From assembly GCA_029781045.1 (NCBI GenBank), contig JAKOXL010000024.1:87210-151209 (forward strand): DNA of 64,000 nt. Reading direction: 5' to 3'. The stretch comes from Bacillota bacterium. Lineage in GTDB: Bacteria; Bacillota; UBA994; UBA5500. This document shows positions 1-64,000 of the stretch, piece by piece; within the stretch, counting starts at the first letter, position 1, and each line of letters starts with the position of its first letter. A model generated the notes under the pieces. That model was given only the letters and a program-made list of their open reading frames with translations. It did not search any database and was not told where the DNA came from. The position numbers were made by a program, and so were the translations under genes.

Positions 1-1
1 A

Positions 2-478
2 GAGGTTACTAAAGCCGCCCTGTCACAGGTTACTGCAATGCGGGCAGAGGAAGGCGTGCGGCTGATGGCCGACATACGTGAACGGCTAGCTACTTTGGCT
101 ACCCTTCTGGTGTCCGTAGCTGAACGCAGTCCGGAGGTAGTAAATGAGTACAGACAGAAGCTTACTCAGCGCCTGCAGGATATGTTGCCGACTGGCACCT
201 TAGATGAGATGCGTCTTGCTCAAGAGGTGGCTATCCTAGCAGACCGGGCATGCATCACCGAGGAGATAGTTCGTCTGCGTAGTCACTTTGCCCAGTTTGA
301 GCAGTTGCTGACCAAGTCGGAGGCGGTTGGACGGCAACTGGATTTTTTGGTTCAGGAGATGAACCGCGAGATCAATACCATTGGCTCCAAGGCTAATGAC
401 GCGAGAATTGCCCAGCTGGTGGTTGAGATGAAAAGCGAGCTGGAGAAAATCCGCGAGCAAACTCAAAACATAGAATAG
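2..478 (+). CDS. yicC: YicC/YloC family endoribonuclease, 3' part
   Basis: The reading frame is open from base 2, so only the last 158 residues are in the window and the start lies upstream. The end reads IGSKANDARIAQLVVEMKSE, followed by EKIREQ, which is the conserved C-terminal signature of the YicC/YloC (DUF1732) family, members of which have been described as endoribonucleases. An internal ATG at base 38 is not the start because family-typical residues precede it. It is followed after 12 bases by remA, the usual Bacillota order yicC-remA-gmk-rpoZ. Confidence 0.93.
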   Translation, partial: EVTKAALSQVTAMRAEEGVRLMADIRERLATLATLLVSVAERSPEVVNEYRQKLTQRLQDMLPTGTLDEMRLAQEVAILADRACITEEIVRLRSHFAQFEQLLTKSEAVGRQLDFLVQEMNREINTIGSKANDARIAQLVVEMKSELEKIREQTQNIE

Positions 479-490
479 AGGTATCGTAAC

Positions 491-745
491 GTGGAGGTCC
501 GATTTGTTAATATAGGCTTTGGTAATATTGTGGCTGCCAATCGCATGATTGCCATTGTTAGTCCCGAGTCGGCACCCATCAAACGGATTGTGCAAGAGGC
601 GAGAGATAGGGGTATGCTCATTGACGCTACCTACGGGCGCCGTACCCGGGCAGTGATCATTACCGACAGTGATCATGTTATACTCTCTGCGGTGCAGCCA
701 GAAACGGTTGCGCAGCGACTAAACAAAGGCGTCGACGATGAATGA
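491..745 (+). CDS. remA: RemA family regulator (DUF370)
   Basis: This 84-residue protein begins at GTG and reads [20 protein letters not shown] near its N-terminus, the hallmark of the RemA/YlzA family. In Bacillus subtilis RemA is a DNA-binding activator of biofilm matrix and osmoprotection genes. The length matches the family. An AGAGGT site overlapping the yicC stop lies 8 bases before the start. The 3' end overlaps the possible upstream start of gmk. The DNA target in this organism cannot be told from the sequence. Confidence 0.93.
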
Positions 746-764
746 TCTTTATGGGGGAAAAGGC

Positions 765-1385
765 GTGCTTAGTAATAGAGGTATACTTCTAGTGGTGTCA
801 GGGCCATCAGGCGTGGGCAAGGGTACTATCTGCGGGCAATTACTTAAGGAGCGAACAAACATAGAGTTCTCAATATCAGTTACTACCCGCCAGCCACGGC
901 CTAATGAGCAAAACGGGGTTAATTATTACTTCATTTCTGAAGCCGAGTTTAACCGGATGCGGGAAGCAGGAGAGCTACTGGAGTGGGCGGAAGTCTATGG
1001 CAATTATTACGGTACGCCGCGCTCTACGGTTCTCAAGGCTTTAGATGAAGGAAAAGATATATTATTGGAAATAGATATACAGGGGGCTTTGCAAGTAAAA
1101 GCTGCGTTCCCCGACTGTGTACTAGTGTTTGTTTGGCCGCCTTCCTACCAAGAATTGGAACGGCGTATACGGCAGCGGGGTACAGAAACCCCCGAGTCCT
1201 TGGCGCGTCGCCTGCGGAAGGCTAAGCTGGAAATGGCCCATGTGGTAAACTATGATTATATAGTGGTCAACCAGCCAGACCAGGTAGAGAAGGCCGTTAA
1301 GGAAGTGGAGGCCATTCTATTGGCCGAGAAAGCGAAGGTAGCCCGACAGATGCCTTGGCTACAGCAAGCACTGAAGGAGGTTTAA
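765..1385 (+). CDS. gmk: guanylate kinase
   Basis: Phosphorylates GMP to GDP with ATP, an essential step of guanine nucleotide synthesis in the cytosol. The P-loop SGPSGVGKGT lies near residue 13, followed by the guanylate-binding STTRxPRxxE-type region (VTTRQPRPNE) and the YGTPRS segment. I place the start at GTG 765, behind GGGGGAAAAGG, giving 206 residues, the usual family length. An ATG at 738 overlapping the remA stop would add nine unconserved residues. rpoZ follows three bases after the stop. Confidence 0.95.
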   Translation: MLSNRGILLVVSGPSGVGKGTICGQLLKERTNIEFSISVTTRQPRPNEQNGVNYYFISEAEFNRMREAGELLEWAEVYGNYYGTPRSTVLKALDEGKDILLEIDIQGALQVKAAFPDCVLVFVWPPSYQELERRIRQRGTETPESLARRLRKAKLEMAHVVNYDYIVVNQPDQVEKAVKEVEAILLAEKAKVARQMPWLQQALKEV

Positions 1386-1388
1386 GCT

Positions 1389-1595
1389 TTGCTGATTTAT
1401 CCGTCTATAGATAGCTTGATGGAGAGAGTAGATAGCAAGTATGTGCTGGTGATAATTGCGGCCAAACGGGCCCGCGAGTTGCAAAACATGGAGCAACCTA
1501 ACAGCGAGGGGGCTCGTAAGAAGAAGCCGGTCACGCAGGCCCTCGAAGAAGTAAACGCTGGGATTATCACTTACCGGCGGGAGCGGGCGAGTTAG
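1389..1595 (+). CDS. rpoZ: RNA polymerase omega subunit
   Basis: A 68-residue omega subunit that aids assembly and stability of RNA polymerase. Diagnostic segments are YPSIDSLMERVDSKYVLVII and AKRARELQ, with the PVTQALEEV motif near the C-terminus. It starts with TTG behind AAGGAGG at the end of gmk (8-base spacing), so it is translationally close to gmk. A terminator follows directly. The coaBC gene often found downstream of rpoZ in Bacillota is not here. Confidence 0.95.
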   Translation: MLIYPSIDSLMERVDSKYVLVIIAAKRARELQNMEQPNSEGARKKKPVTQALEEVNAGIITYRRERAS

Positions 1596-1608
1596 GCTTA
1601 TAGGCAAG

Positions 1609-1637
1609 AAAGCATGACTACTCAGTCATGCTTTTTT
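1609..1637 (+). terminator. intrinsic terminator after rpoZ
   Basis: Perfect 8-bp stem AGCATGAC/GTCATGCT with a 6-base loop, followed by a T run. It ends the yicC-remA-gmk-rpoZ unit and means the first in-frame ATG of the priA frame (1628), which lies inside this hairpin, is not the priA start. Confidence 0.85.
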
Positions 1638-1669
1638 GCCATAGTGTGACGGCAGCTGGAGGGGTGGGG

Positions 1670-3853
1670 ATGAGCAGTATAGCAGAGGTCTATGTTGATT
1701 TAGCTTTACCCGAGGTGGACCGGGTTTTTCATTATTCAGTGCCAGCAGATCTTGAGGTACAGGTGGGGCAAGCAGTGCGAGTTCCCTTCGGGCGGCGTTC
1801 TGTTTTCGGAATCGTAGTTGGTTTATGTGGCGAGTCTGCCTATCCCAACCTAAAGGACATTAGTGCCGTGTTATACGACGGTGAAACCGTTATTACCGAG
1901 GAGCAGCTGACTTTGGCCAGGCTGCTGGCCGATTATTACTTGTGCCCGCTTAGTTTGATCTTGCGGCAAATGCTGCCCTTTCGCTTAGACAGCAATGCCT
2001 GGCCTAAGCCCCAGGTCAAGAAGTTAATTGTGCCGGTGGTAGATCATCTGCCAGAAGATCTGCCGGCGCGGGCCAGCAAGCAACGGGAGATCCTGTCGCT
2101 AGTTTTGCGTCTTGGACAGGTGCCACAAGAAGAGATCGACTCGGTTACTGCTCTCAAGCAACTGATCGTCAAAGGCTATGTGCGCCAGATAACGGTGCCA
2201 GTCAATCCGGAAGGGGCGGTGACGGCGGTTAACCAGCTGGTGAGACCACCAGAGTTGACAGTTGAGCAGACCAAAGCTCTGGAGAGTTTGACGCGGGCTC
2301 TAGACAAGGGCGATCCTAGCACTTGGCTCCTGCAAGGGGTTACGGGCAGTGGCAAAACGGAAGTGTACATGCAACTTATCGCAGCCGCTCTGGAGCGGCA
2401 ACAACAGTGCCTCATGTTGGTTCCAGAGATTTCTCTCACGCCTCAAATGGTGGCCCGATTTCAAGCCCGGTTTGGCAACAGGATAGCAGTCTGGCATAGC
2501 GGCCTTACTCCCCGGGAACGTTTTGATGAGTGGCGCCGTATTAGAAATGGATCAGCCCAGATTGTGATTGGAGCCCGATCGGCGATTTTCGTGCCCTTGA
2601 CCAGGCTGGGAGTCATCATTCTCGATGAGGAGCATGACCAAAGTTACCAGCAAGATGAAAATCCTCGTTATCATACGCGGGTGGTGGCCCAATTGCGGCA
2701 ACGCACCACCGGTTGTCTGTTGCTTTTCGGCAGCGCCACTCCTTCTCTGGAGACCTATAGGGCCAGTGAGCTTGGGAAATGCCAACGGCTGGAGCTCAAG
2801 GAGAGGGTTAGCGATAGGCCATTGCCACCAGTGCATGTGGTCAACATGCGGGAGGAACTGCGGGCTGGACATAAGGCGCCCGTCAGCCGGCGTCTGGAAT
2901 ACGCCATTGAACGGTGCTTGGAGCGGCAGGAACAGGCCATCATTTTGCTCAACCGCCGGGGTTTCGCCAACTTCTTGCTTTGTCTAGACTGTGGACATGT
3001 GCCCTATTGCTCCAGCTGTGACATTTCACTTACTTATCATCTCAGCACTAATCGTTTGCATTGCCACTATTGCGGTCAACAACAGCCTGTGTTGTCCGTG
3101 TGTCCCGAATGTGGTAGTGATAGGCTTAGAACTCAAGGCATAGGTACAGAGCGGTTAGAAGCCTACCTGCAAGCCCGTTTCCCGGCAGCAAGGATAGGGC
3201 GGATGGACAGGGACACCACCACTGGCCGTAATGCCCATGCCCGCATTTTGCAGGCCTTTGGTCAAGGGGAGTATGATATCCTTGTTGGTACACAAATGAT
3301 CGCGAAAGGTTTAGACTTTCCTCGCGTTACCCTCGTAGGGGTGGTAGGAGCCGATAGTGGGCTACACGTTCCCGATTTCCGGTCAGCGGAGCGCACTTTT
3401 CAACTGTTAACCCAAGTGGCTGGCCGGGCTGGACGGGGTGATAGTCCAGGCGAGGTGATATTGCAGGCCTTTAATACTAACCACTATGCCCTAGAATGTG
3501 CCCGGAACCATGATTACCTAGGGTTTTATCGGCGGGAAATGCAAATGCGGCAGCAGGGTTTCTACCCGCCGTTAGGATATATGATATCGATGTTACTTAC
3601 TAACGAAGATGAACGGGAGTTAATAGCCGATGCCGCCTTTGTGGCGGCCAAGCTGACCGAGCTCATGGGGGCCACTGCCCAGATAATCGGTCCAACGCCT
3701 TGTACGGTAAGTAAGCTCAAGAACAGCTTCCGTTGGCAGATAATGATAAAAGCTGGGGAGCGGGTGAAGTTAAGGTCGGTTTGCAAGCAAGTGCTAGAGT
3801 TATATTATGAGACAAGACGACGCACACAAATTATGTTAGACTTCGATGCTTAG
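1670..3853 (+). CDS. priA: primosomal replication restart helicase PriA
   Basis: Reloads the replicative helicase at stalled forks and unwinds DNA 3' to 5'. The 727-residue protein has the N-terminal DNA-binding domain, a superfamily-2 helicase core with Walker A TGSGKTEVY and Walker B LDEEHD, and a zinc-binding insertion with paired cysteines (CLDCGHVPYCSSC, then CHYCG and CPECGS). The conserved QMIAKGLDFPRVTLVG segment lies near residue 555. ATG 1670 follows GGAGGGG with a 5-base gap and avoids the upstream terminator. First gene of a long collinear operon; def begins 11 bases downstream. Confidence 0.96.
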   Translation: MSSIAEVYVDLALPEVDRVFHYSVPADLEVQVGQAVRVPFGRRSVFGIVVGLCGESAYPNLKDISAVLYDGETVITEEQLTLARLLADYYLCPLSLILRQMLPFRLDSNAWPKPQVKKLIVPVVDHLPEDLPARASKQREILSLVLRLGQVPQEEIDSVTALKQLIVKGYVRQITVPVNPEGAVTAVNQLVRPPELTVEQTKALESLTRALDKGDPSTWLLQGVTGSGKTEVYMQLIAAALERQQQCLMLVPEISLTPQMVARFQARFGNRIAVWHSGLTPRERFDEWRRIRNGSAQIVIGARSAIFVPLTRLGVIILDEEHDQSYQQDENPRYHTRVVAQLRQRTTGCLLLFGSATPSLETYRASELGKCQRLELKERVSDRPLPPVHVVNMREELRAGHKAPVSRRLEYAIERCLERQEQAIILLNRRGFANFLLCLDCGHVPYCSSCDISLTYHLSTNRLHCHYCGQQQPVLSVCPECGSDRLRTQGIGTERLEAYLQARFPAARIGRMDRDTTTGRNAHARILQAFGQGEYDILVGTQMIAKGLDFPRVTLVGVVGADSGLHVPDFRSAERTFQLLTQVAGRAGRGDSPGEVILQAFNTNHYALECARNHDYLGFYRREMQMRQQGFYPPLGYMISMLLTNEDERELIADAAFVAAKLTELMGATAQIIGPTPCTVSKLKNSFRWQIMIKAGERVKLRSVCKQVLELYYETRRRTQIMLDFDA

Positions 3854-3864
3854 GAGGAGATTAG

Positions 3865-4341
3865 GTGGCTATTAGATTTCTACGAACAGAAGGCGATCCG
3901 GTATTGCGTAAACCAGCCCTGGAGGTAAAGCGCTTTGATGCGGCCCTTGGGCGATTACTCGATGACATGGCTGAAAGCATGTACTATTACGAAGGTGTCG
4001 GCCTGGCGGCTCCGCAGATAGGCATCAGCAAACAGATTGTGGTAATAGATGCCAACGAAAGCGGTTTACTGGAGTTGATCAATCCGGAAATAGTCTTTGC
4101 CGAAGGGGAAGAAGTAGACATTGAGGGTTGTTTGAGCGTTCCGCAAACCTACGGCGAGGTTAAGCGGGCGGCGCGGGTGAAGGTGATCGCGCAAAACCGC
4201 TTGGGAGAGAGAATAGAGATAGAAGCAGAAGGCCTGTTGGCGAGGGCCCTGCAGCATGAGATTGACCATCTGCAGGGAGTGCTCTTTATCGACCGAGCCC
4301 TACGGATTCTGCCACCAGATGATATGGAGACGGTTGAGTAA
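3865..4341 (+). CDS. def: peptide deformylase
   Basis: Removes the formyl group from the initiator methionine of new proteins; a metal-dependent cytosolic enzyme. All three motifs are present: GVGLAAPQ (residues 44-51), EGCLS (87-91, Cys89 metal ligand) and HEIDH (131-135). The GTG start follows AGGAGGA, which overlaps the priA stop. It overlaps fmt by one base (TAATG), coupling the enzyme that removes formyl groups to the one that adds them. Confidence 0.97.
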   Translation: MAIRFLRTEGDPVLRKPALEVKRFDAALGRLLDDMAESMYYYEGVGLAAPQIGISKQIVVIDANESGLLELINPEIVFAEGEEVDIEGCLSVPQTYGEVKRAARVKVIAQNRLGERIEIEAEGLLARALQHEIDHLQGVLFIDRALRILPPDDMETVE

Positions 4342-5282
4342 TGCGTACAGTGTTTATGGGTACACCGGAGTTTGCCGTTCCCTGCTTGCGGGAATTGGCA
4401 GCTCGTAGTCAGGTAGTTGGTGTCTTCACCCAGCCCGATCGTAGACAGGGTCGGGGGCTAACCCTAACTCCTCCTCCTGTGAAGCGAGCGGCAGAGGAGC
4501 TGGGTTTACCGGTTTTTCAGCCTAGCTGTTTGCGCAGCCCTGAAAGTTTCAAGCAACTGGAGGCTTTGGCGCCCGATTTGATTGTAGTAGTGGCCTACGC
4601 CCAACTGCTGACGCCTCAGATACTTGCCTTGCCACGCTGGGGATGCATTAATGTGCATGCCTCGCTGCTACCGGCCTATCGCGGAGGTGCGCCTATTCAT
4701 TGGGCTATTGTTAATGGCGAAAAGGAAACAGGGATTACTACAATGCTCATGGACGAGGGGTTGGATACGGGTGACATTCTGCTCCAGGAGAAGCTGACCA
4801 TAGAGCCCGATGAGACCTGTGGCGAACTGCACGACCGTCTGGCTTTGCTGGGTGCTAAGACTTTGGCCAAGACTTTGGAGGCTTTGGCAGAGGGCAAGCT
4901 GAATCCCATACCGCAACGGGACAGCGACGCGTCCTATGCTCGCAACTTGAGCAAGCAGGACGGCTTGGTTGATTGGACGAAAAACGCCACCGATCTGCAC
5001 AACTTGGTGCGAGGGCTTAATCCCTGGCCAGTTGCCTATACTCAACATGAGGGCAAACCGTTGCGCCTTTTCGGTACACGAGTGCTGGCAGGTGGCGAAA
5101 AAGGACAGGCTGAACCGGGGGTAGTAGTTGCCATTTCGCCGGAGGGGCCGGTGGTGCAGACGGGAGAGGGTTGTCTCTTGCTAACAGAAGTGCAACCTGC
5201 CAATAGAAAACGCATGAGCGGGGCCGACTACGTACGGGGACATGGGTTAACCATAGGAACTCGTCTAGGTGTTAGTGGATAA
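4341..5282 (+). CDS. fmt: methionyl-tRNA formyltransferase
   Basis: Transfers a formyl group from 10-formyltetrahydrofolate to initiator Met-tRNA. The 313-residue protein has the N-terminal Rossmann formyltransferase fold with the SLLP signature (108-111, in VHASLLPAYRGGAPIHWAI) and the downstream catalytic aspartate region (MDEGLDTGDIL), then a C-terminal OB-fold. It begins on the last base of the def stop. Standard def-fmt pairing. Confidence 0.97.
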   Translation: MRTVFMGTPEFAVPCLRELAARSQVVGVFTQPDRRQGRGLTLTPPPVKRAAEELGLPVFQPSCLRSPESFKQLEALAPDLIVVVAYAQLLTPQILALPRWGCINVHASLLPAYRGGAPIHWAIVNGEKETGITTMLMDEGLDTGDILLQEKLTIEPDETCGELHDRLALLGAKTLAKTLEALAEGKLNPIPQRDSDASYARNLSKQDGLVDWTKNATDLHNLVRGLNPWPVAYTQHEGKPLRLFGTRVLAGGEKGQAEPGVVVAISPEGPVVQTGEGCLLLTEVQPANRKRMSGADYVRGHGLTIGTRLGVSG

Positions 5283-5302
5283 CATTAATCAGGAAAAGGG
5301 GG

Positions 5303-5992
5303 ATGTCTATGTTCTGGTTCGGTGGCCCAGGAACCATCTTTGTACTGCTGGCTTTCGTCTTTGCCATGTATGCGCAAAGCAAAGTTACGTCTACCTATGA
5401 GCGCTTTTCCCGCATTGGCAATAGCCGGGGACTGACGGGAGCAGAGACGGCCCGAGCACTGCTAAGGGAACAGGGCGTGTATGACGTGGAAGTGGAGCTT
5501 ACCCATGGTCGTTTGACTGATCACTATGATCCGCGGACAAAGAAGGTGCGTTTGTCACCGGAGGTATATCACAGCACTTCCTTGGCAGCCGTTGGTATTG
5601 CAGCTCATGAAACCGGGCATGCCCTCCAACACATGCTGGGGTATGCACCACTAGCCTTCCGGAATGCCATCGTTCCTGTTGCTCAGTTGGGTTCATCCCT
5701 GGCCTGGCCCCTGTTCTTCCTGGGCCTCGTTATGGGCCTACCTGGGTTGGCGGATTTGGGAATCGTCTTCTTTTTGGGGGCGGTGCTATTTCAGGTAGTG
5801 ACTTTGCCTGTCGAGTTTAATGCCAGTGCTAGGGCAATTGCCATGCTCAGCCATGGCAACTATTTGACCCAGCAGGAGCTGGGTCCGGCACGGGCCGTAT
5901 TACAGGCAGCCGCCCTTACCTATGTGGCAGCAGTAGCCACAGCCGTTGCCCAGCTGCTGCGTCTGCTACTACTGAGGAGGTCACGCGACTAG
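5303..5992 (+). CDS. YugP-type membrane zinc metallopeptidase
   Basis: A 229-residue membrane protein of the Zn_peptidase_2 (YugP) family. It has an N-terminal membrane helix (residues 4-22), the zinc-protease motif HETGH (102-106), and two or three hydrophobic segments after residue 115. The substrate of this family is not known to me. The gene commonly lies between fmt and rsmB in Clostridia, as here. It overlaps the rsmB start by one base (TAGTG). Confidence 0.9.
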   Translation: MSMFWFGGPGTIFVLLAFVFAMYAQSKVTSTYERFSRIGNSRGLTGAETARALLREQGVYDVEVELTHGRLTDHYDPRTKKVRLSPEVYHSTSLAAVGIAAHETGHALQHMLGYAPLAFRNAIVPVAQLGSSLAWPLFFLGLVMGLPGLADLGIVFFLGAVLFQVVTLPVEFNASARAIAMLSHGNYLTQQELGPARAVLQAAALTYVAAVATAVAQLLRLLLLRRSRD

Positions 5993-7320
5993 TGAATACG
6001 CCACGCGGCAAGGCGCTGCAAACTGTTATGGCCGTTCTGGAAGAAGGGGCCTACAGTCATCTGGCGTTGCGGCATGCTCTGCAGGATGCTAACGCTACCG
6101 ATGCGGCTTTTATCAAACAGCTAGTCTACGGTACTCTCACCTACCGTCGTAGCATCGATTACCTGTTAGAGCAGTGGCTGAGCCGTCCGCTGGCCAGCTT
6201 GACGAAACCCATTCGCAATGTACTGCGTCTGGGTCTCTTTCAGATTCTATATTTAGATGTTCCAGATCATGCGGCGGTCAACGAAAGCGTCCGATTGGCC
6301 CATAAGGTGGGCCATAAGGGCGTCGCCGGCTTGGTTAATGCGGTCTTGCGGCGAGCAGTACGCAGCAAGGCCCGTTTGCCTTGGCCCGAAACCGATTCGG
6401 CCGCCTACGACCTTAGCATACGCTATAGTTTTCCGGAATGGATGGTTGAACGCTGGTTAAGGCGGTTTTCACCAGCAGAAACGGAAGCTTTGTGTATTGC
6501 CCATAATAACTCTCCTGACACTGACCTGCGGGTAAACAGCCTGCGCACCACGGTGGACGACTTGTTGCAAGAACTGCAAACTGCCGATATCCCAGCTGTT
6601 AAGCACCCCTTGGTAAGAAACTCAGTGCAAGTTGCACAAGTTTCGCTACCTGAGTTGCCTGCGCTACAGCAGGGGCGCTGCACAGTCCAGGGAGCCGCCT
6701 CCACTCTGGTGGGACAAGTAGTGGATCCGCAGCCGGGCCAGTTGGTCTACGATGTATGTGCTGCTCCAGGAGGTAAGGCCCTGCATCTGGCCGAGCTAAT
6801 GCGGGATAAAGGCCGGGTACTTGCCCTTGACGTGCACGCAGGTAGGCTGAGTCTGATTCTGCAGGCAGCAGAGCGTCTGCAGATTAGTAGTGTTGAGACG
6901 CGGTGTATAGATGCCACCAAACTGTCTAGTCAGCGCTGGGAGTTGGCAGAGCGGGTCTTGGTAGATGCCCCTTGTTCTGGACTAGGGGTCATTCGCCGCA
7001 AACCCGATATCCGTTGGCATCGATCAGAAAGTGCTATTCAAGAGTTGGCAGCTTTGCAGTTAGCCATCTTAGCAGAGGCGGCCAGTTTGGTTAAGCCAGA
7101 CGGAGTGTTGGTATATAGTGTGTGCAGCACCGAGCCTGAGGAGACAACACAGGTGATTGCCAGCTTTCTAGCAGATCACCCCGATTTTGCCCCTACCCAT
7201 TGGCCAGAGCAGCTGGCCCAGATATGGGGTCCGGAGCTTCAGGATGGATGCTTGTACACCTATCCCCATCGCCATGGGCTGGACGGTTTTTTTATTTGCC
7301 GGCTGCGTCGTAGTATGTGA
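5992..7320 (+). CDS. rsmB: 16S rRNA (cytosine(967)-C(5))-methyltransferase RsmB
   Basis: Methylates C967 of 16S rRNA using S-adenosylmethionine. It has an N-terminal NusB-like RNA-binding domain (about residues 1-140) and a C-terminal Rossmann methyltransferase with the SAM motif VCAAPGGKALHLAELM, the PCSGLG motif, and the catalytic-cysteine motif YSVCSTEPEE. The 442-residue length is normal. The GTG start is preceded by AGGAGGT within the upstream peptidase gene. Confidence 0.96.
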   Translation: MNTPRGKALQTVMAVLEEGAYSHLALRHALQDANATDAAFIKQLVYGTLTYRRSIDYLLEQWLSRPLASLTKPIRNVLRLGLFQILYLDVPDHAAVNESVRLAHKVGHKGVAGLVNAVLRRAVRSKARLPWPETDSAAYDLSIRYSFPEWMVERWLRRFSPAETEALCIAHNNSPDTDLRVNSLRTTVDDLLQELQTADIPAVKHPLVRNSVQVAQVSLPELPALQQGRCTVQGAASTLVGQVVDPQPGQLVYDVCAAPGGKALHLAELMRDKGRVLALDVHAGRLSLILQAAERLQISSVETRCIDATKLSSQRWELAERVLVDAPCSGLGVIRRKPDIRWHRSESAIQELAALQLAILAEAASLVKPDGVLVYSVCSTEPEETTQVIASFLADHPDFAPTHWPEQLAQIWGPELQDGCLYTYPHRHGLDGFFICRLRRSM

Positions 7321-7343
7321 GGTAAGAAGGAGGCAGGAGCCCA

Positions 7344-8390
7344 GTGACAGCGAAACTTAACCTCTTAGGTCTACCTTGGCCAGCTTTAACCGATTTCTTC
7401 TCGGAACTGGGACAACCGCAGTATCGGGCTAAGCAATTGATGGAGTGGATCTATCAACATAACGTTAGTGACTTCCGGCAGATGACCAACTTCCCGCTCA
7501 CTTTACGGCAAACGCTGGAGGAAAAGGCGATCATTGGGGCAGGAGAGGTTGTTGCTCGTCAAGAAGCAAGCGACGGTACTATCAAACTGGCCATTCGTTT
7601 TTGCGACGATAGAATTGTAGAGTGTGTGATATTGCATTATCATCATGGAGTGACCCTATGCTTGTCTAGCCAAGTGGGCTGCAAAATGGGCTGTGCCTTT
7701 TGCGCCTCCGGTTTGGATGGTTTTGTAGCCAACCTAACCGCAGCAGAGATTGTTGAGCAGATTTGGCATGCTAATAGGGCACTGAGCTCGCAGAGTTTGC
7801 GAGTAGGACATCTGGTTTATATGGGCATGGGTGAGCCACTGGACAACTACCACAACGTCATTGATAGTATTCGTTTCGCCAATAACCCGGCTGCGTTCAA
7901 TATAGGTATGCGCAATATCACCTTGTCCACCAGCGGTCTGGTCCCAGGCATTAAGCAATTGGCACAGGAGAATCTGCCACTGACGCTATCCATCTCTTTA
8001 CACGCACCTGTTGATTATCTTAGAGACCAGATTATGCCCATTAATCGTCGCTATCCGCTGCCCCAGCTGATGGAGGCGGTTCGCGATTATGTTAAGACGA
8101 CCCGCAGACGTGTTACTTTTGAGTACATACTGCTGGCTGGATTTAACGATCAGCTAATCCACGCGGAGAAATTGGCGTCCTTGCTGGCAGGTATTTTGGC
8201 CAATGTGAACGTAATACCATATAATGAGGTTCCTGGTTTGCCATGGCGAGCCCCCTCAGACAAGCAGGTACGCTTGTTTGTGCGCCTGCTAGAGGATCGG
8301 GGCATAAACGTTACAGTGCGTCGAGAACTGGGGCCGGAGATTGAAGCGGCCTGTGGACAGCTGCGCAGGAGACTCCAAAGAGGGGAGTAG
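7344..8390 (+). CDS. rlmN: dual-specificity 23S rRNA/tRNA A2503/A37 C2-methyltransferase RlmN
   Basis: Radical-SAM enzyme that methylates C2 of A2503 in 23S rRNA and A37 in some tRNAs. The iron-sulfur cluster motif CKMGCAFC gives Cys113, Cys117 and Cys120; GMGEPLDNYHN follows, and the C-terminal EAACGQL cysteine is the second conserved catalytic residue. The 348-residue length is standard. GTG start behind AAGGAGG. The gene sits in the usual rsmB-rlmN-stp-pknB order. Confidence 0.97.
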   Translation: MTAKLNLLGLPWPALTDFFSELGQPQYRAKQLMEWIYQHNVSDFRQMTNFPLTLRQTLEEKAIIGAGEVVARQEASDGTIKLAIRFCDDRIVECVILHYHHGVTLCLSSQVGCKMGCAFCASGLDGFVANLTAAEIVEQIWHANRALSSQSLRVGHLVYMGMGEPLDNYHNVIDSIRFANNPAAFNIGMRNITLSTSGLVPGIKQLAQENLPLTLSISLHAPVDYLRDQIMPINRRYPLPQLMEAVRDYVKTTRRRVTFEYILLAGFNDQLIHAEKLASLLAGILANVNVIPYNEVPGLPWRAPSDKQVRLFVRLLEDRGINVTVRRELGPEIEAACGQLRRRLQRGE

Positions 8391-8397
8391 GTAGTGG

Positions 8398-9144
8398 ATG
8401 TTGCGATTGGGGATCAAGAGTGACTTGGGGCAGACGCGGGTGGCAAACGAAGATTCTTGTCTAGCACGGCTACTTTCATATCAGGGTGAGACAGTTGCTC
8501 TTTTAGCCGTAGCCGATGGCATTGGTGGGCATCGGGCTGGTGATGTGGCTAGTCGCACAGCCATCGGGCGTCTTGAGGAGGAGGTAATACGGGCCTTAGA
8601 ACGAGGTGAAGCCCCGATGATGGCCATTGAACAAGGCGTATGGGCGGCTAACCGGTCTGTGTTTGAACTGGCGTCCAGCCAGGAGCGTTATTGGGGCATG
8701 GGAACCACGCTTACGGCAGCCCTTGTGGCTCAGGAAAAGCTTTTCATTGCCCACGTAGGTGACTCTCGCCTCTATCTCTATCGAGACAGCGTTTGCCGAC
8801 AACTGACAGCTGATCATAGCTTAGTGGGTGAATTGGTTAGAAATGGGGAGTTGTCGCTGGATGAGGCCAGGAACCATCCTCAGCGCAACGTGCTTACTCG
8901 TGCGGTTGGCATTGAGAGCCAGGTTAAGATAGATCTCTATAGCGAGTCGCTACAATCGGGTGATATTATTCTGCTGGCCTCTGACGGCCTCTTTAGTTTG
9001 CTCACTGATGAAGAGATTGCTAGCTGTTTGGCTCTAGATAAAGACTTGCAACAGGTAGCTGAGGAACTGGTGGTAGAGGCCAATAAACGTGGTGGCCATG
9101 ACAATATTTCTGTTGTTCTGGCCGGTTGGGGGTGCGCAGAGTGA
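8398..9144 (+). CDS. stp: PP2C-family Ser/Thr protein phosphatase (Stp/PrpC)
   Basis: Metal-dependent phosphatase that opposes the PASTA kinase encoded next. PP2C signatures are present in order: NEDS near residue 18, VADGIGGHRAGDVAS, GMGTT, AHVGDSRLYLY, and the C-terminal LLASDGLF and GGHDNISVV. The 248-residue length fits bacterial PrpC/Stp. Its stop overlaps the preferred pknB start (GTGA), implying coupled translation of kinase and phosphatase. Acts on cytosolic targets of PknB. Confidence 0.95.
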   Translation: MLRLGIKSDLGQTRVANEDSCLARLLSYQGETVALLAVADGIGGHRAGDVASRTAIGRLEEEVIRALERGEAPMMAIEQGVWAANRSVFELASSQERYWGMGTTLTAALVAQEKLFIAHVGDSRLYLYRDSVCRQLTADHSLVGELVRNGELSLDEARNHPQRNVLTRAVGIESQVKIDLYSESLQSGDIILLASDGLFSLLTDEEIASCLALDKDLQQVAEELVVEANKRGGHDNISVVLAGWGCAE

Positions 9145-11003
9145 TAGGTCGTGTGCTGAGCAATCGCTACGAGCTTTTGGAGCGGGTTGGCGGCGGCGGC
9201 ATGGCCTTCGTTTACAAGGCCCGAGATGTGCGGCTCAACCGCATAGTGGCGGTTAAGATCCTGAGTCCACATTTTACTGGGGACGAGGATTTTGTGCGCA
9301 AGTTTAGGCGCGAAGCCCAGGCCGCAGCTAGTCTGTCCAGCCCCAATATTGTAGGTGTGTTTGATGTGGGGCAAGATGGTGATGTGCATTATATTGTGAT
9401 GGAGTTTCTCCACGGCAAAACCTTGAAACAGATCATCAATGAGAAGGGGCGTTTATCCGTACCCGAAGTTCTGCAGATAGGCAAGCAGATTGCAGAGGCC
9501 CTGCAAGTGGCCCACAAACATGGAGTAGTGCACAGAGACATTAAGCCTCACAACATCATGATAACTGCCGATGGGCATGTAAAGGTCACCGACTTCGGTA
9601 TCGCCCGCGCTGTCACTGGGTCGACGCTCACTGAGACGGGGGCAATGGTGGGCTCGGTTCATTATATTTCCCCAGAACAAGCCCGAGGTGGTATTGTGGG
9701 TGAGCTTTCGGATATCTACTCCTTGGGCGTGGTGCTATATGAAATGCTCACAGGGCAAGTACCCTTTGAAGGCGATACAATGTTTTCCATCGCTTTAAAA
9801 CATTTGCAGGAGAAGCCCCGTGCGGTAAGGGAGCTCAATCCCGGTGTGCCTGCAGCGGTTGAGCGTATTGTGCTAAAGGCTATGAGTAAAGACCAAGCCA
9901 GCCGCTATCAAACGGCCGACGAGCTGGCTGCCGATTTAAGGCGTCTCTTGCTGGCCAATGATCAGCACGTATCGTTGCAGGGACTGGTGGGAGAGTTGGA
10001 GCCGGTTGTACAAGACACGGAGGAACTAGAGAAAACACGGGGTGGAACTGTTAACGCTGCTAAAGAAGAAAACCCACCAGCGCCCCCCAAGCGACGCCGC
10101 AGGCCCTGGTGGCACTATTTGCTGCTGCTAGGAGGCTTGAGCCTTTTGTCGGCGGTGGTAGCTCTCTTTATCATTTTTAGGCCCGGTGCGATAGTAGAGG
10201 TCCCAAACGTGGTCGGTTATTCATTAACCGACGCCCAGCGCATTTTGGCCAATAATAAGTTGGGCTTCAGCGTTGGACTAGAACTCTATAGTGAGGAAGA
10301 ACCAAATGTGGTCTTAGATCAGGATATACCGGAAGGCCGTAAGGTCCGGGTAGGACGGGTAGTTACTCTTACCATTAGCAAGGGCCCCGAATATGCGGAT
10401 GTGCCGGATGTTACTGGTAAGCCTTTACGAGAAGCCCGGATTGAGCTTCAGAATGCTGGTTTTGAAGTGGGCGAACCGATCAATTACGTATACTCGGATG
10501 CACCGGAGGATACGGTGGTGAGCCAAAATCCGACAGGAAATACCCGTCTCAAACGTTCTACCCGCATAATGTTGACGGTTAGCCAAGGTCCGGAGCCCCA
10601 ACCCTTTACGATGCCTAGTTTGTTGGGGTTGTCAGTCACCGCAGCGCAGCAGCGTCTGAGTGAGCTACAACTGGTCTTAGGCGATATAAGTGGCCCTATG
10701 GATGGAATAGTTGTAAGTCAAACCCCTCCAGCCAACAGTCAAGTAGTGGCTGGGCAGGGGGTGTCCCTGCAGCTGGGACCCAGAGAAGTTACTGCCATCA
10801 TCTCCTATACGGTTCCCGAGAATAGCGAGGATAACAACCATAGGATTGAGATTCTGCGAGAGGATGTGAATGGTCTGGTTCTGCTGGAATCCCTGCGACT
10901 CAAACGCGGAGAAACGGTGCAGCGAACCATAAAGGGGGCCGGGTACTTACGAGTAATCGTCAAGGATGAAGGAGTGGTTGTGGTGGAAGAGGTGTATCCG
11001 TAA
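9141..11003 (+). CDS. pknB: membrane Ser/Thr kinase with three PASTA domains
   Basis: PrkC/PknB-type sensor kinase that monitors muropeptides or lipid II and, in spore formers, can take part in germination and growth control. Residues from GTG 9141: glycine loop 17-24, Lys39, HRD 131-133, DFG 151-153, a basic linker, one membrane helix around residues 325-345, then three extracellular PASTA repeats (starting near VPNVVGYS, VPDVTGKP and MPSLLGLS) and a short C-terminal tail. A TTG at 9126 is in frame, but GTG 9141 overlaps the stp stop and has a GGGGGTG site upstream. Confidence 0.95.
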   Translation: MIGRVLSNRYELLERVGGGGMAFVYKARDVRLNRIVAVKILSPHFTGDEDFVRKFRREAQAAASLSSPNIVGVFDVGQDGDVHYIVMEFLHGKTLKQIINEKGRLSVPEVLQIGKQIAEALQVAHKHGVVHRDIKPHNIMITADGHVKVTDFGIARAVTGSTLTETGAMVGSVHYISPEQARGGIVGELSDIYSLGVVLYEMLTGQVPFEGDTMFSIALKHLQEKPRAVRELNPGVPAAVERIVLKAMSKDQASRYQTADELAADLRRLLLANDQHVSLQGLVGELEPVVQDTEELEKTRGGTVNAAKEENPPAPPKRRRRPWWHYLLLLGGLSLLSAVVALFIIFRPGAIVEVPNVVGYSLTDAQRILANNKLGFSVGLELYSEEEPNVVLDQDIPEGRKVRVGRVVTLTISKGPEYADVPDVTGKPLREARIELQNAGFEVGEPINYVYSDAPEDTVVSQNPTGNTRLKRSTRIMLTVSQGPEPQPFTMPSLLGLSVTAAQQRLSELQLVLGDISGPMDGIVVSQTPPANSQVVAGQGVSLQLGPREVTAIISYTVPENSEDNNHRIEILREDVNGLVLLESLRLKRGETVQRTIKGAGYLRVIVKDEGVVVVEEVYP

Positions 11004-11884
11004 TCGAAGGCATTGTTATCAAGATACTGGCGGGTTACTATTTCGTACAGACAGATGCGGGTTTGGTGATGTGCCGGGCTCGGGGGCGCTTGCGTCAGGA
11101 AGATGTTAAACCCATTGTTGGTGACCGGGTTCGGTGTGAGCTCTTGAGCCCCGACACTGGAGTAGTAACGGAGATTCTTCCTCGACGTAACTCGCTCGAC
11201 CGGCCTTTGGTAGCCAATGTGGATCAAGTGCTGGTGATGGCAGCGGCCAGTGAGCCAACCCCCAATTTGGCCCTCATCGATCGCCTCTTGGTGACTGCTG
11301 AATACTTGGGGTTGAGGGCCGTGTTAGGGATTAACAAGGCAGATCTGGCGGTGGCCGATGAGGCCATGGATCTGCAAAAACTCTATCAGAGTATCGGCTA
11401 TCCCAGTTTCCTTTTCAGCCTGCGAACCAAAATGGGGTTGGCAGAGTTAAAAGCCCAGTTGGAGGGGCGGGTAACGGTGATGGCTGGCCAGTCGGGGGTA
11501 GGGAAATCCAGTCTGCTTAACACCTTGGTTGAGCGGCCAGTGGCAGAAACAGGAGAGGTAAGTCACCGTCGCGGCATGGGGCGGCACACCACCAAGCTTG
11601 TGGAGTTGTTGCCGTTACCTGCACCCATTGAGGGTTTCTTAGTAGATACGCCGGGGTTTAGCCGACTGCAACTGCCTGAGGGCTTGTTGGCAGCGGAACT
11701 GAGTTGGTACTTCCCGGAAATGAGGCCGTTTGCTGACTGCCGTTTTGGAAGTAGTTGTATGCACTTGGAGGAGCCTGGCTGTGGTATCAAGGAGGCACTG
11801 GCGTCGGGCCTTATCGCTCAGTCCCGTTATAACAGTTATCAGCAACTCTACGGAGAGTTATGGGAAAGGGAAAGGCGGTATTAA
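11000..11884 (+). CDS. rsgA: small ribosomal subunit biogenesis GTPase RsgA
   Basis: Circularly permuted GTPase that assists late 30S maturation. Motifs: OB-fold N-terminus (EGIVIKILAGYYFVQTDAG), G4 INKAD, G1 GQSGVGKSSLLN, G3 DTPGF, and the C-terminal Cys/His zinc site (CRFGSSC, HLEEPGC). Family alignment requires the protein to begin at about base 11000, but the codon there is GTA, next to ATC; no ATG, GTG or TTG exists in frame between the upstream stop at 10967 and ATG 11063, which would delete much of the first OB strands. AGAGGTG at 10988-10994 would serve a start here. GTA as start is inference; 294 residues match the family. Confidence 0.85.
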   Translation, partial: VIEGIVIKILAGYYFVQTDAGLVMCRARGRLRQEDVKPIVGDRVRCELLSPDTGVVTEILPRRNSLDRPLVANVDQVLVMAAASEPTPNLALIDRLLVTAEYLGLRAVLGINKADLAVADEAMDLQKLYQSIGYPSFLFSLRTKMGLAELKAQLEGRVTVMAGQSGVGKSSLLNTLVERPVAETGEVSHRRGMGRHTTKLVELLPLPAPIEGFLVDTPGFSRLQLPEGLLAAELSWYFPEMRPFADCRFGSSCMHLEEPGCGIKEALASGLIAQSRYNSYQQLYGELWERERRY

Positions 11885-11886
11885 TT

Positions 11887-12540
11887 ATGCTAGAGATTGC
11901 CCCTTCTTTGTTGGCCGCCGATTGGCTCAACCTGCGCGGTTCCATTGTTCTGGCAGAAGAAGCCGGTGCCGATTGGTTGCATGTGGATGTGATGGATGGC
12001 CATTTTGTGCCTAATCTATCGATGGGCCCCGATGTGGCCCGAGCTGTTGTGCAAGCCAGCCATTTGCCAGTAGAAGTGCACCTGATGGTAGAGGAGCCTG
12101 AGCGGCATTTGGAAAGCTTTTTGGCCACTAAACCGCGAGCTATTAGTGTACACGCGGAGAGCAGCCATCACTTGCATCTTCTAGTGCAACACATTAAAGC
12201 GGCTGGTTGTCAAGCCGGCATTGCTCTTAATCCTGCCACCCCTTGGGAGAGCATTCTGCCACTCATGCCGGATTTGGACTATGTCCTAGTGATGACGGTG
12301 AATCCCGGTTTTGGTGGTCAGCCCTTTATCAGTAGCATGTTACCCAAGATCGCTTCTTTGCGCCAATACTTGCAAGCGTCTGAGCAGAACTTACCTATTT
12401 GGGTAGATGGTGGTGTGGGATTAGGGAATGTCTCCCAACTCAAAGAGGCGGGGGCCAGCGTGTTGGTTACCGGCTCTGCCTTCTTCAAAGCCGAGGATAA
12501 ACGAGAATTTATCCGTCAAATGAAGGCTGCTAGTCATTAG
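11887..12540 (+). CDS. rpe: ribulose-phosphate 3-epimerase
   Basis: Interconverts ribulose 5-phosphate and xylulose 5-phosphate in the pentose phosphate pathway. TIM-barrel signatures: IAPSLLAADW at the N-terminus, HVDVMDGHFVPNLSMGPD, LMVEEPE, VMTVNPGFGGQ and VDGGVG. I take ATG 11887, which gives the canonical MLEIAPSLLAAD start and 217 residues; an in-frame ATG at 11860 lies inside rsgA and adds unconserved residues. Follows rsgA as in B. subtilis. Confidence 0.96.
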   Translation: MLEIAPSLLAADWLNLRGSIVLAEEAGADWLHVDVMDGHFVPNLSMGPDVARAVVQASHLPVEVHLMVEEPERHLESFLATKPRAISVHAESSHHLHLLVQHIKAAGCQAGIALNPATPWESILPLMPDLDYVLVMTVNPGFGGQPFISSMLPKIASLRQYLQASEQNLPIWVDGGVGLGNVSQLKEAGASVLVTGSAFFKAEDKREFIRQMKAASH

Positions 12541-12563
12541 GACAAATCCCCTCGCCGTATAAT
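12533..12563 (+). promoter_or_regulatory. candidate promoter for the small membrane gene and spoVM (sigma-E-like or sigma-A-like)
   Basis: TATAAT at 12558-12563 lies 20 bases before the small ORF at 12584. There is no good TTGACA at the sigma-A distance, but GTCATTAG (12533-12540), 15 bases, then CGTATAAT resembles a sigma-E promoter (consensus roughly GTCATATT, 13-15 bases, CATACAAT). spoVM is sigma-E controlled in B. subtilis. The match is partial. Confidence 0.4.
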
Positions 12564-12583
12564 GGATTGAGGGGGTGGCTAGC

Positions 12584-12760
12584 ATGCGCCGACCTCTGAT
12601 TTCAAGGCGTGGGCGCCGAGATGATGGCAGGCTAGTGGTTGGTTGGTTACTAGTCTTGGGCGGGGTGTTGATTCTGGCAAAAGTGCTGCCCCCTTGGGCT
12701 CTCTGGGGGGTGGCCGCAGTGTTCTGCATTACCCTGGGCCTGTTGCTGTTGTTTGGGTGA
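12584..12760 (+). CDS. small two-helix membrane protein upstream of spoVM
   Basis: Encodes 58 residues with a basic N-terminus (MRRPLISRRGRR) and two hydrophobic stretches (about residues 20-36 and 39-57) separated by a Pro-Pro turn. I recognise no family. ATG 12584 follows GAGGGGG with 8-base spacing; an in-frame GTG at 12575 overlaps that site and is less likely. It sits between rpe and spoVM, the position held by thiN (yloS) in B. subtilis, but shows no resemblance to ThiN. Because only 35 bases separate it from spoVM and no terminator intervenes, the two are probably co-transcribed, suggesting a sporulation role. That role is inference. Confidence 0.7.
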   Translation: MRRPLISRRGRRDDGRLVVGWLLVLGGVLILAKVLPPWALWGVAAVFCITLGLLLLFG

Positions 12761-12795
12761 TCCCGTTAGCATCCTGAAAAGAGGGGGGCTGGGAA

Positions 12796-12867
12796 TTGCG
12801 TTTCTATGTGTTTAGAGTTCCCCGGCTACTTCGAGGCATTATCCGCTTATTCATTCGTAACAGATAG
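12796..12867 (+). CDS. spoVM: stage V sporulation protein SpoVM
   Basis: A 23-codon gene beginning at TTG, 7 bases after GAGGGGGG. The peptide opens MRFYVFRVPRLLRGIIR, closely matching B. subtilis SpoVM (MKFYTIKLPKFLGGIVR): Phe3, Tyr4, Pro9, Gly14, Ile15 and Arg17 are shared, and Pro9 is the residue known to matter for curvature-dependent localisation. SpoVM is an amphipathic helix that marks the convex forespore membrane and anchors SpoIVA for coat and cortex assembly. Position between rpe and rpmB is the same as in B. subtilis. The last residues (LFIRNR) are slightly shorter than in Bacillus. Confidence 0.92.
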   Translation: MRFYVFRVPRLLRGIIRLFIRNR

Positions 12868-12872
12868 GCAGC

Positions 12873-12901
12873 AAAAAAGCACTGGACTTTCCAGTGCTTT
12901 T
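12873..12901. terminator. bidirectional terminator between spoVM and rpmB
   Basis: Stem AGCACTGG/CCAGTGCT with a 5-base loop, flanked by an A run on one side and a T run on the other, so it can stop transcription from both convergent sides: the rpe-spoVM direction and rpmB. Confidence 0.85.
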
Positions 12902-12912
12902 AGCCTGTTATC

Positions 12913-13104
12913 CTAAACGGCACGCGTGATTCTGCCCGAGCGGATGCAGGTTGTGCACACGTTCTTACGGACAATGGTACCGTTAATATTGATGCGGATC
13001 TTCTGGATATTGGGTGACCAAACCCTTTTGACCCGGTTATCGGATCTAGTAATTCTATGACCAACAGAGCGGGACTTGCCGCAAATATCGCACCTCGAAC
13101 TCAT
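12913..13104 (-). CDS. rpmB: 50S ribosomal protein L28
   Basis: A 63-residue L28, a component of the large ribosomal subunit. It reads CDICGKSRSVGHRITRSDNR, with VCTTC near the C-terminus; the two CxxC pairs indicate the zinc-binding (C+) form. Start at the ATG behind AAGGAGG on the minus strand; a longer in-frame extension up to 13188 lacks conservation and overlaps the promoter. Single gene, transcribed against its neighbours, as in many Bacillota. Confidence 0.96.
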   Translation of the reverse strand: MSSRCDICGKSRSVGHRITRSDNRVKRVWSPNIQKIRININGTIVRKNVCTTCIRSGRITRAV

Positions 13105-13128
13105 GAGCGCACCTCCTTTTACCTTGAC

Positions 13129-13157
13129 ATTGTACCATGCATGGCGAATACTGACAA
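13129..13157 (-). promoter_or_regulatory. sigma-A promoter of rpmB
   Basis: On the minus strand TTGTCA, 17 bases, TACAAT, five of six matches in each box at ideal spacing, about 25 bases upstream of the rpmB start codon. It also rules out the longer rpmB start. Confidence 0.8.
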
Positions 13158-13202
13158 GCGGCTGTAGCCAGTCGGACAAGTTCTTCATCTTTTGCTCGAC
13201 TA

Positions 13203-13211
13203 TGCTATAAT
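13203..13211 (+). promoter_or_regulatory. extended -10 promoter of asp23-fakA
   Basis: TGCTATAAT, a perfect -10 hexamer with the TGn extension, 73 bases before the asp23 ATG. No convincing -35 box is seen, as is typical of extended -10 promoters. Arranged divergently with the rpmB promoter. Confidence 0.65.
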
Positions 13212-13284
13212 AGAGAGACTCATAATTCGTGAGGCTACCTACTGTGTGTAGATGTTTATGCTAACAACCATAGGGGGGGTATAG

Positions 13285-13650
13285 ATGACCCAGGTCATTA
13301 TCAATGAACACGGGAAGATTATAGTCTCCGAGGAGACCATTGCAACCATAGCCGGTGCAGCTGCGCTGGAAAGCTATGGTCTAGTGGGTATGTGCTCCCG
13401 TAGCCGATTGAAGGACAATATTGTGGAGTTGCTGGGTAAGGAGAATCTGGCGCGGGGTGTGGAGATCACTGTCAGCAACGATAGGATTATCATCGACCTA
13501 TACATTATTGTAAGTTGGGGTACCAAAATATCTGAAGTAGCGCAGAACGTCATGGAGACCGTAAAGTATGCGGTTGAAAATCAGGTTGGCTTGCAGGTTG
13601 AGAAGGTTAATGTCAACGTGCAAGGAGTGCGTGTCAGTCAGGTTAAGTAG
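13285..13650 (+). CDS. Asp23/Gls24 family envelope stress protein (YloU)
   Basis: A 121-residue member of the Asp23/Gls24 (DUF322) family; in Staphylococcus the founding member is a membrane-associated stress protein. The conserved core GKIIVSEETIATIAGAAALE begins near residue 9, and the family VEKVNVNVQGVRV end is present. Precedes fakA by 17 bases, the usual yloU-yloV arrangement. Exact role is unknown; it may relate to membrane or fatty-acid metabolism through fakA. Confidence 0.92.
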   Translation: MTQVIINEHGKIIVSEETIATIAGAAALESYGLVGMCSRSRLKDNIVELLGKENLARGVEITVSNDRIIIDLYIIVSWGTKISEVAQNVMETVKYAVENQVGLQVEKVNVNVQGVRVSQVK

Positions 13651-13667
13651 GGAGGTTCTTTGGGCCT

Positions 13668-15290
13668 ATGAAGATAATAAAGGCTGATTTGTTCAAGCAG
13701 ATGCTTCTCATGGGCGCGCATTATCTGGAGCGAAATCGGGCTGCAGTCGATGCCCTTAATGTTTTTCCAGTTCCCGATGGGGATACGGGCACCAACATGA
13801 ATCTGACCTTGCAGGCGGTTGTGAAGGCGGTAAGCCAAGTGAACGAACCTCATGTGGGTAAACTGGCGGCTGCCAGTGCCACTGGTTCGCTGATGGGTGC
13901 TCGTGGTAACTCTGGTGTCATTCTATCGCAGCTTTTCCGCGGTTTCGGGCGCCACTTGCAAGACATGGCTGAGATTTCAGCCCTCGATCTGGCACAAGCC
14001 CTGGTAACCGGCAGCGAAACCGTCTATAAAGCGGTACGCAAACCAGTGGAAGGCACCATGTTAACTGTGATGAGAGAAGCATCTCATGCGGCTGCAAAGG
14101 CGGCTAGCAAGAAGAATGAATTATTGCCTACACTCCGAGCGCTTATCGACCAAGCCGAGTCTACTCTAGCGAAGACACCGGAGATGTTACCTGTGCTAAA
14201 GCAGGCGGGAGTTGTTGATGCTGGAGGGCAAGGTCTGCTCTACATCTTTAAGGGCTGGCTAGCCGCCGCCAGCGGCGAAGTAGCTGAGGAAGTTTCAAGT
14301 CAGCCGGTGGTGGAATCGGCGCTGCCGATTCAGCCTTCGATTGCCGGTGCTGAGGACATTGCGTTCGGCTACTGTACGGAATTCTTGATTCGCTCTCCTC
14401 GTGTCAGTGAGGAGAAGTTACAGCAAGAGCTAGAACCGTTGGGTGATTCCCTATTGGTAGTTGGCGATGCCAGCATAATTAAGGTCCACATACACACCAA
14501 TGATCCAGGGCAAGCTTTGCAGATCGGTTTAGCCTATGGTGAGCTTAGTGGCATAAAGATAGACAACATGCGGGAGCAGCACACGGAACTGCATTTTCAT
14601 GATGCGGTAGTCATGCCAGTAGAGCCTCTTAAACCTGTGGGTGTAATAGCTGTGGCCTGCGGTGACGGGATGGCCGAGATTTTTAGCAGTCTAGGCGTAG
14701 ATGCAGTGGTCACCGGTGGGCAGACCATGAATCCCAGCACCGAGGATCTGGCAACGGCTGCAACCCGGGTGCGGGCGGAACAGATAGTGATCTTGCCCAA
14801 TAACAAGAATATCATCATGGCAGCAGAGCAGGTAGCAGAAGTGATCGATAAGCCGGTGCATGTGGTGCCTACCCGCAGTTTGCCTCAGGGGTTAAGCGCC
14901 CTTATGTCTTATGATGCGGAAGCCACCGATGTGGACGCCATGGTGGCCCGCATGGCGAAGAGTATGACGCAAGTAAAGAGCGGTCAGGTAACCGTTGCGG
15001 TGCGCGACCACAATGGTAACGCGGGTAAAATCAAAGAGGGTGACTTTATCGGCATTCTGGAAGACGAAATCGTGGTCTTCGGCGATCAGTTGGAACAGGT
15101 GACCTCTGATTTGGTTGAGGCCATGGTCGATGAAGATGCAGGGTTGTTAAGTCTGTTCTTCGGGGAAGATGTGAGCGAAGAAGAGGCACAGGCGATTACT
15201 GACCGATTGGCTGCGGCTTTCCCTGACCTTGAAGTGGAGCTGAGAGGTGGGGGGCAACCCATTTACCACTTCATCATTGCAGTTGAATGA
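13668..15290 (+). CDS. fakA: fatty acid kinase catalytic subunit FakA (YloV, DAK2/DegV-like)
   Basis: Phosphorylates fatty acids that are bound to a FakB (DegV-type) carrier, giving acyl-phosphate for PlsX or PlsY. N-terminal DhaL kinase domain with VPDGDTGTNM (metal/ATP-binding aspartates near residues 36-40) and GARGNSGVILSQ near residue 76; C-terminal half is the DegV-like domain. The 540-residue length matches. A likely FakB partner, degV, lies at 22407 and plsX at 21401. recG, often next in Bacillota, is missing here. Confidence 0.94.
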   Translation: MKIIKADLFKQMLLMGAHYLERNRAAVDALNVFPVPDGDTGTNMNLTLQAVVKAVSQVNEPHVGKLAAASATGSLMGARGNSGVILSQLFRGFGRHLQDMAEISALDLAQALVTGSETVYKAVRKPVEGTMLTVMREASHAAAKAASKKNELLPTLRALIDQAESTLAKTPEMLPVLKQAGVVDAGGQGLLYIFKGWLAAASGEVAEEVSSQPVVESALPIQPSIAGAEDIAFGYCTEFLIRSPRVSEEKLQQELEPLGDSLLVVGDASIIKVHIHTNDPGQALQIGLAYGELSGIKIDNMREQHTELHFHDAVVMPVEPLKPVGVIAVACGDGMAEIFSSLGVDAVVTGGQTMNPSTEDLATAATRVRAEQIVILPNNKNIIMAAEQVAEVIDKPVHVVPTRSLPQGLSALMSYDAEATDVDAMVARMAKSMTQVKSGQVTVAVRDHNGNAGKIKEGDFIGILEDEIVVFGDQLEQVTSDLVEAMVDEDAGLLSLFFGEDVSEEEAQAITDRLAAAFPDLEVELRGGGQPIYHFIIAVE

Positions 15291-15295
15291 TAAAA

Positions 15296-15339
15296 AAGGC
15301 GTGGTTCGGCACAGTGCATAACGTGCTGGGCTACGCCTT
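15296..15339 (+). terminator. long imperfect hairpin after fakA
   Basis: Outer 9-bp stem AAGGCGTGG/CTACGCCTT (one G-T pair) and inner 6-bp stem CGGCAC/GTGCTG with a 10-base loop, six bases after the fakA stop. The 3' side lacks a T run, so it may slow or end transcription only partly, or act as an mRNA 3'-end structure. Confidence 0.55.
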
Positions 15340-15402
15340 AATTCATGAAAAAGCTGGTGGCAAGGCCACCAGTTGGGAGAGGAGAAACCGGAGGAAGAGC
15401 TT

Positions 15403-15516
15403 ATGGGGAAATGTTGTTGCTTCCATCCCTATTATGGCTTCCTGCAACAGGACATATACATGAGGGGCAAGTTTTTTGGCAGTTTTGTGCGCAGCAGTGT
15501 ACAATGGGTGTGGTGA
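15403..15516 (+). CDS. possible 37-residue Cys/Tyr-rich small protein
   Basis: ATG 15403 follows GGAGG with 8-base spacing and opens 37 codons starting MGKCCCFHPYYGFLQQD and ending SVQWVW. I recognise no family. It lies in the 231-base gap between fakA and rsmD, and a 7-bp hairpin (CTGGTGG/CCACCAG, 15354-15371) precedes its ribosome-binding site. The rsmD promoter candidate overlaps its 3' end. It could equally be chance; short length and absence of homology keep this low. Confidence 0.25.
   Translation: MGKCCCFHPYYGFLQQDIYMRGKFFGSFVRSSVQWVW
15476..15505 (+). promoter_or_regulatory. candidate sigma-A promoter of rsmD-coaD
   Basis: TTGGCA, 18 bases, TACAAT, five of six matches in each box, 17 bases upstream of the rsmD start. 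Start-site distance would give a very short leader. Confidence 0.55.
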
Positions 15517-15521
15517 TGTGT

Positions 15522-16118
15522 ATGCGAGTGATCGCCGGCAAAGCGAAGGGGCGAAAGCTGGTAGCACCCAGGGGTTTCAGCGTTCGCCCTACAAGTGACA
15601 AGGTGAAGGGAGCAGTATTCAATGTGCTGGCTCAGTATGGTCCCATAGATAGCTTCTTGGATTTGTTTGCAGGTAGTGGGGCCATGGGGATCGAAGCCTG
15701 GAGTCGAGGTGCTACGAAGGTTGTTTTTGTGGAAAAGGATCGCATTGCCCAACGGGCGTTGCGGACCAACTTGGAGACAGTGGGCCTATCTGATGCCACT
15801 GTATTGCCTGTAGATTGGCAGGTAGCTTTACGGAGGCTGGATAACCAGAGTTTTGCTGTGATTTATGCGGATCCACCGTTTTATGCCGGTTTGTACCCTC
15901 TGATATTAACAGAGATTGGGAAGAGCAGATTACTGGGCGCTAGGGGAATCCTTTGTCTAGAGCATCCGCAACGGTTGGAGCTGGATATTGGCGATGAATG
16001 GGAGTTGCTCAAGACTAAGAGCTATGGTGATACGGCAGTAACTTACTTGACACCTGGCGCCTTTGGAACTAAAGGAGGCGATGAAGATGAACAAAGCGGT
16101 TTATCCGGGGAGTTTTGA
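15522..16118 (+). CDS. rsmD: 16S rRNA (guanine(966)-N(2))-methyltransferase RsmD
   Basis: SAM-dependent methyltransferase for G966 of 16S rRNA. Starts at the canonical [13 protein letters not shown]; the SAM motif is [14 protein letters not shown], and the catalytic motif is DPPF (in [11 protein letters not shown]). The frame is open upstream to 15345 but those residues are not family-like and contain the promoter. 198 residues. Its 3' end overlaps the coaD start by 32 bases in another frame, so the pair is translationally linked. Confidence 0.95.
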
Positions 16119-16587
16119 TCCCGTCACATATGGCCATCTGGATATAATTGAACGGGCAGCCGCTGTGTTCGATGAAGTCAACGTGGCCGTAGTTGTTAAC
16201 CCAAGTAAAAACCCGCTCTTTTCCTTGTCCGAGCGGGTGGAGCTTATCCGTATGTGTACTCAACACTTGCCCAACGTGACCGTCAGTCAATTTGAGGGCT
16301 TGCTTGTCAACTATGTGGAAAGACAAGGGGCTAGGGTTATTATCAAGGGGCTAAGGGCCATATCCGATTTCGAATATGAGTTTCAGATGGCTCTCATGAA
16401 CAGAAAACAGAACCCACGAATCGAAACCCTGTTCATGATGACCAGTGGCAAATACTCCTATCTCAGCTCCAGTCTGGTCAAGGAAGTTCTAAGGCTGGGT
16501 GGATGCGTGCGCGATCTGGTACCACCCATTGTGGAGAAACGGATGCGCCGGTCCTTAGGCCTTCCGTCGGAAGACAGCGAAGCGTAG
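16087..16587 (+). CDS. coaD: phosphopantetheine adenylyltransferase
   Basis: Fourth step of coenzyme A synthesis: transfers AMP to 4'-phosphopantetheine. Nucleotidyltransferase signature [12 protein letters not shown] (T14-x-G-H17) and the second-site motif [11 protein letters not shown] are intact. I take the ATG giving [12 protein letters not shown], 8 bases after AGGAGG; earlier in-frame ATGs are too close to that site. 166 residues. Its last 33 bases overlap the end of ylbJ on the opposite strand. Confidence 0.96.
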
Positions 16588-17853
16588 ACTGGTTAGTGTA
16601 TGATAGGCAAGGGAGATGGCAAGAATTGTCCCTAACAGAAGGCCGCCTCGCACACTGACATAGGCCATTCGTTGCCACCAGAGAGCCATATTAGCCTCTG
16701 TCCGAGTTTGCAGGAAGACGGGCACAGTTATCATACCTGCCGTTGGTGACATGTAGTTCCATAAGAGCCAGGTGATTCCTCCAGCTACCACGGCCTGAAA
16801 CGCCCGTGCCAGCAGATAGGGCCCAATACGGATATCCGTATCATTGATGATGGCGGCAACTTGGGCATGCACTGAGAAACCACTCCAGGCGATGATGGCG
16901 CTGATGAGGATGACCTGCTCCTTTATAGGAGCCAGAGCCTGGCTGGCCACATTGCAGCCGATGGTGATCTCAAAAATCCCACTGACAAAGGCTTCTGCCA
17001 AGGCTGGGGACAAGCCGAAGAGTGCCAGTATCCAATCCACGCCTTCGGCAATGAGGGACACGAGACCAGACACGGTAGCCATGCGCATAATGACGGAGAA
17101 GAGAATGATGAAGCCCCCAATCATGAGCAGTGAATTAACCGAGTTTTTGACCGCATCGCCTAATAGCTGACCCAGAGGGCGGCCATCCCTACGACGGGCC
17201 CGGTAGAGCTCGCGTAACGCGCGTACTATGATATTGCCTCGAGGTTCTCCGATTTGTGGACTTCTGGGTGCGTTAGGTTTGTAAAAGCGTAGGCATATAC
17301 CTACTACAAGGCTGGAAAGATAGTGGGCAGCAGCAATAATGGCTCCCAACTTGACGTTACCCAGCATGGCTACAGCAACTGCTCCCACCATGAAAAGGGG
17401 ATCGGCTGTGTTGCAGAAGGCCAGAAGGCGCTCTGCTTCCACTTGATTGCAAAGGTTTTGTTGGCGCAGACGGCGCGTAAGAATTGCACCGATAGGATAG
17501 CCGGATGCCAACCCCATGGCCATGACAAAGGAGCCGGCGCCTGGCACGTTGAACAAGGGGCGCATAAGGGGTTCCAAAAACACACCCATGAAGTTAACTA
17601 CCCCGAATCCCATCAAAAGTTCACAACCGATGAAGAAGGGTAAGAGGGCAGGAAAAACAATCTCCCACCATACCTTTAGTCCCGACATGGCTGAATCAAA
17701 GGCAGCGTCCGGTGCCCTAACCATGCTAAGAGCTAGGGCGATACCGGCCGCTGCCAAGAAGAAGGTCCCAAAGTAGCGGCGTACCAAGTTATGGCGGGCG
17801 ATCAGAATCCAGCAAATACACAGACCAAGTAGTATAGCTATAATCCACTGCAT
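16555..17853 (-). CDS. ylbJ: sporulation integral membrane protein YlbJ (SpoVV)
   Basis: A 432-residue, multi-helix membrane protein with nucleoside-recognition 'gate' domains (about residues 35-150 and 250-350). In B. subtilis YlbJ, renamed SpoVV, is made in the mother cell under sigma-E and moves dipicolinic acid toward the forespore. Start at ATG 17853 behind GAGGAGG; an upstream in-frame ATG would overlap the ribosome site. Next to coaD as in B. subtilis but convergent with it, overlapping by 33 bases. A sigma-E-like promoter lies upstream, matching the expected control. Confidence 0.93.
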
Positions 17854-17894
17854 CTGGCCATCCTCCTCGCATGTCGATAAGCACCAGTTCACTT

Positions 17895-17924
17895 ATTTAT
17901 ATGAGGAGCAGCCAGAACTATGAC
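17895..17924 (-). promoter_or_regulatory. sigma-E-type sporulation promoter of ylbJ
   Basis: On the minus strand GTCATAGT, 13 bases, CATATAAAT. This fits the sigma-E consensus (about GTCATATT, 13-15 bases, CATACAAT) very well, 42 bases upstream of the ylbJ start codon. ylbJ is a known sigma-E gene in B. subtilis, so expectation and sequence agree. Confidence 0.75.
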
Positions 17925-17928
17925 AAGC

Positions 17929-19131
17929 CTAGCGAGTAACGATGGGATGGGTGTAGTCGAGTCCGCTGCGGCTATTCTTTTCCCAAGCCAACGAGTGGAT
18001 GTCGGTGGCCTGAACATCCAGCTGCAGACATTCTCCTAACCTACAGTCGGCTGCCGAGGCCGTGTGAGCACCATATATGACTGGCAACTGGCTATTCTTG
18101 AGCAGCATGCGAACCTCCACTGAGCTAGTATTGAGGGCTAGCACTCGTAGATAAGGCGGTGGAAGTTCCAGGTCGATTCTTGCCAAGCGGCCACGGTCCA
18201 AGTTGAGCAAGATGTATGTGGCCAGCCGTTGTAGCCGGGTAAGGGGGAAACGGCGAGTCTTAGCCATGCTAAGAAGCTCTTCCCACTTGTTGGTTTGACG
18301 AGCCGCCAGCCAGAAGCGGTCGCCCAGTCCCTCACCTGCATCAGGCCAGCGCTCCATATCAGCCCTGCTTTGGCTACGTAAGCGGTAGAATAGATAGGGA
18401 GCCAAGCGGTGCCAGGTTACCGGTCCTTGCCCCTTTTGGATGCGCTGGGCTAGAATAGTCTTGGCGGCTTCCGGCATTCCCGCTATAGGTTGACCCTCTA
18501 GAACCTGTTGCCGGATGGCAGTTGCTGAAGGCAATGGGGCCATGGGATCTAGACTATGGTAGGCGCCTAGGCGCTTAATGGTGTGAGCGCGGATAGAGAG
18601 CTGGAACTTCTTGATGGCCAGCAAATACATAACTGCCAGAGTGTTATTCGGTTGCGCAAATGACTCCGGTTCAATATCGGGTAAGCATTGAGCCAGTGCC
18701 TTTCCTTGGGCAACGGCAAAGGAATGCCCTTGTCGCAGCGCCTTTTGAAGAGCTTGCCGGTAGCGAGGTGGTTCTTCTAGGAGTACGTCTGCCATTTCTT
18801 GTAAGGGAGCGAGATCACCGATTTCACTGCCGAAGCAAATATCGGTGACTCCTGCTGCAGCCAGGAGACGGACGGCGCCGGTTGCAAAATTGAGAGCGCT
18901 CTGGGTTGCCCAAGCTACTGGCAACTCTAGCACTAGATCAACACCAGAAGTCAAAGCCATTTGAGCTCGCGCCCATTTATCAATGATGGCGGGCTCACCT
19001 CGCTGTGTAAATGAGCCACTCATTACAGCTATGGTAGCGGCCGGTTTAAGCATGGCTTGTGCTTGCTTCAGGTGGTAGAGATGGCCAAGGTGGAAGGGGT
19101 TGTATTCTACGATGAGGCCTAGGATCTTCAT
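17929..19131 (-). CDS. tmcAL: tRNA(Met) cytidine acetate ligase TmcAL (YlbM)
   Basis: Makes N4-acetylcytidine at the wobble base of elongator tRNA-Met from acetate and ATP. Nucleotidyltransferase HxGH motif in [14 protein letters not shown] (residues 9-22), [19 protein letters not shown], and the conserved CFGSE follow. 400 residues from the ATG giving [12 protein letters not shown], 6 bases after GGGG; an ATG two codons earlier is too close to that site. Lies divergently from ackA, whose enzyme handles acetate, and upstream of ylbJ. Confidence 0.93.
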
Positions 19132-19185
19132 GGGCATCCCCTTTCAGATGGAGCTTTCTTCAGCCGGGGAGACTGGCTGGATAGC

Positions 19186-19215
19186 TTGTCCTATTCCAGA
19201 GATAGGATATATAAT
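19186..19215 (+). promoter_or_regulatory. candidate sigma-A promoter of ackA
   Basis: TTGTCC, 18 bases, TATAAT. The -10 is perfect and the -35 has four of six matches. It is 38 bases before the ackA GTG. Confidence 0.6.
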
Positions 19216-19252
19216 ACAGGGTAGTTTGCCAAGTCGCAAAGGAGGATATCAA

Positions 19253-20449
19253 GTGAAAGTCTTAGTTATCAACTGTGGCAGCTCATCTCTCAAATACCAA
19301 GTGTTTGACATGACCACCGAAACCGTTCTGGCTAAGGGAATTGTCGAACGTATCGGGATCGATGGCTCCTTCCTTAAGTATCGCCGTGGTGATGAAGACA
19401 ACATCACAATAGAAGCGGAGATCCCGAACCATGAGGTGGCGATTAAGTTAGTCTTTGATGCCCTAACCCATGAGGCCTACGGCGTACTTAGATCTATGGA
19501 CGAGATTGCAGCCGTCGGCCATCGCGTAGTACACGCTGGTGAGAAGTACGCCAGTTCCGTTGTCATTGACGATGATGTGATGGCTGCTCTGCGGGAGTGC
19601 ATCGATTTGGCCCCGCTACATAATCCGCCCAACATCATGGGAATTGAAGTGGCCCAGAAACTGATGCCCAATGTAAAACATGTGGGTGTATTTGATACTG
19701 CGTTCCATCAGACAATGCCCGATTATGCCTACATGTACGCTCTACCCTACGAGTATTATGAGAAACACAAGGTTCGTCGCTATGGTTTTCACGGCACATC
19801 CCACAAATACGTTTCACAACGGGCGGCAGCCATGCTAGGTCGACCCATTGAGGAACTTAAGATCATTACCTGCCACCTAGGTAACGGCGCCAGTGTTACT
19901 GCCGTCAAGGGTGGCAAATCGGTGGATACCAGTATGGGCTTCACTCCTCTAGAGGGTCTGATTATGGGTACTCGCAGTGGAGACCTGGATCCAGCTGTAG
20001 TCACATTCCTACAAGAAAAAGAAGGTTTCAGCAGCGAGCAAGTGAACAACTTGTTAAACAAGAAGTCTGGCGTGCTGGGTATTTCCGGTGTGAGTAGCGA
20101 TTTCCGCTCACTGGAAGAAGCAAGCGACGCTGGCAATGAACGGGCTGCCTTAGCTATGGAAATGTTCGCCTATCGGGTACGTAAGTACATCGGTGCCTAT
20201 GCAGCTGCCATGGGTGGAGTTGACGCCATTGTGTTTACCGCTGGGCTTGGTGAAAACTCTGCTTTGATGCGGGAGAAAATCTGCGCCGGGTTGGAGTTCT
20301 TAGGCGTGAAGATCGATGCTGAGAAGAACAACGTGCGTGGCCGAGAGGTGGATTTCAGCGCCGCTGACGCCAAAGTACGTACCCTGCTGGTTCCTACTAA
20401 TGAGGAGTTAATGATTGCTCGTGATACATTAGCCCTAGTGCGCGGTTAG
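19253..20449 (+). CDS. ackA: acetate kinase
   Basis: Interconverts acetyl-phosphate plus ADP with acetate plus ATP, the substrate-level ATP step of fermentation. [16 protein letters not shown] at the N-terminus, [10 protein letters not shown] and [16 protein letters not shown] (catalytic His/Arg region), GNGASVTA, and FTAGLGENS at the C-terminus are all present. 398 residues, standard. GTG start behind AAAGGAGG; ORF space upstream to 19100 is not conserved. No pta gene is adjacent. Confidence 0.97.
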
Positions 20450-20462
20450 TGGGGAGGCCCGA

Positions 20463-20491
20463 TTGACAGGGTAATTGCCCCGCAGTATAAT
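20463..20491 (+). promoter_or_regulatory. consensus sigma-A promoter of yceD-rpmF
   Basis: TTGACA, exactly 17 bases, TATAAT: a perfect consensus promoter, 17 bases upstream of the DUF177 gene start, consistent with strong expression of ribosomal protein L32. Confidence 0.9.
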
Positions 20492-20508
20492 GGGTAGGTG
20501 ATTTTCCC

Positions 20509-21036
20509 ATGAGAATACTACTCCGCGATTGGCGGAAGGAAGATTTAGAGGAAACTTTAGTAGCCAGTGAGCAGTGGCCCAGTCTTTCCTGGCAAGGTCT
20601 TGATATCACCTTCAAAACGCCGGTTCAGCTTTCCTTTCATCTGTCGGGCAAGCAAGGCTCACTTTTTGTCCGTGGGAAAATTGCAGCCGACATAGAAATG
20701 GCCTGTAGTCGCTGTGCCGAACCCTTTGTGCTTCCAATTCGCTGCACACTAGAGGAAGTCATTCCTCTCACTGCCAAGGATGATCCCGAAGGGTATTGGG
20801 AATCGCCCGTTATTGATCGGGAGCAGGATGAACTGGATCTGACGGAGCTTGGATTTCAGGTGTTGCTGGAGAACTTGCCCTTCCAGCCTCTTTGCAGACA
20901 AGATTGCCGCGGGTTGTGTCCCAATTGTGGACAGAACCTAAACTACGGAGATTGCCACTGCCAAGTGGAAGAGATTGACCCGCGTTTAGCGGTGCTCAGC
21001 CAGTTACTTAGGCAAGATAAGCAGTCAGATAAGTAG
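20509..21036 (+). CDS. yceD: DUF177 protein (YceD family)
   Basis: A 175-residue YceD/DUF177 protein, which in bacteria and chloroplasts is linked to 23S rRNA accumulation and lies next to rpmF. Conserved features are ACSRCAEPF near residue 64 and the cysteine-rich C-terminal part CRQDCRGLCPNCGQNLNYGD, likely metal-binding. Co-transcribed with rpmF 45 bases downstream from the consensus promoter at 20463. Confidence 0.92.
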   Translation: MRILLRDWRKEDLEETLVASEQWPSLSWQGLDITFKTPVQLSFHLSGKQGSLFVRGKIAADIEMACSRCAEPFVLPIRCTLEEVIPLTAKDDPEGYWESPVIDREQDELDLTELGFQVLLENLPFQPLCRQDCRGLCPNCGQNLNYGDCHCQVEEIDPRLAVLSQLLRQDKQSDK

Positions 21037-21081
21037 ATAATCCCTATTGAGCTTGAGGAGCTTTTTGGAGGAGGTGTAACA

Positions 21082-21261
21082 ATGGCAGTACCTAAGCAAA
21101 AGGTATCGAAAAGTCGCCGAGATAAACGTCGGGCCGCCAATTTCAAGCTTTTGGCCAAAGGTCTAGTTGAATGCCCGCAGTGCCATGAGGCTAGGTTGCC
21201 ACACCGGGCTTGTCCCCATTGTGGTTATTACAAGAATCGGGCGGTTATTGCAGTAAACTAA
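21082..21261 (+). CDS. rpmF: 50S ribosomal protein L32
   Basis: A 59-residue L32 starting [19 protein letters not shown], with zinc-binding cysteine pairs CPQC and CPHC (the C+ form). The ATG is preceded by GGAGGAGG. The open reading frame is too short for most simple ORF scans but the family match is unmistakable and the yceD-rpmF order is universal. Followed at once by a terminator. Confidence 0.97.
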
Positions 21262-21274
21262 GTCAATGATTGAA

Positions 21275-21304
21275 AAATAGGCTCCTTAGCGGGCCTATTT
21301 TTTT
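21275..21304 (+). terminator. terminator after rpmF
   Basis: Stem AAATAGGC/GCCTATTT with a 10-base loop and a run of seven T residues. Confidence 0.88.
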
Positions 21305-21338
21305 CTATGTCCTGTGTGCACAAGTTTGCGCAAACTCC

Positions 21339-21368
21339 TTGCGGCCGGAGTCCGACTCAATATATACT
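21339..21368 (+). promoter_or_regulatory. candidate sigma-A promoter of plsX
   Basis: TTGCGG, 18 bases, TATACT, about 33 bases before the plsX start. -10 has five of six matches, -35 only three. No FapR operator-like inverted repeat was recognised and no fapR gene precedes plsX. Confidence 0.45.
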
Positions 21369-21400
21369 AGCTATAGCCAGTTTGAGAAAGGGTGGGCGTA

Positions 21401-22405
21401 ATGTTGCGAATAGCCATCGACGCCATGGGGGGCGACCACGCCCCTGATGAGATTGTAGCCGGTACTATCTCCGCATTGCAGAGCAAACACGATTTATCAG
21501 TGCTGCTGGTGGGGCAGACGGAACAGCTGGAGAAGTTGCTTCTGCCAGTGAGTACCTCTATACGTCACCGGATCACTCTAGTGCATGCCAGCGAAGTGAT
21601 AGGTAATGAGGAAGCTCCCGCCATGGCAGTACGTCGGAAGAAGGAAGCGTCAATTGTGGTGGCCACTCGTTTACTTAAAGAGGGAGAAGCCGACGGGTTA
21701 TTAACCGCTGGTAGCACTGGGGCTTTTATGGCGGCAGGGCTGTTGGTTCTAGGCCGTTTGGCAGGAGTGCAACGCCCAGCCTTAGCCCCTGTCCTTCCTA
21801 CCGTTGATGGTAATGGTGTCGTTCTTCTGGATGTGGGCGCCAACATGGATGCTACACCGGAGAATCTGTTGCAATACGCAATTATGGGTAGCATATATGC
21901 GGAACATGTGCTGAGTCGGCCACGACCCCGTGTTGGCCTTTTGAATGTAGGTAGTGAACCAGGGAAAGGAAATGAAGTTACGAAAGAGGCTTACAGTTTG
22001 TTGAGCGAGCAGCCGTTGAACTTTATAGGCAACTTGGAAGCCAGGGATCTACTGGCTGGCGCGGCGGACGTGGTGGTCACCGACGGCTTTGTGGGAAATG
22101 TGGTACTCAAGTTTATGGAGGGCATGGCATCAGGGCTGTTTGCCATGTTGAAGGAAGAGTTTAGTCGCGACCTGCGAAGCAAACTGGGGGCTGGCCTGTT
22201 GTTGCCAGGGCTACGGAGTTTCAAACGTAAGCTAGATTATTCCGAGTATGGTGGTGCCCCGCTTTTGGGTGTGAAGGCACCTATGATTAAGTGCCATGGC
22301 AGCTCGCGCAGCAAGGCTATTCATAATGGGATCTATCAGGCCATAAAGTTCATTGAAAACCGTTCGGGAGAGGTGATTTCTCGAGCTATTGCGGAGGTGA
22401 AATAG
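21401..22405 (+). CDS. plsX: phosphate acyltransferase PlsX
   Basis: Interconverts acyl-ACP and acyl-phosphate, supplying PlsY for phosphatidic acid synthesis. Starts IAIDAMGGDHAPDEIVAG; other family segments are ADGLLTAGSTGAFMAA and LLDVGANMDATP. 334 residues from ATG 21401, behind GGGTGGG; a GTG three codons earlier is possible. fapR, fabD and fabG, which usually flank plsX in Bacillota, are missing; degV follows by one base. Confidence 0.96.
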   Translation: MLRIAIDAMGGDHAPDEIVAGTISALQSKHDLSVLLVGQTEQLEKLLLPVSTSIRHRITLVHASEVIGNEEAPAMAVRRKKEASIVVATRLLKEGEADGLLTAGSTGAFMAAGLLVLGRLAGVQRPALAPVLPTVDGNGVVLLDVGANMDATPENLLQYAIMGSIYAEHVLSRPRPRVGLLNVGSEPGKGNEVTKEAYSLLSEQPLNFIGNLEARDLLAGAADVVVTDGFVGNVVLKFMEGMASGLFAMLKEEFSRDLRSKLGAGLLLPGLRSFKRKLDYSEYGGAPLLGVKAPMIKCHGSSRSKAIHNGIYQAIKFIENRSGEVISRAIAEVK

Positions 22406-22406
22406 C

Positions 22407-23258
22407 ATGGAACGTATTGCTTTGGTAACCGATAGTACCTGTGATCTACCAAAGGAGATAATCGAGCAGTATAACATACATGTTGTCCCCCTCAACGTGA
22501 TTTTTGGGGAGAAGAACTACCGCGATGGTGTAGATATAGACTCTGAGCAGTTCTTTCAGATGCTGAACACCGCCACCCACCATCCACGCACATCCCAACC
22601 GGCTCCTGGAGATTTTGTTACCGTGTATGAGCGGTTGCAGGACTATGACCAAATTATCTCCATTCATCTGTCGTCCAAGCTCAGTGGAACCTTTGAGTCA
22701 GCCATGCTGGCTCGAAATCTGCTACCCAACTTGAGCATTACTTTAATCGATAGCCAATCGGCATCTATTGGCTTAGGTTGGGTAGTGTTACTGGCAGCCC
22801 GTGCCATCGCTGCTGGCAAAAGCAAGGAGGAAGTGGTAGCCATCGCGGAGCGGGCGGCTGGTGAGCAGCGAATCCTCTTGACAGTGGAGTCCCTCGAGTG
22901 GTTACATAAAAATGGACGGATTGGTAAAGCTAGTGCCCTATTGGGCGGGCTGCTAAACGTTCGCCCCGTATTGCATATCGAGGAAGGAGTGATTGCTCCT
23001 TACAACAAGCAAAGGGGTAAGATGGGAAAAGTATTGCAGAACATGGTGGAAAGCATGACAACCATGGTTGATCCCCGGCAACCAGTTTACATCGGTATTG
23101 TACATGCTGTGAGTGGGGAAATGGCCGAATACGCGGCGGGACTACTGCAGAACACTTATACCGTCAAAGAACTAATAGTGGGCCCCGTCGGCCCAGTAAT
23201 AGGGGTTAATACGGGGCCGGGCACCGTAGGTTTTGTGGTTTTGCCTTGTCATGACTAA
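22407..23258 (+). CDS. DegV family fatty-acid-binding protein (FakB-like)
   Basis: A 283-residue DegV protein. N-terminal IALVTDSTCDLPKEIIEQY, the TSQPAPGDF segment, SSKLSGTFESA (fatty-acid carboxylate-binding serines) and the C-terminal GPVIGVNTGPGTVGF are diagnostic. DegV/FakB proteins carry a fatty acid for phosphorylation by FakA. Wedged between plsX (one-base gap) and acpP, in the slot where fabD and fabG usually sit, so it likely hands acyl-phosphate directly to PlsX. Acyl specificity cannot be read from sequence. Confidence 0.93.
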   Translation: MERIALVTDSTCDLPKEIIEQYNIHVVPLNVIFGEKNYRDGVDIDSEQFFQMLNTATHHPRTSQPAPGDFVTVYERLQDYDQIISIHLSSKLSGTFESAMLARNLLPNLSITLIDSQSASIGLGWVVLLAARAIAAGKSKEEVVAIAERAAGEQRILLTVESLEWLHKNGRIGKASALLGGLLNVRPVLHIEEGVIAPYNKQRGKMGKVLQNMVESMTTMVDPRQPVYIGIVHAVSGEMAEYAAGLLQNTYTVKELIVGPVGPVIGVNTGPGTVGFVVLPCHD

Positions 23259-23279
23259 TTCTCATAGGAGGATTGATTT

Positions 23280-23519
23280 ATGTCTGAGAAACTTTTCTTG
23301 CAAATCCGCAAGATGATTGCCGAGCACCTGAACATAGACGAAGAACAGATCACGATGGAATCATCTTTTAGAGATGATCTAGGTGCCGATTCTCTCGACT
23401 TGGTAGAGATGATTATGGGAATGGAAGAGATGTTTGACATTGAGATTTCTGAATCGGAAGCGGAAGGAATCCATACTGTTGGCGATGCAGTGAGATTCAT
23501 TAAGCAACACATAGGTTAG
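23280..23519 (+). CDS. acpP: acyl carrier protein
   Basis: A 79-residue acidic ACP with the phosphopantetheine site LGADSLD (Ser38). Carries acyl chains for fatty acid and phospholipid synthesis and is the acyl partner of PlsX encoded upstream. The start follows AGGAGG. Followed by rnc, as in most Bacillota. Confidence 0.97.
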
Positions 23520-23573
23520 GCTGCGCAAGTAGCATGAGAGGTATTCGCGTTTAGATATTTGGGAGTGTTTACA

Positions 23574-24272
23574 TTGCCACGTAATCACCAACAGCTGGGA
23601 ATTTTATTGGAGCAACTGGGTATACCAGACATTGATAAGAATCTGGTCTGGCAGGCACTGACCCACTCTTCCTATGCCAACGAAGAGTGTATTCCTCATA
23701 ACGAGCGCCTCGAGTTTCTAGGGGACGCGGTGCTGGAACTACTGACGAGTCAGTATTTGTACGAAAACTATCCCGACTTTTCTGAGGGGGAACTGACTCG
23801 CATGCGTGCCAATCTGGTCTGTGAACCAACATTGGCAGAAATCGCCTCCAACTTGGGCTTAGGGGAACTGTTGCTCCTCGGCAAGAGCCAGCTGGCTACC
23901 GGAGGGAAGCAAAGACCTTCTCTCTTAGCCGACGCGGTGGAGGCGCTGTTGGGTGCCGTCTACCTTTGGGGCGGCTTGTCAAAGGCTCAGGATGTTTTTG
24001 TTCGCCTGTTTGAACAGCCTATCTTGTTGCTACAGCGGGGTGAGTTGTGGCAAGATTACAAGACCAGACTGCAAGAACTGGCACAAAAAGAAAGGCCGGG
24101 CGAATCTTTGGTGTATCAGGTGGTGTCCGAGTCGGGGCCTGATCACAACAAGGTTTTTTATGTGGCCTTGAGTTGGCTTGGCCGCACAATAGGCAAGGGG
24201 AGTGGGCGAAGCAAGAAAGAAGCGGAGCAAATGGCAGCCCGCGAGGCGCTAAAGATTTTCACTGATATATAA
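23574..24272 (+). CDS. rnc: ribonuclease III
   Basis: Cleaves double-stranded RNA in rRNA maturation and mRNA turnover. RNase III signature NERLEFLGDAVLEL (residues about 37-50) with its acidic metal ligands, then a C-terminal double-stranded-RNA-binding domain ending GRSKKEAEQMAAREAL. About 232 residues. The start is uncertain: TTG 23574 is 8 bases after GGGAG, but GTG 23565 and TTG 23559 are in frame. The acpP-rnc-smc order is normal apart from the inserted spoVS. Confidence 0.95.
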   Translation: MPRNHQQLGILLEQLGIPDIDKNLVWQALTHSSYANEECIPHNERLEFLGDAVLELLTSQYLYENYPDFSEGELTRMRANLVCEPTLAEIASNLGLGELLLLGKSQLATGGKQRPSLLADAVEALLGAVYLWGGLSKAQDVFVRLFEQPILLLQRGELWQDYKTRLQELAQKERPGESLVYQVVSESGPDHNKVFYVALSWLGRTIGKGSGRSKKEAEQMAAREALKIFTDI

Positions 24273-24291
24273 AACCTTTGTTTTTACCTCA

Positions 24292-24321
24292 GTCACTTTC
24301 AGCTAAACGACGCATATACCT
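24292..24321 (+). promoter_or_regulatory. sigma-E-like candidate promoter of spoVS
   Basis: GTCACTTT, 13 bases, CATATACCT, 68 bases before the spoVS start. The spacing and the CATATA core match the promoter seen before ylbJ. In B. subtilis spoVS is under sigma-H, and no sigma-H-like site was recognised here. Confidence 0.4.
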
Positions 24322-24388
24322 AATAACAAAGCCAAGAAATATGTGGGCTGACTACGTCGCAAAAACTGAAAGGGAGAGGTTGAAACAA

Positions 24389-24649
24389 ATGGAAGTTTTA
24401 AAAGTCTCTGCTTTATCCCAACCGAAATCTGTTGCTGGGGCATTAGCTGCTGTGTTAAGAGAACGGGGCATAGCCGAGATTCAAGCAGTCGGTGCTGGCG
24501 CCGTTAATCAGGCGGTAAAAGCCATTGCTATCTGCCGGGGTTATGTTGCCCCCAACGGGATTAATCTCATCACGATTCCTGCCTTTGCCGACATCAATAT
24601 CGATGGGGAAGAGAGAACGGCTATAAAATTCATCGTTGCTCCTCGGTAA
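24389..24649 (+). CDS. spoVS: stage V sporulation protein S
   Basis: An 86-residue protein, the same length as B. subtilis SpoVS, with MEVLKVSALSQPKSVAGAL and VGAGAVNQAVKAIAI, and ending in IDGEERTAIKFIV. SpoVS is an Alba-like fold protein needed for completion of septation and coat-stage sporulation. The ATG lies 10 bases after GGGAGAGG; the open frame extends to 24278 but those residues are not conserved. It is inserted between rnc and smc, with its own terminator. Confidence 0.95.
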   Translation: MEVLKVSALSQPKSVAGALAAVLRERGIAEIQAVGAGAVNQAVKAIAICRGYVAPNGINLITIPAFADINIDGEERTAIKFIVAPR

Positions 24650-24656
24650 ACCAACG

Positions 24657-24681
24657 AAGCCTGCCGTAGCGCAGGCTTTTG
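24657..24681 (+). terminator. terminator after spoVS
   Basis: Stem AAGCCTGC/GCAGGCTT with a 6-base loop followed by a short T-rich stretch; isolates spoVS from smc. Confidence 0.78.
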
Positions 24682-24767
24682 TTGTGTCATGATGCAAGGT
24701 TTTTTCACTTCCATAGCCAATAATAGACTAGTATGTTTTCATTACACCTGATGGAAGGAGGGCTGGC

Positions 24768-27700
24768 ATGCACATCAAGCGTTTGGAACTTAGGGGTTTT
24801 AAATCGTTTGCCGATAAAACAGAACTCCATCTTGCAGATGGCATCACAGCAGTAGTCGGCCCTAATGGCAGTGGCAAGAGCAACTTGGCAGACGCTATTA
24901 AATGGGTTTTGGGCGAGCAGAGTGTGAAGGCTTTACGGGGTTCCCGGATGGAGGAACTGATCTTTGCTGGAACGAAAACCCGTCGGGGTCTGGGGCTGGC
25001 AGAGGTTAGCCTCGTCTTTGACAATGAAAGTGGCCGTTTTCCGTTGGCTTACAATGAAGTGGCTGTAACACGCCGACTCTTCAAGTCGGGGGAGAGTGAG
25101 TATTATCTCAATCAGAGTAAGTGCCGTTTGCGTGACATACAGGACCTTTTCCTAGACACAGGTATCGGAAAGGATGCCTATTCTTTCATTGGTCAAGGTC
25201 GCATTGACGAGTTGCTTTCAGCTCGGCCCGAGGAACGGCGAGCTATTTTTGAGGAAGTGGCGGGTATAGCCAAGTATAAGGCCCGCAAGCGGGAGACGGA
25301 GAGTAAACTGCAGGATGCGGAGGCAGCCTTAACTCGCATTAATGATCTGTTGGCTGAGCTGGAAAAGGAACGAGAACCTTTGGAACAAGAGGCCCAGCTG
25401 GCCAGGGAATACTTGCGGTTAGAGGCCGAGCTGCGTCATGTGGAACGGGATCTGTTACTCTACGAACTGAATATGGCAACGCGCCGATTGGAGCGAGACC
25501 AGACCCAGCAGGCGGATCTTCAAGACAAGAGTCAGGCGAAGCAGGCTGAGTTGTTAAAGGCGGAAACCGACGAGGAGTCGCTGCGACTCGGGTTAACTAC
25601 CATACAGCAGGATTTAGAGGCTAGCAACCAGTCACTTCTGGCAGCTGTCAGAGAACAGGAAAAGCTGGAGAGTGAGGCCAAGGTTCTGGCCAGTCGCCAG
25701 GAAGATCGCCAGGCCCAACATCAGTTATTGCAGGCCCGTAAGGAGGAGCTTCAGCGTAGTGAACAAGCACTGGTGCAGATGGAGCGATTGGCCCGCCAAG
25801 CTCTAGCGGACATTCGTCAGAGAATAGTTGACAGTGAGTCCAGCCTAGTCCGGTTGAAGGAGCTGCTGAATGAACTGGCTCACACCCGTTATGACGAGGA
25901 ACTGAAAAGGCAAGAGGCTGTCTTACAACAACAGCATACTGCCTATAATGCCACTTTAACGAACCTCAAGCTCTGGCAAGAGAGGGTGGAGCGGCTTCAT
26001 GCCGATTTAGCTGCCGAGCAGAATAGAGTCCAGGATTGGGAAAGAAGCTATCAAGATTTACAGCGAGACATAAAGATTGTCACTGGGCAAAAGCTGGCTA
26101 CTGAGGAAGAGGTGCAGCGGCTGCAGGCTGAGGTAGATGCTGGAGAGAAGGAATGTAGCAAGCTAGCCCAGATCGTGGCCGAATACGAGCATAGTCAGCA
26201 GCAGCTGGCTCAAGAGTTGGCTGTTGCAAGTAGCCGGTTCAATCTGTTGCAGGAAGTGGCCGATGGTTTGGAAGGTTATCAACGAGGTGTACGGGCCCTC
26301 TTGCAAGCTAAGCGCCGGGGCGAGCCGATACTGCAAGGAATTGTAGGGGTAGTAGGAGATTTACTACACGTTGAGCCCCAATTCGCCGTTGCTGTGGAAG
26401 CAGCTTTAGGTGGGAGCATACAGTTCTTGCTGGCTGCGACCGAATCTGATGCTAAGCAGGGAATTGAGTGGCTAAAGCATCACCAGATGGGACGAGCCAC
26501 ATTCTTGCCGTTGGATGTGGTCAAGCCGCGTCAGCGGCGTGCCTTCGAACTGGAAGCAGCGCGTCAAGAAGGTGCTATCGGTTTTGCCTCCGAGCTGGTG
26601 CAATATGATCCTCAGATTGCCAACGCTGTGGGCTACCTTCTAGGACATATTCTTCTAGTTGAGACTCTACCACAGGCTATTGCCATAGCCCGCCGTGCCC
26701 AGCACCAGATCCGCATAGTAACCTTGGAAGGCGATGTTCTTATGCCCGGCGGATCAATGACGGGTGGTAGTCGTCCACAACAAGGTAGTAGTCTTCTGGG
26801 CCGAGGGCAAGAGCTTAAGAATCTGGCAGCTAAGCAGAAAGCTCTGGAACAGCAATTAGCCTTGGCGGCACAAAGGGTGAATGAGGAGCGGGCACGGTTG
26901 AGCGCTTTGCAGGCTGGTGCCTCCAGTAAGAAAGAAGAGCTCGCTAGACAGCAGGAGACATTGCGGCAGTTGGTAGCGCGAGAGGCTGGATTAGCTCGAG
27001 CCTTAGGTGAGCAAGAAGCGCGAATGGCCGAATGCTGGTCAAAGGTCCGGGAGTTAGAGGACCAACTGGCCAACAGCAAAAAGGCTTTAGCGCAAGCGGA
27101 AGAGGAGCTGAGTAGAGTCGGTGGGGCTGTACATGCCCAGGAGCAGCTAATCACCGAACTGCGTGGTAAAGCCAGTGGGCATGGACAGGAGAGGCAAGCT
27201 CTGGAATCCCGTATTCATCAGATTGAGTTAGAATTGGCTACTCTGCGGGAGCAGGAGAGCAGTCGTCAGCGAGAACTGGATTTGAGCCAGGAGCGACTGT
27301 CGGAGGCGCAAGGCTCTTTGCGCCGCCTTCTGACAGAGGAGCAGCAGTTGGTTGCGCAGCTGTTGGCAGGGCAGGAAATGCTGACTACCATAGAGCAGAA
27401 GAAAAAGGCGCAAGAACAGGTGGTAGCCGAGTGTCAAGAGCGTTTGACGCAGATCAGGAGCACCATAGAAACGACCAATCAACAGTTGCAGGCCAACAGG
27501 GATTTGGTGCGTCAGCGACGGGCAGAACTGGAGCAGATCAACCAGCAACTGTATAATGTGGAGCTACGTATCTCGCGTTTAGACGCCGATATTGAGAGTA
27601 TGACTAGACGTTTGGAGCGGGAGTTTGGTGTAACCGATCGTAGCGGTCTGCATTCCACTTTGCAGAGCAGGTCGCAGGGCGAGTCCCGTCGAGATGAACT

Positions 27701-28325
27701 ACAGGAGGAGCTATTGCAGCTGGGCCCGGTGCGCGTCAGTGCTGTGCAAGAACTGGAGCGATTGGCTGAGCGTATTGCCTTCCTGCGGGGCCAGGAGAGC
27801 GACGTACTGGCTTCTCGCCAGTCACTGGTAGATATAATCAAAGAGATAGATCAGATTATGGCCAAACGCTTTGTGGAAAGCTTTGCCCAGATTCGGCGTG
27901 CCTTCTTGCGTATGTTCCATGAGCTCTTCGGTGGTGGTGAAGCAGATTTGCGCTTGACTGACCCCGACGAGCCACTGGAGTCGGGCATTGAGATTATGGC
28001 TCAACCTCCGGGCAAGAATCTGCAGAACATTGATCTCCTCTCCGGTGGAGAGAAGGCGTTGACTGCCATAGCACTGCTTTGTGCCATTCTAGAGGTCAAG
28101 CCTACGCCCTTCTGTTTGCTGGACGAGATTGACGCATCGTTGGATGATGTGAATATTCGACGTCTTATGCGTGTTATCTCACGTCTATCGAAGGACACCC
28201 AGTTTATACTCATCACCCACTCGAAAGAAACTATGTTGGCTGTCGATACCCTGTATGGTGTAACCATGCCCGAGCAAGGAGTTTCCCAACTCATCTCTAT
28301 AGAACTGACTGACCCGGAAAGCTGA
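24768..28325 (+). CDS. smc: chromosome segregation protein SMC
   Basis: ATPase core of bacterial condensin, organising and segregating the chromosome with ScpA and ScpB. 1185 residues: Walker A GPNGSGKS (31-38), long coiled coil to about residue 490, hinge domain around 500-660 (with GGSMTGGS), second coiled coil, then the C-terminal ABC signature LSGGEKALTAIALL and Walker B CLLDEIDASLDD. ATG preceded by AAGGAGGG. ftsY follows after 19 bases. Confidence 0.97.
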   Translation: MHIKRLELRGFKSFADKTELHLADGITAVVGPNGSGKSNLADAIKWVLGEQSVKALRGSRMEELIFAGTKTRRGLGLAEVSLVFDNESGRFPLAYNEVAVTRRLFKSGESEYYLNQSKCRLRDIQDLFLDTGIGKDAYSFIGQGRIDELLSARPEERRAIFEEVAGIAKYKARKRETESKLQDAEAALTRINDLLAELEKEREPLEQEAQLAREYLRLEAELRHVERDLLLYELNMATRRLERDQTQQADLQDKSQAKQAELLKAETDEESLRLGLTTIQQDLEASNQSLLAAVREQEKLESEAKVLASRQEDRQAQHQLLQARKEELQRSEQALVQMERLARQALADIRQRIVDSESSLVRLKELLNELAHTRYDEELKRQEAVLQQQHTAYNATLTNLKLWQERVERLHADLAAEQNRVQDWERSYQDLQRDIKIVTGQKLATEEEVQRLQAEVDAGEKECSKLAQIVAEYEHSQQQLAQELAVASSRFNLLQEVADGLEGYQRGVRALLQAKRRGEPILQGIVGVVGDLLHVEPQFAVAVEAALGGSIQFLLAATESDAKQGIEWLKHHQMGRATFLPLDVVKPRQRRAFELEAARQEGAIGFASELVQYDPQIANAVGYLLGHILLVETLPQAIAIARRAQHQIRIVTLEGDVLMPGGSMTGGSRPQQGSSLLGRGQELKNLAAKQKALEQQLALAAQRVNEERARLSALQAGASSKKEELARQQETLRQLVAREAGLARALGEQEARMAECWSKVRELEDQLANSKKALAQAEEELSRVGGAVHAQEQLITELRGKASGHGQERQALESRIHQIELELATLREQESSRQRELDLSQERLSEAQGSLRRLLTEEQQLVAQLLAGQEMLTTIEQKKKAQEQVVAECQERLTQIRSTIETTNQQLQANRDLVRQRRAELEQINQQLYNVELRISRLDADIESMTRRLEREFGVTDRSGLHSTLQSRSQGESRRDELQEELLQLGPVRVSAVQELERLAERIAFLRGQESDVLASRQSLVDIIKEIDQIMAKRFVESFAQIRRAFLRMFHELFGGGEADLRLTDPDEPLESGIEIMAQPPGKNLQNIDLLSGGEKALTAIALLCAILEVKPTPFCLLDEIDASLDDVNIRRLMRVISRLSKDTQFILITHSKETMLAVDTLYGVTMPEQGVSQLISIELTDPES

Positions 28326-28344
28326 GAGAGGGAGCGTGGAATAC

Positions 28345-29259
28345 ATGAGTTTTTTCAACAAACTGAAGCAAGGATTACATAAGACACGGCAAGGTTTTAT
28401 CGGCAAGATTGAACAGTTAATTACCGGCCGGAAAATCGACGATGAGCTATTTGAAGAGTTGGAGGAACTATTGATCACAAGCGACGTGGGCGTGCGGACA
28501 GCAATGGATTTGGTGGATGAACTGCGGGAGGACGCTAGGCAGCAACGGCTAGTATCGGGGGAAGAGCTACGGGGTTTGCTGCAAGAGAAACTACGCCTCT
28601 TGCTGGGTGAACCTACGCGTCTCAACATTGAAACGGGTCGTCTGAATGTTCTATTAGTAGTCGGTGTGAATGGAGTAGGCAAGACAACTACCATTGCCAA
28701 GTTGGCCAGTCGTTTTAAGCTGGAGGGGCGTAAGGTGATGCTGGCGGCAGGCGATACTTTTAGAGCTGCTGCTGCCGAACAGTTGGAAATTTGGGGTAGA
28801 AGAGTCGGTGTCCCTGTTATACGGCACGATGAAGGAGCAGATCCAGCGGCTGTTGTCTACGATGCCCTGCAATCGGCTAAAGCCCGCGCCATGGATGTAC
28901 TCATTGTGGATACTGCAGGCCGCTTGCATACGAAGAGCAACTTAATGAATGAGTTGCAGAAGGTCGGGAGGGTCGTGGGGCGTGAATGCCCGGGAGCTCC
29001 CCATGAAGTGCTGTTGGTTATAGATGCAACTACGGGGCAAAACGCCGTTGTGCAAGCCGAGCAGTTTGGGCAGAGTGTTTCCCTTACAGGTTTGGTACTA
29101 ACCAAAATGGATGGAACGGCAAAAGGTGGTATCATTTTTGCCATTGCTGACCAGCAGAAGCTGCCTGTGAAGCTCATAGGTGTGGGCGAGCAGTTGGATG
29201 ACCTGCGCGACTTTCAACCTGACGAGTTTGTGGCTGCCCTATTCGCTAAAGAAAACTAG
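28345..29259 (+). CDS. ftsY: signal recognition particle receptor FtsY
   Basis: Membrane-associated GTPase that docks ribosome-SRP complexes at the translocon. NG domain: GVNGVGKTTTIAKLA (G1), DTFRAAAAEQL, DTAGRLHTK (G3), TKMDGTAKGG (G4). 304 residues, with the short N-terminal region usual for Bacillota. ATG 28345 is preferred; GTG 28336 lies too close to the GAGGGAG site. Follows smc as in B. subtilis. Confidence 0.96.
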   Translation: MSFFNKLKQGLHKTRQGFIGKIEQLITGRKIDDELFEELEELLITSDVGVRTAMDLVDELREDARQQRLVSGEELRGLLQEKLRLLLGEPTRLNIETGRLNVLLVVGVNGVGKTTTIAKLASRFKLEGRKVMLAAGDTFRAAAAEQLEIWGRRVGVPVIRHDEGADPAAVVYDALQSAKARAMDVLIVDTAGRLHTKSNLMNELQKVGRVVGRECPGAPHEVLLVIDATTGQNAVVQAEQFGQSVSLTGLVLTKMDGTAKGGIIFAIADQQKLPVKLIGVGEQLDDLRDFQPDEFVAALFAKEN

Positions 29260-29277
29260 GGTGGCAAGGTCTTTTGC

Positions 29278-29306
29278 TTGACAGCGGAGATGGTGGCTGG
29301 TATTAT
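29278..29306 (+). promoter_or_regulatory. sigma-A promoter of the ylxM-ffh-rpsP operon
   Basis: TTGACA, 17 bases, TATTAT, a perfect -35 and a five-of-six -10 at ideal spacing, 33 bases before ylxM. It separates ylxM-ffh from smc-ftsY. Confidence 0.8.
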
Positions 29307-29339
29307 TGTCAAGGTAAATGACTTAACAGGGTGGTAACA

Positions 29340-29672
29340 ATGGAACACTTTGTGCGGGTTTACCAGCTCTATGATTTCTATGGCCATCTTCTCACCGATA
29401 AACAAAAGCAGGCTGTGGAGCTGTATTTCGGCCACGACCTGTCGTTGGGTGAGATTGCAGATGAAATGGGTACTAGCCGTCAAGCTGTTCATGACCTATT
29501 GCGACGTTCCGAGCAAATCCTAGAGGATTATGAAGCCAAATTGGGATTGGCCCAACGCTATGAAAAGCAGCAGCAGTGCATTACTGAAATTGAAGGCTTA
29601 CTTAGACAATTGCAAGATAACGATTCTCGCTGGCAGCGGGTATTTGAGCTATTGGCCGAGGTGCGCGAATAG
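29340..29672 (+). CDS. ylxM: YlxM family helix-turn-helix protein
   Basis: A 110-residue UPF0122/YlxM protein with a sigma-70 region-4-like helix-turn-helix (LSLGEIADEMGTSRQAVHDL, about residues 37-56) and a coiled C-terminal part. Always next to ffh; in some bacteria it stimulates the SRP GTPases. ATG 29340 follows AGGGTGG; GTG 29331 overlaps that site. ffh starts 12 bases downstream. Confidence 0.92.
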   Translation: MEHFVRVYQLYDFYGHLLTDKQKQAVELYFGHDLSLGEIADEMGTSRQAVHDLLRRSEQILEDYEAKLGLAQRYEKQQQCITEIEGLLRQLQDNDSRWQRVFELLAEVRE

Positions 29673-29684
29673 GAGGGAAGCGGC

Positions 29685-31019
29685 GTGGCGTTTTCCGGTT
29701 TAGCGGAAAAACTGCAAGCCACATTTAAGCGCTTGCGGGGAAAGGGAAAACTGACAGAGAAAGATGTGACTGATGCCCTGAGGGAAGTGCGTTTGGCGCT
29801 ACTGGAGGCGGACGTAAATCATCGCGTAGTACGGGATTTTGTGGCTGCCATTAAAGAACGGGCTATAGGCGCCGAAGTAATGGAGAGTATCACCCCCGGT
29901 CAGCAGATAATAAAGATTGTGCATGAGGAGATGATTCAGCTTCTCGGAGGCACCGCAGGCCGTCTGCAAATGGCCAGTAAGCCGCCAACTATTATTATGC
30001 TGGTGGGACTGCAAGGTGCGGGTAAGACCACCACTGCTGGTAAGCTAGCTCTGCACCTGCGCAAGAACGGTCGCAGACCGCTGCTAGTGGCAGGAGACAT
30101 CTATCGACCGGCAGCCATTGATCAGCTGCATGTGGTAGGCAAGCAAGCGGAGGTTCCAGTATTCAGCATGGGCGACAAGTTGAGCCCGGTGCATATTGCC
30201 AAGGCCGGAGTGGAACAGGCCCGGCGTGATGGACGGGATGTAGTGATCATCGACACCGCTGGCCGACTCCATATTGACTGTGAACTGATGCAGGAGCTTA
30301 CCAGTATTAGAGAAGAGATTAAACCCCACGAAGTGTTGTTGGTGGTTGACGCTATGACTGGTCAGGATGCGGTTAATGTGGCTAACGCCTTCAATGAGCA
30401 GCTGGGTATCGATGGTCTCATCATGACTAAACTGGATGGCGATACCCGAGGTGGGGCGGCTCTATCGGTGAAGGCAGTAACAGGTAAGCCCATCAAGTTT
30501 GCTGCCACCGGCGAAAAACTGGATGCCCTTGAGGTATTCCATCCTGATAGAATGGCATCCCGTATTCTTGGTATGGGTGACGTTCTATCCTTGATAGAAA
30601 AGGCGCAAGCTGCCTTTGATGAACAAAAGGCTTTAGAGTTGAGCAAGAAGCTGCGTTCCGCCCAGTTTACTCTGGAAGATTTCTTAGAGCAGTTACAACA
30701 GGTTCGTAACATGGGGCCGTTAGACCAATTGCTAAGTATGATTCCGGGAATGGCACAGGCCAAACAGTTTAAAGATCTACAGCCCGATGAGAAGCAGTTG
30801 AAACAGATAGAGGCCATTATCTATTCGATGACCCCGGAGGAGCGACAGAATCCGGAGATTATTACCGGTAGTCGGAGACGGCGTATTGCTGCTGGTAGCG
30901 GAACCAGCATTCAGAGCGTGAATCGTTTGCTCAAACAGTTTGAGCAGACCCGTAAGATGATGCGACAATTGAGTGATAAGGGTGGCCGTAGGAAGGCCAA
31001 GTTCCCCTTTCCCTTTTAG
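29685..31019 (+). CDS. ffh: signal recognition particle protein Ffh
   Basis: GTPase that binds signal sequences and the SRP RNA. NG domain with GLQGAGKTTTAGKLA, DTAGRLHID and TKLDGDTRGGA; the M domain begins near residue 300 (MGPLDQLLSMIPGM) with the RNA-binding GSRRRRIAAGSG near 400. 444 residues. GTG start behind AGGAGGG. Its RNA partner is not encoded in this window. Confidence 0.97.
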   Translation: MAFSGLAEKLQATFKRLRGKGKLTEKDVTDALREVRLALLEADVNHRVVRDFVAAIKERAIGAEVMESITPGQQIIKIVHEEMIQLLGGTAGRLQMASKPPTIIMLVGLQGAGKTTTAGKLALHLRKNGRRPLLVAGDIYRPAAIDQLHVVGKQAEVPVFSMGDKLSPVHIAKAGVEQARRDGRDVVIIDTAGRLHIDCELMQELTSIREEIKPHEVLLVVDAMTGQDAVNVANAFNEQLGIDGLIMTKLDGDTRGGAALSVKAVTGKPIKFAATGEKLDALEVFHPDRMASRILGMGDVLSLIEKAQAAFDEQKALELSKKLRSAQFTLEDFLEQLQQVRNMGPLDQLLSMIPGMAQAKQFKDLQPDEKQLKQIEAIIYSMTPEERQNPEIITGSRRRRIAAGSGTSIQSVNRLLKQFEQTRKMMRQLSDKGGRRKAKFPFPF

Positions 31020-31059
31020 ATAATGTAGTGGCTACCCTTAGAAAGGAGGTGAAAGTAGA

Positions 31060-31305
31060 ATGGCTACCAAGATTCGTTTACGCAGAATGGGTGCTAAGAA
31101 GGCTCCTTTCTATAGAATTATAGTTGCTGATTCCCGTTCGCCGCGGGATGGCCGGTTTATTGAGGAGATCGGCTATTACGATCCGACTACAAACCCGAGC
31201 ACAATCAAAGTTGATAGTGAGAAGGCAGCAGCCTGGCTCAAGCGCGGAGTGCAGATGTCGGATACGGTCCGAAGACTGTTTGTACAGGCCGGGGTTCTTG
31301 AATAG
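31060..31305 (+). CDS. rpsP: 30S ribosomal protein S16
   Basis: An 81-residue S16 beginning with the canonical [20 protein letters not shown] and containing IEEIGYYDP. Part of the small subunit body. ATG preceded by AAAGGAGGTG. Co-transcribed with ffh upstream and khpA downstream. Confidence 0.97.
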
Positions 31306-31324
31306 TTGACTGGGAGGTATGCAC

Positions 31325-31555
31325 ATGCGAGACTTAGTGCTGTTTATCAGTCGCTCATTGGTTGATCACCCCGAAGAAGTAGAGGTCTTTGAAGTAGAGA
31401 GTGAACGTGGCCTGATTCTGCAAGTGAAGGTAGCGCCTGAAGATGTGGGCAAAGTCATCGGTAAACAGGGCCGCATTGCTCAGGCTATCCGGTCTCTGGT
31501 GAAAGCCGCTTCCAGTCATGACTCCAGAAGGATTATGGTTGACATTCTGTCCTAG
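31325..31555 (+). CDS. khpA: KH-domain RNA-binding protein KhpA (YlqC)
   Basis: A 76-residue single KH-domain protein with the GxxG loop in VGKVIGKQGRIAQAIRSLVK. KhpA pairs with KhpB (Jag/EloR) to bind RNA and influence cell elongation and division in Gram-positives. ATG 31325 is 7 bases after GGGAGG; the ATG at 31319 is too close. Standard place between rpsP and ylqD. Confidence 0.94.
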   Translation: MRDLVLFISRSLVDHPEEVEVFEVESERGLILQVKVAPEDVGKVIGKQGRIAQAIRSLVKAASSHDSRRIMVDILS

Positions 31556-31579
31556 GTGGCGGAGTAAGGAGCGAGCGTT

Positions 31580-32008
31580 TTGGCAATAACCATTCGACGT
31601 CCGGTCACCGTTAAAGTCATTGTTACCGCTGACCTGAAGGAGCGTTTGTTGCAGGAGACGCAGCAAGCTGTAGCTCAACTTGATTTGGAGCTAAAGCAAT
31701 TGGAGTTTCAGAGTAAGAGAGTGCTCTCTGACTTTGCAAAACAGGGGCGGGAGGCCTTAACCACTCTCCAGCAGCGCTTGGAGGAGGAGCGCCAACAGCG
31801 ACTTAATGTCAAGCAAGAACTGCTGCAGAGAATGCAAGCTATATCTTCTCTCGAGTTGGGGGAAGAGGTGGTGCATAGTACGGTGGAGGCCGACTGGACA
31901 GTGGAAGTTGGTCAAAGCTGGAGCCAAATACAAGGGGCCGAGATTGTGCTCAAAGATGATATCGTGGTGGAAATCCGTGAGCCCGGAAGATTGACAGAGA
32001 AAGGATAA
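31580..32008 (+). CDS. ylqD: YlqD family protein
   Basis: A 142-residue YlqD (PF11068-type) protein: an N-terminal beta segment (ITIRRPVTVKVIVTA), a charged coiled coil from about residue 20 to 85, and a C-terminal beta-rich piece that may contact RNA or the ribosome. Function unknown. TTG start 8 bases after GGAG. It occupies the usual ylqC-ylqD-rimM position, so a role in ribosome biogenesis is likely but inferred. Confidence 0.88.
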   Translation: MAITIRRPVTVKVIVTADLKERLLQETQQAVAQLDLELKQLEFQSKRVLSDFAKQGREALTTLQQRLEEERQQRLNVKQELLQRMQAISSLELGEEVVHSTVEADWTVEVGQSWSQIQGAEIVLKDDIVVEIREPGRLTEKG

Positions 32009-32013
32009 CGGGT

Positions 32014-32547
32014 ATGTTTGTAACTGTTGGGATCATCAGCGGTACCTTTGGTATCCACGGTGAACTGAAGGTGACGCCGGAGAGTGATCATCCAGAGCGT
32101 CCACAGGCCTTGGTGCAAATGCCGGTTTTTGTTTTGCGCAATGGCATCAGAGAAGCCTACCAGGTGCTCAGTGTGAAACAGCAGCGAACCCACTGGCTCG
32201 TCAGGTTGCAAGGGGTTAATACGCGGGATCAGGCCCAGGCTTTGCTGGGTGGTGAGCTACAAATCCCTGAACACAAAGTGCTTCCCCTACCTGAAGGCGA
32301 ATACTATATATTCCAGATACTCGGCTTACAAGTGGAAACGGAGACCGGGGAGGTTCTAGGTCGGGTAGCGGAAGTATTGCAGCCGGGCGCGAATGATGTC
32401 TATGTGGTGCGTAATGAGCAAGGGCAGGAATTCCTAATACCCGCTATCAAGCAAGTTGTCATGGATATCGACTTGACTGAACAGCGAATGGTGATTCGTC
32501 CGTTACCAGGATTACTGAGCGATGCGGGTGATACGGATGCGTATTGA
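32014..32547 (+). CDS. rimM: ribosome maturation factor RimM
   Basis: Binds S19 and helps assemble the 30S head. N-terminal RimM barrel ([16 protein letters not shown]) and C-terminal PRC-barrel ([20 protein letters not shown], then [16 protein letters not shown]). 177 residues. Overlaps trmD by 11 bases. Confidence 0.95.
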
Positions 32548-33304
32548 TATTCTCACCCTGTTCCCCCAGTTTTTTGACAGCATCTTTGCTACCAGCATAT
32601 TGCAAAGGGCTATTGCCAACGGGCAGGTGGTCCTGAATACCGTTGACATTCGTGATTTTGCCTATGATAAGCATCGAGTTGTCGATGATTATCCCTATGG
32701 CGGTGGAGCAGGAATGGTCATGAAGCCCGAACCCATTGCCAGGGCGATCACCGCTGTTAAACAGTCCCAAGGCAAGGTCCGTGTCATTTACATGAGTCCT
32801 CAAGGGCAAGTGTTTAACCAGGGAAAGGCGCTAGAGCTAGCGGCTTTCGACCAGTTGGTGATCCTGTGTGGCCACTATGAGGGTGTAGATGAAAGGGTTA
32901 TTCAGTTGTATGTTGATGAGGAGATCTCAATAGGCGATTTCGTCTTGACAGGCGGAGAGTTGCCGGCAGCGGTTTTGATTGATGCGGTGGTAAGGCTTCT
33001 GCCTGGAGTTCTAGGGTCAGCCGAATCGGCTGCTCAGGATTCCTTCAGCGATGGGCTATTGGAGTATCCTCAGTATACAAGACCGCCCGAATTTGAAGGG
33101 ATACCCGTACCAGAGGTCTTGCTGTCAGGCCATCATGGTCGCATTGCTACTTGGCGGCGCCAGGAATCGCTCCGTCGCACCTGGGAGCGAAGACCTGACC
33201 TGTTGGTCAGGGCATCCCTCTCAACCGCGGATCAGGCTTTCCTCAAACAACTTCAGGGTCGAACGGATTCAAATAGTTGCTGTCAGTTTGATGACCGAGT
33301 ATGA
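32537..33304 (+). CDS. trmD: tRNA (guanine(37)-N(1))-methyltransferase TrmD
   Basis: Knotted SPOUT methyltransferase that makes m1G37 and prevents frameshifting. [14 protein letters not shown] start, [27 protein letters not shown] and [14 protein letters not shown] are diagnostic. 255 residues. ATG 32537 gives the canonical N-terminus; an earlier ATG at 32522 adds five residues. The last dozen residues (rich in Ser/Cys) are unconserved and include the downstream rplS promoter. Confidence 0.96.
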
Positions 33305-33310
33305 TATAAT
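33302..33310 (+). promoter_or_regulatory. extended -10 promoter of rplS
   Basis: TGATATAAT, a perfect TATAAT with the TGn extension, 27 bases before the rplS start codon and overlapping the trmD stop. No clear -35. Confidence 0.6.
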
Positions 33311-33336
33311 TTGTCGGCAGGAGGGAGGTTGAGACA

Positions 33337-33684
33337 ATGGATATTCTACAGACCTTAGAGCAGAGCCAGCTACGTACAGATATTCCCGATTTTAAGCCGG
33401 GAGACACTGTGCGTGTTCATGTAAAAGTTGTGGAAGGTTCCCGTGAACGTATACAGGTTTTTGAAGGCATCGTCATTTCCCGTCGAGGTGGCTGTATTCG
33501 GGAGTCCTTCACGGTGCGACGTGTGTCCTATGGCATTGGGGTAGAAAGAGTCTTCCCCTTGCATTCGCCGCGCATTGCTCAGATTGAAGTAGTGCGTCGT
33601 GGCCGTGTGCGTCGTGCAAAGCTCTATTATTTACGTAACCTATCGGGTAAAGCAGCTCGGATTAAAGATGCAGACCGTCGATAG
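33337..33684 (+). CDS. rplS: 50S ribosomal protein L19
   Basis: A 115-residue L19 at the subunit interface: [31 protein letters not shown], and the C-terminal [23 protein letters not shown] behind GGGAGG. Followed by a strong terminator, so it forms its own unit while also reading on from trmD. Confidence 0.97.
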
Positions 33685-33693
33685 TGGACAAGC

Positions 33694-33717
33694 AAGGGAC
33701 CGCAACGGTCCCTTTTT
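33694..33717 (+). terminator. terminator after rplS
   Basis: Nine-bp stem AAGGGACCG/CGGTCCCTT with a 3-base loop and a T run. Confidence 0.9.
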
Positions 33718-33769
33718 GCACAGCGGTGGGTAGTGATACAGGTGCTGCTGAAAAGAAGGAGTGGATGGC

Positions 33770-34297
33770 ATGCCCCATTGGCAGGAAGAGCTTAGAGAGT
33801 GGATTAAGGCACTACTTTTGGCGGTTGTCTTGGCGGTGGTATTGAGGACGTTTGTGGTCGATAACTACATCGTCGATGGCGATTCTATGTTGCCTACCCT
33901 GCATGATCAAGAGCGGGTTCTGGTATATAAACTAGGCCAGAAACTGGGTTTGAAGCCACAGCGGGGAGATATCATAGTGTTTCAATACTCTCGCGAGCCC
34001 TGGCGAGACTTTGTCAAGCGGGTAGCTGGCATAGAGGGCGACGAGGTGGAGATTAGAGATGGCAAATTGTTTGTCAATGGCATAGCGCAAAATGAGCCTT
34101 ATCTAAGTGCTCCTATGTTAGGAAGCTATGGACCTCAGGTTGTGCCTCCTGGGACTGTGTTTGTGTTAGGGGATAATCGCAATATTAGCATGGACAGTCG
34201 GGATTCCCAAGTGGATATGGTATCGTTGGAGAGTATTCGCGGTAAGGCATTCCTTGTCTATTGGCCTATTAAGGCCATACGCTTGGTTCATCGCTAG
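33770..34297 (+). CDS. lepB: type I signal peptidase
   Basis: Cleaves signal peptides on the outer face of the membrane. One N-terminal membrane helix (residues about 9-28), catalytic Ser in GDSMLPTL and Lys in DFVKRVAG, and the GDNRNISMDSRD box. 175 residues, the single-helix Gram-positive type. ATG 33770 is 8 bases after AAGGAG; a GTG at 33761 overlaps that site. Between rplS and rbgA as in many Clostridia. Confidence 0.95.
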   Translation: MPHWQEELREWIKALLLAVVLAVVLRTFVVDNYIVDGDSMLPTLHDQERVLVYKLGQKLGLKPQRGDIIVFQYSREPWRDFVKRVAGIEGDEVEIRDGKLFVNGIAQNEPYLSAPMLGSYGPQVVPPGTVFVLGDNRNISMDSRDSQVDMVSLESIRGKAFLVYWPIKAIRLVHR

Positions 34298-34303
34298 AGA
34301 AGG

Positions 34304-34331
34304 GAATCCTACTTGCAGATGGGGAGGTGGT
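34304..34331 (+). repeat. direct repeat copy 1 in the rbgA leader
   Basis: 28 bases from GAATCCTACTTGCAGATG to GGTGGT, identical to the copy at 34365-34392, with a period of 61 bases. It includes a GGGGAGGTGG ribosome-binding site followed by an ATG (34334) that is out of frame with rbgA. Confidence 0.95.
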
Positions 34332-34364
34332 CCATGTCTGCGTGTAACATCGTGCCGTCATCAA

Positions 34365-34392
34365 GAATCCTACTTGCAGATGGGGAGGTGGT
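34365..34392 (+). repeat. direct repeat copy 2, containing the rbgA ribosome-binding site
   Basis: Exact second copy of the 28-base element at 34304. Its GGGGAGGTGG is the ribosome-binding site that serves the rbgA TTG start at 34396. Confidence 0.95.
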
Positions 34393-34395
34393 TCT

Positions 34396-35271
34396 TTGTC
34401 CATACATTGGTTTCCCGGGCATATGGCAAAGGCCAAACGCCTGTTAACAGAAAATGTGAAGCTGGTGGATGTGGTTGTTGAGTTGCGAGATGCCCGCATC
34501 CCTCAGGCGAGTGCAAACCCCCTTCTCTTCCCAATCGTTGGCGGCAAGCCAAGAATAATCGTCCTTGCGAAAGCGGATCTGGCTGACAAGGAGCAAACTC
34601 GAGCCTGGGTTGACTACTTCGAGCGGGAGGAACAGACAAAAGCGATAGCTCTCGATGGTAGAGACCGCAAAGTGGTAAGTCGATTGCTTTTGCCTCTTAT
34701 CAAAGATCTAGCTGCTCCTCTAGTTCCACGCAGCAAACAGGGCAACTTCCCACTGCGACCAGAACGTTGCATGGTCGTTGGTATACCTAATATAGGAAAA
34801 TCCACCATGATTAACTCGTTGGCGGGGCGTGCCACAGCTAAGACTGGGGCCTTGCCCGGAGTCACGCGAGGAAAACAATGGATCAAGCTGAGCAGTGGAG
34901 GAGAACTCTTAGATACTCCTGGCCTCCTTTGGCCCAAACTGGAAGATCCCTTGGTAGCTCGCCTGCTAGCCGTTACAGGAGCTGTGGGTGAAGCCGGTTT
35001 TGATCCTTATGAACTGGCTACTTGGTTGTTAACTCATTTGGCCAAGTACTTCCCGCACCTGCTGGTACGCTATAAACTGGGTGAGGAGTCGGTTGACCTA
35101 TCAGGAGGTGAACTGTTGGAGGCTGTCGGTAGAGTTCGAGGCTGTCTCGTTGCCGGGGGTAACGTGGACCTCTCTCGGGCAGCAGACTTGGTCTTGATCG
35201 ATTTTCGTACTGGTAAGTTGGGCCCCATCACCCTGGAGGTGCCTCCCAGCAGGAGGAATAGAGATGACTAG
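34396..35271 (+). CDS. rbgA: ribosome biogenesis GTPase RbgA (YlqF)
   Basis: Circularly permuted GTPase needed for late 50S assembly (incorporation of L16 and others). Canonical start IHWFPGHMAKAKR (matching B. subtilis IQWFPGHMAKAR), G4 LAKADL near residue 55, G1 GIPNIGKSTMIN, and G3 DTPGLLWPK. 291 residues, starting at TTG. Its ribosome-binding region is part of a 61-base duplication, so an upstream ATG with the same leader competes out of frame. Overlaps rnhB by 8 bases. Confidence 0.95.
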   Translation: MSIHWFPGHMAKAKRLLTENVKLVDVVVELRDARIPQASANPLLFPIVGGKPRIIVLAKADLADKEQTRAWVDYFEREEQTKAIALDGRDRKVVSRLLLPLIKDLAAPLVPRSKQGNFPLRPERCMVVGIPNIGKSTMINSLAGRATAKTGALPGVTRGKQWIKLSSGGELLDTPGLLWPKLEDPLVARLLAVTGAVGEAGFDPYELATWLLTHLAKYFPHLLVRYKLGEESVDLSGGELLEAVGRVRGCLVAGGNVDLSRAADLVLIDFRTGKLGPITLEVPPSRRNRDD

Positions 35272-36058
35272 GTTTACCGACATGACAGTGGCGGAAGTAG
35301 CTGCTTGGTTGCGCTCAAGAAAGGGGATACTTAGTGCCCAGGATCTTGCCCAGCTGAAAGAGGACAGTCGTAAGGGAGTGCGCCAATTGGTTGCTCGTTT
35401 TGAGCTCCAAAAAGCGAGGGAATTGTCGGAACGACAGCGATTGAAAAGGATGTGGCTGTTGGAGGAAAAGGCTTGGTCCAATGGATGTCAGCTGGTGGCG
35501 GGGATTGATGAGGCCGGTTGTGGTCCATTAGCCGGGCCGGTGGTAGCTGCTGCCGTTGTCTTCCCCCAAGCCAAAACCACCCTTTGGGGTTTAGACGATT
35601 CAAAACAGCTCACGGCAGGAAAGCGGGAGTTGCTGTATCAGATGATTTTAGAGAACGCGGTGGCTGTTGGGGTAGGTATTATACATAACCAGGAAATTGA
35701 CCGCCTGAATATCTTGGAGGCAACCAAGCGGGCCATGACCCAAGCGGTGGCTAATCTTCCTGTCCTGCCCGATTTGGCTCTGGTGGATGGCAATCAAGCT
35801 CGCTTACCCTCTCTAGATATCCCTTGCCAAACCATTGTTGATGGCGACGGGTGTTCCTGCAGTATTGCTGCTGCCTCTATCGTGGCTAAGGTAACCCGTG
35901 ATCGGCTGATGGACGAGCTAGATGTTCTCTACCCGGGTTACGGCTTCGCCCAGCACAAAGGGTACCCAAGCCGTCAGCATTATGAGGCCCTGCGTCAACT
36001 AGGCCCATCACCGATCCATAGACGAACCTTTTTGCGTAAGTTCTATGGGGACGAGTAG
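35264..36058 (+). CDS. rnhB: ribonuclease HII
   Basis: Removes ribonucleotides and RNA primers from DNA. The catalytic core begins near residue 79 with AGIDEAGCGPLAGPVVAAAV (acidic ligands Asp and Glu); LVDGN and the C-terminal HKGYPSRQHYEAL follow. The roughly 75-residue N-terminal extension is the type found in B. subtilis RnhB. 264 residues. Confidence 0.95.
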   Translation: MTRFTDMTVAEVAAWLRSRKGILSAQDLAQLKEDSRKGVRQLVARFELQKARELSERQRLKRMWLLEEKAWSNGCQLVAGIDEAGCGPLAGPVVAAAVVFPQAKTTLWGLDDSKQLTAGKRELLYQMILENAVAVGVGIIHNQEIDRLNILEATKRAMTQAVANLPVLPDLALVDGNQARLPSLDIPCQTIVDGDGCSCSIAAASIVAKVTRDRLMDELDVLYPGYGFAQHKGYPSRQHYEALRQLGPSPIHRRTFLRKFYGDE

Positions 36059-36060
36059 AG

Positions 36061-36420
36061 ATGAATAGTAGGGAGTTGGGCCGTCTGGGAGAAGAAGCCG
36101 CCTTACGCTATCTGCAGGAGAGAGGGTATCGGCTGGTTGCTCGCAACTTCCACTGCTCCCTGGGCGAGTTGGATTTAATTATGCAACAAGGGCGCCAACT
36201 GGTTTTTGTAGAGGTAAAAGCCCGAACTAGTGCCCGCTTTGGGCAGCCTGAAGATGCCATTGGTCCTCAGAAGTTGCGACGGCTGCGGCAGGCTGTTGCC
36301 GTCTACTTGCAGCAGGAAAAACCTCGCTATTATGATTTGCGGCTAGATGCCATTGCCGTTGAACTGGATCCCCATACATATGAGGTCTCGGCTTTGAGGC
36401 ACTACCAAAATATCGGTTGA
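36061..36420 (+). CDS. YraN family endonuclease-like protein (UPF0102)
   Basis: A 119-residue YraN/UPF0102 protein with a restriction-endonuclease-like fold: GRLGEEAALRYLQERGYRLV, ARNFHCSLGELDLIM (Glu-x-Asp active-site pattern) and VFVEVKAR (E-x-K). Cellular role unclear. Follows rnhB by two bases, the usual arrangement. Confidence 0.92.
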   Translation: MNSRELGRLGEEAALRYLQERGYRLVARNFHCSLGELDLIMQQGRQLVFVEVKARTSARFGQPEDAIGPQKLRRLRQAVAVYLQQEKPRYYDLRLDAIAVELDPHTYEVSALRHYQNIG

Positions 36421-36496
36421 CCGTTCCGAATAGCCCCTAAGCTGCATATTGATAAGTATAAGGCCTGCGGCTAGTACATAATGGAGGGGATGCGGT

Positions 36497-36670
36497 TTGA
36501 GGCACCATCGCTGGTTTCGTTCCTGGTGCAACCTATTGGACCTGGCCTCCCTGTGGGCAATTGCCATTATCGTTTTCATTGAAATGGTGCGGCTGATTTT
36601 CCTTCCCAACAGTCTAGACGGTATTGTCTTAGTGCTTAGCATTATTGTCTTGCTGAGCATTTTACGCTGA
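36497..36670 (+). CDS. small two-helix membrane protein after yraN
   Basis: 57 residues from TTG 36497, 7 bases after GGAGGGG. Basic aromatic N-terminus (MRHHRWFRSWCN) and two hydrophobic stretches (residues about 14-36 and 42-56) with a Pro-Asn turn. I recognise no family. Not a simple read-through of yraN because 76 bases intervene; a terminator follows directly. Upstream, GTATA (36456-36460), 16 bases, CATAATG loosely resembles a forespore (sigma-F/G) promoter. Expression in spores is only a guess. Confidence 0.65.
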   Translation: MRHHRWFRSWCNLLDLASLWAIAIIVFIEMVRLIFLPNSLDGIVLVLSIIVLLSILR

Positions 36671-36671
36671 G

Positions 36672-36696
36672 AAACCAGGGTTTCCTGGTTTTTTAT
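36672..36696 (+). terminator. terminator after the 57-residue membrane gene
   Basis: Stem AAACCAGG/CCTGGTTT with a GTTT loop and a T-rich tail. Confidence 0.88.
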
Positions 36697-36726
36697 TTTT
36701 GTGATTTAATTCAGTCTAGTGCCTGT

Positions 36727-36754
36727 TTGCCTGCCGCTAAATATACGTTAGAAT
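36727..36754 (+). promoter_or_regulatory. candidate sigma-A promoter of pepF
   Basis: TTGCCT, 16 bases, TAGAAT, 28 bases before the pepF ATG. It overlaps an upstream in-frame ATG at 36753, which therefore should not be the translation start. Confidence 0.5.
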
Positions 36755-36782
36755 GGACGTAGAAAAGAAAAGGAGGGAGTAT

Positions 36783-38561
36783 ATGTTAAGGAACTTGGTG
36801 CAAACATGGGATCTGGATGTGTTTTTCCCTGGCGGTAGCCAGTCGCCCGCATTTGCCGATTTCTTGCAGGAACTGGATCAGGACCTGCAGAAGGTAGGTC
36901 AAGTGGTGGCCAACCTAGGAGAAAGTGTGGAAGACTGGCGAGTAGTTCTGACTCTAGTACAGGATGTGGGTAACCGTCTACGTCACGCCAGCGCCTTTGT
37001 TTCTTGCTTGAATGCTCAGAATGTCAAAGATCGCGAAGCCCAAGCCCTGACGGGGCGTGTACAACAGCTAAATGCTGTTAATGCCTCGGTATTAACCGGT
37101 TTAGACGAGAAGATTTCCGCCCTGACGGAGGAAAAATGGAATGAGCTTCTTGCAGCGCCCGAACTAGCTCCTATCGCCTTTAACTTGCAGGAACGAAGAT
37201 TGTGGGCCAGCCAAATGTTGTCGCCAGAACAAGAAAAGCTGGTGAATAGTCTCTCTGTCAACGGTTATCATGGTTGGTCTCAGCTCTATAATCTAGTGTC
37301 TGGCAACCTCACTATTCCGGTGGAGCATGAAGGTAAGACGTTACACCTCTCGGCAGGACAAGCCGCCAACTGGATGTCCCACGCCGACAGGAGTGTGCGG
37401 CAGCATGTTTTTGAACGCTGGGAGCAGGCCTGGGCCAGCATTGCCGACGCTTGTGCTTTGGCCCTTAACAATCTGGCTGGCTACCGTTTGAACCTCTATG
37501 CCGCCCGGGGTTGGGACAATGTTCTACGGGAGCCATTGGAGCAAAACCGGATGCGGCAAGAAACGCTGGAAGCCATGTGGGGCGCCGTCGAAAGCCGCCG
37601 GCCGCGTCTAGTGCAGTACTTGGAACGCAAACGGGAGCTCTTAGGGCTATCAGGCCTAAGTTGGCATGATGTCAATGCTCCCCTTGGCAGTTCCGATACC
37701 CGTTTAACTTATGAACAGGCTGCAGAATTCATAGTTAACCAGTTTAGACAGTTCAACCCGGAGATGGCTGATTTTGCTATCAAGGCCTTTAAGGAACGCT
37801 GGATTGAGTCGGAAGATCGGCCAGGTAAGCGGGCCGGAGGCTTTTGCACCAGCTTCCCCTTGGCGAAACAGTCTCGCATTTTTGTCACTTTCTCTGGTAC
37901 CATGGGCAATTTAGCTACTTTAGCCCATGAACTGGGCCACGGTTATCACCAGCATTTGATGAACGACTTGCCTCCCATGGCTCAGCGTTATGCCATGAAT
38001 GTGGCAGAGACCGCATCCACGTTCGCTGAACTGATCACTCTGGATGCCGCTGTTGATATGGCGAAAGATGAGCAGGAACGGCTATCGCTGATTGATGATA
38101 AGTTGCAGCGCGCTGTAGCACTGTTGATGAACATACAATGCCGCTTCTTGTTTGAGACCCGCTTCTATGAAGAGCGCAAGCAGGGAATGGTTGGCGTTTC
38201 CCGCCTCAATGAGTTAATGGTAGCCGCACAAAAAGAAGCCTTTGCTGACAGCCTGTGTGAGTATCATCCTCATTTCTGGGCATCTAAGCTACACTTCTAT
38301 AACACCAGTGTGCCATTCTATAACTTCCCCTACACCTTTGGTTACTTGTTCAGTGCCGGGGTGTACAGACAGGCTAAAGAGGAAGGGGCTGCTTTCCGTA
38401 GCAAGTACGCGGCTCTGCTTCAAGATACGGGTCGCATGCGGGTAGAAGACCTGGCTATGCGCCATCTAGGCGTGGACATTTCCAAGCCCGAGTTCTGGCA
38501 AGAGGCCATCGACTTTGTTACCGCCCATCTGGAAGAGTTCCTGCGTCTCACAGCCAAATAA
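36783..38561 (+). CDS. pepF: M3 family oligoendopeptidase F
   Basis: Cytosolic zinc peptidase that degrades oligopeptides. The active site HELGHGYH lies near residue 382 (thimet-type HExxH), with the downstream conserved Glu in AETASTFAEL. 592 residues, all-helical M3 fold. ATG 36783 follows GGAGGGAG. Monocistronic between two terminators. Confidence 0.94.
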   Translation: MLRNLVQTWDLDVFFPGGSQSPAFADFLQELDQDLQKVGQVVANLGESVEDWRVVLTLVQDVGNRLRHASAFVSCLNAQNVKDREAQALTGRVQQLNAVNASVLTGLDEKISALTEEKWNELLAAPELAPIAFNLQERRLWASQMLSPEQEKLVNSLSVNGYHGWSQLYNLVSGNLTIPVEHEGKTLHLSAGQAANWMSHADRSVRQHVFERWEQAWASIADACALALNNLAGYRLNLYAARGWDNVLREPLEQNRMRQETLEAMWGAVESRRPRLVQYLERKRELLGLSGLSWHDVNAPLGSSDTRLTYEQAAEFIVNQFRQFNPEMADFAIKAFKERWIESEDRPGKRAGGFCTSFPLAKQSRIFVTFSGTMGNLATLAHELGHGYHQHLMNDLPPMAQRYAMNVAETASTFAELITLDAAVDMAKDEQERLSLIDDKLQRAVALLMNIQCRFLFETRFYEERKQGMVGVSRLNELMVAAQKEAFADSLCEYHPHFWASKLHFYNTSVPFYNFPYTFGYLFSAGVYRQAKEEGAAFRSKYAALLQDTGRMRVEDLAMRHLGVDISKPEFWQEAIDFVTAHLEEFLRLTAK

Positions 38562-38562
38562 G

Positions 38563-38597
38563 AAATAGGGGCTGTTGCAAAGCAGCCCCTATTTTTG
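38563..38597 (+). terminator. terminator after pepF
   Basis: Perfect 12-bp stem AAATAGGGGCTG/CAGCCCCTATTT with an 8-base loop and T tail. Beyond it, 38598-38821 holds no gene I can support, only a short GGGCG/CGCCC hairpin near 38807. Confidence 0.9.
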
Positions 38598-38821
38598 TTG
38601 CATTCCGGAGGACTGTGGTCATGCCAGAGCGCCTGTGCCAACAGCTGGACCGTTGTCGAAACTTTTCCTTGGCGGTTACGCTGCACTAATCAATTCCGGT
38701 ACGCTGCGCGCATGACCGAATACCTATAGAATAACCAATTGGAGCCTTAGTTGGAGCACCAGCCGTTCGTGCGTTGGAACGCAGGATGTGTACCCACATT
38801 TGCTCAGGGCGGGAAACGCCC

Positions 38822-40015
38822 CTAATGCAAACCCTTTAATAATGCTAAAGCCCCCTGTACCAGAGCTGTAACACCATAGGCAAAGCAGTTCTCGTCGGGG
38901 TTGAAACCGCCATTATGGGCGGGTACTGGTTTCTCTACCCCTTCTGGGGTGCAGCCAATACGCAGGAAGGTGGACGGCACCCGCTGGGCTAAGAAGGCAA
39001 AATCCTCTCCCCCCATACGTGGTTCCAGAATATTGAATAGCTTCTCTGGCGCAAAACTCTGGCTAAGCCCATCCCTAACCAGCAGGGTAATACGCTCATC
39101 GCAAATCAGGGATGGATATCCCTTGATAAAGTCAAACTTATAACTGCAGCCAGAAGCCTCGCAAATCCCTTTGATCGTCTGTTCCAACAACTGGGGTATG
39201 AGTTCTGTGACTAGAGGATTGTGGGTCCGGCAAGTGCCCTCCATGGTCACCGTTTCCGCAATGACGTTATAACGGTCGCCTCCCTTAATGGTACCGATGG
39301 TCAGTACGGCTGAATCAAGGGCCCGGATCTTACGGCTCACAATGGTCTGTACAGCCATTATTACCTGTGCGGCAGTGACGATGGCGTCAATGCCTGCCTC
39401 CGGTGCCGACCCATGGGCCGCTTTGCCGGTGATGGTAATATAGAAACGGTCGGAAGAGGCGGAGAGGGCGCCTATGCGATAGCCGATGGTGCCCGTGGTC
39501 AAACTGGCATCCACATGCAAACCGATGGCTGCATCGATGGGTGGCGACTCCAATATGCCGTCGGCGATCATGGCTGGCATGCCACCTGTGGGATTACACT
39601 CTTCTGCCGGCTGGAAAAGGAGTTTAATGGTGCCAGCCAATTCGGAACGCAGTTGCCAAAGAACTTCGGCTGCCCCCAACAGCATGGCTGTGTGGGCATC
39701 ATGTCCACAGGCATGACATATCCCTTCTACTTGCGAGGCGAAGGGAAGACCGGTGGTTTCTTGTATAGGTAGGGCGTCCATATCAGCCCTCAATGCCACG
39801 CAGGGACCGGGCTCTTTCCCTTGAATCAGCCCTACCACGCCAGTGTTGGCCACGGGAGCGCGGAAGGGAATGCCAATCCTATTTAGTTCCCGTTGTATCA
39901 GCTGGGATGTCTTAAACTCCTGCATGCCTAGTTCTGGATGGTGATGGATTTCACGCCTTAACCGTGTTACCGTAGGTGTAACCTCTGCAACCAATTGCTG
40001 TATGCGTGAGTTCAT
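38822..40015 (-). CDS. M20 family amidohydrolase (N-acyl-amino-acid type)
   Basis: A 397-residue metal-dependent amidohydrolase of the hippurate hydrolase/aminoacylase-like M20 branch. RREIHHHPELGMQE at the N-terminus, DMDALPIQE (metal Asp), HACGHDAHTAMLLGAA (metal His and Cys), AEECNPTGG, and a dimerisation domain in the middle are present. The substrate is likely an N-acyl amino acid or related amide; it cannot be fixed from sequence. Minus strand, behind AGGAGGT, first of the island that interrupts the housekeeping order. Confidence 0.9.
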   Translation of the reverse strand: MNSRIQQLVAEVTPTVTRLRREIHHHPELGMQEFKTSQLIQRELNRIGIPFRAPVANTGVVGLIQGKEPGPCVALRADMDALPIQETTGLPFASQVEGICHACGHDAHTAMLLGAAEVLWQLRSELAGTIKLLFQPAEECNPTGGMPAMIADGILESPPIDAAIGLHVDASLTTGTIGYRIGALSASSDRFYITITGKAAHGSAPEAGIDAIVTAAQVIMAVQTIVSRKIRALDSAVLTIGTIKGGDRYNVIAETVTMEGTCRTHNPLVTELIPQLLEQTIKGICEASGCSYKFDFIKGYPSLICDERITLLVRDGLSQSFAPEKLFNILEPRMGGEDFAFLAQRVPSTFLRIGCTPEGVEKPVPAHNGGFNPDENCFAYGVTALVQGALALLKGLH

Positions 40016-40086
40016 GATACGACCTCCTAGTCTATTGCCGAGTTACTTGTTACTACTTCCATGGGCTGTAAGTTATCCCTGCAAGC

Positions 40087-41931
40087 TCATGGTAAACAGG
40101 GAGAAAAGACTCGGTCATTGTCCATAATCCAATTGGCATATTGCACCTCCAGCAGGGCCCGGTTATAGTTGTACCAGCAGTCTTCTATAGGTACTGGCAA
40201 ACCCGTATCCAGATTACGGGCTTTTGCATGCTGGAAAAGGCCATTGTTAGCCATTTCAAAGTAGGTGGAGCCAGCTACAAATGAGCCCTGGGGTACATAG
40301 GCGGGGAGAGCAACAAAACCTTCTTTGGTATTTAGCAGGTCTTGTCCGAAATGTACCACGGAGGGGTTCTTTCTTAAGCCCAGCAAGTTCAAGATAGTGG
40401 GCATAATATCAATTTCGCCTCCGACTGTGTGCAATGTTTTGGCTTCTCCCAAGCCGGGAATATGAATGATAAAGGGTACGTTAAGCATATCTTCATATCC
40501 ATACTCTCGTCCCAGATATTCACTAACCAATTCCTCGTACTCGGGGCTTTGCTTATTTAGCCCGTAATGGTCGCCATACATGACAATTATGGAGTTCTCG
40601 TAGAGCCCCTTTCCCTTTAGGTAAGAAAAGAACTCGCTGAGAGCATAATCGGTATACTGTACTGAATGGAAGTAGTGGGCAAAAATACGCTCTGATCGGA
40701 CTTCCGAGTTGCTCCATTTGCTGGTGTCAAAGGTTGACGTTTTATGCTTATCAGGTATGAAAAAGGGATAGTGGTTAGTTAGGGTGACAAAAAAGGCAAA
40801 GAATGGTTGATTGGCACTAGCTAGGATTTCCGCTGACTGGCGAAACAGTGAACGATCCCCTAGACCCCAACCTATCAGTTCGTCTTGTTCAAAATCATAT
40901 TGGCTGTAAAACCGGGAGAAACCCAGATGAGGATACATTTTTTCTCTATTCCAGAAGCTGGGTTCATAGCCATGAAAAGCCCAGGCGGTATAGCCCGCAT
41001 CAGTTAGTGCCTGCGGTAGGGCGTAGAGCTCTTTGTCCGTGTGTTCTTGATGGGCAATCTGCCCTGCCTTTACGTAAGTGGAATTAAGGGTGCTAAACTC
41101 GGCATCGGCAGTACGGCCAGTACCGGCCGTCTGGAAGAAGCGATCGAAATAGAAGGTATCTTGCCTAATCAGACTATTTAAGAAAGGGGTGAGTTCCTGA
41201 TTATCTATGGTGCTGTTAATAACATAGTTGTTAAAAGACTCTAGTTGGATAAGAATTAGATTGCGCCCTTTGGCTATCCCAAAGTACTCTTGCCCCTTAT
41301 TGGCGTAAGCTTCTTGCTTACTCTTATAAATCTCGGCAAACTCCGGCTTGTACAGCCCATTCTTGCTTTGGTTGAGCAGGAAGTCGCTTACATGGTAAGG
41401 TAGGGTGCCAAAACAACTAACCGCCATGGTTTGGTTAAGGCGCATGATCTGCAGTGAGGTGCCCACGGTGGTGCTCAAGAGCACCACTAGACAATTGGCC
41501 AGCAAGACCTTGTTGACTCTTATCTCTAAGCTTGATCCTATGATTCTCAGCACCAAGAGGACTAGGGGTAGATCTAGCAACAGCAGAGCATCTTTCCAGA
41601 AGAGAGTGTCTTTGATGTCTTCGGTTACTGCTCCCAGTTGATTTGCTAATCCTAATGCTTTCATCGGCAAGGGTATGCCAAAATTGCGAAAGTAGACGGT
41701 GTCGGCCAGAAGTAGAGTGGAGATCAGTATGTTAATGACGATGCCGACGAAAAGGCGCCCTTTCCCCCTTACGAAAATCACTGGTAGAAACAAGACTCCC
41801 AGAAGACTCAAACTGGCAAGAATCCAAGTTGGAGTGAAGGGAAGCCGCATCTCCTGTTGTACATAGCCGCACTTTAGTAGGGCCAACAATGTGAATGTCA
41901 AGTATAGGGTAAAGCGGTTGATCTTCTGCAT
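40087..41931 (-). CDS. LtaS-family sulfatase-fold membrane enzyme
   Basis: A 614-residue protein with about five N-terminal membrane helices (to residue about 170) and an extracellular alkaline-phosphatase/sulfatase domain. Catalytic Thr is expected in GTGRTADAEF, with metal ligands in LESFNNY and YGDHYG. LtaS enzymes polymerise glycerol-phosphate from phosphatidylglycerol into lipoteichoic acid; related members act as primases or phosphoethanolamine transferases, so exact activity is open. Well separated from its minus-strand neighbours. Confidence 0.88.
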   Translation of the reverse strand: MQKINRFTLYLTFTLLALLKCGYVQQEMRLPFTPTWILASLSLLGVLFLPVIFVRGKGRLFVGIVINILISTLLLADTVYFRNFGIPLPMKALGLANQLGAVTEDIKDTLFWKDALLLLDLPLVLLVLRIIGSSLEIRVNKVLLANCLVVLLSTTVGTSLQIMRLNQTMAVSCFGTLPYHVSDFLLNQSKNGLYKPEFAEIYKSKQEAYANKGQEYFGIAKGRNLILIQLESFNNYVINSTIDNQELTPFLNSLIRQDTFYFDRFFQTAGTGRTADAEFSTLNSTYVKAGQIAHQEHTDKELYALPQALTDAGYTAWAFHGYEPSFWNREKMYPHLGFSRFYSQYDFEQDELIGWGLGDRSLFRQSAEILASANQPFFAFFVTLTNHYPFFIPDKHKTSTFDTSKWSNSEVRSERIFAHYFHSVQYTDYALSEFFSYLKGKGLYENSIIVMYGDHYGLNKQSPEYEELVSEYLGREYGYEDMLNVPFIIHIPGLGEAKTLHTVGGEIDIMPTILNLLGLRKNPSVVHFGQDLLNTKEGFVALPAYVPQGSFVAGSTYFEMANNGLFQHAKARNLDTGLPVPIEDCWYNYNRALLEVQYANWIMDNDRVFSPCLP

Positions 41932-41965
41932 ATAGTCCTCCTGGAAAGAAAAAAGTCACATTAAC

Positions 41966-41994
41966 TTTGTAACGTAAAAAACAGCGGGTAGCAA
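41966..41994 (-). promoter_or_regulatory. candidate promoter of the LtaS-family gene
   Basis: On the minus strand TTGCTA, 17 bases, TACAAA, 35 bases before the start codon. Four of six matches in each box. Confidence 0.4.
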
Positions 41995-42020
41995 GGTAAT
42001 TATGTGGCAAGCAAAAGCTT

Positions 42021-42051
42021 ACGGGAAGCAGTACCAATAACTGCTTCCCGT
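42021..42051 (-). terminator. terminator of the Nif3/D-glutamate cyclase operon
   Basis: Perfect 12-bp stem ACGGGAAGCAGT/ACTGCTTCCCGT with a 7-base loop, just after the DUF4392 gene on the minus strand; the tail on that side is AAGCTTTTG, only moderately T-rich. Confidence 0.75.
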
Positions 42052-42061
42052 ATTGTTCTTT

Positions 42062-42940
42062 CTAGACTCTAGCCACCCGAGTAGTGGGAGTGGGTAGGAC
42101 ACTGGTTAGGCGGTTGAACATGGCTAGCTCAACGGCTAAGGGTAAACCGTCAACGGAGGGAGTGGTCTGACCGCTTACGCCATCAATAGCTCCTGCTGCT
42201 ACTATTTCTTCCAACATGGTTAGCAATAGTGTTTGGTCGCAAGGTATCTGACCATGTTTCAACTCAGCCACGATGGCAGCTACAGCATAACTCCCCCAGT
42301 TGCTCACCCCGCACGCGATCAGGTGATGGGCGGGAGTGACGCAGGCAATATGCCAACTGGCCCCCAGAAGCTGCCTGACCTCCTGAATGCGGGCCCCAAA
42401 GCCGATCTCGTTGCCACCGTCACCGATGGCAATAGTAGTAATCCCGTGGTCATTGGCGGCTGCAAACAAGGGATCAAAATGGGCTACCTGTTCGGTTACC
42501 ACTTGCCCATTGGCATTGTAGTAATTGCCATCGCTAGCCTGTCCACTGCGCTCAATGGCAACTAGGGCATCGGGTTGGCAGTGTAATAGGGCCTCCGGTG
42601 CTGGGGCCTTGCCAGGATCAAAACCTCGAAGGGGGATCTGTAGGTCTAGAACTCGCATTCCGGCTTCGAAAATGGCTAGAGCGCCTGTATCGGTGAAAAT
42701 GATGGGCTCAATACCCACTTGTTGTAAGGTGGCTGCTAACACCAGTGTGCCCAGTGGTCCGTCGGTTTCCCAGGCAGCTGCTCTCCCGATATAAAAGCCA
42801 CTACATAGTACTGCACGACGGGATTGGGCCAGCGAATTGGCGGCTGCGGCTAAGGCTTCTGGGCAGGCTAAAACCGGTATGCGGCGCTGTCCCGGATCAA
42901 AGGCTAAGAGTCTTGCTAGTTCTTGATAGCTGTCTTGCAT
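42062..42940 (-). CDS. DUF4392 protein, D-glutamate cyclase C-terminal-type
   Basis: A 292-residue DUF4392 protein, homologous to the C-terminal half of mammalian D-glutamate cyclase (DGLUCY). Characteristic segments: GFYIGRAAAWETDGPLGTL, FTDTGA, VAIERSGQASDGNYYNANG, and AIGDGGNEIGFG. D-glutamate cyclase converts D-glutamate to 5-oxo-D-proline. It lies 4 bases after the DUF1445 gene, so the two halves of the animal enzyme are separate neighbouring genes here. Whether this half is catalytic is not known to me. Confidence 0.85.
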   Translation of the reverse strand: MQDSYQELARLLAFDPGQRRIPVLACPEALAAAANSLAQSRRAVLCSGFYIGRAAAWETDGPLGTLVLAATLQQVGIEPIIFTDTGALAIFEAGMRVLDLQIPLRGFDPGKAPAPEALLHCQPDALVAIERSGQASDGNYYNANGQVVTEQVAHFDPLFAAANDHGITTIAIGDGGNEIGFGARIQEVRQLLGASWHIACVTPAHHLIACGVSNWGSYAVAAIVAELKHGQIPCDQTLLLTMLEEIVAAGAIDGVSGQTTPSVDGLPLAVELAMFNRLTSVLPTPTTRVARV

Positions 42941-42944
42941 TTTA

Positions 42945-43730
42945 TCACCAGTCTCTTACCAATTCGTCATTGCGCAGATCGGTTACCAACATATGGCCAG
43001 GGGCATGGGTAATCATTATTGGAGGTTTACTGGCCAGGGCAGCCGCCTGTGGTGTTACGCCGCAGGCCCAGAAGACTGGGATTTCCCCCGGATATACTGG
43101 TGCCGGGTCTCCATAGTCGGGTTTATCTAGATCCTTAATGCCGATTAAGCTGGGATCGCCCAGATGAACGGGTGCTCCATGCACCGCCGGTAAACGGCTG
43201 GTGATAATGGTTGCTTCAATGGCGTGCTGGGCTTTCATGGGGCGCATACTTACCACCATTGGCCCCCGGAAACGTCCGGCCGGATGGCACGAGACGTTGG
43301 TACGATACATGGGTACGTTGGTTCCCAATTCTATATGGCGAACTGGGATGTTAGCAGCCAGGAGTTCTGCCTCAAAACTGAAACTGCAGCCAATGAGGAA
43401 GCCCACGAAGTCATCCTGCCATAATGAAGTGATGTCCAGAACCTCATCCACCAACTGACCGTCTCGATAGACCCGATAGCGAGGCAAGTCAGTACGGATA
43501 TCGGCTTGGGGGGCAATCCGTTTGAGCAAGGGATCGCCGGGGTCGGTGACTTCCAGCACAGGACAAGGCTTAGGATTGGCTTGGCAAAAACGCAGAAAAT
43601 CGAAGGCCCAGTCGGCTGGTAAGATGGCCAGGTTAGCTTGGGCGAAGGAACCGCAGAGGCCGGCGGTTACATTGGTCCACTGGCCTCTGCGGCAGGCAGC
43701 TCGAACGTCAGCCGGTGATTGAAACATCAT
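42945..43730 (-). CDS. DUF1445 protein, D-glutamate cyclase/putative hydro-lyase family
   Basis: A 261-residue member of the YcsI/DUF1445 family, corresponding to the N-terminal half of mammalian [17 protein letters not shown] near residue 115, the [11 protein letters not shown] segment, [12 protein letters not shown] and [11 protein letters not shown] are typical. Second gene of a three-gene minus-strand operon (10 bases after the Nif3-like gene, 4 before DUF4392). Two ATG codons in tandem; the first is taken. Confidence 0.87.
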
Positions 43731-43740
43731 CTTCTCACCT

Positions 43741-44559
43741 CTAGCGGATGCCGCTAATAGTTGTCACTTCTATACCAGCATCTCTAAGCCTTTGTACGAA
43801 GGGATTGATACCTACCAAATCACTACTTATGTGGCCTGAAACTATCAACTGGCCCTTTGCTTCCTTGCGCAAGCGCTGCAGATCTGCATAGGGTATGTGA
43901 ATGTACAAGACAGTAGGAATCCCATGTTCAAAGTAGGTATTAGCCACGTCGTAGCCCCCGTTGGTCAGTGCTCCGTGGGCCACAACCACCTTCTTGGCAG
44001 GAGCCTTAGCATCCCCTATGGCAATATCGATCTTGGTGAAGGCATTGGCAAACTCAGGGAGAGCGTTTAGGGCATCTACCACATCACCTAAAGTGGCGTT
44101 TGCATTGCTGGCTAGACAGGCATCAATCGTTTGCTGCATGATGCGACGGCCCAGTTCATCCAATGGACAGTGGATGTTCATAAAGGGCATGTCCAACAGT
44201 CGGGCAATAGAGGGATAGTGGTCATGATTGGCCGATTGGAAAGCCGCTTCCATACTCTGCGCTCGCGGTAGAACCGCTGCCTCAGCCGCCTCCCGTGGCA
44301 CACCGGCTTGAGTCAATAGGTCAATATGGCGCAAATAAACTTCCCATGCTGGTATGGCCGTAGTCATAGGTGGGTGGTGGGCAATCACCGCATCGTAGCC
44401 CAGTTGTTTTGCCATGGCCAGCTCGGCAGTGCCAATGTCTATTCCAAAGAGTACCTTCTTTATTCCTTCCCCCCGATGGTAGATAGCACTATCGCCTGGA
44501 ATATCGTGCATACCTACCATGTCTAAGGCCATTTGCATAATCGCTTCAGTGGAAAACAT
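43741..44559 (-). CDS. Nif3-like dinuclear metal centre protein (DUF34)
   Basis: A 272-residue NIF3/DUF34 protein. Metal-ligand motifs are present: AHHPPM near residue 60, NIHCPLD near residue 129, and GHISSD near the C-terminus. The biochemical role of this family is unsettled. First gene of the operon with the two D-glutamate cyclase-type genes; a relative, YbgI, heads the E. coli 5-oxoprolinase cluster, which hints at a shared pathway. The start follows AAGGAAG. Confidence 0.87.
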
Positions 44560-44592
44560 GTTCTACACTTCCTTTCAGTTAGTAGGCTCATC

Positions 44593-44621
44593 ATGTTATC
44601 TATTCTTTCTAAGGGGAGCAA
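44593..44621 (-). promoter_or_regulatory. candidate promoter of the Nif3 operon
   Basis: On the minus strand TTGCTC, 17 bases, TAACAT, 34 bases before the nif3-like start. Four of six matches in each box. The rest of the 177-base divergent gap holds nothing else recognisable. Confidence 0.35.
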
Positions 44622-44736
44622 ATCCTGCGGCGGTCGAAGTAATGGCGGGGGAGGAGAGCAGTTACCCTTGCCATGGTTAGATCCGGTCAGATAGAGTAGA
44701 ATGAGTAATAAATCTCGTGGAGATAAGGATGATAGC

Positions 44737-45981
44737 ATGGGTACCATAGCTGTTGTGGGTGCCGGGCCCGCAGGTATGTTGGCCGCTCGACAGGCAGCCC
44801 TGCGAGGAGCTCGCGTGATCCTGTTGGAAAAGAATGATAGATTGGGCAAGAAGCTGGTCATAACTGGGAAAGGACGCTGCAATGTGACCAACGATGCCGA
44901 TGTTGATACGTTGGTCAAGAATGTGCCGGGGAATGGCCGTTTCCTCTACAGTGCTTTTGCGTCTTTTGGTAGCCGAGACTTGCAGCGGTTCCTTGAGGAA
45001 CATGGAGTTCGGCTCAAGGTGGAGCGGGGGAATCGGGTTTTTCCCCAAAGCGATCGCTCTTTTGACGTGGTTGATGGTTTGCGGCGGGCTTTGGAAAGGA
45101 GTAACGCGGAGGTGCGTCTCAACTCGCAAGTAAACCGACTGCTGGTGGAAGATGGGCAGATAGTGGGGCTGGTGGTTAACGATCAGCCCTTATACTGTCA
45201 AGCAGTTATTGTCTGTACCGGAGGTGCTTCCTATCCGGCCACCGGTTCCACTGGTGATGGTTATATATTGGCGGCGGAAGTTGGCCACACTATTGTTCCG
45301 CCGCGACCTGCTCTGGTACCTCTGGAAACGGTAGAAGACTGGCCAAAGTCTTTGGCTGGGCTAGCTCTGAAAAATGTGGAGTTGAGCATACTCCAAGGAG
45401 GGCGAAAACTGGTTCAAGAGTTTGGCGAGTTGCTCTTCACCCACTTTGGTATAAGTGGTCCAATAGTGTTGACAGTAAGTCGATGGGTGACTCATGGCAA
45501 GGACACGAATCCCTTCATTGCCAGTATCAATCTAAAGCCGGCCTTGACTCAAGAACAGTTGGACCGACGTCTACAGCGGGATCTAGAGAAGTATCAACGG
45601 AAGGCTATCAAGAATGCTTTGGACGACCTTCTGCCTAAGCGACTTATCCCGGTTGTTATCGCAGCCGCCGAGATCCCTGAGGATAAACCGGTACACCAGA
45701 TTACCCGTGTTGAGCGGATGAGACTGGTCAGCAGTTTGACCTCCTTACAGCTGACCATCAAGGGACCTCGGCCCTTAAGCGAAGCCATAGTCACGGCGGG
45801 TGGCGTTAGCACCAAGGAAATTGATCCCAAGACCATGCAGTCGAAGTTGGTGCGGGGGCTTTTCTTTGCCGGTGAGGTGATCGATGTAGATGGATATACT
45901 GGAGGCTTCAACTTGCAGGCTGCGTTCTCCACTGGCTACTTGGCGGGCGAAAAGGCGGGACTGCAGGTAACTCAACGGTAG
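44737..45981 (+). CDS. HI0933-type NAD(P)/FAD-dependent oxidoreductase (YhiN/BaiN-like)
   Basis: A 414-residue flavoprotein. FAD-binding VVGAGPAGMLAARQAA at the N-terminus, GKKLVITGKGRCNVTN, the middle VCTGGASYPATGSTGDGY, and the C-terminal FAGEVIDVDGYTGGFNLQ are family hallmarks. Substrate unknown. ATG 44737 is preferred over ATG 44701, which lacks a ribosome site and adds an unconserved hydrophilic tail. Transcribed away from the Nif3 operon. Confidence 0.92.
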   Translation: MGTIAVVGAGPAGMLAARQAALRGARVILLEKNDRLGKKLVITGKGRCNVTNDADVDTLVKNVPGNGRFLYSAFASFGSRDLQRFLEEHGVRLKVERGNRVFPQSDRSFDVVDGLRRALERSNAEVRLNSQVNRLLVEDGQIVGLVVNDQPLYCQAVIVCTGGASYPATGSTGDGYILAAEVGHTIVPPRPALVPLETVEDWPKSLAGLALKNVELSILQGGRKLVQEFGELLFTHFGISGPIVLTVSRWVTHGKDTNPFIASINLKPALTQEQLDRRLQRDLEKYQRKAIKNALDDLLPKRLIPVVIAAAEIPEDKPVHQITRVERMRLVSSLTSLQLTIKGPRPLSEAIVTAGGVSTKEIDPKTMQSKLVRGLFFAGEVIDVDGYTGGFNLQAAFSTGYLAGEKAGLQVTQR

Positions 45982-46045
45982 CAGGAAAAATTTCCGCAGG
46001 AGGCGAACTTATGTTTTAACACCATCAGTCTGGAGTGAGTTGTCT

Positions 46046-47581
46046 ATGCTAGCTAAAGTGTTTAGTGCTTCAGTATTGGGTGTCGATGGCTTCTTAGTGG
46101 AAGTAGAAGTGGATCTGGCCCCCTCACTACCGTCCTTTGAGGTAGTGGGGTTACCCGATGCGGCGGTACGTGAAGCTAAAGAGAGGGTGCGTGCCGCCAT
46201 CAAGAACTCGGCAGGCCATTTTCCACGTGGACGGATAACGGTGAACTTGGCCCCCGCCGATTTGCGTAAAGAGGGTTCTGGTTTTGATTTACCCATTGCT
46301 TTAGGTCTGCTGGTGGCTGATGAGCAGTTGTCAGCCGATGCTCTGGCTGGCAGTGTTTTTGTGGGCGAGTTATCTCTTGATGGTAGTGTGCGTCCCACCC
46401 CCGGGGTTTTGCCCATGGCCCTTACTGCTAAGCAGCAGGGATTTAAGCGAATATATGTACCGCCGTCCAACGTACATGAGGCCCTTTTGGTTCCAGGATT
46501 AGAAGTAATGGCTGTGCCCAGTTTAGCGCAGCTCTGTCAGGCTTTGCGAGGAGAGGGGGATTTACCTTCTCCCGAGACTTTTCTGCCGCTGGTGAAGGAG
46601 CAGAGAGAAGCCAGTTACGAACTGGACTTCTGTGACATACGGGGACAGAAGCTGGCCAAGCGAGCTCTGGAAGTGGCGGCAGCCGGTAATCATAATGTAC
46701 TGATGATAGGACCACCAGGGTCTGGGAAGACCTTGCTGGCGCGGCAATTGCCATCTATTTTGCCCAGCATGACCCAAGCTGAAGCCCTGGAGGTGACTAA
46801 GATATACAGCGTTAGTGGTCTGCTACAAGGGCGCGAAGGGCTGGTAAGACAGAGACCCTTTTGCGCTCCTCACCATAGCATCTCCTACGCCGGACTTATC
46901 GGCGGTGGGAGAGTGCCTAAGCCAGGGCAGGTAAGTCTTGCCCATCACGGAGTGCTTTTCTTAGATGAACTTCCTGAGTTCCCACGCCGTGTATTAGAGC
47001 AATTGCGTCAGCCTTTGGAGGATGGGGTTGTACACATTGCTCGCGCGCAAGCCAGCATCACCTATCCCTCCCGCTTCATGTTGGTGGCCGCCATGAACCC
47101 ATGCCCATGTGGGTTCTACAATGATCCTAATCGCGAGTGCACCTGTTCCGAAATGGAAATCCGTCGCTATTTGGCTCGCCTGTCGGGCCCCCTGCTTGAC
47201 CGTATTGACTTACAGATCAATGTGCCTCGCCTGGAGTATGAGGAAATGGTAGGGCAAAGAGACGGAGAGACTTCTGCGGTTATTCGGCAAAGGGTAGAGG
47301 CTGCTCGCCAGAGACAGTTACACCGCTTCCGTGGAAGCTCAATTACCAGCAATGCGGCTATGAATACACGGGCTTTGCAGCAGCACCTCAATCTGCACCC
47401 CGAGGGAGAGAAGATGATGCAGGCGGCTTTTTCCCGATTGCGGCTTTCGGCCCGTGCCTATGAGCGTGTTCTAAAAGTGGCAAGAACTATCGCCGATTTG
47501 GCTGAGAGCGATCAGATAAAGGCACCACATGTGGCGGAAGCCCTCAGCTACCGAGCCTATGATCGTGAAGGAGTCGGGTAG
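46046..47581 (+). CDS. comM: YifB family Mg chelatase-like AAA ATPase (ComM)
   Basis: A 511-residue ComM/YifB protein: N-terminal Lon-like domain (residues 1-165), AAA core with Walker A GPPGSGKTLLARQLP and Walker B GVLFLDELPEF, a CxC zinc region (CPCGFYNDPNRECTC), and the C-terminal YRAYDREG end. ComM is a hexameric helicase promoting branch migration during recombination of transformed DNA. Located before dprA, its usual partner. Confidence 0.93.
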   Translation: MLAKVFSASVLGVDGFLVEVEVDLAPSLPSFEVVGLPDAAVREAKERVRAAIKNSAGHFPRGRITVNLAPADLRKEGSGFDLPIALGLLVADEQLSADALAGSVFVGELSLDGSVRPTPGVLPMALTAKQQGFKRIYVPPSNVHEALLVPGLEVMAVPSLAQLCQALRGEGDLPSPETFLPLVKEQREASYELDFCDIRGQKLAKRALEVAAAGNHNVLMIGPPGSGKTLLARQLPSILPSMTQAEALEVTKIYSVSGLLQGREGLVRQRPFCAPHHSISYAGLIGGGRVPKPGQVSLAHHGVLFLDELPEFPRRVLEQLRQPLEDGVVHIARAQASITYPSRFMLVAAMNPCPCGFYNDPNRECTCSEMEIRRYLARLSGPLLDRIDLQINVPRLEYEEMVGQRDGETSAVIRQRVEAARQRQLHRFRGSSITSNAAMNTRALQQHLNLHPEGEKMMQAAFSRLRLSARAYERVLKVARTIADLAESDQIKAPHVAEALSYRAYDREGVG

Positions 47582-47602
47582 TCTGGTGATTGGAAGATTA
47601 TG

Positions 47603-47632
47603 TTGCTACTCAGGTGAGCCCTTTGTTATAAT
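47603..47632 (+). promoter_or_regulatory. candidate sigma-A promoter of dprA
   Basis: TTGCTA, 18 bases, TATAAT. The -10 is perfect, and transcription would start near 47640, after the first in-frame GTG of the dprA frame (47635), so that codon cannot be the start if this promoter is real. Confidence 0.6.
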
Positions 47633-47673
47633 GGGTGCCAAATCGAACAAGTGTAGGGGGGACGGCTAATGGG

Positions 47674-48768
47674 GTAAGGGAAGCGGCTTATTGGTTAGCC
47701 ATCTCCCAGTGGCCAAGGATTGGTCCGCGCCGGGCCCTGCGTTTGAAGGAAGTGCTGGGCACAGGGGCCGCTGTTTGGCAAGCCGATAAGGATACCCTGC
47801 AATCTGTTCTGGAGTTCACTCCGGAAGCAGTAGACAAAATCCTGGAGGTAAAGCGGCGACAAGATCCACCTTCCATGTTGCAGCGGATAGAACAAACGGG
47901 GGCATGGGTACTATCCTTCACCGATGCAGACTACCCCGCGTCTCTATTACAGCTTTTCGATCCTCCCACGGTTCTCTTGGGCTGGGGACAGCCCGTAGTT
48001 AGCCATTCCCGGCACCTAGCGGTGGTAGGCTCTCGTCGTATGACCAGCTATGGCCGTCGTGTGACCAACGAACTAATTGCTGGTCTGGCTGGTCGTGATG
48101 TGGTGGTGATCAGCGGTTTGGCCTTGGGGATAGACGGAGAGGCCCATCGGGCCGCGCTGGCCAACGGCCTCGTTACCTGGGCAGTTCTCGGTAGCGGTTT
48201 TGCCCACCTGTACCCTCCACAGCATCAGCAGCTGGCGCTAGAGATTGCAGAAAACGGGGGCACTTTACTAAGTGAGTATTGGCCCGATACCAAGCCTGAA
48301 GCCCATCACTTCCCAGCCCGCAATCGTATCATTGCCGCCTTAGCCGATGCGATCTTGGTAGTGGAAGCTGATCACAAAAGTGGATCGTTGATCACCGTTG
48401 ATCATGGCCTTGATCTAGGACGGGATATTTGGGCAGTTCCTGGCAACGTAACCAGCCGATTTAGTCGTGGCACGAATAACCTATTAAGGCAAGGGGCTAC
48501 CTTAATAGCAAGCAGCGAGGATATATTGGCTGAGTGGAATTGGAGTTCGTCGGGAGCTCAAGATGAGGTGGAAATGCCTAGCTTGCAGGGGGCTAATCAA
48601 TTGGTGTACCAAGTAGTTGGTCACCAAGATACAAGTTTGGAAGAGATCGTAGAGGCCTCCGGGCTGACTACTGCGGAGGTGCTAGCAGCTCTGATGGAGT
48701 TGGAACTGGGCGGCTGGGTGGAGGCGTCGGCCGCTCAAAGCTATCGACGCACCTCGGTAAAGGCTTGA
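47674..48768 (+). CDS. dprA: DNA-processing protein DprA, start region irregular
   Basis: Loads RecA on single-stranded DNA during transformation; in non-competent bacteria the role is less clear. Rossmann core with VVGSRRMTSYGRR, VVISGLALGIDGEAHRAAL, TWAVLGSGF and FPARNRIIAALADAILVVEA; C-terminal winged helix from about residue 300. A GGGGGG site at 47656-47661 is ideally placed for ATG 47669, but that ATG reads ATG GGG TAA. Adding one G to the GGGG run would join it to the DprA frame (giving MGVREAAYWLA). As it stands the frame's only start near here is GTG 47635, inside the promoter region. Coordinates begin at the GTA in frame after the break. Confidence 0.85.
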   Translation, partial: VREAAYWLAISQWPRIGPRRALRLKEVLGTGAAVWQADKDTLQSVLEFTPEAVDKILEVKRRQDPPSMLQRIEQTGAWVLSFTDADYPASLLQLFDPPTVLLGWGQPVVSHSRHLAVVGSRRMTSYGRRVTNELIAGLAGRDVVVISGLALGIDGEAHRAALANGLVTWAVLGSGFAHLYPPQHQQLALEIAENGGTLLSEYWPDTKPEAHHFPARNRIIAALADAILVVEADHKSGSLITVDHGLDLGRDIWAVPGNVTSRFSRGTNNLLRQGATLIASSEDILAEWNWSSSGAQDEVEMPSLQGANQLVYQVVGHQDTSLEEIVEASGLTTAEVLAALMELELGGWVEASAAQSYRRTSVKA

Positions 48769-48846
48769 TTTGGAAATAAGATTATCGGACAACGGACGTC
48801 ATAGATTAGGTAATAGCCTGATCTTGCGACTTGGGGGGTAATAATC

Positions 48847-50919
48847 GTGGCAGAAAACCTTGTAATAGTAGAATCACCAGCGAAAGCAAAGACCATTGGA
48901 AAGTATTTGGGCCGACGTTATACGGTGAAGGCATCCATTGGGCATGTGCGGGACTTGCCCAAGAGTCAGTTTGCCGTTGATGTGGAGAACGGTTTTACTC
49001 CTAAATACATAACCATTCGTGGCAAGGGAGACATTGTCAAGGAACTCAAAGAGGCAGCAAGGAAAGCGCAGAAGGTTTTTCTGGCAACCGACCCGGATAG
49101 GGAAGGTGAGGCGATATCTTGGCACTTGGCTCAGGTACTAGGTGTTGAACCCGATTCGCCTTGCCGCGTGACCTTCAACGAGATAACAAAGAGTGCGGTA
49201 AAAGAAGCTTTTAAACAGCCAAGACCCTTGAATATGAACTTGGTAAACGCTCAACAAGCTCGCCGGGTTTTAGATCGCATCGTAGGGTACCGTCTTAGCC
49301 CATTGCTCTGGAAAAAGGTGAAGAAGGGTTTAAGTGCTGGTCGTGTCCAGTCAGTGGCCGTGCGTCTGATTTGCGATCGGGAGGAAGAAATCCAGAACTT
49401 CCAGCCCGAAGAGTACTGGACCATAACGGCCGAATTGCGGACGAGCAAGAAGGAGAAGTTTACCGCTGAGTTCTACGGCCGCGGCGGGGAGAAGATGAAC
49501 TTGCCAGACCGCCAGACAGCGGAGCAGGTGTTACAACAGGTGCGGCAAAGCCCCTTTGTCGTGCTGGAGGTTAAACGCAGTGAACGTCGCCGCAATCCAG
49601 CTGCGCCGTTTACCACCAGTACGTTGCAGCAGGAAGCTTCTCGTAGGTTAGGGTTTACTGCCAAGAAAACAATGCGCTTGGCCCAAACCCTGTATGAAGG
49701 TGTGACGGTAGGTAAAGAAGGGGCCGTCGGTCTGATTACCTATATGAGAACCGATTCTACGCGGGTTTCGCCGCAGGCAATCAGCGAGGCAGCGCAAGTC
49801 ATTACCAGTCTCTATGGTCCTGCTTATGTCAAGACTCGTCGGTATGAGGGCGGAAGACGGGCGCAAGATGCCCACGAGGCCATTCGGCCCACCTTTCCTA
49901 GCCGCACTCCGGAAGAGCTTCAGCCCTATCTGGGTCGTGATGAACTGCGCCTATACCGTCTCATCTGGGAACGCTTCCTCGCTAGCCAGATGGCGCCAGC
50001 CGTCTATGATACGGTGGCTGCCGAAATCGATGCCGGTGGTTACACCTTCCGTGCCCGCGGCTCCCAAATAAAGTTTGATGGATTCCTATTAGTATACAAG
50101 GACATTCAGGAAGACCAGGGCAACGAGAAGGAGGGGCTACTGCCCAATCTAGTTGCAGGGCAAGAGTTGCTACTGGCCCGGCTAACAGAAAAGCAGCATT
50201 TCACCGAGCCACCACCCCGCTATAACGAGGCTGCGCTGGTCAAGGCTTTGGAGGAACTAGGGATTGGTCGGCCAAGTACCTATGCCACCATAATTGATAC
50301 CATCCAGAGTCGTGGCTATGTGGTGCGGGAACAGAAGCGGTTTTTCCCCACAGAGCTCGGGCAGATAGTGGTTGATCTGTTGAAGGAGTTCTTCCCTAAG
50401 ATAATTGACGTTGAGTTTACGGCTGCTTTAGAATCGCAGTTGGATGAAGTAGAAGACGGCAACGCCGACTGGCTTGAGGTGTTAGAGCATTTCTATTATC
50501 CCTTTGAACAAGACCTGCAGCATGCTGAATTGGAAATGCAGAGAGTGGAGATTGCACCTGAGGAGTCGGATGTGGAGTGTGAACTCTGTGGTCGGCGTAT
50601 GGTATATAAAACTGGGCGTTATGGTCAGTTCTTGGCCTGCCCTGGTTTCCCCGAGTGTCGCAACACGAAACCGTTGATCAAGGATACTGGTGCCAAGTGT
50701 CCTGAATGCCAGAACAAGCTGGTGGAACGACGCAGCAAGAAGGGACGACTCTTTTACGGTTGTCTCGGGTATCCCGAATGTGATTTTGTCGTCTGGAACA
50801 AGCCGGTGGCAAAGGTCTGTCCCCAGTGTGGGGGGCTTATGGTGGAGAAACAGAGGGGTGGAAAGAAAATACATGCCTGCATCAACCAGGAATGCAGGCA
50901 TGAAGAACAGGTGGAGTAG
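48847..50919 (+). CDS. topA: DNA topoisomerase I
   Basis: Type IA topoisomerase that relaxes negative supercoils. TOPRIM domain ([26 protein letters not shown]), active-site tyrosine in [13 protein letters not shown], and three C-terminal four-Cys zinc fingers starting at CELCG, CPECQ and CPQCG. 690 residues. GTG start after GGGGGG. trmFO starts just after the stop. Confidence 0.97.
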
Positions 50920-50920
50920 A

Positions 50921-52240
50921 ATGGCTACAGAGAGAAGAATTACCGTGGTGGGGGCAGGCCTTGCAGGTAGTGAAGCTGCCTGGCAGGCTGCTCAACGCGG
51001 AGTGGCAGTAACCTTGTTGGAGATGCGTCCTCAAAAACTGACTCCGGCTCACCATACCGGTCTTGCCGGTGAGTTGGTTTGTAGTAACTCGCTACGGGCA
51101 ATAAGCAAAGATAACGCAGTGGGATTGCTGAAAGAAGAAATGCGGTTAATGGGCTCTTTAATCATGGAGGCGGCCTTAGCTAATCGCCTACCGGCGGGTG
51201 GAGCCCTTGCCGTGGATCGTGTGGGTTTTTCCCAGTACATAACTGATCGTCTGCAGAATCACCCTCTAGTAGACATGGTCCAGTGCGAAGTCTGTGAGCT
51301 GCCTCCAGAAAGACCCTTGATTATAGCCACAGGGCCGTTAACTTCAGCGCCTTTGGCCGACGCGTTGCAAGCTGTACTAGGCGAAGGTTATCTACACTTC
51401 TTCGACGCGGCTGCCCCTATCGTATTGGCTGACAGCATTAACTGGGATAAGGTTTATTTGGCATCTCGCTACAGCAAGGGAGACGCTGACTATGTTAACT
51501 GCCCGCTAAATGCTGAAGAGTATGCGGCTTTTCATAAGGCATTAGTTGAAGCCGAAACAGCCATCTTGCATGAATTTGAGCAAGGCATTTACTTTGAGGG
51601 TTGCATGCCAGTGGAGGTGCTGGCCAAACGGGGTCCGGATACTCTGCGTTTTGGTCCTATGAAGCCGGTGGGATTGCCGGATCCTCGCACGGGGAAGATG
51701 CCTTACGCTGTGGTGCAGCTGCGGCAAGACAATCTGGCTGGTACTATGTACAACATGGTAGGATTTCAGACCAATCTCAAATGGCCTGAGCAAAAGCGGG
51801 TATGGAGGATGATCCCCGGCCTGGAACAGGCGGAATTTGCCCGCTATGGGGTAATGCATCGCAATACGTTCATAAACTCACCCCAATTGCTGCTACCCAC
51901 CTTGCAGTGGCGAGGGGATGAAGGTGTATTCTTCGCCGGGCAAATAACGGGAGTAGAGGGCTACGTTGAATCCGCTGCCGCTGGCCTGGTGGCAGGCATA
52001 AATGCGGTACGACTTGTGCAAGGGAAAGCCCCTTTAGTATTTCCGCCTACTACTGCCCACGGAGCTCTGCTGCATTACATTACTACCGAGCCAAAGAAGA
52101 ACTTCCAGCCCATGAATGTGACCTTTGGCCTGTTTCCGCCGCTCGATTGCCCCCCCAGAGGCAAGCGGGAACGGGGGGCTGCCTATGCGGAACGGGCTTT
52201 GCAAGAATTAAAGCATTTTTTGGAGAATTCCTTTGTCTAA
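50921..52240 (+). CDS. trmFO: methylenetetrahydrofolate-tRNA-(uracil(54)-C(5))-methyltransferase TrmFO
   Basis: Folate- and FAD-dependent enzyme that makes T54 in tRNA in Gram-positives. FAD-binding [40 protein letters not shown] with the conserved cysteine, RDTLRFG-type [14 protein letters not shown], and [18 protein letters not shown]. 439 residues from ATG 50921; the open frame upstream overlaps topA and is not real. Directly follows topA as in B. subtilis. Confidence 0.96.
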
Positions 52241-52242
52241 TA

Positions 52243-52272
52243 TTGCTGCTCCCTGAAGGCCTGTGTTAATAT
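52243..52272 (+). promoter_or_regulatory. weak candidate promoter of xerC-hslVU-codY
   Basis: TTGCTG, 18 bases, TAATAT, 19 bases before the xerC ATG; four of six matches in the -35 box and fewer in the -10 box, so it is only suggestive. Confidence 0.3.
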
Positions 52273-52291
52273 TTGAATTGGGGTTGCTATT

Positions 52292-53179
52292 ATGGAAGAG
52301 TTGCTCGATCGCTTTTTGCGTTTCCAGCGGGTGGAAAAGAACGCTTCTGCACATACCATCAGTAATTATCAACGGGACATATTGCAATTCATTGAGTTTT
52401 TATGCGATGATGTAATTGCGTCTACTGCAGTAAGCAAAAATGACTTGCGACGTTTTTTGGCCTATTTGCAACAGTCAGGATACGCTCGTTCTAGCATAGC
52501 CAGGAAGCTTTCTGCCCTGCGTTCTTTTTTTCGCTTCTTGGTGAGGGAGGGCTATTACGACCATAGTCCTTTGGAGCAGCTAAATACTCCCAAGCAAGGG
52601 CGTCAACTGCCTGGTTTCTTGTATGTGGACGAGTGCTTTACTCTGCTGGAGGCGCCAGACGACAGTGCGTTGGGTAAAAGGGATCGGGCCATTCTTGAGA
52701 CCCTTTACGCAGCCGGTATCCGCGTAAGTGAGTTGGTTGGTATGTCGCTGCACGATGTGGATTTTCGGCAAGGGTACGTTAGAGTATTCGGCAAAGGTTC
52801 CAAAGAGCGTATCGTGCCACTAGGGAAGCCGGCATGTCAAGCAATTGAACGTTATGTGAAGGAGGCACGGCCTTTGCTTCTGAAACCTGGCCATAGCAAA
52901 GAGAACGCCTTGTTCTTAAACAAGGCGGGGGGTCGTCTTTCCGATCGTAGCGTGAGGCGCTTGGTTGAGAAGTATGTACAGCAGGTATCCTTGCGTCGAC
53001 AAGTCAGCCCCCACACCCTTCGGCACTCGTTTGCAACCCATATGTTGGAGAATGGTGCCGACTTGCGGAGCGTGCAGGAGCTACTTGGGCATGCTAACGT
53101 GTCAACAACACAACTGTATACCCATGTCACACGAGAGCGCTTAAAGACGGTCTACAAAGAAACCCATCCTCGGGCATAG
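52292..53179 (+). CDS. xerC: tyrosine recombinase XerC
   Basis: Resolves chromosome dimers at dif with XerD. N-terminal SAM-like DNA-binding domain (residues 1-85) and a catalytic domain with Arg144 (GIRVSELVG), the HTLRHSFATH box, LLGHANVSTTQ and the nucleophilic Tyr in LYTHVTRERL. 295 residues. Head of the xerC-hslV-hslU-codY operon (codV-clpQ-clpY-codY in B. subtilis). No phage genes surround it, so an integrase role is unlikely. Confidence 0.94.
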   Translation: MEELLDRFLRFQRVEKNASAHTISNYQRDILQFIEFLCDDVIASTAVSKNDLRRFLAYLQQSGYARSSIARKLSALRSFFRFLVREGYYDHSPLEQLNTPKQGRQLPGFLYVDECFTLLEAPDDSALGKRDRAILETLYAAGIRVSELVGMSLHDVDFRQGYVRVFGKGSKERIVPLGKPACQAIERYVKEARPLLLKPGHSKENALFLNKAGGRLSDRSVRRLVEKYVQQVSLRRQVSPHTLRHSFATHMLENGADLRSVQELLGHANVSTTQLYTHVTRERLKTVYKETHPRA

Positions 53180-53191
53180 GGGGTGTTACCA

Positions 53192-53731
53192 TTGTTTTCA
53201 GCGACAACGATTGTTGCTATTCGCCGTGACAATCAGGTGGCTATGGCGGGCGATGGTCAGGTAACATTGGGAAATAGTACCATCGTCAAAGCGCGGGCTC
53301 ATAAAGTGCGTCGGCTTTATCACGACCAAGTACTGGCCGGCTTCGCTGGCTCGGTGGCCGATGCTTTTGCTTTGTTTGACAAGTTTGAGGCCAGCTTAGA
53401 GCAGTATCGGGGTAATCTAGCTCGTGCCGTTGTTGAGTTGGCGAAGGAGTGGCGTACTGATCGGGTGTTAAGACGTTTGGAAGCACAGCTGCTAGTGGCC
53501 GATCGCGAACATATTTTCCTTGTTTCCGGCTCGGGTGAGGTTATTGAGCCCGACGATGGCGTGGCAGCCATTGGGTCAGGGGGCAGTTTAGCGCTGGCAG
53601 CTGCACGGGCTTTACTGGCTTATTCCGACCTTACGGCCAGCCAGATTGCAGAACAGGCTCTGCATATTGCCGCCGACATCTGCGTTTACACCAATCATGA
53701 GATTTGTGTGGAGAAATTGGAGGCGAAGTGA
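53192..53731 (+). CDS. hslV: HslV protease subunit (ClpQ)
   Basis: Proteasome-like threonine peptidase that partners HslU. The sequence [20 protein letters not shown] shows the nucleophile: Thr5 (first of TTIVA) would become N-terminal after removal of a four-residue propeptide, as in other Bacillota. [31 protein letters not shown] and AIGSGG are conserved. TTG 53192 is 8 bases after GGGGGTG; GTG 53183 overlaps that site. 179 residues. Confidence 0.94.
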
Positions 53732-53734
53732 TAA

Positions 53735-55108
53735 GTGAACTTGGAGCCGCGTCAAGTTGTCGCCGAGTTAGACCGCTTTATTGTAGGACAGGCTGCGGCT
53801 AAAAGGGCATTAGCCATTGCGTTACGTAATCGGGTTCGCCGCAGTCAATTGCCGCCCGAGCAGCAGGCTGAGATTAGTCCTAAGAATATCATGTTGATTG
53901 GACCTACGGGAGTAGGTAAGACTGAGCTGGCTCGGAGGTTGGCAGCCCTTGTCAATGCGCCCTTTGTAAAAGTTGAGGCCACTAAGTACACCGAAGTAGG
54001 CTACGTTGGGCGCGATGTGGAGAGTATGGTGCGAGATCTGGTGGAGAATGCGGTGCGCACCATTAGACGGGAGAAGTCTCACGAGGTGGCTGACAAGGCT
54101 GAAGCTCGGGTAGAAGAGAGGATTTTGGGGGCCATGTTGCCCTCCCGGACGCCCAGTGGAAACCCCTTTGAAGCATGGTTGGGGATAAGGGAAGTAAGGC
54201 AACCCGAGGACAACGAAGAGAATGCATCCCGTAAGGCGCAAAAGGAGGATTTGCGGCGCCGCTTGCGAGCCAGAGAGTTAGAGGATCTGCTGATAGAGAT
54301 TGAAGTTAGCGAGCGTCCCGCAGCCATGTTTGATATGTTTGCCAACACTGGCATGGGCGATTTGGCCAGCGGTATGCAGGAGATGTTAGGAAGCCTGTTG
54401 CCACAGAAGAAGAAAAGGCGGAAGGTGACGGTGCGGCAGGCCAGGGGTCTGCTGCTACAAGAAGAGATTGATAATCTTCTAGATACGGAGGAAATCGCCC
54501 GCTTAGCCATTGAGCGTAGCGAGCAGATGGGTATCATTTTTATAGATGAAATTGATAAAATCGCCGGCAAGTACGGCCATGGTCCGGATGTATCCCGGGA
54601 AGGAGTACAACGGGATATTCTGCCCATTGTCGAAGGCTCGACGGTTGCAACCAAATATGGGCCAGTGCGTACTGACTATATATTGTTTATTGCTGCCGGC
54701 GCTTTCCATGTTAGCAAACCTTCCGATTTGATTCCCGAGCTACAGGGGCGCTTTCCAATCCGAGTTGAGTTGGATAGTTTGGCAGAAGGGGATTTGGAGA
54801 GAATACTGGTAGAACCAGAGAATGCCCTTTTGTCACAGTATAAGAAACTAATGGCGACTGAAGGCATTAAGCTGGAGTTTACCGATGATGCGGTAAAAGA
54901 GATAGCTAGAATCGCCCATCACATCAACTCCACGACGGAAGACATTGGTGCTCGACGGTTACACACCGTAATGGAGCAAGTAATGGAAGAGATAGCATTC
55001 GATTCACACGGTTTTGGGGGTGATAAGATCTCCATTGATGCGGAGTATGTGCGCAAACGCCTGCAGAGTATCATGCGAAACGAAGATCTCAGTCGATATA
55101 TCTTGTAA
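53735..55108 (+). CDS. hslU: HslU ATPase subunit (ClpY)
   Basis: AAA+ unfoldase that feeds HslV. Walker A GPTGVGKTEL, the pore loop GYVGRDV, a middle I-domain (about residues 110-235, charged and variable), Walker B IIFIDEID and the C-terminal ending RNEDLSRYIL needed for docking on HslV. 457 residues. GTG start 3 bases after hslV. Confidence 0.96.
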   Translation: MNLEPRQVVAELDRFIVGQAAAKRALAIALRNRVRRSQLPPEQQAEISPKNIMLIGPTGVGKTELARRLAALVNAPFVKVEATKYTEVGYVGRDVESMVRDLVENAVRTIRREKSHEVADKAEARVEERILGAMLPSRTPSGNPFEAWLGIREVRQPEDNEENASRKAQKEDLRRRLRARELEDLLIEIEVSERPAAMFDMFANTGMGDLASGMQEMLGSLLPQKKKRRKVTVRQARGLLLQEEIDNLLDTEEIARLAIERSEQMGIIFIDEIDKIAGKYGHGPDVSREGVQRDILPIVEGSTVATKYGPVRTDYILFIAAGAFHVSKPSDLIPELQGRFPIRVELDSLAEGDLERILVEPENALLSQYKKLMATEGIKLEFTDDAVKEIARIAHHINSTTEDIGARRLHTVMEQVMEEIAFDSHGFGGDKISIDAEYVRKRLQSIMRNEDLSRYIL

Positions 55109-55128
55109 GTTCAAGGGGGTACATAGCC

Positions 55129-55908
55129 ATGAGCAGTAAATTATTGGAGAATACTAGGCGATTGACACGCATTTTACAGCAGTCGGCTGGCGAAGCGGTA
55201 CGTTTTACCGATGTGGCAAGGGTGTTTTCAGACGTGCTAAACGCCAATGTCTATATCCTCAATACTCGCGGCAAACTATTGGGTTATGCTCTTCGAGACG
55301 ATTATGAGTGTGATATACTATCCCGTTACGTGCGTAGCGGTCGTTTCCCCAGTGAGTACAACAACCAGTTGATGGCTACCGACACACCCATCGTCAATTG
55401 CCGTGAATCGGATACTTGTGTCTTTGATAATGCTCCCTGCGAGTTTTCCGATAAGCTGGCTACGATTGTGCCAGTGATCGGGCGTGGGCAACGCTTGGGC
55501 ACTTTGCTCTTAGCACGTTTCGATAACCCGTTGGATGATGCGGATCTGGCGTTGGCAGAGTTTGGTGCTGCCATCCTCGGTATGGAGATTCTGCGGGCCA
55601 AGAGTGATGAGCTGGAGGCGGAAGCAAGGGAGCGGGCGGTAGTCGAGATGGCTGTCGACGCCCTATCCTATTCGGAGTTGGAAGCCATCGAGCATATTAT
55701 GCGGGAGCTGGGCGGTGAGACTGAAGGGCTGTTAGTGGCCAGCAAAGTGGCTGACCAGGCTGGTATTACCCGTTCGGTAATAGTCAACGCCCTGCGTAAA
55801 CTAGAGAGCGCTGGTGTCATCGAATCCCGTTCTCTTGGTATGAAGGGTACTTTCATTCGTATTCTTAACGACAAGTTGATCGATCAAGTTTTCCGGCGCA
55901 ACAAGTAA
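55129..55908 (+). CDS. codY: GTP- and branched-chain amino acid-sensing repressor CodY
   Basis: Global nutritional regulator. 259 residues: N-terminal GAF domain (about 1-155) binding Ile/Val/Leu, with the family segment RYVRSGRFPSEYNNQL, and a C-terminal winged helix (helix-turn-helix around KVADQAGITRSVIV) ending GTFIRILNDKL. In B. subtilis CodY represses motility and competence genes; here codY directly precedes the flagellar operon, and comM/dprA lie nearby. Followed by a terminator. Confidence 0.96.
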   Translation: MSSKLLENTRRLTRILQQSAGEAVRFTDVARVFSDVLNANVYILNTRGKLLGYALRDDYECDILSRYVRSGRFPSEYNNQLMATDTPIVNCRESDTCVFDNAPCEFSDKLATIVPVIGRGQRLGTLLLARFDNPLDDADLALAEFGAAILGMEILRAKSDELEAEARERAVVEMAVDALSYSELEAIEHIMRELGGETEGLLVASKVADQAGITRSVIVNALRKLESAGVIESRSLGMKGTFIRILNDKLIDQVFRRNK

Positions 55909-55920
55909 GAGTGGTGGTCA

Positions 55921-55964
55921 AAAAGGAGCTGGCTCGCATAATGCGGTGACAGCTCCTTTTCTTG
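55921..55964 (+). terminator. terminator after codY
   Basis: Eleven-bp stem AAAAGGAGCTG/CAGCTCCTTTT with an 18-base loop, separating the xerC-codY operon from the flagellar genes. An in-frame ATG at 55962, upstream of flgB, lies at its end. Confidence 0.82.
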
Positions 55965-56088
55965 TGCCTGTGTTGTGCATTTTTCGACGTGTTTTTCCGA
56001 TCTAGCAAAAATAAAATGGTGAAGCTTAGCAAATTTACCAAGGAACAAGAAGGTTTTTGGCGGCTCTTGTCGAAACAGAATACCGGGG

Positions 56089-56115
56089 TAAATATTGGTG
56101 TTCATCTGGCCATAT
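56089..56115 (+). promoter_or_regulatory. candidate sigma-D (FliA-type) promoter of the flagellar operon
   Basis: TAAA, 15 bases, GGCCATAT, matching the sigma-D consensus TAAA-N15-GCCGATAT at the full -35 and six of eight -10 positions, 63 bases before flgB. No strong sigma-A promoter and no clear CodY box were recognised in 55965-56177. Confidence 0.45.
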
Positions 56116-56177
56116 CGTTGAATGTTACATCTACGATGATGGCCTATTTTGCATTGTCAAAAAAGGGGGAATGCCTG

Positions 56178-56519
56178 GTGGACAAGGTTTCCACATCGGC
56201 GCTATTAGAGCGAGCGTTAGCTGCTGCCAGTTTGCGTCAGAAACTGCTCGCCAACAATCTAGCCAATGTAGGCACGCCCGGGTATAAGAGATTCGATCTA
56301 GCCATGAAGGCTGCTCTGCATCAAAATATGAACTCTCCTTTAGAAAACTCTATCTATCGTCAAGCGGGGACCAGTCTGCGGCTGGACGGAAACAACGTGG
56401 ATGTGGAGCAAGAGATGACCTACGTGGCAGAGAATGAGGCTTACTTTAACGCGGTAGCCAACAGTCTCATCAAGCAGCTGGCCACGTTGCGCTACCTGAT
56501 AACCGAAGGGAGGCGTTAG
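56178..56519 (+). CDS. flgB: flagellar basal body rod protein FlgB
   Basis: Proximal rod component. 113 residues with the rod signature QKLLANNLANVGTPGYKRFD and the C-terminal heptad VANSLIKQLATLRYLI. GTG 56178 is 8 bases after AAGGGGG; the frame stays open to 55962 but that extension contains the terminator tail and promoter. First gene of the basal-body operon. Confidence 0.95.
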   Translation: MDKVSTSALLERALAAASLRQKLLANNLANVGTPGYKRFDLAMKAALHQNMNSPLENSIYRQAGTSLRLDGNNVDVEQEMTYVAENEAYFNAVANSLIKQLATLRYLITEGRR

Positions 56520-56522
56520 CCC

Positions 56523-56954
56523 ATGTTAGGTATTTTTAATATCAGCGCTTCTGGACTAAGCGCCCAAAGGCTACGCATGGACATCATAGCCGATAACATT
56601 GCCAATGCCTCCACCGTGCGACCGCCGGGTGAGGAACCCTATCGTCGTCGCTATCCGGTGTTTGCTGCTAAGCAGGGCGACAGTTTTGCCGCTGCCCTCC
56701 AACGTTCTACGGAGAAGATAGGGCAGGGTGTGCGGGTGGTGGCTATTCTTGAGGATACCGTAACCCCAGGAGAGCTAGTTTATCAGCCCGAGCATCCTTA
56801 TGCCGATGAGCAGGGCTACATCCGCATGCCAAACGTAAACATCATGCGGGAGATGGTGAACATGATCTCCGCTAGCCGTGCCTATGAGGCCAACGTTACT
56901 GCCCTTAATGCTACGAAAGCTATGGTAACCAAAGCATTGGAGATAGGTAGATAA
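56523..56954 (+). CDS. flgC: flagellar basal body rod protein FlgC
   Basis: Rod protein, 143 residues. N-terminal FNISASGLSAQRLRMDIIAD followed by NIANAST, and C-terminal MVNMISASRAYEANVTAL with NATKAM, the helical parts that form the axial coiled coil. Begins 3 bases after flgB. Confidence 0.96.
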   Translation: MLGIFNISASGLSAQRLRMDIIADNIANASTVRPPGEEPYRRRYPVFAAKQGDSFAAALQRSTEKIGQGVRVVAILEDTVTPGELVYQPEHPYADEQGYIRMPNVNIMREMVNMISASRAYEANVTALNATKAMVTKALEIGR

Positions 56955-56956
56955 TC

Positions 56957-57250
56957 ATGGAGATCAGAATACAGCCAATCAGGATTGCCAGCAGCTTAGA
57001 AACGGCAACGAAAACGAAAAGCAATGAAGGCGTGGGGTTTGGAGAATTGCTCAATGGCCTTATGCAACAGGCAGTTCGGCAGCAAACGATTGCTGATGAT
57101 CTTAGCGCTCAATTGGCGTTAGGGGAGATTGATGACGTGGCAACGGTTATGATTGCCGCAGAAAAGGCAGCACTCTCTTGGCAATTGCTGCAGCAAGTAC
57201 GCAATAAACTAGTGGAAGCTTATCAAGAGATCATGCGCATGCAGGTATGA
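56957..57250 (+). CDS. fliE: flagellar hook-basal body protein FliE
   Basis: Links the MS ring to the rod. 97 residues; conserved C-terminal part DDVATVMIAAEKAALSWQLL with VRNKLVEAYQEIMRMQV. Starts 2 bases after flgC. Small and weakly conserved family, but position flgBC-fliE-fliF is decisive. Confidence 0.94.
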   Translation: MEIRIQPIRIASSLETATKTKSNEGVGFGELLNGLMQQAVRQQTIADDLSAQLALGEIDDVATVMIAAEKAALSWQLLQQVRNKLVEAYQEIMRMQV

Positions 57251-57288
57251 GTTATGGTGCTGTGTGTTGCAGGGATTGGGGTGGCTAA

Positions 57289-58824
57289 ATGAATATACCT
57301 GTTCAAATTTCAAGATTAACTGAAAAGTGGGAGCAACAGGCACCCCAGTGGCGTCAGCGCTTTACCTTTATTGCCGCTGTTTCCGTTCTTGTACTTATTG
57401 GATTACTATACATAGCCTTTCGGCCCAATTATGTGACCGTCTTTCACGGTTTGACTCTTGAAGACGCCGCTGCTGTGACGGCGGAGCTGGAATCTAGCCG
57501 TATTCCCACCAAGCTGGAAAATGCCGGAACGGCCATCGCGGTGCCTCGTAAGTACGCGGATCAGGCTCGTCTGACAGCAGCCGCAGCCGGTTTACCTCGC
57601 AGTGGCCGTGTGGGGTATGAACTCTTTAACAAGAGTAGCTTCAGTATGACGGAAAGCGAACGGGCCTTGCAGCAGCAGTTGCTGCTGGAAGAGCAACTGG
57701 CCTTGACTATAAAAAAGATTTCCAACATCCAAGACGCAGAAGTGAAACTGGCTTTACCCAAGGAGAACATTTTCCTTGATCCCAAACGGCAGACGGTGCC
57801 TACTGCGTCTGTCTGGATCAAATCTTCAACCCTTCTTGATGCTAGTCAGGTGGGCGGTCTTGTCCACTTGGTGTCGCGAGCTGTACCCAATCTGGATCCT
57901 GAGAATGTGACCGTAATCGATGCAGATGGGCGAGTTTTGAACTCGGGTAACGACCCGAATGGCGGCCTCAGTTATTCGGAGCAACAGAGCCGCCAACAGG
58001 CATTACAACTGGAGTTGGAAAGAAGTATTACCACCTTGCTGGGGCAGATTTTCGGGGAAGAAAATGTGGCGGTGCGCGTGGCTGCCGAGCTGGACTTCAC
58101 TCAGCGGAGTACGGAAACAGTTCGCTTTGAAGCCCCTGGCGAGGGCGAAGAAGGCTTGATTCGGCAGATCGAAGAGTTGAGTGACTATTACAGTGGCGAA
58201 GGAACCAGCGGGGCAGCGCCTGGAACAGATACCAATCCCGGTGAAGTCACGCAATCACCGGCCGGTGGCTCTAGCAGCACTACCTCAGAGAAACGGCAGA
58301 GAAAAATCGCCTATGAGCTGGATGAAATCCGCGAGACGATTATCTATGCTCCGGGCGCTATCAAACGGTTATCGGTTTCTGTAATCGTTAATGAAACCAG
58401 CCGGGCGGTAGACACCGCCAAAGTGCAGGCGGCTGTGCAAGCCGCTGTAGGCTATGATGCGGCGCGAGACGACGTGGTGTCGGTACAAACCATGAGCTTT
58501 GCTAACCCGGAAACGCCACCGGTAGAAGCGGCACCACCTTGGTATCGTTCCATGGCAGTTCAGGTGGGTATTGGAGCGTTGCTGGCCCTCATAGCTTTGT
58601 TGGCGGTGCGTTCCATCAGCCGTCGTAGGCAGCAGGCATTGTTGCAAGAGCTGCAGATGGCTCAGGTAGCTGCAACTGTGGAGCCAGAACAAAAGGAAGA
58701 ACTGGTCGAGCCGCCTGAAGATAAGGCGGAGAGCTTGCGGAAACATCTGGAGAGGGTGGCACGGCAGAAGCCGGAAGATTTTGCTTTCCTAATCCGAACC
58801 TGGCTGAACGAGGAGAGTCGATAA
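57289..58824 (+). CDS. fliF: flagellar MS-ring protein FliF
   Basis: Forms the membrane MS ring, base of the motor and export gate. 511 residues: first membrane helix about 25-44, ring-building YscJ-like motifs (GLPRSGRVGYELFNKSSF), a periplasmic-side region with a Gly/Ser-rich low-complexity stretch near 300-335, second membrane helix about 427-445, and an acidic C-terminus that binds FliG. Confidence 0.95.
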   Translation: MNIPVQISRLTEKWEQQAPQWRQRFTFIAAVSVLVLIGLLYIAFRPNYVTVFHGLTLEDAAAVTAELESSRIPTKLENAGTAIAVPRKYADQARLTAAAAGLPRSGRVGYELFNKSSFSMTESERALQQQLLLEEQLALTIKKISNIQDAEVKLALPKENIFLDPKRQTVPTASVWIKSSTLLDASQVGGLVHLVSRAVPNLDPENVTVIDADGRVLNSGNDPNGGLSYSEQQSRQQALQLELERSITTLLGQIFGEENVAVRVAAELDFTQRSTETVRFEAPGEGEEGLIRQIEELSDYYSGEGTSGAAPGTDTNPGEVTQSPAGGSSSTTSEKRQRKIAYELDEIRETIIYAPGAIKRLSVSVIVNETSRAVDTAKVQAAVQAAVGYDAARDDVVSVQTMSFANPETPPVEAAPPWYRSMAVQVGIGALLALIALLAVRSISRRRQQALLQELQMAQVAATVEPEQKEELVEPPEDKAESLRKHLERVARQKPEDFAFLIRTWLNEESR

Positions 58825-58825
58825 C

Positions 58826-59830
58826 ATGCGCTTCACCGGTTTATCTGGACGCCAAAAGGCAGCAGCCTTACTTATCGCTTTGGGCACGGAAGTGTCGGCT
58901 CAGGTCTTTAAGCATCTGAGCGAAGAAGAAATAGAAATATTGACTCTAGAGATCGCCAATACTCGTCGCATAACTCCTGAGGAGCGGCAAACGGTGCTGG
59001 AAGAGTTCTATCAAATGGCTCTGGCGCGCGACTACATTTCACAGGGTGGTATTGAGTACGCTCGCGATGTGCTGACTAAGGCCTTGGGAGACGACAAGGC
59101 CATCGATGTGATCAATCGTTTGACCGCGTCTTTACAAGTGAGGCCCTTTGAGTTTGTACGCAAGGCCGACCCGACACAGCTGCTGAATTATCTGCAGAGC
59201 GAGCACCCACAAACCATAGCTCTGATTCTATCCTTTTTGCCACCGGAGCAGGGAGCAGTCATTATCTCCTCTTTGCCACCGGAGGTACAAAGTGATATAG
59301 CTAAGCGTATTGCCTCAATGGAGCGCACGTCACCGGAGACAATCCGCGAGATCGAAAAGGTATTGGAGAAGAAGCTCTCCACTCTGGTGGGGCAAGACTT
59401 TACTGCCATCGATGGTTTGGAAACGGTGGTACAGATTCTCACCCGGGTTGACCGCGGTACCGAGCGTACCATTCTAGAGTCACTTGAGATGCAGAGTCCC
59501 GAGTTGGCTGAAGAAATCAAGAAACGCATGTTTACCTTTGATGATATTGTCCTGCTGGATACCCGTGCTATACAACGAGTTCTGCGGGAGGTTGACAATA
59601 AGGATCTGGCTCTTGCACTTAAGGTGGCCAATGAGAATGTCAGGCAGATCATCTTCGATAGCGTGTCCAAACGTTTTGCCGAGATGCTACAGGAAGACAT
59701 GGAGTATATGGGGCCTGTACGTCTAAGAGACGTGGAAGAAGCTCAGCAGAAGATAGTGGCTATCATTCGTCGCTTGGAGGAAGCCAACGAGATTGTATAT
59801 AGCCGTGGAGGTGACCAGGTAATTGTCTAA
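58826..59830 (+). CDS. fliG: flagellar motor switch protein FliG
   Basis: Rotor protein that transmits torque from the stator. 334 residues. N-terminal LSGRQKAAALLIALG, the EHPQ motif in LQSEHPQTIALILSFLPPE, and the C-terminal torque helix FTFDDIVLLDTRAIQRVLRE with its charged residues. One base after fliF. Confidence 0.97.
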   Translation: MRFTGLSGRQKAAALLIALGTEVSAQVFKHLSEEEIEILTLEIANTRRITPEERQTVLEEFYQMALARDYISQGGIEYARDVLTKALGDDKAIDVINRLTASLQVRPFEFVRKADPTQLLNYLQSEHPQTIALILSFLPPEQGAVIISSLPPEVQSDIAKRIASMERTSPETIREIEKVLEKKLSTLVGQDFTAIDGLETVVQILTRVDRGTERTILESLEMQSPELAEEIKKRMFTFDDIVLLDTRAIQRVLREVDNKDLALALKVANENVRQIIFDSVSKRFAEMLQEDMEYMGPVRLRDVEEAQQKIVAIIRRLEEANEIVYSRGGDQVIV

Positions 59831-60548
59831 GGTGCTTAAAGCTGAACAGCTCACCATATCCGGCTTTTGGCGGCCCCAGCCTAAGGATTGCGCCACAGAA
59901 CAGGGGAGCAACAATGTAGATTTGGCCCAGCGCAGGCGGAAGTTAGAAGAATACTTGCTCATGGTGCAAACCCAAGCCAGTCAAATACTGAGCGACGCCC
60001 GGGCAGAAGCCGACGCCATTTTGTCTCAGGCCCAAGCTGAGTTGGCTCGGCAGCAGGAGTTGGGTTACAAGGAAGGCTATGATGCTGGTCTTGCTGCAGG
60101 CCAGCAGGCGGCGAAGGCGGCTTGGGAGAGTAAGCTGCGCGATCTGGATTTGCTGAGACAAGAACTGGTAGCAAAAGACGCTAACCTCTTGCAGGAGGCA
60201 GAACAGGAGGCTCTAGCTCTAGCTCTGGCTATTGCCCAAAGAGTCATCAACTATAAACTGACCCGTGATGATGCCGTAGTGCAAGGGGCTTTGCGGCAAG
60301 TCTTGAGTATAGCTAAGGGATGTCGTGAGGCTTTGCTGTTGGTGGCGGAAGAAGATTTCCCCCATCTATGGGAGCAGCGTACCCAGTGGCAACACCTCTT
60401 GCCGGGAGTAAAGGAGTTTGATCTACAAGTAGACCCAACCCTTAGCAAAGGCGATCTGGTTGTGGAAACAAACCAGGGCTCCATCGATGCTCGGGTAGAC
60501 ACGGTTCTGGAGAGGCTGGCTGCCGAGTTCGGCCTGGAGCAAGAATGA
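59823..60548 (+). CDS. fliH: flagellar export apparatus protein FliH
   Basis: Regulates the export ATPase FliI and links it to the C ring. 241 residues; N-terminal helical, Ala/Gln-rich region with a glycine repeat (GYKEGYDAGLAAGQQ) typical of FliH, and a C-terminal domain with LALALAIAQRVI and VDTVLERLA. TTG start overlapping fliG by 8 bases, with GGAGGTG upstream. Confidence 0.92.
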   Translation: MSKVLKAEQLTISGFWRPQPKDCATEQGSNNVDLAQRRRKLEEYLLMVQTQASQILSDARAEADAILSQAQAELARQQELGYKEGYDAGLAAGQQAAKAAWESKLRDLDLLRQELVAKDANLLQEAEQEALALALAIAQRVINYKLTRDDAVVQGALRQVLSIAKGCREALLLVAEEDFPHLWEQRTQWQHLLPGVKEFDLQVDPTLSKGDLVVETNQGSIDARVDTVLERLAAEFGLEQE

Positions 60549-61852
60549 ATCTGGAGAGAGTTTGGCTGCGTAAGCTAGAGCAGTTTTGCCCCTACCGCTT
60601 GTTCGGAAAAGTAACTCGGATAGTGGGATTGACCATTGAGTCCAGTGGCCCCAAGGTTCAGGTCGGAGAGCTATGCCAGATTCGGCGTAGCGATGATTCG
60701 TGGGTACCAGCGGAAGTTGTGGGCTTTAGGGATGACAATGTCTTGCTCATGCCCCTTGGAAGCGCCGACGGTTTGGCCCCTGGATCTCTGGTGGAGGCTA
60801 CTGGCCGACCACTGCAAGTGGCAGTGGGCAAGGAGCTTCTAGGGAGGGTTCTTGACGGTTTAGGCAATGTGTTGGACTCAGGCCCTCCAATAGTGGGCGA
60901 GGCCTCTTACCCTCTTATGGCCGCCCCACCCCATCCGTTAAGTCGGCCACGCATCAATCAGGTGTTGTCGACAGGAGTGCGGGCCATTGACAGTATGTTG
61001 ACCGTCGGTAGTGGTCAGCGCCTCGGAATATTCGCGGGGAGCGGCGTGGGTAAGAGCACTCTGCTAGGAATGATTGCTCGCAACAGCGAGGCAGATGTTA
61101 ATGTGATTGGTCTCATCGGAGAGCGCGGCCGCGAGGTTATGGAGTTTATTGAGAGGGACTTAGGACCCGAGGGCATGGCGCGCTCAGTGGTGGTGGTTGC
61201 CACATCAGATCAGCCGGCTTTGGTTCGTCTAAAGGGGGCCTTTGTTGCCACCGCCATTGCCGAGTACTTCCGCGATCAAGGGCAGAACGTCATGTTAATG
61301 GTGGATTCCTTGACCCGTTTTGCCATGGCTCAAAGGGAGGTAGGGTTATCTATAGGCGAACCACCTACTAGCCGTGGTTATACTCCTTCGGTCTTTTCGC
61401 TGTTGCCTCGTCTTCTTGAACGGAGTGGGCGGGCTGAGTTGGGTTCCATAACCGCCTTTTACACCGTATTGGTGGATGGCGATGACATGAACGAGCCGAT
61501 TACTGATGCGGTGCGGGGCATTTTGGATGGGCATATTGTTCTTTCGCGGGATCTGGCCAATCGCGGCCATTATCCGGCCATTGATCCCTTGGCCAGTATT
61601 AGCCGTCTTTTTACCGAGTTGGCTCCCCAGGAACAGCTCAATGCGGCCAAGCAAGCACGACGACTACTGGCTGTATATAAGGACAATCAGGACCTCATCA
61701 ATATTGGGGCTTACAAGAAGGGTGTTAACCCCGATATCGATGAAGCAATAGACAAGCTGCCAGCTATTAACGATGTGTTGCAGCAAGCAGCTACTGAAAA
61801 AGACAACTACGAACAGGCTGTGGCTGCACTCATTCGGGCAGTTGGGGGGTAG
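60545..61852 (+). CDS. fliI: flagellum-specific export ATPase FliI
   Basis: Hexameric ATPase that helps feed type III flagellar export substrates. Walker A GIFAGSGVGKSTLLGMI, GLIGERGREVMEF, Walker B-type VMLMVDSLTRFAMAQRE and the signature PPTSRGYTPSVFSLLPRLLE. 435 residues. Overlaps fliH by four bases (ATGA). Confidence 0.97.
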   Translation: MNLERVWLRKLEQFCPYRLFGKVTRIVGLTIESSGPKVQVGELCQIRRSDDSWVPAEVVGFRDDNVLLMPLGSADGLAPGSLVEATGRPLQVAVGKELLGRVLDGLGNVLDSGPPIVGEASYPLMAAPPHPLSRPRINQVLSTGVRAIDSMLTVGSGQRLGIFAGSGVGKSTLLGMIARNSEADVNVIGLIGERGREVMEFIERDLGPEGMARSVVVVATSDQPALVRLKGAFVATAIAEYFRDQGQNVMLMVDSLTRFAMAQREVGLSIGEPPTSRGYTPSVFSLLPRLLERSGRAELGSITAFYTVLVDGDDMNEPITDAVRGILDGHIVLSRDLANRGHYPAIDPLASISRLFTELAPQEQLNAAKQARRLLAVYKDNQDLINIGAYKKGVNPDIDEAIDKLPAINDVLQQAATEKDNYEQAVAALIRAVGG

Positions 61853-61857
61853 AAGGA

Positions 61858-62307
61858 ATGGCGGTCTTTCAGTTCCGTTTGGCACAAGTTTTGCGCCTCC
61901 AACAGGCGGTAGAGGATATGGAAAAGCGAGAGTTGCAGCAACGATTGGCAGAACTGGCACGGGCGGAAGCGGCCCTAGCGCAAGCCCGGGCACAACGCAG
62001 CAGTTTCATAGGGCGCCTGCAGCAGGTGGAGGCCGCGGGTTTACAGGCGGCAGAGCTAAGTGTTTGGCGTCGTTGGCATCCGGTATTGGTCGTCTTGGAG
62101 GCGGAACGAGAGCAGGATACTCTGCAAGCCGAAGAAGCCGCCGATGAACAAAGGGAGCAGGTACTGCTGGCCCGTTTGGAGAGACGAACCTTGGAGCAAC
62201 TGCAGAATAAGAAGAAAGAAGAATTCGTACGGACCCAAGAGCAGCTGCAGCAGGCGGCTCTAGATGAGTTGGCCGTGCACAGCTGGCCCAGTGGTGAACG
62301 CCTATGA
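61858..62307 (+). CDS. fliJ: flagellar export chaperone FliJ
   Basis: 149-residue coiled-coil protein, the stalk in the FliI ring. Begins FQFRLAQVLRLQQAVEDMEK and is rich in Glu, Gln and Ala throughout, with the C-terminal helix ending near LDELAVH. Low sequence conservation is normal; the identity rests on position between fliI and the MotE-like gene. A long antisense ORF here (61869-62513) is a compositional shadow. Confidence 0.9.
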   Translation: MAVFQFRLAQVLRLQQAVEDMEKRELQQRLAELARAEAALAQARAQRSSFIGRLQQVEAAGLQAAELSVWRRWHPVLVVLEAEREQDTLQAEEAADEQREQVLLARLERRTLEQLQNKKKEEFVRTQEQLQQAALDELAVHSWPSGERL

Positions 62308-62864
62308 CAGAGAAGAAGAAAGTATCGCTTGGTCTTGTTTTTCTGCTGGTTTTTCTGATGGTAGGTATTGCTTCTGTTAGCACCATATTGGTGGGGCGAG
62401 CCCTCGGTTGGTGGGAGTACTCTGACTTGCCTCTGGTGGGGCGCTTTTTCCCCAGTCAAGAGTCGGGCGAGCAGGAGCCTGGAGAGGAAGAGGAACCCGA
62501 TTACGCGGCCCAAATAGAGCTGTTGCAGCTAGAGATTCAGCAGCGGGAACAGCGCATTAGCGATCTGCAGGGTAGCTTGCGGCAACAGGAGAATCGTGTT
62601 GCCGAACTGCTGCAGGAGATCGAGGCCTTAGAAGCTCAGATTCTAGCCGAACGCCATGCTAAGGCTGATGACGAACTGGTGCGGACGGCCAAGATTTATC
62701 AGAATATGAGGGCGCAGGAGGCAGCACAGATTCTGGAACAGATGAGTGCCGAAGAAGTGAGGTCGATCTTGTATCTGATGCCGCCAGAAACGGCGGGAGC
62801 CATCTTAGGTAAGATGCAGCCTGAGAAGGCGGCCCAAATTGCATCGATACAAGTAAATAAATAG
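62304..62864 (+). CDS. MotE-like flagellar protein with MgtE N-terminal domain (YlxF)
   Basis: 186 residues. One N-terminal membrane helix (about 8-30), an acidic linker (GEEEEPD), a coiled coil (about 70-120), and a C-terminal MgtE_N-like domain (IYQNMRAQEAAQILEQM, then VRSILYLMPPETAGAILGKM). MotE proteins act as chaperones for stator assembly. Overlaps fliJ by four bases. Confidence 0.85.
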   Translation: MTEKKKVSLGLVFLLVFLMVGIASVSTILVGRALGWWEYSDLPLVGRFFPSQESGEQEPGEEEEPDYAAQIELLQLEIQQREQRISDLQGSLRQQENRVAELLQEIEALEAQILAERHAKADDELVRTAKIYQNMRAQEAAQILEQMSAEEVRSILYLMPPETAGAILGKMQPEKAAQIASIQVNK

Positions 62865-62893
62865 AAAGACTGGCTTGGGAAGGAGGTGATAGG

Positions 62894-64000
62894 ATGATGT
62901 CGGTACAGGGAGCCATGACTGTGCTAGTGCAGGGCTCCTCCGCAAAACCTGGAAGCAGCCCAAATGCCTTAGCTGATTCTCCCGTATCCTTCGAGCAATT
63001 GCTGATGGAGTTAGTCGGTGGTACAGAAGCAAAGTCCCCCAGCGGAGAACTAGGCGACGAGGCACAACAACAGGTCCCTGCACAGGAAGAGCAGCAGGAC
63101 CACTGGGCTAGCTTGAGCATGGGGGCTTTGGCTGCTATGTTGGCCCATACTATGGGAACGGATATACCCATAGCCACGAAGCAGGAGCATGACGCCAGTT
63201 CCGTTGTTAATGTATTGCAGCCCAGGCTGGATACCAAATCGCAGGCTGTTGGGGGAAACTCAAGGGTTTTCAGTACAATGACTCCCAAAGATAAACCTCA
63301 GCCATTGTTTCAGGCAGGTGTGGCCGCTACCAGCAGCAGCGAACTGGGCGCTCAAGTGGCGGGTGCGAGACAAGGAGCTTTATCTTCTGAGTTAGAGGCG
63401 CTAACCCAACTCCTACAGGAGCTGCAGATAAATGCTAGTGTCGCCACCAAAGCTCCCACACAACCTAAGGGGTGGGGGCAACTGGAGAGGTTTTGGGTGT
63501 TCAGAGGTAAGGAAACTCCCGTTGTCGTGGACGAGATAGCCCTCGGTGACTCGCCATCTGGATCGCCCGCGGAACAGGTGGGGAGAGTGCCTTCGTTAAG
63601 AGCCCTCGTTGCCCAACGCTCTGAGAGTAGAGAGATCCCATTGCTAGGGGAACGGGACGTTATTGCAGAAGCTGATGACCAGAAAATGTCGGAGCATCTG
63701 ATCTTCCATTTGGGGTTAGATAGAGTAGTAGGCCAGGAGATGGAGCAAACTGGCACACCTGAGGTGATTTATCAGGCTCGGCCCGGCCAGCCATTACAAC
63801 AACAGCTGGAGCAAGGATTGGGTGTGGGAGTGCGTCAGTTACGGATCTTTCGTTCCGAGGAAGGTCTAACAGTACGCATGCACCTTTATCCGGAAAGTCT
63901 GGGCGAAGTGCGCGTGGAGTTGAAGCTGGAAGGTAACGTACTGACCGCCCAGTTACGGACATATCAGCCTCAGGCTGCCGAAGCCCTGCGGCAAGAGTTG
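62894..64000 (+). CDS. fliK: flagellar hook-length control protein FliK, 5' part
   Basis: Sets hook length and switches export specificity. The frame is open from ATG 62894 (behind AGGAGGTGAT) to the window edge, 369 codons with no stop. The first 290 residues are low-complexity, rich in Gln, Ser, Ala and Pro, as usual for FliK; the C-terminal Flg_hook domain is recognisable from LRIFRSEEGLTVRMHLYPES, followed by LGEVRVELKLEGNVLTAQL. The end of the gene is outside the window. Confidence 0.92.
   Translation, partial: MMSVQGAMTVLVQGSSAKPGSSPNALADSPVSFEQLLMELVGGTEAKSPSGELGDEAQQQVPAQEEQQDHWASLSMGALAAMLAHTMGTDIPIATKQEHDASSVVNVLQPRLDTKSQAVGGNSRVFSTMTPKDKPQPLFQAGVAATSSSELGAQVAGARQGALSSELEALTQLLQELQINASVATKAPTQPKGWGQLERFWVFRGKETPVVVDEIALGDSPSGSPAEQVGRVPSLRALVAQRSESREIPLLGERDVIAEADDQKMSEHLIFHLGLDRVVGQEMEQTGTPEVIYQARPGQPLQQQLEQGLGVGVRQLRIFRSEEGLTVRMHLYPESLGEVRVELKLEGNVLTAQLRTYQPQAAEALRQEL

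Follow-up and report, generated by a model that had tools for sequence, protein, structure and literature searches.

A conserved out-of-frame two-codon leader at dprA and a possible −1 slip at its second codon

DprA is a recombination-mediator protein used in natural transformation. In the window analysed here (a stretch of 64,000 nucleotides contained in G000, a 2.0-Mb draft genome of a Bacillota bacterium) and in three family relatives, the strong Shine-Dalgarno (SD) sequence in front of dprA is followed not by a start codon in the DprA frame but by a two-codon open reading frame, RTG-GGR-TRA, whose stop overlaps the first DprA-frame codon. Comparison of the sequences suggests that dprA is probably entered from this leader at the leader stop, either by slippage or by reinitiation. 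Of the individual routes we favour, tentatively, expression via the out-of-frame leader with peptidyl-tRNA-Gly slipping from GGR to GGG. With some more reserve we put forward a general form of this reading, in which the whole family would make DprA only via an obligatory −1 slip at the second leader codon, acting as a minimal dosage valve built into the gene; the lineage conserves AUH starts as well, in the unrelated housekeeping genes rsgA, rny, ppsR and infC.

The dprA locus and its two-codon leader

The features of the locus, all on the forward strand of the window, are as follows.

46040–47581, +: comM/yifB (Mg-chelatase-like ATPase), about 90 bp upstream of the leader ORF start
47603–47632, +: sigma-A-type promoter TTGCTA-18-TATAAT with TG before the −10 box (promoter scan and conservation)
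47635–47637, +: in-frame GTG, an alternative start proposed earlier, which precedes the predicted transcript start (comparison with G001 and G002)
47644–47657, +: stretch CGAACAAGTGTAGG of the 5' leader, conserved in four genomes, possibly a degenerate LexA operator (weak)
47656–47661, +: SD sequence GGGGGG, GGGAGG-like in the relatives, at 7-nt aligned spacing to the out-of-frame RTG
47669–47677, +: two-codon leader ORF ATG GGG TAA, family motif RTG GGR TRA (four-genome comparison)
47671–47674, +: G_GGR, proposed from the sequence as −1 re-pairing site for peptidyl-tRNA-Gly (GGR to GGG)
47674–47676, +: GTA, first DprA-frame codon, which overlaps the leader stop and is the candidate codon for reinitiation (four-genome comparison)
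47674–48768, +: dprA coding frame, intact, with proposed entry at −1 (profile matches and pN/pS)

The ORF belongs to the DprA/Smf family by profile matches (Pfam PF02481, E 3e-73, and PF17782, E 2e-10; NCBIfam TIGR00732 above cut-off), combines a Rossmann-like DprA domain with a C-terminal winged helix, and lies between comM/yifB on one side and a topA-like gene on the other. The −35 box TTGCTA (47603–47608) and the −10 box TATAAT (47627–47632) were read directly in the sequence, and the promoter scan recovered exactly this pair with its 18-nt spacer (score 10/12; one found versus 0.4 expected). Seven bases separate GGGGGG from the leader codons ATG (47669–47671), GGG (47672–47674) and TAA (47675–47677). 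The DprA frame is −1 relative to the leader ATG, reads GGG (47671–47673), GTA (47674–47676), AGG and so on, and stays open to 48768, giving an intact frame of 364 codons. The only upstream in-frame ATG, GTG or TTG in the window is GTG 47635, 3 nt behind the −10 box, and the next one downstream lies about 23 codons inside the DprA protein. The first-pass annotation had described the dprA start as broken, with ATG GGG TAA behind an ideal ribosome-binding site, and all elements of that description are indeed in place; the critical stretch it gave, 47669–47675, is rightly located but ends too early, as the leader ORF reaches 47677.

For comparison we used G000 and three family relatives, G001, G002 and G003, at 70–77% protein identity, so that the family test rests on four genomes only; about 660 kb of sequence was read as stretches. 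At dprA the four genomes read:

G000: ...TGTAGGGGGGACGGCTA ATG GGG TAA GGG
G001: ...TGTAGGGAGATGGAGTA ATG GGA TAA CAG
G002: ...TGTAGGGAGATGAGGCA ATG GGA TGA CTG
G003: ...TGTAGGGAGGTGGGGAT GTG GGG TAA GTG

The layout common to all is the promoter TTGCTA-18-TATAAT, a strong SD, 7 nt and RTG-GGR-TRA, with no indel or other length change from the −35 box to dprA among the four assemblies; the promoter hexamers are kept in every genome and the spacer sequence varies. One base back from the leader stop the DprA frame opens with GTA in G000 and G003, ATA in G001 and ATG in G002. Stop and first codon overlap in all four genomes, and the overlapping codon is canonical only in G002, where an in-frame ATG meets the stop as ATGA; the other three genomes have no usable in-frame ATG, GTG or TTG. 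The motif stands once per family genome at dprA (4/4) and is absent from all 395 other genomes compared within the phylum. In class relatives dprA begins with an ordinary ATG or GTG, in several of them behind a TGTTATAAT box; among the more distant DprA frames that we inspected, nearly all offer a canonical start no more than about 15 codons from the conserved N-terminus. Elsewhere in the four genomes SD-RTG-GGR-TRA is as frequent as in a reversed control, with no excess, and longer open frames behind such sites either possess an ordinary start in their own frame or extend across the site from upstream.

DprA is under strong purifying selection and is not decayed. Between complete genes, pairwise pS is 0.78–0.86, with synonymous sites saturated, and pN is 0.15–0.19; 4-fold sites are invariant in 7 of 50 columns (14%) across the four genomes. 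Six columns of RTGGGRTRA, among them its T-G-G-G, are invariant, and the three variable ones exchange only A and G, which keeps start, Gly and stop. At 0.14 per column, the invariant G-G of the Gly codon would be met by chance in about 2% of cases, and between the SD core and the motif almost all columns vary.

These data bear directly on the suggestion, made when the stretch was first read, that a homopolymer sequencing error or a recent inactivating indel had broken the gene. The site is G-rich and the assembly is a draft, but four assemblies share the same frame relation without length change, some with only GGG at this place, and the 364-codon frame is intact and under purifying selection. 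Because the relation is kept at saturated synonymous distance, the arrangement is neither an error nor a recent event, and we regard this explanation as practically dismissed. A break in one assembly together with relaxed selection, as a sequencing error or pseudogene would give, was not what we found. The third suggestion, phase-variable or slippage-controlled expression, survives in part. There are three to four G residues in the four genomes, with no length variation, and G001 and G002 have no more than GGG(A) here, so that phase variation of a G tract is very unlikely; transcriptional slippage is likewise unlikely, and what is left of the suggestion is −1 slippage by the ribosome.

Routes into the DprA frame

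Ribosomes should start on the leader rather than in the DprA frame. Aligned SD spacing over 166 ATG genes of G000 peaks at 7–9 nt, with a mode of 7. At dprA all four genomes place the SD 7 nt from the RTG and 12 nt from the DprA-frame codon, the latter a spacing used by 9 of the 166 genes, and from this difference we infer initiation at the leader RTG. The SD of G003 is very strong by the score of the spacing analysis; in this genome a third-frame ATG, 5 nt after the SD and 2 nt before the leader start, would compete. A weaker second SD-like element (GGAG or GAGG) precedes the DprA-frame codon by 6–7 nt only in G001 and G002.

In the slippage reading, ribosomes would bind the strong SD, initiate at the RTG 7 nt downstream, make fMet-Gly and arrive at a stop as the third codon. 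A minority of peptidyl-tRNA-Gly would then step back by one base, from GGR to the overlapping GGG, and read on in the DprA frame. Two things would favour the backward step: the SD, which would stay bound some 10 nt away from the P-site codon, and the slow stop in the A site. Most ribosomes would terminate at the leader stop, which would keep DprA low. The slip product would begin fMet-Gly-(Val/Ile/Met)-x-Glu-(Thr/Ala)-Ala-Tyr-Trp, and such an MG-hydrophobic-x-E N-terminus matches the usual short N-terminus of DprA. That slippage is the route, how often it would occur and that it would serve to keep dosage low are our interpretation of the sequence; the purpose may also be a response to termination or to the state of initiation factors.

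Several observations are consistent with slippage. The −1 frame is open and overlapping and its intact product is kept in the relatives, G_GGR is present in all four genomes, and tRNA-Gly UCC and CCC are both encoded, either of which can pair with GGG. Only the slippage route explains why the first two bases of the Gly codon are invariant. The candidate stimulator is the SD, with about 10 nt between it and the P-site codon. Downstream of the site we found no convincing stimulatory fold: folding does not stand out (z −1.28), covariation is slight, with a single compensatory pair, and an Rfam search of the dprA region gave no match. A plasmid search gave no match either, and among the papers searched on dprA and recoding none was relevant. 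To our knowledge, no cellular gene shifts frame at its second codon. A precedent for one SD serving both initiation and stimulation of −1 frameshifting has been reported in an IS element (PMC5009743). G_GGN is absent from the shifty Z_ZZN tetramers listed for E. coli, in a test made without an SD or an adjacent stop (PMC4066793). It should be noted that slippage is unnecessary in G002, which has a DprA-frame ATG here.

The main alternative, which the first-pass annotation did not consider, is termination-reinitiation: the leader is translated and terminated, and the retained ribosome restarts with initiator tRNA on the overlapping GUA, AUA, AUG or GUA. We think this somewhat unlikely as the route, although its geometry is that of ordinary AUGA coupling and the overlap in G002 is precisely the classical AUGA; the other three genomes would need a relaxed choice of start codon. 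What makes it credible is that the same genomes conserve AUA, AUC and AUU starts in rsgA, rny, ppsR and infC (see below), which is circumstantial. In E. coli, termination-reinitiation repairs mis-initiation at AUGUGA and GUGUGA (PMC9841429), reinitiation in influenza B tolerates non-canonical codons (PMC5972666), and AUA and AUU starts in S. aureus yield roughly 10% of AUG (PMC13009471). GUA, however, falls outside the AUH codons, and we saw it as a start nowhere else in these genomes. A single A-to-G change would give GUG together with a UGA stop, yet three lineages have no canonical start there, and reinitiation leaves the invariant G-G of the Gly codon unexplained. Direct initiation at the DprA-frame codon (GUA, AUA or AUG) from the SD, with the upstream RTG merely a decoy, is distinctly improbable. 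It would agree with the family's non-canonical starts elsewhere, with the second SD-like element of G001 and G002, and with the suspicion that G-rich SDs drive AUA initiation in E. coli (PMC4066793). The window, however, has no second SD, the spacing of 12 compares with 7 for a canonical RTG lying in between, and the conservation of TGGG would go unexplained.

Still less probable is that dprA has little or no expression, or is entered otherwise, for example at an internal codon or with the help of an unknown factor: the whole protein is under strong purifying selection over a saturated synonymous distance, and both promoter and SD are conserved. A longer transcript, for instance one reading through from comM directly upstream, could let DprA start at GTG 47635; such a start had been named at the first reading as the refuting result, and it is very improbable. 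The frame is open from this codon in the window and in G003, but G001 has GGA in its place, in-frame TGA codons follow in both G001 and G002, and the GTG stands 3 nt after the conserved −10 box, ahead of the predicted transcript start. Its conservation at the DNA level extends to genomes where coding from it is impossible.

Non-canonical starts and related recoding systems

Apart from dprA, genes with apparently non-canonical starts were seen in the same genomes, three of which are placed as follows.

11003–11884, +: rsgA, conserved ATC start overlapping the stop TAA (11001–11003) of the upstream ORF (four-genome comparison)
G000 contig C15, about 213629, and orthologues: rny, apparent ATA start
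G000 contig C15, 78529–79389, and orthologues: ppsR-like kinase/pyrophosphorylase, ATA/ATT/ATT/ATA behind AAAGGAGG

The ribosome-assembly GTPase gene rsgA has conserved non-canonical initiation. Its start reads ATC, ATC, ATT and ATC across the four family members, shares a base with the upstream stop in the window and overlaps that stop in the other three as well, and has no canonical codon as an alternative; the SD GAGGTG lies upstream at a spacing of 10, and the RsgA_N domain match begins at residue 2 of the ATC-started frame. Class relatives mostly appear to use TTG at this position. The gene for RNase Y, rny, was found in three genomes; in each of them its start appears to be a conserved ATA behind AAAGGAGG, with no canonical start near. 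A second ppsR-like paralogue has GTG or ATG codons close to the N-terminus. Non-canonical starts are common in infC, which here begins with ATC behind GGAGGGG in three of three family genomes. A genome-wide change-point scan for start-less genes was too permissive, flagging 104 of 636, and was useful only to spot rny and ppsR. Conserved AUH starts are thus present in rsgA, ppsR, rny and infC; dprA does not belong with them, having AUA in G001 only, GUA in two genomes, and a spacing of 12.

Several known systems come close to the dprA arrangement. Programmed −1 frameshifting of the dnaX and IS911/IS3 type likewise places an SD-like element upstream of a −1 re-pairing site; the dprA site differs in standing at the second codon of a cellular gene with a stop in the A site, in using a single tRNA on G_GGR without a convincing downstream structure, and in that the shift would be obligatory for the main product. 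As in prfB (RF2), a stop codon with a strong SD shortly ahead of it interrupts the beginning of the gene, but the autoregulatory shift of prfB is +1, at about codon 25 and with a 3-nt SD spacing, whereas that of dprA would be −1, at codon 2, with the SD about 10 nt away. With AUGA coupling dprA shares a four-base overlap between the leader stop and the downstream frame, which in G002 is AUGA itself; at dprA, however, the upstream ORF has only two codons, and three genomes have GUA or AUA as the overlapping codon. A further comparison is with conserved non-canonical starts such as those of infC, pcnB and S. aureus ccpN and cvfC1, since AUH starts with strong SDs are present in the same genomes, in infC, rsgA, rny and ppsR; two genomes, however, have GUA as the dprA codon, and a canonical start in another frame precedes it.

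If slippage is correct, strong SD, start, slippery Gly codon and stop would together make the shortest recoding signal we know of, and a cellular gene could carry recoding right at its beginning. Should reinitiation be the route, coupling to a stop would relax the choice of start codon down to GUA in nature. By either route gene finders will misplace or drop such starts, and dprA, rsgA, rny, ppsR and infC provide a conserved natural set for studying non-canonical frame entry.

The conserved 5' leader and the comM start

The 5' leader is strongly conserved between the −10 box and the SD. The first 11 bases of CGAACAAGTGTAGG are identical to a box, CGAACAAGTGTTCT, upstream of lexA in G002 and G003, and the stretch scores 12/14 to the Gram-positive LexA consensus, with the second half-site missing; the window contains about nine matches at the 12/14 level. 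A link of the dprA leader to the SOS response via LexA is therefore possible but weak. An 11-bp pairing predicted within 47648–47752, between CAAGTGTAGGG in the leader and CCCTGCGTTTG in early dprA, would cover the SD and is partly kept in the relatives, although it is not significant (z −1.28). The LexA-like half site and the CAAGTGTAGGG pairing are the only hints as to why the leader is conserved.

A very short ORF behind an SD was also noticed at the start of comM, on the same strand (46004–46046), where AGGAGG is followed by ATG TTT TAA (46011). Here an ordinary start lies downstream, and the true start of comM is likely to be ATG 46046 (MLAKVFSASV).
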